From positions 1 through 36,906 of the forward strand of contig JAFRIU010000002.1 in assembly GCA_017432645.1 (NCBI GenBank): a DNA stretch of 36,906 nt, read 5' to 3'. Made by a program: the position numbers and the translations under genes. Origin of the DNA: Bacilli bacterium (GTDB lineage: Bacteria > Bacillota_I > Bacilli_A > RF39 > UBA660). The notes beneath the pieces were generated by a model. The model had not been told where the DNA came from, ran no database searches, and saw nothing but the letters and a program-made list of their open reading frames with translations. Shown piece by piece: positions 1 through 36,906 of the stretch. Each line of letters starts with the position of its first letter. Within the stretch, counting starts at the first letter, position 1.

Positions 1-84
1 ACTAGAAGAAGAATAAATCATAAACAAACCAAAAATGGATAATAAAACAACAGAAAAAAATAATAAATAATCCATTTTCTTCAT
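1..84 (-). CDS. ftsW: FtsW/RodA-family cell-division protein, N-terminal fragment
   Basis: Only the first 28 codons lie in the window; the gene runs off its left edge. The reading begins MKKMDYLLFFSVVLLSIFGL and continues FMIYSSSS, which matches the first membrane helix of SEDS glycosyltransferases (a hydrophobic stretch ending in G-L-x-M-I-Y-S-S/A-S). The start is set by an AAGGTGAG ribosome site at about 89-96. A TATCAT -10-like element at 101-106 would give a very short leader. FtsW polymerises septal peptidoglycan from lipid II together with a class B PBP, which fits mraY and an FtsI-like PBP directly upstream. RodA is possible, but the neighbours favour FtsW. Confidence 0.75.
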   Translation of the reverse strand, partial: MKKMDYLLFFSVVLLSIFGLFMIYSSSS

Positions 85-116
85 ATTCTCACCTTGTTAA
101 ATGATATGAAAAAATG

Positions 117-143
117 AAAAAAAAAGAACTTTGAAAAGTTCTT
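117..143 (-). terminator. Intrinsic terminator after mraY
   Basis: Inverted repeat AAGAACTTT/AAAGTTCTT (124-132 and 135-143). On the minus transcript it is followed by a run of about nine U residues (117-125). The stem overlaps the mraY stop codon, so mraY and ftsW form separate transcription units or are joined only by readthrough. Confidence 0.75.
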
Positions 144-1122
144 ATACCCAAACACCAAAAATAATTCCAGCCATAGAAAGAATAAAACCTAATACCCAAA
201 ACAACTTCACAATATCTGTCTCTTGCCAACCTAATTTCTCAAAATGATGATGAAGCGGTGTCATCAAAAATAGTTTTCTATGAAAAAACTGAACCCAAAA
301 TGTCTGAACAATAACACTCAAAGTCTCTATAACAAAAATAAAAGCAACAACAAGTAAAGTAAGCTCCCTGTGAGTTAAAATAGCAATTGCCGCCATAACA
401 GCACCTAAAGCCAAAGAACCGGTATCACCCATAAATACTTTAGCTGGATGAGTATTATAAATTAAAAATCCCATCAAACTTCCCACAAGAATCAAACTAA
501 AAATACCAATCTCTTCAAAACCAACTGATAGAGAAATCAAAGCAAAGGCAATAAATGCAATAGCAGATAATCCTCCAGCCAAACCATCCAAACCATCCGT
601 TAAATTAACAGCATTACTAGCACCAACTAAGATAAATAAAATTGCCAATCCATAAAGCCAACCAAATTCAATATCGATATGAAGAGTCCCAACAACCCAT
701 GCCGTTTGTCCTCCACTCCTCATATAAATATAGAAAAAGCCTAAAGCAATCAAAACCTGCATAAGAAGCTTTTGATATGTCGTTAATCCTTCGTTATCCC
801 CTTTGCGAATAGACAAAAAATCATCTAAAAAACCAATACAGGCATAACCAATAAAAACAAGCAAAACAATTCCTAAATTAGAAGTATAACTAATTTTTTG
901 TGTAATAATTAGTCCTAAAGTAATAATCATGGTAGGGAGAATAAAAATAAGTCCTCCCATAGTAGGAGTTCCTTCTTTTTTTCTATGAGTCTCTCCTACA
1001 AAAACGGATATTTTTTGACCAACTCTTAGCTTTCTTAAAACAGGAAGCATAAAAAGTCCTAAAATGGTAGAAGATAAAAAACCAATCATGATAGCAAATA
1101 TAGCTTTGGTTAACAATAGCAT
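142..1122 (-). CDS. mraY: Phospho-N-acetylmuramoyl-pentapeptide transferase (MraY)
   Basis: Integral membrane enzyme that transfers phospho-MurNAc-pentapeptide from UDP to undecaprenyl phosphate, making lipid I. The 326-residue product has about ten hydrophobic helices and the family motifs: a DD pair in the GFLDDF segment (Mg2+ and substrate site), NLTDGLDGLAGG, MGDTGSLALG, and the histidine loop MTPLHHHFEKLGW. An upstream TTG at 1141-1143 would add seven residues. The ATG at 1120-1122 is preferred because GGAGTGAG (1128-1135) lies at correct spacing before it and the upstream residues are not conserved in MraY. It follows the PBP gene by 95 bp and has its own extended -10 promoter and terminator. 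murD does not lie between mraY and ftsW, where many Firmicutes have it. Confidence 0.96.
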   Translation of the reverse strand: MLLLTKAIFAIMIGFLSSTILGLFMLPVLRKLRVGQKISVFVGETHRKKEGTPTMGGLIFILPTMIITLGLIITQKISYTSNLGIVLLVFIGYACIGFLDDFLSIRKGDNEGLTTYQKLLMQVLIALGFFYIYMRSGGQTAWVVGTLHIDIEFGWLYGLAILFILVGASNAVNLTDGLDGLAGGLSAIAFIAFALISLSVGFEEIGIFSLILVGSLMGFLIYNTHPAKVFMGDTGSLALGAVMAAIAILTHRELTLLVVAFIFVIETLSVIVQTFWVQFFHRKLFLMTPLHHHFEKLGWQETDIVKLFWVLGFILSMAGIIFGVWV

Positions 1123-1146
1123 ATCGCTCACTCCATTTCTCAAAAC

Positions 1147-1155
1147 ATTATATCA
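1147..1155 (-). promoter_or_regulatory. Extended -10 promoter of mraY
   Basis: Minus-strand TGATATAAT: a perfect TATAAT at 1147-1152 preceded by TG. No good -35 box at 17 bp. The position, about 25 bp before the mraY ATG, gives a short leader. Confidence 0.5.
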
Positions 1156-1217
1156 TAATTCATAAAACAATATGACAAAGTACAAAAAATTGACATTTTT
1201 TTACAACAAGAAAACAT

Positions 1218-3119
1218 CTATTGTAAGAAAAGTCTAACTTTATCTCCTTCATAAATCACTTCTCCAGCTTTAGGAGACTGTTCCACCACTTGATTTCCTT
1301 CTCCTTCCAAAACAACTTCAAAAGGAAAAAGGTTCTTTTTCGCATCTTGAATATCCATTCCAATCACATTAGGAACTTCATAAGTCACTTTATCATTCCA
1401 TTCTAAATCTTTGGATATTTCTTCATCTTGCTTTGGAATATCCAAAGCTTCAATAATATCAAGTAGAATTCTTCTAGCTATAGGAGTAGTAGTATAGCTA
1501 GAAAGCATAGCTGTATGCTTTGGATTATCAATTGCTAAATACAAAACAGCTTGTGGATCATTAGCAGGAACAACAGCCATAAAACTCATAATATAATTGT
1601 TGACTAAATAAATACCTTTCTCACTTTTTTGAGCAGTACCTGTCTTACCACCAATACGATATCCTTCAATATAAGCACTTTTTCCTCCACCCTTGGCTAC
1701 AACATTCTCCAAAGCAATTCTCATAATAGCGGAGGTTTCACTAGAAATAACTTTTCTCTTCAACACCCTAGAGTTTTGCTGAATGACTGTATTCGTAGAA
1801 TCACTAATACTTTTAACAACGTATGGAGTATATAAATAACCACCATTAACAATAGCAGATACTGCCATAACCTGTTGAATCGGAGTAACACTAATTCCCT
1901 GACCAAAAGCAGAAGTAGCCAATTCCACATTGCCAATTCTTTCCATAGGAAATAGAATTCCTTCCCCTTCTCCACTTAAATCAATTCCTGTTTTTTCACC
2001 AAAACCAAAATTATGAATATAAGAAAATAATTTTTCTTTTCCTAACAACTGACCTAATTTTACGAATCCAGGATTACAAGAATTCTGCAAAACTTCCAAA
2101 AAAGTTTGATCTCCATGACCAGTACTCTTCCAACATTTTAAGGTACTTCCATCCACCTTTACTTTACCAGAATCATAAAAATGATCATGAAAAATATCAA
2201 CCACTTTCTCTTCCACTGCAGAAGCCATAGTAACTATCTTAAAAGTACTACCTGGTTCATAACTAGCCCATATTGGTAAATTACGACTCAAAATAGAAGT
2301 AGCATAATTTTTATACTGATTAGGATCAAAATCCGGAGCAGAACTCATACCTAAGATTTCTCCACTTTTAGGATCCACTACAACCGCTAAAGCCATATCT
2401 GGTTCAAACATATCAACAATATTATTCATTTCTCTTTCTAGGGATTCTTGAATTCGAACATCAATAGTCAAATGAATATTCATTCCAGGAGTAGGAGCTT
2501 CATAGACATCACTCATAAGAAGTTTTTGTCCATGGGCATCACTAAAATAACGAATTGCTCCATTCCTTCCGGTTAAATAAGAATCATATAAAAGCTCTAG
2601 TCCAGATAATCCTTGATTATCAATTCCTACGTATCCTAAAGTATGAGAAAGCAAATCCTGATAAGGATAGTATCTTTTCGATTCTTTTACTAAATAAACA
2701 CCATCTATTTTTAAAGCCTCAATCTTCTCAGCTACCTCATAAGACAATCTTCTTCCCTCAGGATGAACTCTTTCAATAGAAGTTTTCTTATAAACATGCT
2801 TTTTCATATCCTCATAAGATATCTGTAGGATATTTGCTAATTCCTTAGTAGCTGTCTCTTTATCTTGAATTTGATTAGGAATTAAAATTAAAGAAGTAGT
2901 AGTCAAATGATCAGCCAAAACAACACCATTTCGATCAAATATTTTCCCTCTATCAGCTTCAATCTCTAAATCCCTACTCCATAAATCTTTTGCCAAAAAA
3001 TTTAATTTGTGATACTGAAAAACTTGAATATAAAATACTTTTAAAAGAATAAACAAAAAAAATAATAGAAAGATACAAAAAAGAATTCGAATTCTTCGAT
3101 TGGTTTTTTGAAAAAACAT
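1218..3119 (-). CDS. ftsI: FtsI/SpoVD-type class B penicillin-binding protein with PASTA domain
   Basis: Peptidoglycan D,D-transpeptidase, most likely the septal PBP2 partner of FtsW. The 633-residue product has one N-terminal membrane anchor (about residues 12-32), a PBP dimerisation domain and a transpeptidase domain with all three active-site motifs: S291-T-F-K294, S347-C-N349 and K492-T-G. A single C-terminal PASTA domain (about 578-633, starting VPNVIGMDIQDAKK) is the SpoVD/PBP2x type. The ATG at 3117-3119 is chosen because GAGGTGG lies just upstream; a start 15 codons further up would lie across the preceding terminator. The usual upstream partners mraZ, mraW and ftsL are absent and a LysR gene takes their place. 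SpoVD versus FtsI cannot be decided from sequence alone; mraY and ftsW alongside favour a vegetative division role. Confidence 0.93.
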   Translation of the reverse strand: MFFQKTNRRIRILFCIFLLFFLFILLKVFYIQVFQYHKLNFLAKDLWSRDLEIEADRGKIFDRNGVVLADHLTTTSLILIPNQIQDKETATKELANILQISYEDMKKHVYKKTSIERVHPEGRRLSYEVAEKIEALKIDGVYLVKESKRYYPYQDLLSHTLGYVGIDNQGLSGLELLYDSYLTGRNGAIRYFSDAHGQKLLMSDVYEAPTPGMNIHLTIDVRIQESLEREMNNIVDMFEPDMALAVVVDPKSGEILGMSSAPDFDPNQYKNYATSILSRNLPIWASYEPGSTFKIVTMASAVEEKVVDIFHDHFYDSGKVKVDGSTLKCWKSTGHGDQTFLEVLQNSCNPGFVKLGQLLGKEKLFSYIHNFGFGEKTGIDLSGEGEGILFPMERIGNVELATSAFGQGISVTPIQQVMAVSAIVNGGYLYTPYVVKSISDSTNTVIQQNSRVLKRKVISSETSAIMRIALENVVAKGGGKSAYIEGYRIGGKTGTAQKSEKGIYLVNNYIMSFMAVVPANDPQAVLYLAIDNPKHTAMLSSYTTTPIARRILLDIIEALDIPKQDEEISKDLEWNDKVTYEVPNVIGMDIQDAKKNLFPFEVVLEGEGNQVVEQSPKAGEVIYEGDKVRLFLQ

Positions 3120-3142
3120 ATTCCACCTCAGTTTAATATATG

Positions 3143-3169
3143 AAAAAAAGAGTGAACTAATCACTCTTT
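3143..3169 (-). terminator. Terminator or attenuator between the LysR gene and ftsI
   Basis: AAAGAGTGA/TCACTCTTT (3147-3155 and 3161-3169) with a 5-nt loop, followed on the minus transcript by seven U residues. The stem contains the LysR TGA stop. Only 23 bp separate it from the ftsI ATG. A TATATT -10-like element at 3135-3140 is the only visible local promoter candidate. Confidence 0.75.
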
Positions 3170-4042
3170 CGAATTTTGATAATATGTTTTAACCATCTCT
3201 AAAAACTTCCTAGCCGCTACTGTTAAAAAATCATCTACATAGCTACAGCAAACATGAAGAGAAGGAATATCTGCTAGCAGAATAATAGAAAGATCTTCTA
3301 AATGATTAGGAATTGCATCTTGAATAAAGTATCCAACACCAATACCCTTCTTTACCATTTCTAACATCATAGAAGAATCATCCACTTCAATATTAGAATG
3401 AAAAGATAACTTTTTATTTTCCATATACTCCTCGAATTTCATTCGATAAGAATTCTTTTTACCAGGTAATAACAACGTATAAGAATCCAATTGATTCAAT
3501 GATACTCCATTTGGATAAGCCTCTTTGGAATAAGCTAAACAAAAAGAAACGGAGGATAAAACCATCTTCTCAACAGATTTTCTTGTACACAAATCCGTTG
3601 TTAAAAAGACAAAATCTAATTGACGATTTTCTAGCATTTCCATAAGAGATTCTGCTTCATCACAAGTAATTTCAAATTGAATACCTGGATACTTCTTACA
3701 AAACTCGGAAATAAAAGAAGAAAGATAAAAAGAAGACAAATCAGATAAAATTCCAAGTCGAATACAACCAACATTTAATTGATTCAAATTCTTAATATGT
3801 TCTTCAGCATCATTTAAAATTTGAAAAGCTACTTTAATGTAATGATACAATTCATTTGCTTCAGTAGTCGGTTCAATTCCCTTCGAATTACGATAAAAAA
3901 GTGTATATCCCAACTGACTTTCTAATTCCTTTAAGCTATAACTAATAGCCGGTTGTGAAACGTACAATTTATTAGCCGTTTTTGAAATACTTTTTTCTTC
4001 ATATAGATATAAAAAGATTTTATACAAATTATAATCAGTCAT
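3161..4042 (-). CDS. LysR-family transcriptional regulator
   Basis: The 293-residue product has an N-terminal winged helix-turn-helix (residues about 1-60, with the LysR signature S-I-S-K-T-A-N-K-L-Y-V-S-Q-P-A-I-S) and a C-terminal periplasmic-binding-like effector domain (about 90-290, starting IRLGILSDL). LysR regulators bind T-N11-A palindromes and usually control a neighbouring gene and themselves. Start ATG with AAGGAG eight bases upstream. It has its own consensus promoter. The effector domain has several cysteines, but no known redox-sensing arrangement can be assigned. The neighbours are ftsI downstream and a superoxide reductase operon upstream; neither proves a target. Confidence 0.9.
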   Translation of the reverse strand: MTDYNLYKIFLYLYEEKSISKTANKLYVSQPAISYSLKELESQLGYTLFYRNSKGIEPTTEANELYHYIKVAFQILNDAEEHIKNLNQLNVGCIRLGILSDLSSFYLSSFISEFCKKYPGIQFEITCDEAESLMEMLENRQLDFVFLTTDLCTRKSVEKMVLSSVSFCLAYSKEAYPNGVSLNQLDSYTLLLPGKKNSYRMKFEEYMENKKLSFHSNIEVDDSSMMLEMVKKGIGVGYFIQDAIPNHLEDLSIILLADIPSLHVCCSYVDDFLTVAARKFLEMVKTYYQNSKE

Positions 4043-4064
4043 ATAGAAATCTCCTTGGAGATTT

Positions 4065-4093
4065 ATTATAGATTTGTTTTATAAAAAAGTCAA
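4065..4093 (-). promoter_or_regulatory. Promoter of the LysR gene
   Basis: Minus-strand TTGACT (4088-4093), 17-bp spacer, TATAAT (4065-4070). The -35 box lies inside the 3' arm and U-tract of the preceding terminator, so the same bases serve two functions. The 13-bp palindrome over the -35 could also be an operator. Confidence 0.8.
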
Positions 4094-4123
4094 CTTTTAT
4101 AATTTTTATTTATAAAAGTTGAC
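4083..4123 (-). terminator. Terminator of the HPt-receiver/superoxide reductase operon
   Basis: Perfect 13-bp inverted repeat GTCAACTTTTATA/TATAAAAGTTGAC (4089-4101 and 4111-4123) with a 9-nt loop and a U6 tract on the minus transcript. Confidence 0.75.
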
Positions 4124-4134
4124 AGCTATTCTAT

Positions 4135-4473
4135 TTAAAATTTTTCTGTTGACCATAAACTATGTTTATTACAGTAACTATAAGCTTGCATACCTTCACG
4201 ATATTCTACCTCTACCTTAGGAGTATCTCCTGGTAAAAAAGAATAAATTCGCTGCTCTTTTCCATAGTCTACTAAAATCCACTCAATATAATGATCTCCT
4301 TCCATTACATGATTAACAAAGATTTCTACTTGATGATCTTTTATTACAAATTGAGGTACATGTTTCTCAAAAGAAGCATCTACCGTATTACATTTAATTT
4401 CCTGAGAAGAAACATCTTCTACTTCTTTTAAAACCAAGGAAACGTTACCATTATGACACTTAACAATTCTCAT
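4135..4473 (-). CDS. Superoxide reductase (desulfoferrodoxin-like, N-terminal iron site lost)
   Basis: Small cytoplasmic non-haem iron enzyme that reduces superoxide to peroxide. The 112-residue product retains all five ligands of the catalytic Fe(His)4(Cys) centre in family context: H38 in EKHVP, H55 and H61 in VNHVMEGDHYIEW, C101 and H104 in YCNKHSLW. The N-terminal region lines up with the desulforedoxin domain of class I enzymes (KC, GN, then a region ending before EKHVP), but only C6 and C28 remain of the four cysteines, so the accessory Fe(Cys)4 site should be absent. It begins 3 bp after the stop of the HPt-receiver gene and ends at a strong terminator, so the two are very likely cotranscribed. 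Typical of anaerobes and microaerophiles. Confidence 0.85.
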   Translation of the reverse strand: MRIVKCHNGNVSLVLKEVEDVSSQEIKCNTVDASFEKHVPQFVIKDHQVEIFVNHVMEGDHYIEWILVDYGKEQRIYSFLPGDTPKVEVEYREGMQAYSYCNKHSLWSTEKF

Positions 4474-4476
4474 ATT

Positions 4477-5280
4477 CTATTCCTTACCACTATAAATCAA
4501 CGTCTTTTCAACCACTGCTTTTACACTGGCTTCACTAAATGGTTTTTCTAACATATCCACAATATCATAAGTAAAGGCTCTTTCAATGGTTTCCTTAGAA
4601 GAATCTCCAGAAATAATAGATACTGGCATCTTATGCAATAAATCATTACTTCTCATGAACTCCAAAACTGCAAAGCCATTAATCTTAGGCATATTTAAAT
4701 CCAAAAGAATAGTTTCTATGAAATCATTATCGACATTTGCTTGAATGACACGCAAAGCTTCTTCTCCGTTCTTACAAGCACAAACAAAATACTGATCTTG
4801 GAATACCTTTTTTACGAAGTTACATACAATATTAGAATCATCTACAACTAAAATAGTTTTTTGTTTTAAGGCTTCTTCTTTCTCTTCAGAATTTGCTTTC
4901 TCCTCTAATTCGGAAGCTTCTTCTCCATTCATATATTCCTGAATTAAAATAATTGCTTGATTGGTTTCATTAATTAAGTCATTAATATGATTTACAATAT
5001 AAGAATAATTGCCCTCTTTACTTTTTTGTTCATGATCAAATGCCATTTCAGCTAAAGATGTAAAACCAAAATACTTAGCATCACTCTTCATAGAATGAAC
5101 TATAATAGAATAATTCACTAAATCTTGTTTTCGCATACATTCGATTAATTGATTAATTTTTGTATGAATTCCAACTAAAAATTCACCGATTGTTTCATTA
5201 TAGGTTTCCACATCTCCAAATAGCTCTAAGCTCTTATCAACATCGATATCGTGTTCCTTCAAAAATTTGATATCCTTCAT
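4477..5280 (-). CDS. HPt-receiver phosphorelay protein
   Basis: The 267-residue product joins an N-terminal histidine phosphotransfer domain to a C-terminal receiver. The predicted phosphorylated histidine is H62 in VHSMKSDAKYFG, which fits the HPt pattern H-x-L/M-K-x-x-A-x-x-x-G. After an acidic linker (about 118-140) comes a CheY-like receiver: D147 D148 acidic pair, phospho-acceptor D194 in LLDLNMP, S224, and K246 in the LEKPF motif. There is no kinase and no output domain, so it should pass phosphate between other proteins or act through the receiver alone. The ATG at 5278-5280 has GAGGTGA upstream; a longer frame extends 17 codons into the promoter and is rejected. It lies between obgE and a superoxide reductase gene. 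Confidence 0.88.
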   Translation of the reverse strand: MKDIKFLKEHDIDVDKSLELFGDVETYNETIGEFLVGIHTKINQLIECMRKQDLVNYSIIVHSMKSDAKYFGFTSLAEMAFDHEQKSKEGNYSYIVNHINDLINETNQAIILIQEYMNGEEASELEEKANSEEKEEALKQKTILVVDDSNIVCNFVKKVFQDQYFVCACKNGEEALRVIQANVDNDFIETILLDLNMPKINGFAVLEFMRSNDLLHKMPVSIISGDSSKETIERAFTYDIVDMLEKPFSEASVKAVVEKTLIYSGKE

Positions 5281-5302
5281 ACCATTCACCTCTACTATAA
5301 CG

Positions 5303-5331
5303 ATTATATCTAAAAAAAAAGGAAAATACAA
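5303..5331 (-). promoter_or_regulatory. Promoter of the HPt-receiver/superoxide reductase operon
   Basis: Minus-strand TTGTAT (5326-5331), 17-bp spacer, TATAAT (5303-5308). The -35 and most of the spacer overlap the obgE terminator. The predicted leader is only about 15 nt. Confidence 0.65.
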
Positions 5332-5342
5332 TGTATTTTCCT
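5312..5342 (-). terminator. Intrinsic terminator after obgE
   Basis: AGGAAAATAC/GTATTTTCCT (5320-5329 and 5333-5342) followed by a run of nine U residues on the minus transcript. Confidence 0.85.
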
Positions 5343-5350
5343 ATGGAATA

Positions 5351-6616
5351 TTAATTTTTAAAATCAAAATAGAAATCTAAAATACGAACTTGATCTCCTT
5401 CTTTAGCACCTAACTCCACTAATTTATCATCAATACCCATACGTCTTAGCTTTTTAGCAAAGCGATAGATAGCTTCTTCACTAGAGAATTTTGTCATTTT
5501 AAAGATTCTCTCTACTTCATCACCGCTAACAACCCATAAGCCATCTTCCTCTTTTGTAATTACAAAAGGAGCTTCCTTTTTAAATTTATAAAGTACATGA
5601 CTCTCTATTTGATTTTCATCATATAATGGATTCTCCGGAATATGAGAAAGCATATCTGCAAGATAATCGACAACATCCTGTAATCCTTCATTCTTAGCAG
5701 CACAAACCTTAAATATTTTACAATCTACTTTTTCTTGGAAAGATAATAAATTCTCTTCAGAAGCTTCCAAATCCATTTTGTTAGCAATAACAATCATTGG
5801 CTTTTTCAAAAGTTTTGGATTGAACTTTTCTAATTCTTTATTAATTAAAACATAGTCATCGTATGGATTCTCATGAGACATGTCTACAACATGAGCAAGA
5901 ACTCGAGTCCTTTCAACATGTTTTAAAAACTTATCTCCTAAACCTTCTCCATGACTAGCACCTTCAATCAATCCTGGAAGATCAGCCATAACAAAGCTCT
6001 GTCCATTTCTAGATTTTACTACTCCCAAATTAGGCTTTAAAGTAGTAAAAGGATAATCTGCTATTTTAGGTCTCGATTTAGATACACAAGAAATAATAGT
6101 ACTTTTTCCAACACTAGGCAAACCAACCAAACCAACATCTGCAAGCATCTTCACTTCTACCTTTAACTTCTTATGCTCTCCTTCTTCTCCTTTTTCAGAA
6201 TAATCAGGAGCGGTATTGGTCTGAGTCTTAAAAGCAGTATTTCCTCTACCTCCACGGCCACCTTTTGCAATAATTTCTTCTTGATCCTTATGAGATAAAT
6301 CAGCAAGAATCATACCAGTATCCAAATCTGTTACAACCGTTCCCTGAGGAACTTTAACAATCAATGGCTTAGCACCTTTTCCGTGCATATTCTTGCCTTG
6401 ACCATTTTCTCCATTTTCTCCTTTAATGATTTTTTGATAACGTAGATCAAGTAAAGTATGGAGCCCCTCATCTACTTTAAATATGATGTCTGCACCATGT
6501 CCACCGTTACCACCAAAAGGGCCACCCATGGGAACAAATTTTTCACGACGAAAAGCAGTGCAACCATCTCCACCTTTGCCTGCTTCTACCTTTATCTCTA
6601 CTTCATCTACAAACAT
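5351..6616 (-). CDS. obgE: GTPase ObgE/CgtA
   Basis: Essential ribosome-associated GTPase acting in 50S maturation and stress control. The 421-residue product shows the three family domains in order: the glycine-rich Obg fold (about 1-158, MFVDEVEIKVEAGKGGDGC), a TRAFAC G domain (about 159-330; P-loop GLPSVGKS, switch II DLPGLIEGA, NKMD specificity motif) and a C-terminal OCT domain (about 345-421). Start ATG with AGGTGA upstream. It lies 11 bp behind a large unknown gene and is probably cotranscribed with it. The normal Firmicutes order rplU-prp-rpmA-obgE is interrupted here by two genes. Confidence 0.97.
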   Translation of the reverse strand: MFVDEVEIKVEAGKGGDGCTAFRREKFVPMGGPFGGNGGHGADIIFKVDEGLHTLLDLRYQKIIKGENGENGQGKNMHGKGAKPLIVKVPQGTVVTDLDTGMILADLSHKDQEEIIAKGGRGGRGNTAFKTQTNTAPDYSEKGEEGEHKKLKVEVKMLADVGLVGLPSVGKSTIISCVSKSRPKIADYPFTTLKPNLGVVKSRNGQSFVMADLPGLIEGASHGEGLGDKFLKHVERTRVLAHVVDMSHENPYDDYVLINKELEKFNPKLLKKPMIVIANKMDLEASEENLLSFQEKVDCKIFKVCAAKNEGLQDVVDYLADMLSHIPENPLYDENQIESHVLYKFKKEAPFVITKEEDGLWVVSGDEVERIFKMTKFSSEEAIYRFAKKLRRMGIDDKLVELGAKEGDQVRILDFYFDFKN

Positions 6617-6627
6617 ATCTTCACCTG

Positions 6628-9267
6628 CTATCTACTACGTCCTTCACTTTCTTCACTTACCTCACTAGAATGATATCCACCATGTAAAAGAGAAAGGACT
6701 CTACTTCCACCATATTTAATAATACTGCTATCATCCGTTAACTTATCTTTTAGATATTGATAGCGACTTGCATTCCATCTATAGAAAGCTCCTTGAACAG
6801 CAGCACCAAGTCTAGAAAAGATTCTCCACTTATGTTCACCTAGTAACTCTCTATACTCTTCATTTTCTTTTACCTTATCTTGATAGAATTCAGATCCACC
6901 AACGATTTCAGAATATCTTCCTAGTTTTGCTAACATCACTCTTGGACACATCAAACTTCTTTGAATGCTTCCACAAAAGCCATCCAATTTTTGTAATCTT
7001 TCTATTCTTCCTTGAACAGATTTAATATTTCTCTCGTTAAATTTCTTAGCTAATCCATATCGAAAAGTCTTTCCCTTTAATTCTTCTAAATTAGCATTTT
7101 GCTTTGCTTTTTCATTTTCAATTAAGCCCTCACGAACAGACCCCAAAAGAGAAGTTACACCGGATACTTTTTTTCCTTTAAAATCCGCTAGCATTGCTTC
7201 AATCTTTTGAATCTCAACTTGATATCCTCTAATTCTAATTTCAGTAAAATCTGTCTTATGCTTTTCAGCTTGCAACTTAGAAATAATTTCTTTACAACGT
7301 TTAATTCTATTTTCTAATATCTTCTTATACTCTAAAGATGTTTTATCAAGTTCTACAGAATCCGTAGCTTCACTAGTATCAGCCTTAAAAGTACTCAATA
7401 ATTCATCAATACTAATATCTCGCTTAACAGATCCTATAACAAGTCTAACATGAGTAGCACCAGATGCTTTAAGAGCTTCCAATTCTTCCTTCGTAATAGA
7501 ATACCCTGAATCAGATACCATAACTTCACGAAGATCATCAGAAGAACTTGCCTCTGGAGCTGATTCAGATGCAGGAAGTGTTTCGGCAACAGAAGATTCT
7601 TCAATAGATACTTCATCTTCTAATAAAACACCTTTCTCTTTTAATGCACCAATTAGCTCTTTTGTATGTAATACCTCAGCAGGTCTCTTTTTTGCACTTT
7701 TAACATTCAAAAACTTAGTAACATCAGAAGGTCTCCATCCTGGTAAAAAGCGATCAATTATCGTTACTTCAGGAGAAGGAGAAGTCAAATCAAAGGTACC
7801 TGCCTCAATTAAACGTTTTAACTCAACAGCACTAATTCGATAAATCGTTGGATTATTCAAATGAGTCGTTTCAAACAAAACCTCTCCATTATCAAAGATA
7901 TATCCAACAAATCCTGAAAAAAATCTAGTTTTAGCTTTCAAAGCGGCCTTCTTCTTTTTGGATTCCATAATCTCTTCTAGAGAAGATTTTTTGTTTGTTA
8001 CTAACCTGAAACCACAGCTACAATGAATATCACCTTTAATATCATCTTTTTCTTCAAAAGCAGCAGTCAATTTTTTCATTTCTTCCAAAACTGTATCAAT
8101 TGTTTTTTCATTAATTGGCAATCGAATTTTCTTTGAATCTTCACCGATTTTAACTGTAATATCAAGAGCATGAGACACAACATCTGGTCTTTCCTCTTTT
8201 AGTTCTTCTAACAATTTTAATAAAATATCTCTATGATCAGAATTACAAGATAATTCATAATTCTTTCTAATTATTGACTTTAATATTTTCAATTTGTTTT
8301 CATATAAGTCGAACATTCTTTCATCCATAGATGATCTTAATTCCTCACGTCTTCTAGCTAAATCTTCTACGCTTTCCTCATCAGATTCCTTTGCAGGAGC
8401 ACCAGTATCAATTAATGCCGGATCAACTCCCTTTTCTTCAGAAGCACCTTTCTCTTCCTTAGGCAATTCTTCTCCAGAAGGCAACCTAGTTAATTCTGAA
8501 GCAACTACTTCATCAATATCTTCTTTCGGTAAATCCTCATCCCCCAAGATTCTTCTAATATCATCAAAAGTAACTTCTTCATCCGTAAATAATATATACT
8601 GAAGAGCTGCTGAAAGCGGATTATTACCAACGTAATTTCCAAAACCCAAAAGAGCACGTTGATATGCCTTAGAAGGCCAATAATATCTTCTTTCCTCAAC
8701 ACTATGTTCCCTTTCTGCAATTTCTCTTAACAAAGGAAGAATTTTATCCATTACGGTTTCATCAATATAAACATGAAAAGAATCATCAAATCTCGTTCCA
8801 AGCGTCAAAGATAGTATCGCATTTTCAGGAGTAGTACCTTGCTTAGAAACTTCTTCAACCATACTTTGAATACTCTTCCATTGCTCTTCAGTCCAAGTAA
8901 CCCCATTAAACATATCTTTGATTTCTATTATGGAACGAATAAAATCAAGATTTATTTCCTCATCCTTATTTTTAACCTCTTTAAAAAAACAACCAGCAAA
9001 GCTTATATCAGCATCTTTAAAAGACTTTAACTCATCAGAAAGGGTATTATAAATATCTTCTATATTAGTCTCATCAATATAAATCGGTCCAAGAGTTCTA
9101 AATGCACTAAAACTAAAACTATCTCGCCTAAAATTATTTGGTTTACTCTTTTCTTTCAAACGAGCAAAAAGATCGTATAATGCTTCACGATCATTACTAT
9201 CAAACTTACGACCCAGTAATAGTTTTTTTAACTCTTGTAACTTTTTTTCGTATTCTTCCTTACTCAT
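6628..9267 (-). CDS. Large charged protein of unknown function (879 aa)
   Basis: I do not recognise this protein. It has no signal peptide and no convincing membrane segment, so it is probably cytoplasmic. Visible architecture: a mixed alpha/beta N-terminal region (about 1-250); an acidic Glu/Lys/Pro-rich linker (about 255-312); a helical middle region (about 313-410); a compact region with a lone CSCGF and an aromatic, beta-like stretch ending FLPGWRPSDV (about 413-530); a second Ser/Glu/Ala-rich linker (about 553-580); and a long basic, helical, possibly coiled-coil tail (about 590-860). It overlaps the DUF1292 stop by 8 bp and sits 11 bp before obgE, so it belongs to that operon. The linkers suggest a multi-domain scaffold. 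The gene is real: long, uninterrupted and tightly coupled. Shorter opposite-strand frames here are shadows. Confidence 0.85.
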   Translation of the reverse strand: MSKEEYEKKLQELKKLLLGRKFDSNDREALYDLFARLKEKSKPNNFRRDSFSFSAFRTLGPIYIDETNIEDIYNTLSDELKSFKDADISFAGCFFKEVKNKDEEINLDFIRSIIEIKDMFNGVTWTEEQWKSIQSMVEEVSKQGTTPENAILSLTLGTRFDDSFHVYIDETVMDKILPLLREIAEREHSVEERRYYWPSKAYQRALLGFGNYVGNNPLSAALQYILFTDEEVTFDDIRRILGDEDLPKEDIDEVVASELTRLPSGEELPKEEKGASEEKGVDPALIDTGAPAKESDEESVEDLARRREELRSSMDERMFDLYENKLKILKSIIRKNYELSCNSDHRDILLKLLEELKEERPDVVSHALDITVKIGEDSKKIRLPINEKTIDTVLEEMKKLTAAFEEKDDIKGDIHCSCGFRLVTNKKSSLEEIMESKKKKAALKAKTRFFSGFVGYIFDNGEVLFETTHLNNPTIYRISAVELKRLIEAGTFDLTSPSPEVTIIDRFLPGWRPSDVTKFLNVKSAKKRPAEVLHTKELIGALKEKGVLLEDEVSIEESSVAETLPASESAPEASSSDDLREVMVSDSGYSITKEELEALKASGATHVRLVIGSVKRDISIDELLSTFKADTSEATDSVELDKTSLEYKKILENRIKRCKEIISKLQAEKHKTDFTEIRIRGYQVEIQKIEAMLADFKGKKVSGVTSLLGSVREGLIENEKAKQNANLEELKGKTFRYGLAKKFNERNIKSVQGRIERLQKLDGFCGSIQRSLMCPRVMLAKLGRYSEIVGGSEFYQDKVKENEEYRELLGEHKWRIFSRLGAAVQGAFYRWNASRYQYLKDKLTDDSSIIKYGGSRVLSLLHGGYHSSEVSEESEGRSR

Positions 9268-9523
9268 TCATCTCACTCATTTCTTGAATTGCTTTTTGAA
9301 CAGTTTCCCATTCTTTATCATCCTCAATATTCAATAAACTGAATTCCTTTTCATTCTCTAAAAGAATAGAAACAAAAGCTTCTACATGATCTTCATCTAA
9401 TTCTCGATTATTGGTATACAAAATATAATCTTTTCCTTCATAACCGTCCACTTGAAAAATATTAATGACTTCTAACTCTTGTTCCTGTCCATATTCATTT
9501 CTTACTTTTATTTTATTATTCAT
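9260..9523 (-). CDS. DUF1292-family small acidic protein
   Basis: The 87-residue acidic protein resembles the DUF1292 (YrzB-like) family: an N-terminal beta region with D-G-Y-E-G-K-D-Y-I-L-Y, then an acidic helical tail with E-W-E-T-V-Q. Members are common in Firmicutes and have no established function. Its last codons overlap the start of the 879-residue gene by 8 bp, indicating translational coupling. It has its own likely promoter after the rpmA terminator. Confidence 0.7.
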   Translation of the reverse strand: MNNKIKVRNEYGQEQELEVINIFQVDGYEGKDYILYTNNRELDEDHVEAFVSILLENEKEFSLLNIEDDKEWETVQKAIQEMSEMNE

Positions 9524-9543
9524 AGTATCACCATCCTAAACTA

Positions 9544-9552
9544 ATTCTAACA
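9544..9552 (-). promoter_or_regulatory. Extended -10 promoter of the DUF1292-879aa-obgE operon
   Basis: Minus-strand TGTTAGAAT (TG-n-TAGAAT), about 20 bp before the DUF1292 start, just after the rpmA terminator. The -35 match is weak. Confidence 0.4.
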
Positions 9553-9585
9553 TAAGTTAATAGTTTTGGCTACTCTTATAAAAAC

Positions 9586-9606
9586 AAAAAAAGAGCATAA
9601 CTGCTC
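9586..9606 (-). terminator. Intrinsic terminator after rpmA
   Basis: GAGCA/TGCTC (9593-9597 and 9602-9606) with a 4-nt loop, followed by seven U residues on the minus transcript. The stem is short. Confidence 0.65.
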
Positions 9607-9611
9607 CTTTA

Positions 9612-9902
9612 TTATTCGCTTACTGGGTAAACGCTAGCTTGTTTTTTATCTCTTCCTAAACGTTCAAATTTCAAGATACCATCCACCGTAGAATAAATAG
9701 TATCATCACTTCCGCGACGAGTATTTACTCCTGGAAATACTTTTGTTCCCCTCTGACGATATATAATAGAACCAGCTGTTATAAATTCTCCATCAGCTGC
9801 TTTTGCTCCCAAACGTCTACCTGCAGAATCACGACCATTAGAGGTAGATCCTTGTCCTTTATGGTGAGCAAACAATTGGATATCTAACTTTAAAAATCTC
9901 AT
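9612..9902 (-). CDS. rpmA: 50S ribosomal protein L27 with Prp-cleavable N-terminal extension
   Basis: The 96-residue L27 precursor. Residues 1-11 ([11 protein letters not shown]) form the Firmicutes-type propeptide; the mature chain starts A12[14 protein letters not shown], matching the conserved L27 N-terminus that reaches into the peptidyl transferase centre. In Staphylococcus the protease Prp removes this extension after the Phe of the LQFF/A motif; the same pattern (I-Q-L-F before Ala) is present here and prp is the adjacent upstream gene. Ribosome site GGAGGAG before the ATG. The same octapeptide pattern recurs in L32 at 16342. Confidence 0.97.
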
Positions 9903-9913
9903 AATTCTCCTCC

Positions 9914-10216
9914 TTACTTTACTTCAATATTTTCCGGATAATTTCCTTCTAATTCTTTTAATAGATTAATCATATTATGAATGAGTGTTTGAGTTGTCTC
10001 ATCAAAACGAATTTGATCAATTACAACTCCTTTCTTATTCACCTCATAGACTAAACTATTCTTATCTAAGGCTAACAAACCATTTACTGTTGTAATAACA
10101 ATGCTACTACAAGCACTGCATACAATATCTTTTCCATAATCATCATACAAAGCATGACCCATTATAGAAATCTTTTGATATTTAGAATCTTTCTGAATAA
10201 CAGTAACTTGAATCAT
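9914..10216 (-). CDS. prp: Ribosomal-processing cysteine protease Prp (YsxB)
   Basis: The 100-residue cysteine protease of the Prp/YsxB family lies, as usual, between rplU and rpmA. Predicted catalytic pair: H21 in the G-H-A motif and C33 in D-I-V-C-S-A-C-S-S. Its known job is removal of the L27 N-terminal extension, which is required for a functional ribosome. It begins 2 bp after rplU and ends 11 bp before rpmA, so the three genes are cotranscribed. In this genome it may have a second ribosomal substrate, L32. Confidence 0.95.
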
Positions 10217-10218
10217 AA

Positions 10219-10521
10219 TTAACCATTAATTTTTGTAATTCTAATTTTTGTATATGGTTGTCTATGTCCTTGTGTTAAACGGTTAGATTGATCTTTACAT
10301 TTATATTTAAAGATTCTAATCTTCTTATTTTTGCCATTTTTTAGGACTTCTCCTTCTACAGTAACATCCGTAAGATAAGGATTTCCAACTTTAGAATCAA
10401 GCATTAAAACTTGGTCAAAACGTACAACATCACCAGTCTGACAATTTAATTTTTCAACATAAATTTCAGAACCTTCCGTAACATAGTATTGCTTTCCACC
10501 AACTTTGATTACAGCGTTCAT
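10219..10521 (-). CDS. rplU: 50S ribosomal protein L21
   Basis: The 100-residue L21, starting MNAVIKVGGKQYYV, with the conserved C-terminal basic segment (KYKCKDQSNRLTQGHRQPYT). It binds 23S rRNA early in 50S assembly. Standard ribosome site GGAGG before the ATG. First gene of rplU-prp-rpmA, with a structured leader upstream. Confidence 0.97.
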   Translation of the reverse strand: MNAVIKVGGKQYYVTEGSEIYVEKLNCQTGDVVRFDQVLMLDSKVGNPYLTDVTVEGEVLKNGKNKKIRIFKYKCKDQSNRLTQGHRQPYTKIRITKING

Positions 10522-10613
10522 AATTTACCTCCTTTTTTAAACTTAAGACTCGCTCTTAAGGTACGTAAAAACGTTTTTACCTTTTCAATGCGGTTTGAGC
10601 ATGAGGCGTCAAA
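10522..10613 (-). promoter_or_regulatory. Structured 5' leader of rplU (candidate L21 leader)
   Basis: About 92 nt between the predicted transcription start and the rplU ATG. It contains a perfect palindromic hairpin GTAAAAACGTTTTTAC (10565-10580), a second hairpin CTTAAGA/TCTTAAG (10542-10548 and 10554-10560) just before the ribosome site, and a TTTGA/TCAAA pair near the 5' end. The position and form agree with the autoregulatory L21 leader of Firmicutes. The family assignment is by context; I could not compare with the covariance model. Confidence 0.6.
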
Positions 10614-10620
10614 CATCTAG

Positions 10621-10650
10621 ATTATATCACAAAAGAAAGAGAAAAGTCAA
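10621..10650 (-). promoter_or_regulatory. Promoter of rplU-prp-rpmA
   Basis: Minus-strand TTGACT (10645-10650), 18-bp spacer ending in TGA, TATAAT (10621-10626). A strong near-consensus extended promoter. Confidence 0.8.
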
Positions 10651-10687
10651 CAAAAGCTTTCCTCTATCTCTCTGTTTTTCTCTTTTT

Positions 10688-13600
10688 TTATAAAACTTGT
10701 CGATATTTTTCATCAAAAATAGAATATAAATAACAAGAAACCGGTTTTTTACACTTTTTCTGAATAAAATCTCTATATCCTCTCAATTGTTGATCATAAG
10801 CTTCATCTAAAATATTCTTCAATTTATAATCAACAATAATCATTTCTTGCTCACCCTCCAATAACAAGTCAATCACACCATGTGCTTCTTCATTCTCTTC
10901 CTGATAAAGGAATTCATATTCTTTATACATTTTCATAGAAAGTTTATCCTTCATAAAATCGCTATCAAGAAAAGCCTTTATTTTTTCTTGAACAAAAGAA
11001 GAAATAGGATATTTGCTCAAATCATAATGAAGGAAATCAATTTCTTCTAGTATTTCATGTACCATCGTTCCAAAAAGCAATAATTCTTTTTCCTCTTTTG
11101 TCCGAAGAGAAAGTTTTTCTTTAGAATAATGCTTCTTCTGAACGATTACCTCAGGAATCTGAACCTCTTCTACCAAAAGTCTCTCTTCTTTCTTTTTCAT
11201 ATTCTGAATAGGAACAATATTTAAGTAATCCTTAACTCCCAAAACAGTAGTTTCTCTAACATATGGTAATAAAACAGAATAAACACTTTTTAAAATAGAC
11301 AAGAAAGAAGAATAATTCTCTCTCTGATATGTCGGAACAAAATCTAAAGTCTCATTCTCTTCCTCAATTTTAGGTAACACAAAAATCATTTTTTCCTTTG
11401 CTCTTGTTAAAGCAACATAGAAAAGACGAATTTTCTCAGAAATTTCTTCCTTTTTCATTCTCATTTTAAACAAAGTCTTTAAAATCGTATCTTTATAAGA
11501 CTCCTCTACTTTTGGCAAAATAAATCCATAATGATTATCAAAAAGAATTTTTTCTTTAAATTCATTCATATTAAATTTGGAAGCAAGAGAAGCAAAATAA
11601 CAAATAGGAAATTCTAAGCCTTTTGATTTATGAATAGTCATGATACGACAGCTATTAGTCTCCTTCACTGGAATAGAAAAACTAAGATCATAATCTTCCT
11701 CAAAAAGCTCATTTAAATAATCCATAAAATCATAAATCGTCTTTCCATTTTCTTCATAATGCTGACAAAGTTGATATAAATATTCTAAACGAGTTCTAAA
11801 ATAATGAACTTTGCCAATAGTTAATAGTTTTTCTTCATAATGAAAATGATCCAGTAAAAACAAGAAAAACTGACTAAGACTCATACAATCCATATTAGGA
11901 ATACACTCTAAACAGATGGAATAAAGAGAACTTTTTTGAAAAGAGTCTTTCACAAAATATTCATAAATCTCAGAATCTAAAGTAGGATACAAGAAACTTC
12001 TAGAAACAGAAGTAAAAGCATAACGAAAAGTAGAATCAAGCCTCTCTTCCTTAATACAAATAAGTAATTGAATGAGATTTTTAATAACTAAAATATCTGC
12101 TTCCTTTTTCAAAGATTCATCTTTCAAAACAGTAAGTGGAATATGCAAATATTCAAATACTTTCTTATACAAATCAAAGTCTTTACTACGATCTAGTAAA
12201 ATCACAAAATCACGATACTGAATATCTCGTAATTTTTTTTCTTCTTTATCAAACACCTGAAAATGTTGATTTACCTTTTCTAAGATATCGTGGCCAATCA
12301 CAAAAGCCTCTTCTTCAGAAGGTGTTATCTTTCCTAAATTACTTTTATCATAAGTAAGAACTTCCATTTGATAGTTTTGATTCGTTTTTCCTTCCTGACA
12401 ATAAACTTCATTTCCAAAATTCATTCTATGACTAGATTTATAATCCGCTCCACCAATTTCTTCATCCATAAACAAATCAAATAAAAGATTGATATTTTCT
12501 AAAACTTCACTTCTAGAACGGAAATTCTTCAATAAATCAATTTTTCTACCTTGATCAGTATCTCGATACAAATCATATTTATTCTTAAAAATAATAGGAT
12601 TAGCATTACGGAATCGATAAATAGATTGCTTAATGTCACCAACCATATAAACATTATTCTTAGAAATTAAAGAAATAAAAACCTCTTGAAGATCTGAAGT
12701 ATCTTGGTACTCATCTACCAATATCTCTTGAAATTGATTTGTTAATTCTTCTCGAATTTCATCATTTTCCATCACTACTTGAATGGCTAAACGACTAATA
12801 TCTTGAAAACTAAACATTTGATGTTCCATCTTATAAGAATCTAATTCTTGATCAAATTCTTGTAAAATATCAATAATCACTTGAATAGATTCCTGAGTAG
12901 ACAAAATCTCTTCTCGAATTTCATCAATAGAAGAATAAATACACAAATCTTTTATCTCTCGAGCAGTATCAAAAACACAAGCTTTTACTCTTTTAGCATC
13001 TTCTGAACTATTTCTAGGAACAACCATATTTTGATAATGGCATCCTTTTAAGAATTCCTCATAGCTTTTAGCCTGTAATAAAGATGAAAAATTACTCTCT
13101 ACTTTAGATACAAAATCTCCATCAAAATATTCATTCATAGAAAGAATAAATTCTCGAAGAACAGATTGCTTTTGATGCAATAAATTAAGGAACTCTTGAA
13201 TAAAAGCATCTCCAGAATCTTTCATCTCAGTAAAATAATTCTTCAAATAACTTGTCTTATCATATTTTAATTCTATCTTTCGATAAGCATTTAAAAGATA
13301 TTTCTTAAGTTCTTCATCATCTTTCAAACAAAAATCAGAAATAAGCTGAGAAAAAGATCTTTTAGGAGAAAGATAATTCTTTTCAAAAATAGCATTTAGT
13401 ATTCTCTTCTTCTCCATATCAATCATTACTTCATCAGCAACTTGAACATTACAAGAAATATTAAGATAAGTATGATACTTCTTTAAAATTGCCAAACTAA
13501 AAGCATCAAAAGTAGTAATATAAGCTTCTTCTAACAAGCTTAATTCTTCTTCTAATCCAGAAGTTTTCTGAATAGCAGAACGAATTCTTTCTTTCATCTC

Positions 13601-13780
13601 CCAAGCCGCTGCATTAGTAAAGGTAAGAATCAAAAGCTCATTAACATGAATTCCTTGAAGTAGTTTTCTTTGAACTCTTGCGGTTAAAACTGCTGTTTTT
13701 CCACTTCCAGCCCCAGCACTTACAATGATATTTCCTCCCTCTTCATCAATTGCTTGCTGCTGCTCTAGCGTCCAACCCAT
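10688..13780 (-). CDS. addA: ATP-dependent helicase/nuclease subunit A (AddA)
   Basis: UvrD-like SF1 helicase plus C-terminal nuclease; with AddB it resects double-strand ends for RecA recombination. The 1030-residue product has Walker A SAGAGSGKT (21-29), motif Ia FTNAAAWEMKER, motif II VDEYQDTSDLQ, motif III GDIKQSIYRFR, motif V MTIHKSKGLEFP, motif VI FYVALTRAKEK, and the RecB-type nuclease motif G-V-I-D-L-L with I-V-D-Y-K near residue 970. It is shorter than Bacillus AddA (about 1230). The ATG overlaps the addB TAA stop as TAATG and has GGAGG upstream, so translation is coupled. No clear terminator follows it before the rplU promoter. Confidence 0.95.
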   Translation of the reverse strand: MGWTLEQQQAIDEEGGNIIVSAGAGSGKTAVLTARVQRKLLQGIHVNELLILTFTNAAAWEMKERIRSAIQKTSGLEEELSLLEEAYITTFDAFSLAILKKYHTYLNISCNVQVADEVMIDMEKKRILNAIFEKNYLSPKRSFSQLISDFCLKDDEELKKYLLNAYRKIELKYDKTSYLKNYFTEMKDSGDAFIQEFLNLLHQKQSVLREFILSMNEYFDGDFVSKVESNFSSLLQAKSYEEFLKGCHYQNMVVPRNSSEDAKRVKACVFDTAREIKDLCIYSSIDEIREEILSTQESIQVIIDILQEFDQELDSYKMEHQMFSFQDISRLAIQVVMENDEIREELTNQFQEILVDEYQDTSDLQEVFISLISKNNVYMVGDIKQSIYRFRNANPIIFKNKYDLYRDTDQGRKIDLLKNFRSRSEVLENINLLFDLFMDEEIGGADYKSSHRMNFGNEVYCQEGKTNQNYQMEVLTYDKSNLGKITPSEEEAFVIGHDILEKVNQHFQVFDKEEKKLRDIQYRDFVILLDRSKDFDLYKKVFEYLHIPLTVLKDESLKKEADILVIKNLIQLLICIKEERLDSTFRYAFTSVSRSFLYPTLDSEIYEYFVKDSFQKSSLYSICLECIPNMDCMSLSQFFLFLLDHFHYEEKLLTIGKVHYFRTRLEYLYQLCQHYEENGKTIYDFMDYLNELFEEDYDLSFSIPVKETNSCRIMTIHKSKGLEFPICYFASLASKFNMNEFKEKILFDNHYGFILPKVEESYKDTILKTLFKMRMKKEEISEKIRLFYVALTRAKEKMIFVLPKIEEENETLDFVPTYQRENYSSFLSILKSVYSVLLPYVRETTVLGVKDYLNIVPIQNMKKKEERLLVEEVQIPEVIVQKKHYSKEKLSLRTKEEKELLLFGTMVHEILEEIDFLHYDLSKYPISSFVQEKIKAFLDSDFMKDKLSMKMYKEYEFLYQEENEEAHGVIDLLLEGEQEMIIVDYKLKNILDEAYDQQLRGYRDFIQKKCKKPVSCYLYSIFDEKYRQVL

Positions 13781-16089
13781 TACTCCTCACCTCCTAAAAA
13801 AGATAAGTCATCCACTTTATCCAAATAAACAACATCTTTTTCTTGTTGATAACATAAATCTTTAAAAGAACAAAATTCACAAGAAATATTCTTTCCATCA
13901 TATTTCTTGGGATTAATAGAGAAATCTGCATCTAAAATAGAATCTCTTGCTTCTTCTATCTTATTCTTGGTAAAATCAACCATCCGATACAAAGTATCTT
14001 CATCTATCGTCTTAGTATAAGTTCCAAAACCTTTATCCTCTTGATACTTCATACTCTTAATATAAGTACTATCTAAATAAGTAGAATCAAAACGAGCAAG
14101 AACATCCACTTGATTCGTAGAATAACCATTCAAATAATATCTTTCTTGTTTCTCCTTTTCTAATTTCAAACTCCAAGTAGGATAAGGAAATAAAATATTC
14201 TGATAATAAATACCTGTAAAAATAGGATTTTGAAAAACTCTTCCATAATGAATCAAATAAAGATAAACAGCTAGCTGCATATGAAGACCATACTTCATAG
14301 GTTCAATATGAGTATCAATCGTACCAGTTTTGTAATCAATAATAGAAAAATAAGTATCCTCAATATTTTGATAATACATAATCTTATCAATATATCCAAC
14401 AAATTCTACAGATACTTCCCGATCCATTGGAATAACAACTTTTCTCTCACAAAGTTCTTCATCATATCCAGTTAAGAGCTGTTGCTTTTTCAAAACATCA
14501 ATAAAAGAAAGTAAATCTCGTCGAATTCGAACCAAAAGTAATCTCTCCTTCAAAGAAAGCTCTCTCTTTTCTAAATATGCTTGATACTCTTTTTCAAAAT
14601 CAAAACCCGTCTTACGCCACAAAGATAAAATCTTGTGATACATAGAACCAATAAAAGAAGCAAACGTATCTTCATATCCCCTTATTTGCAAAACAGACTG
14701 AATATAATATTTAAACTTACATTCGTAATAAGCATTCATAGAAGTATAAGATAGCCGAAGAGGATAAGGTAAATTTTCTAAATATAAATCATGAGAAATT
14801 CCTGTAAAAGAATTATCATAAGTATGATAAGGAATTTCATAAGAAGAAAATAGTTTCCATAAAGTTTCATTTTCCTCTCCATACAAATAATACTGATCTA
14901 ATTGTTCTCCCAATCGTAATTGATTATATAAATCTGAATACTGATAAGAATCCTCATAATGAGAAATTTCCTTTAAAGAAAGCTCCTGAATCAAACTAGA
15001 TGGATAAAACTTCTGAAAAGGAGACTCTCTTTTATAAGACAAATATAAATTAGGAATCTGAGACAAAACATAAATAGTAATCTTTTTTTCCTTCTCATTC
15101 CACTCTTTAGTAGAAAACAAAGAAACTTCTTTCTTATCTTGATCGGTCAAATAATCAATATCTTTTTTAGACTTAGGCAAAACATCTTGATTGAATCCCA
15201 TAACAAACACATATTCATCTTCTTGAAACTTCTCTTGAAAGATATCTCTAATTTGAACAGCATTTTCCAAACAAGGAATATCAAAATAAGTATGTTGAAT
15301 CTTATCCAACAAAATCTTTTTTCCAACTTCATCCTCTAAATCAATTTCAACTAAATCATTCAAAATAGAAACTAATTTCTCATTCATTTCTCTCTTAGAA
15401 GAATCCTCTAAATCTAATTGATTCGTTTTTAGATACTCTAAAACAACTTTACTACTATAAATAGAATTACGAAAAGGAATCATAATAGGAATATGATAAT
15501 AAGAAAACAATTTCTTTAGAGTATAATAATAATCTTCTGAAACGTTTCCCAAAAAAATCTTAGAAAGAGGGATTCCATCTTTAATCAACTTTAAAATCTC
15601 AAGACAAACAAAATTTACTTCCTCTTTCATCGTAGAAAAAGAATACACAACCTTATCCAGAGAACAATCTGAAACAAGAAAAGAATAAGAAAGAACTTCT
15701 TCTTCATATTTTTCTAAATGATAATAATTTTGAATTTCAATTTCTTTATCCTTTAAATAGTCAAGAAAAACAGGAGAAACTAAAAGTAGATTTTCTTCTT
15801 TTAATTCTTTCTTTAAAGACTGTAAAAACTGTAATTTTGAGTTCTGATATTTTCTATTTTCATCAACAACATAAAAGTAAGAAAGATAGGTACGACAAAC
15901 ATCAATATCCCAATGATATTTCTTCATAAGATAAAAATATAATCTCTCATCATAATCAAAATAATATTTTTTAAAGAACTCTTCTTTTGTAAAAAAAGTA
16001 ACAGCCGAAAAAGAAGAACTCTTAGACTGCTCTTTCAAAATTCTTAATTTTTGTTCATTAGGACAAATGATGATTTTACCTTTACTCAT
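13780..16089 (-). CDS. addB: Reduced AddB/RexB-like nuclease subunit
   Basis: Partner of AddA in end resection. The 769-residue product retains the C-terminal RecB nuclease fold (FIGSMYHKIL; GYIDKI, then IDYKTG) and four cysteines for the AddB iron-sulfur clasp: one in YYECKFKYYI and a C-x2-C-x5-C group near the C-terminus (CEFCSFKDLC). The N-terminus has no P-loop; the region where Bacillus AddB has G-x-x-G-x-G-K-T reads ICPNEQKLRILKE. It is also about 400 residues shorter than B. subtilis AddB, so it resembles RexB-type subunits without an active ATP site. The ATG at 16087-16089 with GGTG upstream is preferred; a longer frame would add twelve residues covering the likely -10 box. A TATAAT (16106-16111) follows the rpmF terminator, without a convincing -35. 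Confidence 0.85.
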   Translation of the reverse strand: MSKGKIIICPNEQKLRILKEQSKSSSFSAVTFFTKEEFFKKYYFDYDERLYFYLMKKYHWDIDVCRTYLSYFYVVDENRKYQNSKLQFLQSLKKELKEENLLLVSPVFLDYLKDKEIEIQNYYHLEKYEEEVLSYSFLVSDCSLDKVVYSFSTMKEEVNFVCLEILKLIKDGIPLSKIFLGNVSEDYYYTLKKLFSYYHIPIMIPFRNSIYSSKVVLEYLKTNQLDLEDSSKREMNEKLVSILNDLVEIDLEDEVGKKILLDKIQHTYFDIPCLENAVQIRDIFQEKFQEDEYVFVMGFNQDVLPKSKKDIDYLTDQDKKEVSLFSTKEWNEKEKKITIYVLSQIPNLYLSYKRESPFQKFYPSSLIQELSLKEISHYEDSYQYSDLYNQLRLGEQLDQYYLYGEENETLWKLFSSYEIPYHTYDNSFTGISHDLYLENLPYPLRLSYTSMNAYYECKFKYYIQSVLQIRGYEDTFASFIGSMYHKILSLWRKTGFDFEKEYQAYLEKRELSLKERLLLVRIRRDLLSFIDVLKKQQLLTGYDEELCERKVVIPMDREVSVEFVGYIDKIMYYQNIEDTYFSIIDYKTGTIDTHIEPMKYGLHMQLAVYLYLIHYGRVFQNPIFTGIYYQNILFPYPTWSLKLEKEKQERYYLNGYSTNQVDVLARFDSTYLDSTYIKSMKYQEDKGFGTYTKTIDEDTLYRMVDFTKNKIEEARDSILDADFSINPKKYDGKNISCEFCSFKDLCYQQEKDVVYLDKVDDLSFLGGEE

Positions 16090-16123
16090 AACATACACCA
16101 ATTTCATTATAATACAAAAAAAC

Positions 16124-16146
16124 AAAAAAAGCAGATTATTCTGCTT
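16124..16146 (-). terminator. Intrinsic terminator after rpmF
   Basis: AAGCAGA/TCTGCTT (16129-16135 and 16140-16146) with a 4-nt loop, followed by seven U residues on the minus transcript. It overlaps the rpmF stop. The addB TATAAT lies 13 bp further on. Confidence 0.8.
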
Positions 16147-16342
16147 CTTTTACAACTTCTGTTTTTCCTTTGTAGCTTCCACACTTAGGACAAACTCTAT
16201 GAGGTTTAATCATTTCTCCACAACTAGAACATTTTACCATTCCAGGTACTTCCATAGCGCTATGACTTCTTCTCATTCTTTTACTAGTCTTTGATACTTT
16301 ATGGAAAGGAACAGCAAATAACTGAATGTTTAACTTCATCAT
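16136..16342 (-). CDS. rpmF: 50S ribosomal protein L32 with an L27-like N-terminal extension
   Basis: L32 of the zinc-binding type: [12 protein letters not shown], then C38-x2-C41 and C51-x2-C54 (68 residues from the first ATG). Normal L32 starts (M)AVP-x-x-x-V-S-K-T. Here [10 protein letters not shown] is preceded by MMKLNIQLF, nearly identical to the L27 propeptide (KLNIQLF/A against KLDIQLF/A). Cleavage after Phe would recreate the canonical Ala-Val-Pro end. The extension is unlikely to be a false start: AGAGGAG lies 8 bp before the ATG-ATG pair at 16337-16342, and there is no other start before AVP. It follows yceD by 5 bp, as is usual, and ends at a terminator. Confidence 0.95.
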
Positions 16343-16347
16343 CAATA

Positions 16348-16827
16348 TCACTCCTCTTCAAAATCTTTTAATAAATCGAAAAATGGATTTTGACCGTTTT
16401 GTAACTCTTCTTCAGAAATTACTCTCCATCCATCCCCATGAAATTTACTGAGATCTCGAACCTTAGTAAACTGTAAGGGGATCTCCAGTACAATATTTTC
16501 CCATAAAAAGTCTAAAATATCAAGTGTATTTTCATTTTTTTCATGATTTTCAGGCAAAAAATCATCATATTGGATAATAAAAGGATAAGAAATTGGCTCC
16601 AACGAAATAGAATCTGGTAAAATCATTTCTCCTTTTATCGTCGCAATAACATAATCTTCTAATTCAAAATCGGAATTTTCTCTTCTTACCATTTTACCCT
16701 CTACAGTAACATCACGTAAAGAAAGAATCTCTGTAGACTGATAAAACTTAGAATCCAGAGTATATCTTCCACTAATATCTATTTCAGTAAGGAAGCCTGA
16801 ATGTAGTAAATCTAAAGATATCTTCAT
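16348..16827 (-). CDS. yceD: YceD/DUF177-family 23S rRNA accumulation protein
   Basis: The 159-residue acidic protein has the DUF177 features: an N-terminal beta region (G-R-Y-T-L), central VEGKMVRRE, and a C-terminal acidic helical tail with N-P-F-F-D-L-L-K-D, where the family has N-P-F-x-x-L. The usual C-x-x-C/R-C-L-E cysteines in the middle are missing. YceD sits directly before rpmF in most bacteria and affects 23S rRNA accumulation; this order is kept here. Confidence 0.82.
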
Positions 16828-16835
16828 ACATACTC

Positions 16836-17396
16836 CTAAGAAATAGGCTCCTCTACTACCCGAATAATGCCACGATAATACATACTAGAACCTGATGGTA
16901 AAACAGTATCTTGACGAATCCAAATACGAATAGAAAGAGTTTTAGACTCTAATGCATTTAATGTATCCTCTAACAAAATACCATCTTCTAATTCAGATAG
17001 ACTATAAATTTTATTAGAAGCTTTTCCTGCTTTAATAGAAATACGAATTTCTTCTTTAGGAATCTGTTCTTCTTCCTCTATTTCTAACATAGAAGAAATA
17101 TCATCTACTATCTGAATCTGATAAGAAACCTTTTCTGTTAAATTATTTTTAAGAGTAATTAAAGAAGCAGAAGAAGACAATCCAACAGAATCCGTAACAG
17201 GAATAACTCTAGAAATAGATAATTGATCTCCTGACTTTTCATGATAAGTTACATCTAAGGATTCTGAATTAAAAGAAGTACTTCGAACATCCTGAAATTT
17301 ATGATAAATAGAATAAGTAGAAAAAATGGCAATTAATAAAATAATAGAAACAAATATTCCATTTTTTATCCATTCTCTCTTTTGACTATAGTACAT
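16836..17396 (-). CDS. Membrane-anchored extracytoplasmic protein, unknown function
   Basis: The 186-residue protein has a short basic N-terminus (YYSQKREWIK), one membrane segment (about 12-30) and a beta-rich outer domain with many Ser and Thr residues. The pattern in the second half (YSLSELEDGILLEDTL, then SIRIWIRQD) loosely recalls TasA/camelysin-like beta-sandwich proteins, but this is weak. Ribosome site AGAGGTG. It follows the MYG1-like gene by 13 bp and precedes yceD by 8 bp, so it is probably in the same operon. No function can be assigned. Confidence 0.75.
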   Translation of the reverse strand: MYYSQKREWIKNGIFVSIILLIAIFSTYSIYHKFQDVRSTSFNSESLDVTYHEKSGDQLSISRVIPVTDSVGLSSSASLITLKNNLTEKVSYQIQIVDDISSMLEIEEEEQIPKEEIRISIKAGKASNKIYSLSELEDGILLEDTLNALESKTLSIRIWIRQDTVLPSGSSMYYRGIIRVVEEPIS

Positions 17397-17409
17397 ATAA
17401 ACACCTCTT

Positions 17410-18315
17410 TTAAGAACATAATAAATTCAAAACTTGATAAACAGCTTCTTCCGTATCACAAGTAACAATAAAACGTCCTGTATGACAAAAACGTAAACCA
17501 GGAATATGAGAAATTTGTTCCAACTCATCATTTTGCAAACCAGCCCATTCTTCTGGAAAAAGAATACGAGCTGTTTTATCTTCAATACTCTTAGGAATAG
17601 TCTTAATCGCATACCCTCCACGATTAGAAGGAAAGGCAACAAACAATAAAGAATTAGCCTGAGGATTAGAAAGAACAGCATCCTCATATGGTAAATACTC
17701 ATCCAAAAATAAATACTTACAATTAGGATCATTCTTTTCAACAAGATCATGAACTTTATGCTCAGCAATCAATTTACCATTCATATAATAAATTTCTTCT
17801 TCCCATATCATTTTGGCTAAAGAAACAGCTTTTATAAACTGATCAGACTCATTTTCATCCGAATCAAAACTAGGATTAAAAATTTTAATAATATTAGGAA
17901 GGGTCTTTACTCTATAAGGACACTCCACTTTAGGAAATACACCATTATCATCTCCATCAATTCCTTCAACTAAATCTTTATCAATAGCTTGATGAAGCTC
18001 ATCCACATTTGAAAAATCCCATTTCTTTAAAAACTCTTTTCCAAAAGTCTTCCATAAAAGTCCAACGGAACTATACAAAAGATTATTTTCTCTTCTTAAA
18101 GCATCCTTTTGATGATGATCATATTTTCCACGACCAATATCATAGATAAAAACATCCTCTTTCAAGGCAGATGGGTCAACAGCAGTAGTACGAAAAACGC
18201 GCACTTCTCCTAGATAAAGTTCCAAAAAAGCAGTTGCGAAGACTTCATCTGCGTGCATGGTTCCACTATGAGTAATACAATTAGCTTCTTTTTTATTTTG
18301 TACAACCTTTATCAT
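17410..18315 (-). CDS. MYG1/UPF0160-family DHH-like hydrolase
   Basis: The 301-residue protein matches the MYG1 family, relatives of DHH phosphoesterases: ITHSGTMHADEVFATA (H16, H21, D23), YDIGRGKYDHHQ (metal-binding D-H-H), and the C-terminal FCHTGRFIVTC. Eukaryotic MYG1 is a 3'-5' RNA exonuclease; the bacterial proteins are less studied but keep the metal ligands. It starts 12 bp after the YugP-like gene, in the same run of minus-strand genes. Confidence 0.85.
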   Translation of the reverse strand: MIKVVQNKKEANCITHSGTMHADEVFATAFLELYLGEVRVFRTTAVDPSALKEDVFIYDIGRGKYDHHQKDALRRENNLLYSSVGLLWKTFGKEFLKKWDFSNVDELHQAIDKDLVEGIDGDDNGVFPKVECPYRVKTLPNIIKIFNPSFDSDENESDQFIKAVSLAKMIWEEEIYYMNGKLIAEHKVHDLVEKNDPNCKYLFLDEYLPYEDAVLSNPQANSLLFVAFPSNRGGYAIKTIPKSIEDKTARILFPEEWAGLQNDELEQISHIPGLRFCHTGRFIVTCDTEEAVYQVLNLLCS

Positions 18316-18327
18316 ATAATCCTCTTT

Positions 18328-18993
18328 CTAATCATTTCTTCTAGCAATCATAAGTAATCTTAAAACTTCCAAAATAGCTGTTGCGACAGCGGCAACATAA
18401 GTAAAAGCTGCTGCTGTAAGCATCTTCTTACAGTTTTGATGTTCTTCCTTCTCAACCATTTTTAAATCACTAATTTGATTCAAAGCACGACGAGAAGCAT
18501 CAAACTCAACTGGAAGCGTAACAATTTGAAATAACAATATGACAGCTTCCAATAAGATTCCAATCCAAAAAAGCTTCATAAGAGACATGACAACACTGAT
18601 TAAGATAATAAAATATCCTGCACGAGACGCAAAATTAACAAGAGGAACCATACTGCGTCGAATCCTTAAAAATGCAAAACCATCTTTATCTTGCAAAGCA
18701 TGACCACATTCGTGAGAAGCAACAGAAATAGAAGCCAAAGAAGTATTCTCATAAATATCTTCTGAAAGACATACTTTCTTATTAGCTGGATCATAATGAT
18801 CACTAAGTTCTCCTGCAACTTTCTCAATTTGAACACTTTGTAAACCATTCGTATCTAATATTCTTCTAGCAACTTCATATCCAGATAAACTAGACTTAGA
18901 AGCAATCTTTTTTGTCTTCTGATAAGTATTAGAAATATAAGCCTGAGAGGCCAACGTTATCGCAATTGTTATGAAAAAAATAAGATTATACAT
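18328..18993 (-). CDS. YugP-family membrane zinc metallopeptidase
   Basis: The 221-residue membrane protein has an N-terminal helix (2-20), the zinc-protease motif H94-E-C-G-H98 in ASHECGHALQ, and two or three C-terminal hydrophobic helices (about 120-165 and 195-215), the layout of the YugP (peptidase_Mx2/DUF2227-like) family. Substrates are unknown. The start has AAGGGTG upstream. A possible extended -10 (TGATATACT) in the gap before it suggests a secondary promoter. Confidence 0.88.
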   Translation of the reverse strand: MYNLIFFITIAITLASQAYISNTYQKTKKIASKSSLSGYEVARRILDTNGLQSVQIEKVAGELSDHYDPANKKVCLSEDIYENTSLASISVASHECGHALQDKDGFAFLRIRRSMVPLVNFASRAGYFIILISVVMSLMKLFWIGILLEAVILLFQIVTLPVEFDASRRALNQISDLKMVEKEEHQNCKKMLTAAAFTYVAAVATAILEVLRLLMIARRND

Positions 18994-19042
18994 ATTATCA
19001 CCCTTTTATATAAACCTTTCTTTAAACAGTATATCACATTTT

Positions 19043-20638
19043 TTAGATCTTGGAATCCGGAAATGGTCGATACTTTTTCGCAATCCACTCAGCTACCCTC
19101 ATTCCATCCATGGCTGCAGTAGTGATACCACCTGCATAACCAGCACCTTCTCCACAAGGATAAATTCCTAAAATATTAGAAAGACCTTCCTCATTTCTCA
19201 CAATTTGGATAGGAGAACTAGTACGAGATTCTACACCAAGTAAAATAGCATCTTCCCGGTCAAAACCATGAATTTTCTTTCCGAAAGCAGGAATAGCTTC
19301 CTTCAAAGAAACCAAAATATCAGAAGAAAACAAAGAGTTTAAATCAGCAAATGAATAATCCCCCATCGTATTAGGAACAACCTCTCCTAATTTTTCAGAA
19401 ACTCTTTTCTGTACAAAATCTCCATACAACTGAACAGGAATCAACCCATGTCCCAATTGATAGGCTTTCTCCTCTAATCTCCTTTGAAACTCCATTCCAG
19501 CAAAAAGATCTTCTCCATAATCTTTCTCAGAAACGGTAACAACAACAGCACTATTTGCATTTTCTCCATCACGAAGATAATTACTCATTCCATTGACAGC
19601 TAATCTAACCTCTTCAGAAGAAGCATTCACAACATATCCACCAGGACACATACAAAACGTATAGACTCCTCTTCCATTACTACTTTGATGAGTTAATTTA
19701 TAATTAGCAGGAGGTAAGTACTTAGAAAAAGCCCCATATTGACTCTCATTAATCATCTTTTGAGGGTGTTCCATACGTAGACCTACAGCAAAATTCTTTG
19801 GCCTCATCATAAGATTTTTCTCTTTTAACATAGTAAAAGTATCTCGAGCGGAATGTCCTATCGCCAAAACAAGTATAGAACATGGAATCCTCTCTTCTTC
19901 ATTTACAATAACACCTGTTATTTTTCCTTTCTCAATAACAAGATTAGAAACCAAAGAAGAATAATGAATCTCTCCTCCCCAAGAAAGAATCTTCTCTCTC
20001 ATAGAAACCATAACTTTTCTTAAAATATCCGTTCCAATATGAGGCTTAGAAAGATACATAATTTCAGGAGGTGCTCCATTTTCTACCAAGATTTCAAAAA
20101 CTTTTTTACCACGAAATTCTTTATCTTTAACTAAAGTGTTTAACTTACCATCAGAAAAAGTACCTGCTCCACCTTCACCAAACTGAATATTAGAATAAAC
20201 ATTCAATTGATTAGTTTTGAAAAACTCTTCTACTGTTTTTACACGGTCTTCTATCTTTTCTCCTCGTTCTAAAACAATGGGACGATATCCAGCTTCGGCA
20301 AGCAAATAAGCACAAAAAATGCCAGCTGGTCCACTACCTACAATAACAATAGGCTCCACTAAATCCTCCTGACCGGAAACAGAAAACGTATACTCTTCTT
20401 TTGGAGTAACCATCAAATCAGAATGTCTCTTCAAAACTCTTTTTTCATTCAAGAAAGATACATCAACTTCATAGATCCAAAGAATATGATTTTTATCACG
20501 AGCATCAAGTGACTTTTTTACAATTTTATAATCTAAAATAGAAGAAGCTGGAAGAGAGACTTTTTTGGCAATTTTTTCTAATAATACACTCTCATGATCT
20601 TCTAAAATAGATACTTTAACTTCTCTAATTCGAATCAT
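19043..20638 (-). CDS. FAD-dependent dehydrogenase (COG2509 family)
   Basis: The 531-residue flavoprotein has an N-terminal ferredoxin-like domain (about 1-85), then the FAD-binding motif VIVGSGPAGIFCAYLLAEAG and E-R-G at the end of the second strand. Family-type segments are FGEGGAGTFSDGKLNT, LAIGHSARDTF, and the C-terminal YPCGEGAGYAGGITTAAMDG, which closes the FAD site. The family is widespread in Firmicutes and its substrate is not established. It overlaps the end of the upstream flavoprotein gene by 14 bp, so the two are translationally coupled. Confidence 0.9.
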   Translation of the reverse strand: MIRIREVKVSILEDHESVLLEKIAKKVSLPASSILDYKIVKKSLDARDKNHILWIYEVDVSFLNEKRVLKRHSDLMVTPKEEYTFSVSGQEDLVEPIVIVGSGPAGIFCAYLLAEAGYRPIVLERGEKIEDRVKTVEEFFKTNQLNVYSNIQFGEGGAGTFSDGKLNTLVKDKEFRGKKVFEILVENGAPPEIMYLSKPHIGTDILRKVMVSMREKILSWGGEIHYSSLVSNLVIEKGKITGVIVNEEERIPCSILVLAIGHSARDTFTMLKEKNLMMRPKNFAVGLRMEHPQKMINESQYGAFSKYLPPANYKLTHQSSNGRGVYTFCMCPGGYVVNASSEEVRLAVNGMSNYLRDGENANSAVVVTVSEKDYGEDLFAGMEFQRRLEEKAYQLGHGLIPVQLYGDFVQKRVSEKLGEVVPNTMGDYSFADLNSLFSSDILVSLKEAIPAFGKKIHGFDREDAILLGVESRTSSPIQIVRNEEGLSNILGIYPCGEGAGYAGGITTAAMDGMRVAEWIAKKYRPFPDSKI

Positions 20639-21851
20639 GTTCTTCTCCTATTCTTTTTCCAGCTAATAATCCACTAATCCAACAAGTAGTCAAGTTATAT
20701 CCACCACAATTACCATTGATATCTAAAAGTTCACCAACAATATATAAATCTTTTATCTTAAGAGATTCCATAGTAGATAAAGAAACCTCATCAAGAGAAA
20801 CTCCCCCATTACAAACTTGGCAAGAATCAAAATCCTTCGTACCAATAATAGGAACAGAAAAATTCTCTAAGTTTTGACATAATACTCTCTTCTCTTCCTT
20901 AGAAAGATTAGAATACAAAGAAGAACAAGATAATGAACTCTTCTCTAGGATAACAGAAACCAGCTTAAAATTTAAAAATCCTTCTAATAAATCTTGTATA
21001 TTCTTATTAGAATGCTCCCTAGAATATTGGTCAAACCAAGAAGAAAAATCTTTTGCAAAAGGAACAAAATTAATTTGAATGACTTCCTTCTTACCATCTA
21101 GTAATCCTCTAGATACCTCGTGGCTAAGATCAAACACACAAATTCCACTTAAACCATAATCTGTTAATTGAATTTCTCCATAAGATTCAGAAATCTCTTT
21201 TCCGTCTTCCAAAAGTTTTAAAGATACCTCACTTCGAACTCCATCCCACTTTTTAAAGTAATCTCCTTCTCCTATCAACTGCACAAGTGCAGGAACAGGA
21301 GGAACAAGGGTATGACCCAACTCTTTTAAAAAGGAATATCCCATTCCATCACTTCCAGTTTTTGGACATGCTTTAGAACCACATGCTAAAACTAAAACAT
21401 CACATAAAATTTCTTCCTCATCACAAATAACAGAAAAACCATTTTCTTTTTTATGAATTTCTGTCACTAAACAATTATTAATTACTTCTACTCCGCAAGC
21501 CTTACTTGCTTCTTCTAATGCATTTTTAACAGTAGACGCTTGCATAGAAAATGGATAATAACAACCATTCTTCACTTTAGGAACAATTCCTAAAAAACGA
21601 AAGAAATTCTTAACCTCTAAAAGATTCTTTTCTGTAATAAACTCTCCTACTTTCTCGATATTAGCACTATGATAATTTGAAATAGAATAAGTTTCATTGA
21701 AATAATTACATTTACCATTTCCCGTCATTAATAACTTCTTCAAAGAAGAAGAATTTCTCTCTAAAATCTTAACTTCTGTATTTTTATTCTTAGCCAAAAT
21801 AGCCGTTGTAAACCCGCTAGGTCCTCCACCAATAATCAAAACCCTTTTCAT
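20625..21851 (-). CDS. HI0933/YhiN/BaiN-like flavoprotein
   Basis: The 408-residue protein belongs to the HI0933-type NAD(P)/FAD oxidoreductases, which include BaiN. Motifs: N-terminal VLIIGGGPSGFTTAI, the family signature TGNGKCNYFNE, a middle substrate-domain insertion, CNGGVSLDEV, and the C-terminal GELLDINGNCGGYNLTTCWISG. The reaction is unassigned; some members reduce bile-acid intermediates, but the surroundings here give no such hint. The ATG at 21849-21851 is used because GGAGGGTG sits 3-10 bp upstream; an in-frame TTG four codons earlier overlaps that ribosome site. First gene of the run that includes the COG2509 gene. Confidence 0.9.
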   Translation of the reverse strand: MKRVLIIGGGPSGFTTAILAKNKNTEVKILERNSSSLKKLLMTGNGKCNYFNETYSISNYHSANIEKVGEFITEKNLLEVKNFFRFLGIVPKVKNGCYYPFSMQASTVKNALEEASKACGVEVINNCLVTEIHKKENGFSVICDEEEILCDVLVLACGSKACPKTGSDGMGYSFLKELGHTLVPPVPALVQLIGEGDYFKKWDGVRSEVSLKLLEDGKEISESYGEIQLTDYGLSGICVFDLSHEVSRGLLDGKKEVIQINFVPFAKDFSSWFDQYSREHSNKNIQDLLEGFLNFKLVSVILEKSSLSCSSLYSNLSKEEKRVLCQNLENFSVPIIGTKDFDSCQVCNGGVSLDEVSLSTMESLKIKDLYIVGELLDINGNCGGYNLTTCWISGLLAGKRIGEEHDSN

Positions 21852-21871
21852 AGCACCCTCCAATGTAGTTC

Positions 21872-21900
21872 ATTATAACACTTCCACCTTTCAATGTAAA
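21872..21900 (-). promoter_or_regulatory. Promoter of the flavoprotein operon
   Basis: Minus-strand TTTACA (21895-21900), 17-bp spacer ending in TGT, TATAAT (21872-21877). Near-consensus with an extended -10. Confidence 0.8.
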
Positions 21901-21963
21901 TGTAAACAAAAATAACCTCTACTAAAAATAAGAAAAATATACTATACTAAAATAGGTGATAAA

Positions 21964-23607
21964 ATGAAAAAGAGAAGAAAGCTAAAGAAAAAAGTATATC
22001 TTTCTATGCTAATCTGTCTAATAGGAATGATTGGAACAGGAATCCTTTATAAAGTTCTAGATAATAGAAACAATAATTTAATAAAAAAGAAATATCATTC
22101 CTATGTAATAACACTAAGAGAAGCAACTTTATACAATGAAAAAAAGAAAAAAATAGGAACGATTTCAAAAGATTATATATTAGAACTAGAAAATAATACC
22201 ATTCATTCTCTAAAAAATATCTACTTTCAAATTAAAAACACGAATTACTATATTAATTATCAAGATATTAAAAATGGAAAAGAAAGAAAAACAGATGATA
22301 CCAAAGAATATGAATTACCAGCTAATCAAAATTTAACATCAAAAAAAGAAATCACATTTTATCAAGAAGATCAAAAAGTTCTGACTCTCTCTTCCAACAT
22401 CACATTGCCACTTGCTTATGAAACAGAAGAGGAATATTTTGTATATTTTCAAAATCAATTATTAAAAACTAAAAAAAATAACAACATAAAAATTACTAAA
22501 AATCAAAAAGATAAAACAAAAGAAGCAGAAAAAATCAGTATTCTCTATTATGAAAGTATCTCTCCAAGTTGTGAAGATGACAATTGCACAACAGAAGAAA
22601 ATTTTAAAAATCAAATCATAAAACTAATAGAAAATGGCTATTACACAATAGACAAAAATGATTTAGAAAAATTCTTAAATCATTCTATCCGTCTAAAAGA
22701 AAAAGCAATCCTTTTAACAACATCCAATCCGGTAGATTCCTTAAAAGAATTTATAAATGAAAAAAAGATTCATATAGAAAATATAGAAGAAGAAATGACT
22801 CTTCAGTATATGTCCGTAAATAAACCTGTTACGAAAGAAACAAAAAAAGATTTTGTTAATCGCTACCAAGTAAAACAAGATACAAAAACAGAAGAAATAT
22901 TAAAAATGGCAGAAGGAGAAGAAGTAAACATCTCTACCAATCAAAATCAAGCTATCTCTGTTTTAAACTATCATTTCTTTTACAATAAAGCTGGTGGAGA
23001 AATTTGTGGTGAAAGCATCTGCCTAGATACTGAAAAATTTAGAGAACACTTAGACTATCTTAAAGAAAATCACTATAAAACTCTAACAATGGATGAATTT
23101 AAAAGGTGGATGTATGGGGAAATAGAGTTGCCTACCAAATCTGTCTTAATCACAGTTGATGATGGTGCAATGGGTACAGGAAAAGATAATGGTAATAAAC
23201 TAATTCCTCTCTTAGAAGAATATAACATGCACGCTACTCTATTTTTAATTGCTGGATGGTGGGACATTGAAAACTACCGTTCTCCTAATCTAGATATTCA
23301 ATCCCATACTTATGACATGCACTTATATGGAGATTGTGGAAGAGGACAAATCAATTGTGCAACCTATGATGAAGCAAAAATAGATCTAGAAAAGTCTCTC
23401 GCTATCATTCAAAACGATGACTCTTTCTGCTTCCCATTCTATATGTATAGTGACACCTCGCTAAAAGCAGTAAAAGATGCTGGTTTCAAATTAGCCTTTG
23501 TTGGAGGATTAAAAAAAGCAACTAGAAACAATAATAAATACTTAATTCCAAGATATCCGATTCATAGTGATATCACACTAGAAAGATTTATAGAAATGGT
23601 AAGTTAA
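21964..23607 (+). CDS. Membrane-anchored polysaccharide deacetylase with a decayed second domain
   Basis: The 547-residue protein has a basic N-terminus and one membrane anchor (11-31), a beta-rich region (about 44-160), and two related domains. The C-terminal one (about 331-547) is a NodB/CE4 deacetylase with metal ligand D400 in TVDDG, the H448-x4-H453 motif, and FCFPFYMYSD. The earlier one (about 191-254) aligns with its N-terminal part (ISILYYES with ISVLNYHF; IENGYYTIDKNDLEKF with KENHYKTLTMDEFKRW) but reads TTSN where the active copy has TVDD, so it cannot bind metal in the usual way. CE4 enzymes remove acetyl groups from peptidoglycan or surface glycans; the anchor places it outside the membrane. 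It lies alone on the plus strand between two minus-strand operons. Ribosome site AGGTGA. Confidence 0.87.
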   Translation: MKKRRKLKKKVYLSMLICLIGMIGTGILYKVLDNRNNNLIKKKYHSYVITLREATLYNEKKKKIGTISKDYILELENNTIHSLKNIYFQIKNTNYYINYQDIKNGKERKTDDTKEYELPANQNLTSKKEITFYQEDQKVLTLSSNITLPLAYETEEEYFVYFQNQLLKTKKNNNIKITKNQKDKTKEAEKISILYYESISPSCEDDNCTTEENFKNQIIKLIENGYYTIDKNDLEKFLNHSIRLKEKAILLTTSNPVDSLKEFINEKKIHIENIEEEMTLQYMSVNKPVTKETKKDFVNRYQVKQDTKTEEILKMAEGEEVNISTNQNQAISVLNYHFFYNKAGGEICGESICLDTEKFREHLDYLKENHYKTLTMDEFKRWMYGEIELPTKSVLITVDDGAMGTGKDNGNKLIPLLEEYNMHATLFLIAGWWDIENYRSPNLDIQSHTYDMHLYGDCGRGQINCATYDEAKIDLEKSLAIIQNDDSFCFPFYMYSDTSLKAVKDAGFKLAFVGGLKKATRNNNKYLIPRYPIHSDITLERFIEMVS

Positions 23608-23670
23608 AAAAAGATTCTAAATTTTGAAGTGAACCCCAAATAGTTCACTTCAATTTATAGAATCTTTTTT
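23608..23670. terminator. Bidirectional terminator between the deacetylase gene and gltX
   Basis: Nested inverted repeats: inner GAAGTGAAC/GTTCACTTC (23626-23634 and 23643-23651), outer AAAGATTCTA/TAGAATCTTT, with A-rich and T-rich flanks on the two sides. It can end both converging genes. Confidence 0.85.
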
Positions 23671-25322
23671 TATCTATTCTGATAGAACTCTATTCTCTTT
23701 AGAACCTTATCTTTACCAAGTATCTTCATGATGCTAAATAAATCAGGAGACTTTAATCTTCCAGTAATCATAACCCTTAGAGCTTCACAAACATCTCCTA
23801 CATGTCCTTTATAAGAATCTGGATCATTCTTATAATCCTTAGGACTAGCAGCATATCCATTTTTAAGTGCAAATTCTTTTACAGTATTGAACCATGTCTC
23901 ATTATCTACATCTAAATTTAAATAATGTTCTACATAATCAAATATTAAATCAACATCATATTCTTTTTCACTTTCATTCTTAGCATAATGTTCTTTTTCA
24001 AATAAAGAATCAATAGCATAACTAAACTCTTCTTTTACTTCACTATATTTAGAAATATCTTTTCTAGGTCTTGGACCATCTTTTTCAATACTTAAGAATT
24101 GAATCATCGCCTCTTTATTTCCTAATAATAATTCAGCATATTCCGAGTCATGTTTTAAAGCCCAAGATAAAGTTTCTTCATAAACCTCTTCTCCACTTTT
24201 TCTAGAAAAATAGGTCTTACATAAGTTCGTTAATTTTGCCTCATCAAAAGAAGTTCCTCCAACTGCTTGCTTATCAAAGGAAAAGGTAAAATCAAAAATA
24301 GTCTTATCTGGATTATTTAAATACCACTCTTCAAAATTAGTATTCGTAATTGTTGCAAGATATAAATGTAGTGCTTCTATTGGAATACCATTTTCATCAT
24401 AATAAGCAACTCCAAACCACGGATCTTTTCTTTTACTAATTTTACGAATGTTTCCTGTTTCTTGATCCTTAATCGTAATAGGAGCAATATGAACATATTG
24501 AACAGGTTGAAAACCTAATAATTCAAATAATTGAATATGTAAAGGTAAACTACTAACCCACTCATCTCCACGAATAACATGAGTCGTATGCATCAAATGA
24601 TCATCAATAGCATGGGCAAGATGATAAGTTGGAGTTCCATCTTTTTTTAATAAGACAGTATCTACATTATGCTCAGGGAACTTCATTTTCCCTTTAATAC
24701 AATCGATAACTTCTATTTCTTTATTTCCATCTCCAGGAGATTTTAAACGAATAACATATTCTTCATGATTAGCTAATTTTTCTTTTACTTCTTCTAAAGA
24801 TAAATCGCGATCTACTGCATAAACTCCATAGATTCCTATCTTAGTCTTATTGATTTCCTGTTCTTCACGAATTGCTTCAATTTCTTCTTCTGTCATAAAG
24901 CATGGATAAGCATATCCTTGAACGATTAAATCTTTAACATAGGTCTGATAAATCTCTGTTCTTTCGCTTTGAATATAAGGAGCATAATCTCCTCCAAAAG
25001 AATATCCTTCATTTGGTAAAATATCAAAATCATGCAAAACTCCAGTGATATTTTCAATACCACCTTCAATCATTCTTTTTTGATCAGTATCTTCGATTCG
25101 TAAAAAGAAACTTCCACCACTTTGTCTAGCATAAACCATATCAGCAAAAGCACTTAAAAGATTTCCTAAATGAACATTTCCTGTAGGAGATGGAGCATAA
25201 CGAGTAACCATTGCTCCTTCTTTTAAATTTCTTTCTGGATAAAGCTTCTCATAATAATCACGATCATGTTCTAAATTAGGGAATAATAAATCAGCTAATT
25301 CCACTCTTTCTTCTTTTGTCAT
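23670..25322 (-). CDS. gltX: Glutamyl-tRNA synthetase
   Basis: Class I synthetase of 550 residues. HIGH-type motif APSPTGNVHLGN (about 43-54), KMSKS-type motif KISKRKDPW, and the catalytic-domain segment RIEDTDQKR. It has an N-terminal extension of about 38 residues before the Rossmann fold and a long charged insertion in the anticodon half, marking a divergent Firmicutes-type GluRS. The ATG at 25320-25322 with AGAGGTG upstream is chosen over a start eight codons earlier. No T-box lies upstream. A tRNA-Gln gene with a U1-A72 pair lies about 1 kb upstream, consistent with the indirect Glu-tRNA-Gln/GatCAB route, though neither glnS nor gatCAB is in view. Confidence 0.94.
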   Translation of the reverse strand: MTKEERVELADLLFPNLEHDRDYYEKLYPERNLKEGAMVTRYAPSPTGNVHLGNLLSAFADMVYARQSGGSFFLRIEDTDQKRMIEGGIENITGVLHDFDILPNEGYSFGGDYAPYIQSERTEIYQTYVKDLIVQGYAYPCFMTEEEIEAIREEQEINKTKIGIYGVYAVDRDLSLEEVKEKLANHEEYVIRLKSPGDGNKEIEVIDCIKGKMKFPEHNVDTVLLKKDGTPTYHLAHAIDDHLMHTTHVIRGDEWVSSLPLHIQLFELLGFQPVQYVHIAPITIKDQETGNIRKISKRKDPWFGVAYYDENGIPIEALHLYLATITNTNFEEWYLNNPDKTIFDFTFSFDKQAVGGTSFDEAKLTNLCKTYFSRKSGEEVYEETLSWALKHDSEYAELLLGNKEAMIQFLSIEKDGPRPRKDISKYSEVKEEFSYAIDSLFEKEHYAKNESEKEYDVDLIFDYVEHYLNLDVDNETWFNTVKEFALKNGYAASPKDYKNDPDSYKGHVGDVCEALRVMITGRLKSPDLFSIMKILGKDKVLKRIEFYQNR

Positions 25323-25361
25323 AACACACCTCTTTTTTACTAACAATATGATACACTAAAA

Positions 25362-25398
25362 CAAAAAAAAAGAAAAGGGAAATCATTATTCTGATTCC
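25362..25398 (-). terminator. Intrinsic terminator after the zinc-ribbon membrane protein gene
   Basis: GGAAATCA/TGATTCC with one bulged base (25378-25385 and 25392-25398), then a U-rich tract (nine consecutive U residues) on the minus transcript. Confidence 0.6.
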
Positions 25399-26249
25399 TC
25401 TTCTACTTCTTCCGTACCAAAAATAAAGGTTCGATTACTAAAGGTATTTAGATAATTTACAAATCCAGCCGTTCCAGCATCTTCAATAAATTCTTTTTCT
25501 TCCTCGTTCTCAACAACTTTAGCACTAGATAATAACTGATCTAGCACAGTTGGAACACCTTTAACCTCTTCTAATTTATAATCAACTTGAACAATTACTC
25601 CTACAAAAGTAACACTACCATCCTCTGATGCGGTCATATACTGAACGCCATGTTCTCCATCTGGACCAGTTAAAGATGCAACCACATATTCTTTTTCACC
25701 GGACTGAAGTACTGTTGGATTAGCTGTTTCTGGGGCACCTAAAAAGGCATTCTTATAAACTTCGTAATTATTTGTATAATCTGTAAGAACAGTATACATC
25801 ATACTATCGTCTTGTAAAACAAATCCAAGATTAGAATTAACAGAAGTTTTATATCCTGCTGGAATAGCAAACTGATATCCAGAATAACTAACTGAAGTGG
25901 GTTCCTCTGCAACTTCAACCTGATTATTTTCTGGCTTTGCCGTTGGGGCACCAGATAGAGCCAACACAACTCCAACACCTATAACAACAACCGCTGCCAT
26001 AGCAAGAATAATTGCTAAAACCTTACCATCTTTTTTTGGCTTTTCAGCAACTGGTGGAACAGGCGCTGTTGCAACTTCTTCATGGAAAGCAACAGGCTGA
26101 GGCATTGCAGCCTCTGGAGATACCTCTTGAGGCATTCCTACGTTCTCTTGTACTCCAGCTTCAGTAGCATCTATCATCAAAGAACTTCCACAAATTGGAC
26201 AAACTTGCTCATTATTAGATAATTGAGCACCACAATTTCTACAAATCAT
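25386..26249 (-). CDS. Zinc-ribbon, single-pass membrane protein of unknown function
   Basis: The 287-residue protein has an N-terminal zinc ribbon (C-R-N-C-G...C-P-I-C-G-S-S-L, residues about 3-24), a Pro/Ala/Glu-rich linker (about 30-72), one membrane helix (about 77-98, VLAIILAMAAVVVIGVGVVL) and an extracytoplasmic beta-rich domain (about 115-250) with an acidic tail. This topology, with a cytoplasmic ribbon and outer domain, is common in gut Firmicutes; no function is known. The ATG at 26247-26249 has AAGGAG 8 bp upstream. Confidence 0.82.
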   Translation of the reverse strand: MICRNCGAQLSNNEQVCPICGSSLMIDATEAGVQENVGMPQEVSPEAAMPQPVAFHEEVATAPVPPVAEKPKKDGKVLAIILAMAAVVVIGVGVVLALSGAPTAKPENNQVEVAEEPTSVSYSGYQFAIPAGYKTSVNSNLGFVLQDDSMMYTVLTDYTNNYEVYKNAFLGAPETANPTVLQSGEKEYVVASLTGPDGEHGVQYMTASEDGSVTFVGVIVQVDYKLEEVKGVPTVLDQLLSSAKVVENEEEKEFIEDAGTAGFVNYLNTFSNRTFIFGTEEVEEESE

Positions 26250-26324
26250 AATCACAGCTCCTTTATTCTATCAATATTATCATACCACATATTTCCTATT
26301 TTTCAAACATTAATTTCAAAAAGC

Positions 26325-26346
26325 AAAAAAAGACTTTCGTCTTTTT
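26325..26346 (-). terminator. Terminator after tRNA-Gln
   Basis: AAAAAGAC/GTCTTTTT with a GAAA tetraloop on the minus transcript (26327-26334 and 26339-26346), followed by U residues. It lies about 9 bp after the tRNA CCA end. Confidence 0.8.
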
Positions 26347-26354
26347 GTTTTCTA

Positions 26355-26429
26355 TGGCTGCCCCAGTTAGATTCGAACTAACGCGTCGTGCGGTCAGAGC
26401 GCACTGCCTTACCACTTGGCTATGGGGCA
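26355..26429 (-). tRNA. tRNA-Gln (anticodon CUG)
   Basis: A complete cloverleaf on the minus strand: acceptor TGCCCCA/TGGGGCA, D arm GCC/GGC, anticodon stem GTGCG/CGCAC with loop CTCTGAC (anticodon CTG), 5-nt variable loop, T arm GTTAG-TTCGAAT-CTAAC, discriminator G and an encoded CCA end (75 nt). The first pair is U1-A72, the bacterial tRNA-Gln feature recognised by GatCAB. An expected TTG-reading tRNA-Gln must lie elsewhere. Confidence 0.95.
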
Positions 26430-26458
26430 ATCACAAATACATTTTACAATAAAACAAT

Positions 26459-26494
26459 AAAAAGGAAAAGCTTTTTTCTATCTTTTCCTTTTTT
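26459..26494 (-). terminator. Possible terminator after the HNH-like gene
   Basis: AAAAAGGAAAAG/CTTTTCCTTTTT (26459-26470 and 26482-26493) with an 11-nt A-rich loop. The U tract is inside the stem, so it could work in both directions. Confidence 0.55.
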
Positions 26495-26506
26495 ATTTTA
26501 ATAATT

Positions 26507-26902
26507 TTATTTACGTAAAACCTTAGAATCTGATTTCAATACTTGCTCAGTTTGTACCTGTAAGGACATAACTGTATTCCAAAGCTCTTCAGAAGGATAT
26601 GCTCCTATTCTATTAATAATAGCAAAAACTTCATTCCAAGCATTGTATAATTCTGGATCTAACGTTCTAAGCTGATGTAACATATGACGAGAATAACGTC
26701 CCAAAACAGCACCATTACTGATGTCATCATTACCACCATCTTTTTCACTAATAATATGGTGATATACTGGTTGATTCTCATCTTCATCCATTTCATAACC
26801 CATCCAGTCTAATTCTACTCCATATTCATCAATAGAACTATAAATTCTTCTCATGGCATCTAAAACAATATCATCACTTATTTTTCGGCTTTTCAGTCTC
26901 AT
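26507..26902 (-). CDS. Small HNH-like protein
   Basis: The 131-residue protein has a central HNH-type pattern: VYHHIISEKDGGNDDISNG, then the GAVLGRYSRHMLHQL segment. The H-H, the Asn of the S-N-G stretch and the final H-x-x-x-H follow the H-N-H order of this nuclease fold, and the G-G turn is typical; there are no zinc-ribbon cysteines. Whether it still cuts DNA is open. The ATG has AAGGAGATTT upstream and overlaps the stop of a possible 19-codon upstream frame (ATGA). It has its own promoter and a structured leader. Confidence 0.6.
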   Translation of the reverse strand: MRLKSRKISDDIVLDAMRRIYSSIDEYGVELDWMGYEMDEDENQPVYHHIISEKDGGNDDISNGAVLGRYSRHMLHQLRTLDPELYNAWNEVFAIINRIGAYPSEELWNTVMSLQVQTEQVLKSDSKVLRK

Positions 26903-26958
26903 AAATCTCCTTTTTTTATTCTATGTTTACTTAAAAATAGTATTAATAAAAATACCAT
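26899..26958 (-). CDS. Possible 19-aa hydrophobic leader peptide
   Basis: A small frame, MVFLLILFLSKHRIKKGDL, lies in the leader of the HNH-like gene; its TGA overlaps that gene's ATG. A strong AAGGGGG ribosome site lies upstream, but 12 bp before the ATG, which is longer than optimal. The peptide has a hydrophobic half and a basic half, like small membrane peptides. It could be a translated, coupled leader or chance. The frame's ATG falls inside one arm of a leader hairpin. Confidence 0.35.
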   Translation of the reverse strand: MVFLLILFLSKHRIKKGDL

Positions 26959-26988
26959 TAAATAGAATAACCCCCTTCAGTGAAGCTA

Positions 26989-27017
26989 ATTATACCACAT
27001 TTCCATCTTTTTCGCAA
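26989..27017 (-). promoter_or_regulatory. Promoter of the HNH-like gene
   Basis: Minus-strand TTGCGA (27012-27017), 17-bp spacer ending in TGG, TATAAT (26989-26994). The leader contains nested stems TTATTCTAT/ATAGAATAA (26962-26970 with 26916-26924) and AATGGTATT/AATACTATT (26951-26959 with 26936-26944). Confidence 0.7.
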
Positions 27018-27027
27018 GTTTTCCCAT

Positions 27028-27810
27028 CTATCCTTCTGTTTTTATCTCATCTTTATACTTTAAAATAACCTCTGTATGCATCAAATAAACCATCATAGAA
27101 AAACAATCATCATAGTATTTTCTCAACTTATAATTCGATAAATGAGCATACTTTTTATCCATATCTCCCATAATTCCCATCTTGGTCACTACCATCTTCA
27201 CTACTGTGAACAAAGAAGAATGATATGACTTATACTTTTCAACATCTTGAAGCATATATTGATATATTTTATATAAAATCATTCTCTTCATTTTAATTCC
27301 TTGATGATTAATATTCTTATAAGAAAACAATAATTCCATTAAATCATCTGGTAAAAAAGATAATAAATCATCATATTCCAATTCTTTTTCTAGAATAATA
27401 ATTCGATCTTCCATACTATAAGCTTGATAGCCATAAGAATCTAACAATAATGGAATATTATGAACTAAAATACTCTTACATGGAATAGAAAACTTAGTAT
27501 TCTCTGAATAATGCTTTAAACTATTTAATAACAATTGAATATTAAGTAAAAATTCCAAAAAATTAAGGAAACTCTCTTTACTAATCTTCTTTCCTTTAAG
27601 AGAAACCCCTATACTTTCCAAATATTCATAGCAATCCAAATAAGTACCACGAAATTTCCAATTATGAAACAAATGAATATTTACAAAATCAAAATACGTA
27701 TATTCTTTCTTATCAAAAGAAATACATTTACTAGAGAATACCTTCATCATCTTATGATACTCTTCTTTATATGGTTGATTCTTTTCTAATTGAAAAATAG
27801 ATAATCTCAT
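27028..27810 (-). CDS. Protein of unknown function (260 aa)
   Basis: I do not recognise this protein. It is mostly helical, rich in Leu, Tyr, Lys and Met, and has no clear membrane segment, signal peptide or catalytic motif. A middle stretch (DSYGYQAYSMEDRIIILEKE) looks like a small beta unit of the kind seen in some abortive-infection-type proteins, but this is too weak for a call. The ATG at 27808-27810 is used because AGGTGAG lies 4 bp upstream; an adjacent in-frame ATG is also possible. It is bounded by its own terminator and promoter regions and appears to be a single-gene unit. Confidence 0.7.
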   Translation of the reverse strand: MRLSIFQLEKNQPYKEEYHKMMKVFSSKCISFDKKEYTYFDFVNIHLFHNWKFRGTYLDCYEYLESIGVSLKGKKISKESFLNFLEFLLNIQLLLNSLKHYSENTKFSIPCKSILVHNIPLLLDSYGYQAYSMEDRIIILEKELEYDDLLSFLPDDLMELLFSYKNINHQGIKMKRMILYKIYQYMLQDVEKYKSYHSSLFTVVKMVVTKMGIMGDMDKKYAHLSNYKLRKYYDDCFSMMVYLMHTEVILKYKDEIKTEG

Positions 27811-27830
27811 CATTCTCACCTACTAATAAT

Positions 27831-27859
27831 AGATTAATATTTCAAATATAAAAAGTCAA
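27831..27859 (-). promoter_or_regulatory. Weak candidate promoter of the 260-aa gene
   Basis: Minus-strand TTGACT (27854-27859), 17-bp spacer, TAATCT (27831-27836). Good -35, poor -10. Confidence 0.35.
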
Positions 27860-27865
27860 TCGAAC

Positions 27866-27892
27866 AAAAAGAGAAAAGAATCTTCTTTTCTC
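27866..27892 (-). terminator. Intrinsic terminator after the DUF488 gene
   Basis: GAGAAAAGAA/TTCTTTTCTC (27871-27880 and 27883-27892) followed by U5 on the minus transcript. Confidence 0.75.
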
Positions 27893-28382
27893 ATTTCATT
27901 AGTTTTTGCAAACATTTTTTATAACAAATAGGAGATAATTCTTCTATTGCACCGCCTTCTTCTACTCTTACCTCCGGAATATAAAATCCCGTTTGAAGTT
28001 CTATATAATCCGCAACTAATCTTCTATGACAGAATTCTTCTACTGGTTCATGACATAAAAGAATAATGTCTTCACCAAATTTTTCTTCTAAGTGTTCTAA
28101 CAATTTCCAAACATCTAAATTCTTTAATCGAATTTCATAATAACTACGTATATACTCTTCTTCTATCAATTTCTTCTTAAAAAGATACTCTTCTAAAGTT
28201 TTAATCTCTTTTAATTCTTCCAATCCTTTGGCATAAGGAAGATAAGTTTCCAATTTAGGAGCTAACTTCTTATAAGCAGGGCCAAAATATCCCCAAGCAT
28301 TTCCTCCATCTCCCGTAATAGAAACAGTATTACCTGCTTGGACATTTTGATAATTTCCTGTACCTAAAATACATATCTTCAT
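27891..28382 (-). CDS. DUF488-family protein
   Basis: The 163-residue protein fits the DUF488 family: an N-terminal strand and loop (MKICILGTGNYQNV...V-S-I-T-G), K-K-L-A-P-K, and the conserved LLCHEPVEEFCHRRLVADYI, whose Cys and C-H-R residues are the family hallmark. The function is unknown. It starts 11 bp after queA and probably belongs to the ruvA-ruvB-queA unit. Confidence 0.8.
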   Translation of the reverse strand: MKICILGTGNYQNVQAGNTVSITGDGGNAWGYFGPAYKKLAPKLETYLPYAKGLEELKEIKTLEEYLFKKKLIEEEYIRSYYEIRLKNLDVWKLLEHLEEKFGEDIILLCHEPVEEFCHRRLVADYIELQTGFYIPEVRVEEGGAIEELSPICYKKCLQKLMK

Positions 28383-28392
28383 ATCTCACCAC

Positions 28393-29418
28393 TTACTGAA
28401 TAAACATAGCATCTCCAAAAGAAAAGAAACGATACTTCTCCTCTACGGCAAGCCGATAAGCATGCAAAATATTCTCTTTAGAAGAAAAGGCACTAACTAA
28501 CATAACCAAAGTAGATTTAGGTAAATGAAAATTGGTAATTAAAGCATCGATTGCCTGAAACGTATAACCAGGATAAATAAAAATATTCGTCCAACCAGAA
28601 TACTCTCCGAACTGTCCATGATCTCTCATAATAGTTTCCAAAGTACGAGTAGTAGTCGTTCCAACCGCAATAATCCTTCTGTGTTCTTTTTTAGCTTGAT
28701 TTAAGATATCTGCTGCCTCTTTTTTCATAGAATAAAACTCACTATGCATTTCATGTTCTTCGACATTAGATACAGAAACAGGTCGAAAAGTACCAAGTCC
28801 TACATGAAGAGTAATATTACATACTAAAACTCCTTTATCCTGAATCATCTGTAGTAATTCCGTCGTAAAATGAAGTCCAGCAGTAGGAGCAGCGGCACTA
28901 CCTACTTCTTTTGCATAAACCGTTTGATAGCGAGTCTGATCCTCTAATTTTTCATGAATATAAGGAGGAAGTGGCATCGTTCCAAGTTCTTCTAGTACTT
29001 CCAAAAAGATTCCATCATACAAAAATTCAAAATAACGGATTCCCTCATCTGCTTCACCAGTACATTTAGCTTTTAATTCTCCATCTCCAAAAGAGACAAC
29101 ACTACCTACTTTGATTCTTCGTGCAGGTTTGACTAGGCATTCCCAAGAATCACTTTCTGTATTTTTCAAAAGAAGAAGCTCAATAACAGCACCTGTTTCT
29201 TCTTTTACACCAATAAGTCTTGCTGGCAATACTTTGGTATCATTTAAAACAAGAACATCCCCTTTCTTCAAATAATCTAGTATATCGGAAAAAACTTTAT
29301 GTTCCACTTCACCTGTTGTACGATTCATCACCATTAATCTAGAAGAATCTCTTTTCTTTAGTGGAGTCTGTGCAATTAATTCTTCTGGCAAATAATAATC
29401 AAAATCATCTGTCGTCAT
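28393..29418 (-). CDS. queA: S-adenosylmethionine:tRNA ribosyltransferase-isomerase QueA
   Basis: It transfers and isomerises the ribosyl group of SAM onto preQ1 in tRNA, making epoxyqueuosine at position 34. The 341-residue product shows the family segments [49 protein letters not shown] and the C-terminal [17 protein letters not shown]. Full length. It follows ruvB closely, a common arrangement in Firmicutes (ruvA-ruvB-queA). A hairpin lies between ruvB and queA. Confidence 0.96.
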
Positions 29419-29436
29419 ATAAATCCTCCTTTCAAC

Positions 29437-29459
29437 AAAAAAGCACCAAAATCAGTGCT
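29437..29459 (-). terminator. Hairpin with U tract between ruvB and queA
   Basis: AGCAC/GTGCT (29442-29446 and 29455-29459) with an 8-nt loop, then six U residues on the minus transcript. The stem is short, so it may only reduce readthrough into queA; no separate queA promoter is visible in the 19 bp left. Confidence 0.5.
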
Positions 29460-29477
29460 CTTAGTATACAACTTTTT

Positions 29478-30512
29478 TTACTCTAAGCCAAGAGAAGTTT
29501 GAACATTTCTCTCTACTCTATGAGGAAGACCTAAAACTTCATAAGCTCGATCTGTAACCACTCTTCCTCTAGAAGTTCTCTTAAGTAATCCCTCTTGTAA
29601 TAAGTATGGTTCATAAACATCTTCAATAGTCGTAACTTCTTCTCCAATAGAACTAGAAAGAGCATCTACTCCAACTGGTCCACCATTAAAGCGAGTAATA
29701 ATAGCCATCAAAAGATCTCTATCCGTATTATCCAGACCCATCTTATCTACTTTTAAGCGATCTAATGCCTTATTGGTAATTTCTAACGTAATAACGCCTT
29801 CTCCTTCTACCATAGCAAAATCTCTTACTCTCTTAAATAGGCGATTCGCAATTCTTGGGGTTCCCCTACTACGTTTAGCAAGCTCTACTGCTGCGTCATC
29901 ATCAATCTCAATTCCCAAAACACGAGCAGTTCTTTTGACAATCGCCGTTAACTCTTCTACAGTATAAAATTGTAATTTATTAATGATACCAAAACGATCT
30001 CTAAGTGGAGAAGATAAATCTCCCGCACGTGTTGTTGCCCCTACTAAAGTAAAAGGTGGCAAATCAATTTTGATATTTCGACTATTTCCTTCACTACCTA
30101 CAATAATATCCAAAGAAAAATCTTCCATAGCTGGATATAAAATTTCTTCAATATAACGAGGCATTCTATGGATTTCATCAATAAACAAAACATCCCCTGG
30201 CTCTAGAGAAGACAAAATAGCTGCCAAATCTCCACTCTTTTCTATACTAGGACCACTTGCTGTTTTAATATTTGCTCCAAGTTCATGAGCAATAATAAAA
30301 GCAAGCGTTGTTTTACCAAGACCAGGAGGACCATATAATAATACATGATCAAGAGGTTCTTTTCTCATCTTTGCTGCTTGGACAAACACTCTAATGTTTT
30401 CTTTTACATCATTTTGTCCAATATACTCATCTATCGTTTCTGGACGAATCGTATTATCTAGTTCATCCTCGGAATCTAATTCATAATTCTTTATGATACT
30501 TTCTTCTTTCAT
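29478..30512 (-). CDS. ruvB: Holliday junction helicase motor RuvB
   Basis: AAA+ ATPase that drives branch migration with RuvA. The 344-residue product has the N-terminal [11 protein letters not shown], Walker [13 protein letters not shown], Walker B FIDEIHR, sensor 1 [18 protein letters not shown] and the winged-helix C-terminus ([16 protein letters not shown]). Ribosome site AAGGAGA. It begins 20 bp after ruvA. Confidence 0.98.
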
Positions 30513-30532
30513 AGATTCTCCTTTCTAGATTA

Positions 30533-31096
30533 TTATTTTAAAAAGAGTTTCAAAGCTTCCTTAATTTGTTGCTCAATTGGTAAAGTGTGATCTACTCGAG
30601 AAACAATTGGTTTTATTTCTTTCTCTTTGTAACCAAGACCAATCAATACTTCAACTAATTCTTCTTCCGTCTCTGACACACCAGTAGTATCAGAAGAAGC
30701 AGTAATATTTAATTTACCCTTCAAATCTAGTATCATCTGCTTAGCTAGTTTATCCCCAATTTTAGGAAATTTCTTTAAATAAAGAATATTTTCTCTTTCA
30801 ATAGCATCCGCAATTCCAGAAGTAGAACCAACTGCTAAAATAGGAAGAGCCATCTTACAACCAAGTCCCTTTACACTAATTAATTTCAGAAACAACTCTT
30901 TTTCTTCTGCCGTTTTAAAACCATATAAGAAATGTCCATCTTCTTGTATTTGTTGATAAATAAACACTTTATACTCTACTCCTGTTTCAAAAGAATAAGG
31001 ATTAGACACATAAATATAATACCCGATTCCTTGATTATCCAAAACAATGGCATTATTTTTAATATCCGTAATAATTCCTTTTATATAATCGTACAT
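30533..31096 (-). CDS. ruvA: Holliday junction DNA-binding protein RuvA
   Basis: The 187-residue tetrameric junction-binding subunit of RuvAB. It has an N-terminal OB fold (MYDYIKGIITDIKNN, then G-I-G-Y-Y), helix-hairpin-helix segments (ISVKGLGCKMAL; KFPKIGDKLAKQMILDLKGK) and the C-terminal RuvB-binding helical domain (EEELVEVLIGLGYKEKEI). The ATG at 31094-31096, 8 bp after TTGGAG, is preferred over a start ten codons earlier that lies on the -10 box. It is transcribed divergently from the Mn2+ riboswitch gene. Confidence 0.96.
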   Translation of the reverse strand: MYDYIKGIITDIKNNAIVLDNQGIGYYIYVSNPYSFETGVEYKVFIYQQIQEDGHFLYGFKTAEEKELFLKLISVKGLGCKMALPILAVGSTSGIADAIERENILYLKKFPKIGDKLAKQMILDLKGKLNITASSDTTGVSETEEELVEVLIGLGYKEKEIKPIVSRVDHTLPIEQQIKEALKLFLK

Positions 31097-31114
31097 TCTA
31101 TCAACTCCAAAGAT

Positions 31115-31143
31115 ATTATAAAACATTTTTTTCTACGATGCAA
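31115..31143 (-). promoter_or_regulatory. Promoter of ruvAB
   Basis: Minus-strand TTGCAT (31138-31143), 17-bp spacer, TATAAT (31115-31120). Confidence 0.6.
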
Positions 31144-31182
31144 CGAAATCGAACAAAAATTCAATCTAATATTCTTAAAATA

Positions 31183-31211
31183 TTGACAAAAAAGAAAAGT
31201 TATGATATAAT
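31183..31211 (+). promoter_or_regulatory. Consensus promoter of the riboswitch transcript
   Basis: TTGACA (31183-31188), 17-bp spacer ending in TGA, TATAAT (31206-31211): a perfect sigma-A promoter with extended -10, the strongest in the window. Transcription should start near 31218, just before the riboswitch. Confidence 0.9.
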
Positions 31212-31218
31212 TATACTC

Positions 31219-31332
31219 GTCAAAAGGGAGTAGTTCTGAAAAACTGAATTCGTCAACCGAAATTATTTTCCGGATTCAGTAATATTTTTAGATATTGAAC
31301 AAGACTAATGATAATATAAGTCTTGTTTTTTT
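31219..31332 (+). promoter_or_regulatory. yybP-ykoY-type Mn2+ riboswitch with intrinsic terminator
   Basis: The leader shows the conserved elements of the yybP-ykoY aptamer in order: GGGAGTAG (31226-31233), stem ACTGAAT/ATTCAGT (31243-31249 and 31274-31280) enclosing TCGTCAACCG and CCGG, a small AATAT/ATATT stem, then ACAAGAC (31299-31305), which in known members closes the aptamer. The ACAAGACT bases are also the 5' arm of a terminator (31299-31306 with 31319-31326, then U7). Such overlap gives an ON switch: Mn2+ keeps those bases in the aptamer and prevents termination. The assignment rests on motif agreement; the first G of the usual GGGGAGUAG is absent. Confidence 0.82.
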
Positions 31333-31375
31333 GTATTTCAAAAAAACAAGAAAGAAAAAGAAAGGAAAAATATAC

Positions 31376-32080
31376 ATGAAAAGAAAGCAAACTGATTATA
31401 ATCCTATTAAGGCAATCATAGGATTACTTCCACTTACCCTTATTGCTCTTATTTTAAACAAAATTATGGGATTAACGGGACTAGATGGAGTAAAGGAAAA
31501 AGATTCACATACAATCATTCCAAAAACTACTTATGAGCAAGTTTTAGAAAGTGAACCAGAATTTATGGAAAAAGGAAAACATGCTATCGCAATTAAAAGT
31601 AACTTTAAAGAACAAGAGCAACAACAATTACCTGTACCTGATGGCTATGAACTAAAAGGAATTAATTATGATATCGGACTCAGCCATACTATACTATATG
31701 TAAATACAGAGACTGTCCTTTGTTACCCTACTGGAGAAACAGAAACTGGTGAATTTGTTTACCAAGATATTTGTACACCTGTTAGTGGCAAAAAAGAAAA
31801 AGAAGAACACACTCAAGATAGAGATTTTGAAATAGGAGAACACGTTATAATAGCTCCTATTCACGTAGAATCAACTATGCAATTTGAATTTCATGAAGGA
31901 TATGAAGTTATCGATATTGATGCTTATGCAGGAAGTGGTGGTTCATATGATGGATGCATTGTATATAAAAATACGGTACCAGTTAGAGTTCATGCCAATA
32001 AAAGAAATAAAAAAACAAGTGAATGGATATACGATCAATTTGGAACTCCTATTGAAAAAGAAAAAATAAAAACTCGTTAG
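31376..32080 (+). CDS. Riboswitch-controlled membrane protein with two internal repeats, unknown function
   Basis: I do not recognise this protein. The 234 residues comprise one N-terminal membrane helix (about 11-30), a polar stalk (about 40-85) and two related beta-rich repeats, about 90-142 and 175-230. Aligned marks are GYEL/GYEV, N-Y-D-I/I-D-A-Y, LYVNTETV/VYKNTVPV, E-F-V-Y-Q-D/E-W-I-Y-D-Q and TPV-K-E-K/TPI-E-K-E-K. The repeats should lie outside the membrane. Genes under yybP-ykoY riboswitches are normally Mn2+ exporters (MntP, UPF0016, P-type ATPases); this one lacks transporter features. A role in metal homeostasis is inferred only from the riboswitch. ATG after AAAGGA; an upstream frame start lies inside the terminator and is rejected. 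Confidence 0.82.
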   Translation: MKRKQTDYNPIKAIIGLLPLTLIALILNKIMGLTGLDGVKEKDSHTIIPKTTYEQVLESEPEFMEKGKHAIAIKSNFKEQEQQQLPVPDGYELKGINYDIGLSHTILYVNTETVLCYPTGETETGEFVYQDICTPVSGKKEKEEHTQDRDFEIGEHVIIAPIHVESTMQFEFHEGYEVIDIDAYAGSGGSYDGCIVYKNTVPVRVHANKRNKKTSEWIYDQFGTPIEKEKIKTR

Positions 32081-32093
32081 TTTCTTAACACAC

Positions 32094-32128
32094 AAAAAAC
32101 AAGCATTTTTAAATAATGCTTGTTTTTT
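32094..32128. terminator. Bidirectional terminator
   Basis: ACAAGCATT/AATGCTTGT (32099-32107 and 32115-32123) flanked by A and T runs on the two sides; it ends the plus-strand riboswitch gene and the minus-strand acyl-CoA synthetase gene. Confidence 0.85.
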
Positions 32129-33993
32129 TATTCTTTTTTTAGACCATCTAATAGTTCATCGCTACTACTTTCATCCTCTACTTGTTCTAGCAATTCTTCG
32201 CTCTTTACAAATGGTTTATCCTTTTTCTTCATTTCTTCTTCATGAATTAAAACATTATAAGCAATCTTTCCTACCAATGTTTTAGGAAGTTCATCTCTAA
32301 ATTCATATTCATATGGCCATGAGAAACGTGCTAAATTTTTTTCTACTAATTCTTTAATAGATGCTAAAAGCTCTGGAGTCTCTTTTACTCCATCTTTTAA
32401 TACCAAAAAGGCTTTTGCAACCGTTACCTTATAAGGATGTGGAATTCCAATAACACAAGACATCTTAACATCCGGATGAGAATCGATAACATTTTCGATG
32501 TTATTTGGATAAACACAATAACCAGAAGTAATAATCATTCTCTTTAAACGACCTTTAAAATAAATAAATCCATCCTTATCCATACTTCCTTCATCACCAG
32601 TATGCAACCAAATACGTCCATCTTTATGTTTTCTTAACGTTTGTCTAGTCTCTCTATGATTATGAATGTATCCTTTCATAACCGTTGGTCCATGAATAAC
32701 AATTTCTCCATTCATACCACAAGGAACTTCTTTTTCCGTACCTTCTTCTACTATCTTATAATAGGTATCCGGATAAGGAATACCAATACTTCCTGGACGA
32801 TAGTAATTTAAGGGAGTAAAGCAACTAGCAGCACAACATTCCGTTAGACCATACCCTTCGCGAATCGTGGTTGGAGAATGATGCATTTCTAACCATTCAT
32901 CAAAACGTTTCTTTAAATCAGGCGACAAACTATCTCCTCCTGAAATAACACAACTTAAATAAGATAAATTCATATGAGAAAAATTCTTATTACCAAGCAT
33001 AGCTTCAAATAAAGTAGGAACCCCTACTATAACATTTGGTTCATACTGTTTCATAATCTTATCAAATGTTTTAGCATTAAACTGGGGAAGTAAAATACTA
33101 GTACCTCCAAAATACTGAACACAATGAATACAAACAGAAAGCCCAAATCCATGAAAAATTGTCATAATAGCTAAAACTTTATCTTTATCTCTCAAACAAG
33201 CAACATGTTCAAAATTTTGCATAGCGGAAGCATTTAAATTTAAATTAGTTAATTTTACTCCTTTAGGAGTACCAGTTGTGCCTCCAGAATAAAGAATAGC
33301 AGCTACTTCTTTTCCTTTATAATCGTCATCAATCTCTTTTGTATAGCCCTTTCCCAAGCGAATAAATTCTTTCCATCCTATCTTTTTACCTTTATTTTTC
33401 TTGTCCTCTACATTTTCTTTACCATCTTTATTCAAATAATGAATAGGATTTAAAGACAGAAGTGTCTTAGAAACTGTAGATGGTGTTTGAGTTGCAATAT
33501 ACAAAGATTTAATAAGAGGTGTCATAGATTCACTAACACTTACTGTAATCACTTTTTTTAACTTTGTTTCTTTCAAAATACGTGCGACTTTATCATAAGC
33601 AAAATCAATACATAATAACCATTCTGTCCTAGAAATATTTAAATAATGCTTAATTTCATTTTCTGCAGACAATGGATGAATCATAGAAGCAATTGCACCA
33701 ATTTTATTTACTGCATAAAAAGTAATGATACCTTCCGGAGTATTTGGCATACAAATACTAACAACATCCTTATGTTTTACACCAATTGCTTTTAAAGCTC
33801 TAGCCACCTCATCTATCTGTTTTAGAAATTCATGATAAGTCTTTTTATTTCCATAGTAATTATAACTAATATTATTTAAATGACGACTAGCTGTATACTC
33901 AATTAATTTATAAGCTGAAAAATCAGGATACTCCAAATGTTCTTTTTCATTACCATAAAACTTTATCCAAGGAGCGTGTATACTTTTCTTCAT
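32128..33993 (-). CDS. Acyl-CoA synthetase (AMP-forming, FadD-like)
   Basis: ANL-superfamily enzyme that activates a carboxylic acid, probably a fatty acid, with ATP and CoA. The 621-residue product has the P-loop ILYSGGTTGTPKG, the A5 motif YGLTE followed by C-C-A-A, LHTGDEG, the hinge region YFKGRLKRMIITSGYCVYP, and a C-terminal lysine in PKTLVGKIAYN. It is longer than typical FadD (about 560) because of a Lys-rich insertion (about 195-215) and an acidic tail. The ATG at 33991-33993 with GGTGG upstream is chosen. An extended -10 TGATAAAAT lies upstream. The substrate cannot be read from sequence. Confidence 0.88.
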   Translation of the reverse strand: MKKSIHAPWIKFYGNEKEHLEYPDFSAYKLIEYTASRHLNNISYNYYGNKKTYHEFLKQIDEVARALKAIGVKHKDVVSICMPNTPEGIITFYAVNKIGAIASMIHPLSAENEIKHYLNISRTEWLLCIDFAYDKVARILKETKLKKVITVSVSESMTPLIKSLYIATQTPSTVSKTLLSLNPIHYLNKDGKENVEDKKNKGKKIGWKEFIRLGKGYTKEIDDDYKGKEVAAILYSGGTTGTPKGVKLTNLNLNASAMQNFEHVACLRDKDKVLAIMTIFHGFGLSVCIHCVQYFGGTSILLPQFNAKTFDKIMKQYEPNVIVGVPTLFEAMLGNKNFSHMNLSYLSCVISGGDSLSPDLKKRFDEWLEMHHSPTTIREGYGLTECCAASCFTPLNYYRPGSIGIPYPDTYYKIVEEGTEKEVPCGMNGEIVIHGPTVMKGYIHNHRETRQTLRKHKDGRIWLHTGDEGSMDKDGFIYFKGRLKRMIITSGYCVYPNNIENVIDSHPDVKMSCVIGIPHPYKVTVAKAFLVLKDGVKETPELLASIKELVEKNLARFSWPYEYEFRDELPKTLVGKIAYNVLIHEEEMKKKDKPFVKSEELLEQVEDESSSDELLDGLKKE

Positions 33994-34075
33994 ATAAACC
34001 ACCATTTTTTATTTTATCAAAAATACGAAAGAAAAAAAAGAGTCAATCAAGTAATTTGCTATTCTCTAAAAATAA

Positions 34076-34966
34076 TCATATTATTTCATATTCCCTTACC
34101 GCAATTCGACCATCTGAACAATATTCTATTACAAATCTACTTTCTCGTTTACAAACAATAATTCCAATTGTACTATTATTACCTATTTCTTTTATATTTC
34201 TATCTATATAGTTCATATATTTTTGAACCTGAGAAATATACTCAACTTTAAACTCTGTGATTTTCAATTCAACAACTACATAAGCGTTATACTTTATATT
34301 AAATAATAGTAGATCAATATAATTATTTCGTTCACCAATCTTAATCTTATATTCACTACCTACAAATCAAAAAGAATTACCAAGTTCGTTCATAAAAGAT
34401 TCTATGTCCTCCAATATCAAATAATGTAATACTTTTTCATTAAAGATTTTTATACGATTCTTATTTCTAATTAAAATAGGATTAGGTACTAAATCATTGA
34501 TTTCTATTTTATCTTTTGCGATTAACTTTTTTCTTGTTTCAATAGGCAATCTTCTATATTCATCATTCTTAATAATCTCTTCCAGTTGCCTTTTAGAAAG
34601 ATTTCTTTTTACTACTTGTTCTGCATAATAATCTATTTCATTACAATCATGAAAACAGAATAGTTGTCTAATATGACTAACAGATAATTTGGTCCCCATT
34701 GGGGACCATTTTTGATTCTCAAAAAACTGATACAATTGTCTCATTCTTCTTAAAGTTCTTGAATTATATTTTTTATTAACTTCAGTCGATAGTCTTTCAG
34801 AATAATTTCCTATAATATCATCTCCATATTTACCTCCTGCTTCCGCTAACAACTTACCAACTTCATAATATGTCCTCAAAGTATATCTCTCTTTTGAATA
34901 ATCCTTAACTCTAGAATAAATCTCATTATCAATCAATCTACTTTTTATCTCATAGTAATAATTCAT
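34076..34966 (-). pseudogene. DUF1016/YhcG-family nuclease gene interrupted by an in-frame TGA
   Basis: Codons 1-199 (down to 34370) encode the DUF1016 N-terminal domain (YYEVGKLLAEAGGKYGDDII; SYSHIRQL-type segment; L-S-K-R-Q-L-E-E-I-I-K). TGA at 34367-34369 follows LGNSF; the same frame then continues for 96 codons through FVGSEYKI, YIDLLLFN, VVVELKITEFKVEYISQ and GIIVCK, the PD-(D/E)xK nuclease domain with its catalytic D and E-x-K. Relatives have a small residue, often Ala or Cys, at the stop position (G-F-x-F-V-G), so a single Cys-to-TGA change explains it. The truncated product would lack the whole nuclease site. AAGGAG precedes the ATG at 34964-34966; promoter intact. YhcG-like genes are often found near mobile or defence loci. 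Confidence 0.82.
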
Positions 34967-34993
34967 ACAATGAACTCCTTTCACATTCCATAA

Positions 34994-35022
34994 AAGATAT
35001 CAGAAGAAAAATAGAATGTAAA
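34994..35022 (-). promoter_or_regulatory. Promoter of the DUF1016 gene
   Basis: Minus-strand TTTACA (35017-35022), 17-bp spacer ending in TGA, TATCTT (34994-34999). Confidence 0.55.
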
Positions 35023-35030
35023 AGAAAGCA

Positions 35031-35064
35031 AAAGAAAAATTCAAGACAAAACTATCTTGAATTT
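35031..35064 (-). terminator. Intrinsic terminator after the UDP-glucose dehydrogenase gene
   Basis: AAATTCAAGA/TCTTGAATTT (35037-35046 and 35055-35064) with an 8-nt loop, then a U-rich tract on the minus transcript. Confidence 0.75.
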
Positions 35065-35089
35065 ATATTTTTTTCCAATAAGATAATAA

Positions 35090-36256
35090 TTAGTTTTCTC
35101 TAAAAACATCTCGTGTATACGTTTTATTTAGAATATCACTAATTTCTTCATCCAACCGATTTGCAATAACAACATCCGAAATATCTTTAAATAATTTCAA
35201 GTCATGAATAACTTCAAAATCACAAAAACTATTTTCTAAAATAGAAGGTTCATAAATAACAAGGTTAACACCTTCATTCTTTAGAATCTCCATAACTCCT
35301 TGAATAGCACTAGCTCTAAAGTTATCAGATCCACTCTTCATAGCTAAACGATATACTCCAACCACTTTTGGCTTTTTCTCTAATATCATATCCGCAATAT
35401 GTTGCTTTCTAGTAGTATTACTCCTTACAATAGCTTCAATTAGGTTTTCAGGAACATCCTTATAGTTAGCAAGTAACTGTTTCGTATCCTTTGGTAAGCA
35501 ATATCCACCATAACCAAAAGACGGATTATTGTAATGGTCCCCTATTCTAGGATCTAGACAAACACCTTCTATAATATCTTTAGTATTTAAATTCTTTAAT
35601 TCTGCATAAGTATCTAATTCATTAAAATAAGCAACCCGAAGAGCTAAATACGTATTAGCAAACAACTTAACAGCCTCTGCTTCTGTAGAATTCATATACT
35701 TTACAACAACATCTTCTTTTAAGCATGCATCCTTTAACAATTTAGCAAACTTCTTGCCGCTTTCTCCTGTATCTCCAACAATAATTCTAGAAGGATATAA
35801 ATTATCATATAAAGCCTTTCCTTCTCTTAAAAACTCTGGAGAAAAGAAAATATTATGAATATGATACTTCTTCTTCATAGACTCAACAAATCCAACAGGA
35901 ATCGTTGACTTAATAACAATCGTTGTATCCATATCCATACTAATTACTTTTTCAATGACATCTTCAACAGAAGAAGTATCAAAATAGTTTAATTCCTCAT
36001 CGTAATTAGTAGGAGTTGAAACAATAACGAAATCCGCGTCACGAAAAGCTTCCTGATAGTCTAAAGTAGCTTTTAAATCTAATTCCTTTTCTTTAAAATA
36101 CTTTTCAATATATTCATCTTTAATAGGACTAATACGACGATTAATCTTATCTACTTTCTCTTCTAATACATCTAAAGCAACTACTTTATTTCGTACACTT
36201 AATAAAGTTGCCAAAGACATACCAACATACCCTGTACCAGCTATGGCTATTTTCAT
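35090..36256 (-). CDS. ugd: UDP-glucose 6-dehydrogenase
   Basis: It oxidises UDP-glucose to UDP-glucuronate with two NAD+, supplying precursor for capsule or other surface glycans. The 388-residue product has the N-terminal NAD motif MKIAIAGTGYVGMSLA, STPTNYD, FSPEFLREGKALYDNL, and the catalytic cysteine in SFGYGGYCLPKDTKQL. Length and N-terminus resemble streptococcal HasB/Cap3A-type enzymes; the UDP-ManNAc dehydrogenase type is less likely. The ATG at 36254-36256 is used. With the acyltransferase upstream it probably marks the edge of a surface polysaccharide locus. Confidence 0.92.
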   Translation of the reverse strand: MKIAIAGTGYVGMSLATLLSVRNKVVALDVLEEKVDKINRRISPIKDEYIEKYFKEKELDLKATLDYQEAFRDADFVIVSTPTNYDEELNYFDTSSVEDVIEKVISMDMDTTIVIKSTIPVGFVESMKKKYHIHNIFFSPEFLREGKALYDNLYPSRIIVGDTGESGKKFAKLLKDACLKEDVVVKYMNSTEAEAVKLFANTYLALRVAYFNELDTYAELKNLNTKDIIEGVCLDPRIGDHYNNPSFGYGGYCLPKDTKQLLANYKDVPENLIEAIVRSNTTRKQHIADMILEKKPKVVGVYRLAMKSGSDNFRASAIQGVMEILKNEGVNLVIYEPSILENSFCDFEVIHDLKLFKDISDVVIANRLDEEISDILNKTYTRDVFREN

Positions 36257-36291
36257 ATACTTCACTTCTCCAATCTATAAACCCTATTCCC

Positions 36292-36320
36292 ATTATAATA
36301 ACTATTTATTAATTAAGCAA
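36292..36320 (-). promoter_or_regulatory. Promoter of ugd
   Basis: Minus-strand TTGCTT (36315-36320), 17-bp spacer, TATAAT (36292-36297). Confidence 0.6.
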
Positions 36321-36351
36321 GTAATCAAAAACAAATTATAATCAATAAAAG

Positions 36352-36376
36352 AAAAAAACACTAACGTACTAGTGTT
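36352..36376 (-). terminator. Intrinsic terminator after the acyltransferase gene
   Basis: AACACTA/TAGTGTT (36357-36363 and 36370-36376) with a 6-nt loop, then a run of U residues on the minus transcript. It overlaps the acyltransferase stop codon. Confidence 0.75.
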
Positions 36377-36906
36377 CCTTTTTACTATTTATACATAGAT
36401 CAATAATCTTTGAAAACAAAACATCAACAATACTACAAACAATTATAACAAGAAATATAAATAACAAAGAATAAAGAATATAATAATCAGATTGATTAAT
36501 AAAAGAAAAGCAATAAGGAAATAACGTCTTCTTTAGAAAAAAATTATCATGTATTAAATAGATTCCCAATGTAGAAGAAGCAATAACACTTAAAAATTTA
36601 TTTTTAACAATACTAATATTCTTAAAAAACAAGAAAAGAAATGTAGCACACATAATAACTGGAAAAGAAGCTATTTGAGTGAAATAAAATTGCTTGTCTA
36701 CTAAAAAATGGACTTTTGAAGATAAATTATAAATAATAATAACTGAAACGTACATAGCAAAGTAAAAAAAGAAAAATGCAACAAAATTAAAAATATTATT
36801 CTTAAACACTTTTAAATCAAATTTTCTAATATAAGCACCTATCAAATAATAAAGTATAAAAGCAACTACACCATTAGAAGCATATTTCATACCAAACATT
36901 GGCAAT
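36369..36906 (-). CDS. Acyltransferase-3-family membrane protein, C-terminal fragment
   Basis: The reading frame is open to the right edge, so the N-terminal part is outside the window. The visible 178 residues contain about five hydrophobic helices and the family-type ending S-S-T-L-G-I-Y-L-I-H-D, common in surface-glycan O-acyltransferases. The start proposed at the very edge is not a real start. It likely acetylates a surface polysaccharide, given ugd next to it. Confidence 0.75.
   Translation of the reverse strand, partial: LPMFGMKYASNGVVAFILYYLIGAYIRKFDLKVFKNNIFNFVAFFFFYFAMYVSVIIIYNLSSKVHFLVDKQFYFTQIASFPVIMCATFLFLFFKNISIVKNKFLSVIASSTLGIYLIHDNFFLKKTLFPYCFSFINQSDYYILYSLLFIFLVIIVCSIVDVLFSKIIDLCINSKKEH

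Follow-up and report, generated by a model that had tools for sequence, protein, structure and literature searches.

A leader RNA of the yybP-ykoY type, probably a Mn2+ riboswitch in three-way-junction form, ahead of a membrane-anchored repeat protein in the Bacilli

The window examined here is the whole 36,906-nucleotide stretch of contig JAFRIU010000002.1 from a Bacilli bacterium (GCA_017432645.1). Within positions 31183-31345 of its forward strand lie a promoter, a structured RNA and a terminator that overlaps the RNA, all of them 5' of a gene for a 234-residue protein (Table 1). As a correction to the preliminary description, the coding region itself starts at 31376. The gene forms a single-gene unit, with its left neighbour divergent and its right neighbour convergent; from the proteins that they encode, we take these neighbours to be ruvA and an acyl-CoA ligase gene, respectively.

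Table 1. Features of the leader RNA and of the gene downstream, in window coordinates.
Feature	Position	Strand	Basis
Promoter	31183..31211	+	exact consensus -35 and -10
Aptamer, yybP-ykoY type, three-way-junction form (P2 absent, P4 present)	31219..31312	+	R3 match, R2 covariation
P1 5' strand (partner 31305-31312; two internal A-A mismatches)	31219..31226	+	sequence reading
L1 5' strand GGAGUAG (3' strand CAAGA, 31300-31304)	31227..31233	+	family conservation
P1.2 5' strand UUC (partner GAA, 31297-31299)	31234..31236	+	family alignment
Linker UGAAAA where arm P2 would be	31237..31242	+	comparison with sister copies
P3 (31243-31252 with 31271-31280), with L3 bulge UCAACC (31253-31258) and P3b GAAA/UUUC (31259-31262 with 31267-31270)	31243..31280	+	
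Adenosine in the position of Mn2+-sensing A41 of L. lactis and A48 of X. oryzae	31255..31255	+	third base of L3
P4 hairpin AAUAU/AUAUU	31281..31296	+	sequence reading, hairpin scan
Intrinsic terminator; 5' arm GAACAAGACU is the 3' strand of aptamer P1.2, L1 and P1	31297..31332	+	folds
Second hairpin; terminator 3' arm and T-run (31321-31333) pair perfectly with 31339-31351	31321..31351	+	sequence
Predicted membrane-anchored protein of 234 aa	31376..32080	+	ORF, start ATG 31376
First 'GEH' repeat domain, degenerate	31553..31816	+	profile A4, 52.7 bits
Second 'GEH' repeat domain	31817..32077	+	profile A4, 96.7 bits; domain itself a row of A4
Terminator 3' of the gene (AACAAGCATT...AATGCTTGTTTTTTT)	32098..32132	+	seen in sequence

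The promoter had been called a consensus one, and we agree: the -35 box (TTGACA, 31183-31188) and the -10 box (TATAAT, 31206-31211) are both exact, of the sigma-70 type, and separated by a spacer of 17 nt. Because the -10 box ends 13-15 nt 5' of GGGAGUAG in most copies of the element (56 of the 65 that have a clear promoter), the transcript should begin at helix 1 (P1) of the aptamer, and for the window copy we would expect transcription to start near 31218-31219.

The encoded protein consists of one N-terminal hydrophobic helix and two outer repeats of about 87 residues that are 27% identical to each other, in keeping with its earlier description as a single-pass membrane protein with an outer repeat domain. 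It is not a transporter, and it is as unfamiliar as had been claimed: the 234-residue sequence has no match in Pfam or NCBIfam, and the repeat domain has none among the solved structures of the PDB, whether by sequence or by fold. An AlphaFold model of the protein has a mean pLDDT of 75, and the second repeat is modelled as all-beta with a mean pLDDT of 89.7. The two-domain model bears a weak Foldseek likeness to DUF7352 phage proteins (E 0.004, target TM-score 0.57), which is not a family assignment, given an identity of about 10%, no sequence match and no matching solved structure. With profile A4, the GEH domain was found in 21 of 291 genomes of the family; in this sample the RNA lies upstream of about six of some 24 A4 gene loci, with further cases in the genus. 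Inspection of homologues and their upstream regions, as proposed at the outset, was productive, with the protein family recurring behind the RNA in about ten other genomes. In one arrangement (L003/L190) the RNA, a GEH lipoprotein gene and a Na/Ca exchanger gene follow one another on one strand.

The aptamer pieces that the preliminary description recognised are indeed present, namely GGGAGUAG (31226-31233), UCGUCA and CCGG around L3 (31250-31273), and GAACAAGA (31297-31304). Set against 200 dinucleotide shuffles, the leader folds better than all, or almost all, of them (z -3.6 and -3.5). A search with RF00080, put forward earlier as the check on class membership and as part of the refuting condition, failed to find the element: there was no match in the window or in the whole genome up to E<=10, and the 45-bit gathering score was not reached. 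Runs over the genus and the class at the gathering score and at E<=10 likewise gave no window match, and no locus in 198 genomes of the class reached the cut-off. This silence is not decisive for membership, because the same tool at the same cut-off also misses the validated mntP and alx leaders of E. coli. We discarded the low-scoring Rfam matches in the window (mir-4679, FasX, PK-HAV and others) as chance matches on AT-rich hairpins.

The class call is backed instead by two covariance models of our own. R2 was built from an alignment of 23 elements of the window's own genus. For R3 we used 12 leaders, all from families other than the window's and most of them preceding ordinary exporters. 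R3 was aligned by way of R2, so that the two models have their structure in common and the sequences are independent. Being structure-aware, R3 establishes homology to Mn/Ca exporter leaders with a single match in the window (31211-31319, 57.4 bits, E=2.1e-12), and it recovered nearly all of the approximately 70 relatives described below. R2, for its part, recovered 12 of 12 RF00080-like loci from other families of the class (E 1e-16 to 6e-6); the genes after those loci, where readable, are mostly those for a P-type ATPase, a Na/Ca exchanger or MntP, and also for a CitMHS-like transporter. Both models found the E. coli leaders as well: mntP with 49.7 bits by R3 and E=3e-8 by R2, and alx, at its expected place, with 23.7 bits by R3 and 13.4 bits by R2. 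The alx leader, which is of the yybP-ykoY type and responds to Mn2+ and to alkaline pH, is longer than the window leader and stands before an exporter gene.

These matches bear on the question of whether the leader could be a different cis-acting RNA, such as a protein-binding leader or a conserved attenuator, that merely resembles yybP-ykoY. Such an RNA would fit with the very varied downstream genes and with the silence of RF00080, but the models match exporter leaders, among them the validated mntP leader of E. coli, in both directions, and the ion-site bases are conserved; we regard this explanation as very improbable.

A loose pattern search showed the element, together with a promoter 5' and a terminator 3' of it, to occur across much of the genus. 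By R2, it is present in 22 of 39 genomes of the genus and in 28 of 291 genomes of the family, in 21 of 150 genera, and the window's own genome holds six copies. Chance resemblance is excluded, since about 70 distinct loci carry the motif and show compensatory base changes in it. In the alignment of 23, 87% of cells are paired and 23 of 29 pairs show compensatory change, with 0 of 500 shuffles as high; both-side changes number 96, against 31+-4.5 in shuffles, and the signal collapses when the pairing is slid by one column. The covariation extends to P1 (84% of cells paired, with compensatory change at 4 of its 7 pairs over the family), to P1.2, where the family swaps UUC/GAA with UCC/GGA (98.6% paired), and to P3 (90% paired, 8 of 10 pairs compensatory, including a change from G-C to A-U adjoining L3).

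Duplicated copies were also seen. On contig C3 of the window's own genome (L102), two near-identical copies lie about 600 nt apart, each having a promoter-like sequence of its own; the genes that follow them encode a small membrane protein and an SPFH protein. At L047, a degenerate second copy (1623-1729, 33 bits) directly follows the first and extends into a coding frame.

The solved aptamers have a four-way junction with both P2 and P4. In the window copy P4 is present and P2 is missing, which makes the junction three-way instead, and for this reason we file the element as a variant. Most relatives also seem to be without one junction arm: clear P2 and P4 were found together in 5 of 70 elements by a simple hairpin scan, which undercounts short arms, and some copies retain P2 without P4. 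The P2-less sister copies carry a conserved linker, UGAAA or UUAAA. The missing arm, together with the A-A mismatches that weaken P1, might be taken as the mark of a decayed, non-functional relict, but P2-less copies make up a conserved subclass with a constant linker, and L1, L3, P3, P4, the promoter and the terminator of the window copy are all intact, which leaves the idea of a relict scarcely credible. One P2-less subclass, with UCC/GGA and a UUAAA-like linker, comprises L048, L053, L056, L060, L062, L080, L085 and L120; seven of these eight loci are 5' of a nucleoside 2-deoxyribosyltransferase-like gene (PF15891), and for L053 no downstream gene was picked up.

In the solved aptamers, Mn2+ is bound via N7 of an invariable L3 adenosine, within UCA41 in L. 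lactis and ACA48 in X. oryzae (PMC6754395). L3 of the window copy has UCA (31253-31255) in the same place as these two triplets, and an adenosine occupies the Mn-site position in 64 of 70 relatives. L1 is likewise complete: each position of its 5' strand is identical in 69-70 of 70 elements, and its 3' strand, CAAGA, hardly varies among the 70 relatives, the exceptions usually reading CGAGA. The window RNA and the known Mn2+ riboswitches of the yybP-ykoY class (RF00080; E. coli mntP, L. lactis yoaB) thus have in common P1, L1, P1.2, P3 and the L3 adenosine, in addition to mutual covariance-model matches between class and family and an aptamer-terminator overlap like that of known transcriptional ON switches. 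It differs from them in falling under the RF00080 cut-off, in being without P2, and in the mostly non-exporter genes that follow it in its family.

The Mn-selective adenosine is naturally changed to U in L049, L072, L076 and L077, to G in L101 and to C in L071. Downstream of four of these loci (L049, L076, L077 and L071) are genes of a single lipoprotein-like family that has an HAHKY/HLHKY motif.

The overlapping terminator noted earlier is borne out by the folds. GAACAAGACU (31297-31306), part of the 3' strand of the aptamer, pairs with AGUCUUGUUU (31319-31328), and a T-run follows to 31332. In 65 of 68 relatives the left arm of the terminator is the CAAGAC strand of the aptamer, with at least 9 pairs, as against 2.4% of shuffles. 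Because the aptamer and the terminator are mutually exclusive, the ligand should permit read-through, as predicted for a transcriptional ON switch. A ribosome site (AAAGGA, 31361-31366) lies 3' of the second hairpin. In 29 of 68 copies, compared with 16% in shuffles, the right arm of the terminator can pair again, over at least 9 pairs, with a segment directly 5' of the ribosome site; copies ahead of exporters show this weakly or not at all.

Among the 68 first genes of the family, about 5 encode exporters (three Na/Ca exchangers and two P-type Ca ATPases) and about 63 do not. The family of the window protein accounts for about 11 loci; the other groups are SPFH proteins (band 7; some with NfeD), a nucleoside deoxyribosyltransferase-like family, another lipoprotein family and many uncharacterised proteins. 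None of the six copies in the window's own genome precedes an exporter: apart from the window gene, they stand before the SPFH protein and small membrane protein on C3, a GEH lipoprotein followed by secA on C20, and short uncharacterised genes on C9 and C38. The one Na/Ca exchanger gene of that genome has no such RNA, a PF00690 ATPase was not found there, and hardly any of the Na/Ca exchangers and P-type ATPases examined in the genus have the RNA. The window gene encodes neither a metal exporter nor a TerC protein; such a gene is usual for the class and not required.

Many of the downstream proteins in this group of uncultured gut bacteria are membrane or surface proteins, an envelope bias that is not significant. 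Of the 68 first genes, 29 code for an N-terminal hydrophobic segment; the window has 7 such ORFs among 28 (P=0.16), and other ORFs have 145 among 452. We rejected the notion of a purely envelope regulon.

Non-exporter targets would follow if the signal were something other than Mn2+ alone. The same aptamer fold, in this lineage or in sub-clades of it, might answer mainly to another divalent ion, or to pH together with Mn2+; the scarcity of exporters among the first genes, the many exchangers and ATPases of the genus that are without the RNA, and the six relatives with U, G or C at the Mn-selective position, four of them before one lipoprotein-like family, all point in that direction, and a review expects yybP variants of altered ion specificity behind odd gene neighbours (PMC7266159). 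However, the window copy retains the adenosine as well as the L1 and L3 bases, and judged by model score, the members that precede classical Mn/Ca exporters are this RNA too. On balance, we consider a different signal unlikely.

We think it likely that the leader is a yybP-ykoY (Mn2+) riboswitch with a three-way junction, working as a transcriptional ON switch. In its favour are the RNA homology, the conserved ion-site bases, the covarying helices, the terminator overlap and the position of the promoter, all of which are shown here, and also the family members ahead of Na/Ca exchangers and P-type Ca ATPases, including the L003/L190 arrangement. What counts against it is the lack of an RF00080 match, the absence of P2, the two A-A mismatches in P1, the mostly non-exporter targets, and the Na/Ca exchanger of the window's own genome that is without such an RNA. 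Mn2+ is the most likely ligand. Transcription would start at P1; with little ligand, GAACAAGACU would pair with AGUCUUGUUU, the terminator would form and the transcript would stop near 31332. At high intracellular Mn2+, L1 and L3 would dock around the ion, with A31255 providing the selective contact, and in this ligand-bound state P1 and P1.2 would hold GAACAAGAC, so that no terminator forms and the membrane-anchored protein is made. The protein may be an envelope factor made at high Mn2+. A link between Mn2+ and envelope upkeep is already known in another species, and it is plausible that the non-exporters form part of a Mn2+ response.

We also put forward a broader proposal, which taken as a whole is rather doubtful: that in this large family of uncultured Bacilli a Mn2+ riboswitch fold was reshaped, with the loss of an arm and sometimes of the Mn-selective base, and spread to a new gene set that includes small enzymes, SPFH/NfeD proteins and uncharacterised membrane proteins and lipoproteins, and that an ion other than Mn2+ is sensed by some copies.

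The standard Rfam model misses the Mn2+-type riboswitches described here, and the evidence suggests that the missing arm and the strict cut-off are the reason; we supply a covariance model that detects them. Their position would link a nameless protein family, as well as SPFH/NfeD proteins, to metal sensing. The natural variants of the ion site, in which A is changed to U, G or C, offer material for testing whether, as has been proposed in print, some yybP RNAs respond to other metals.
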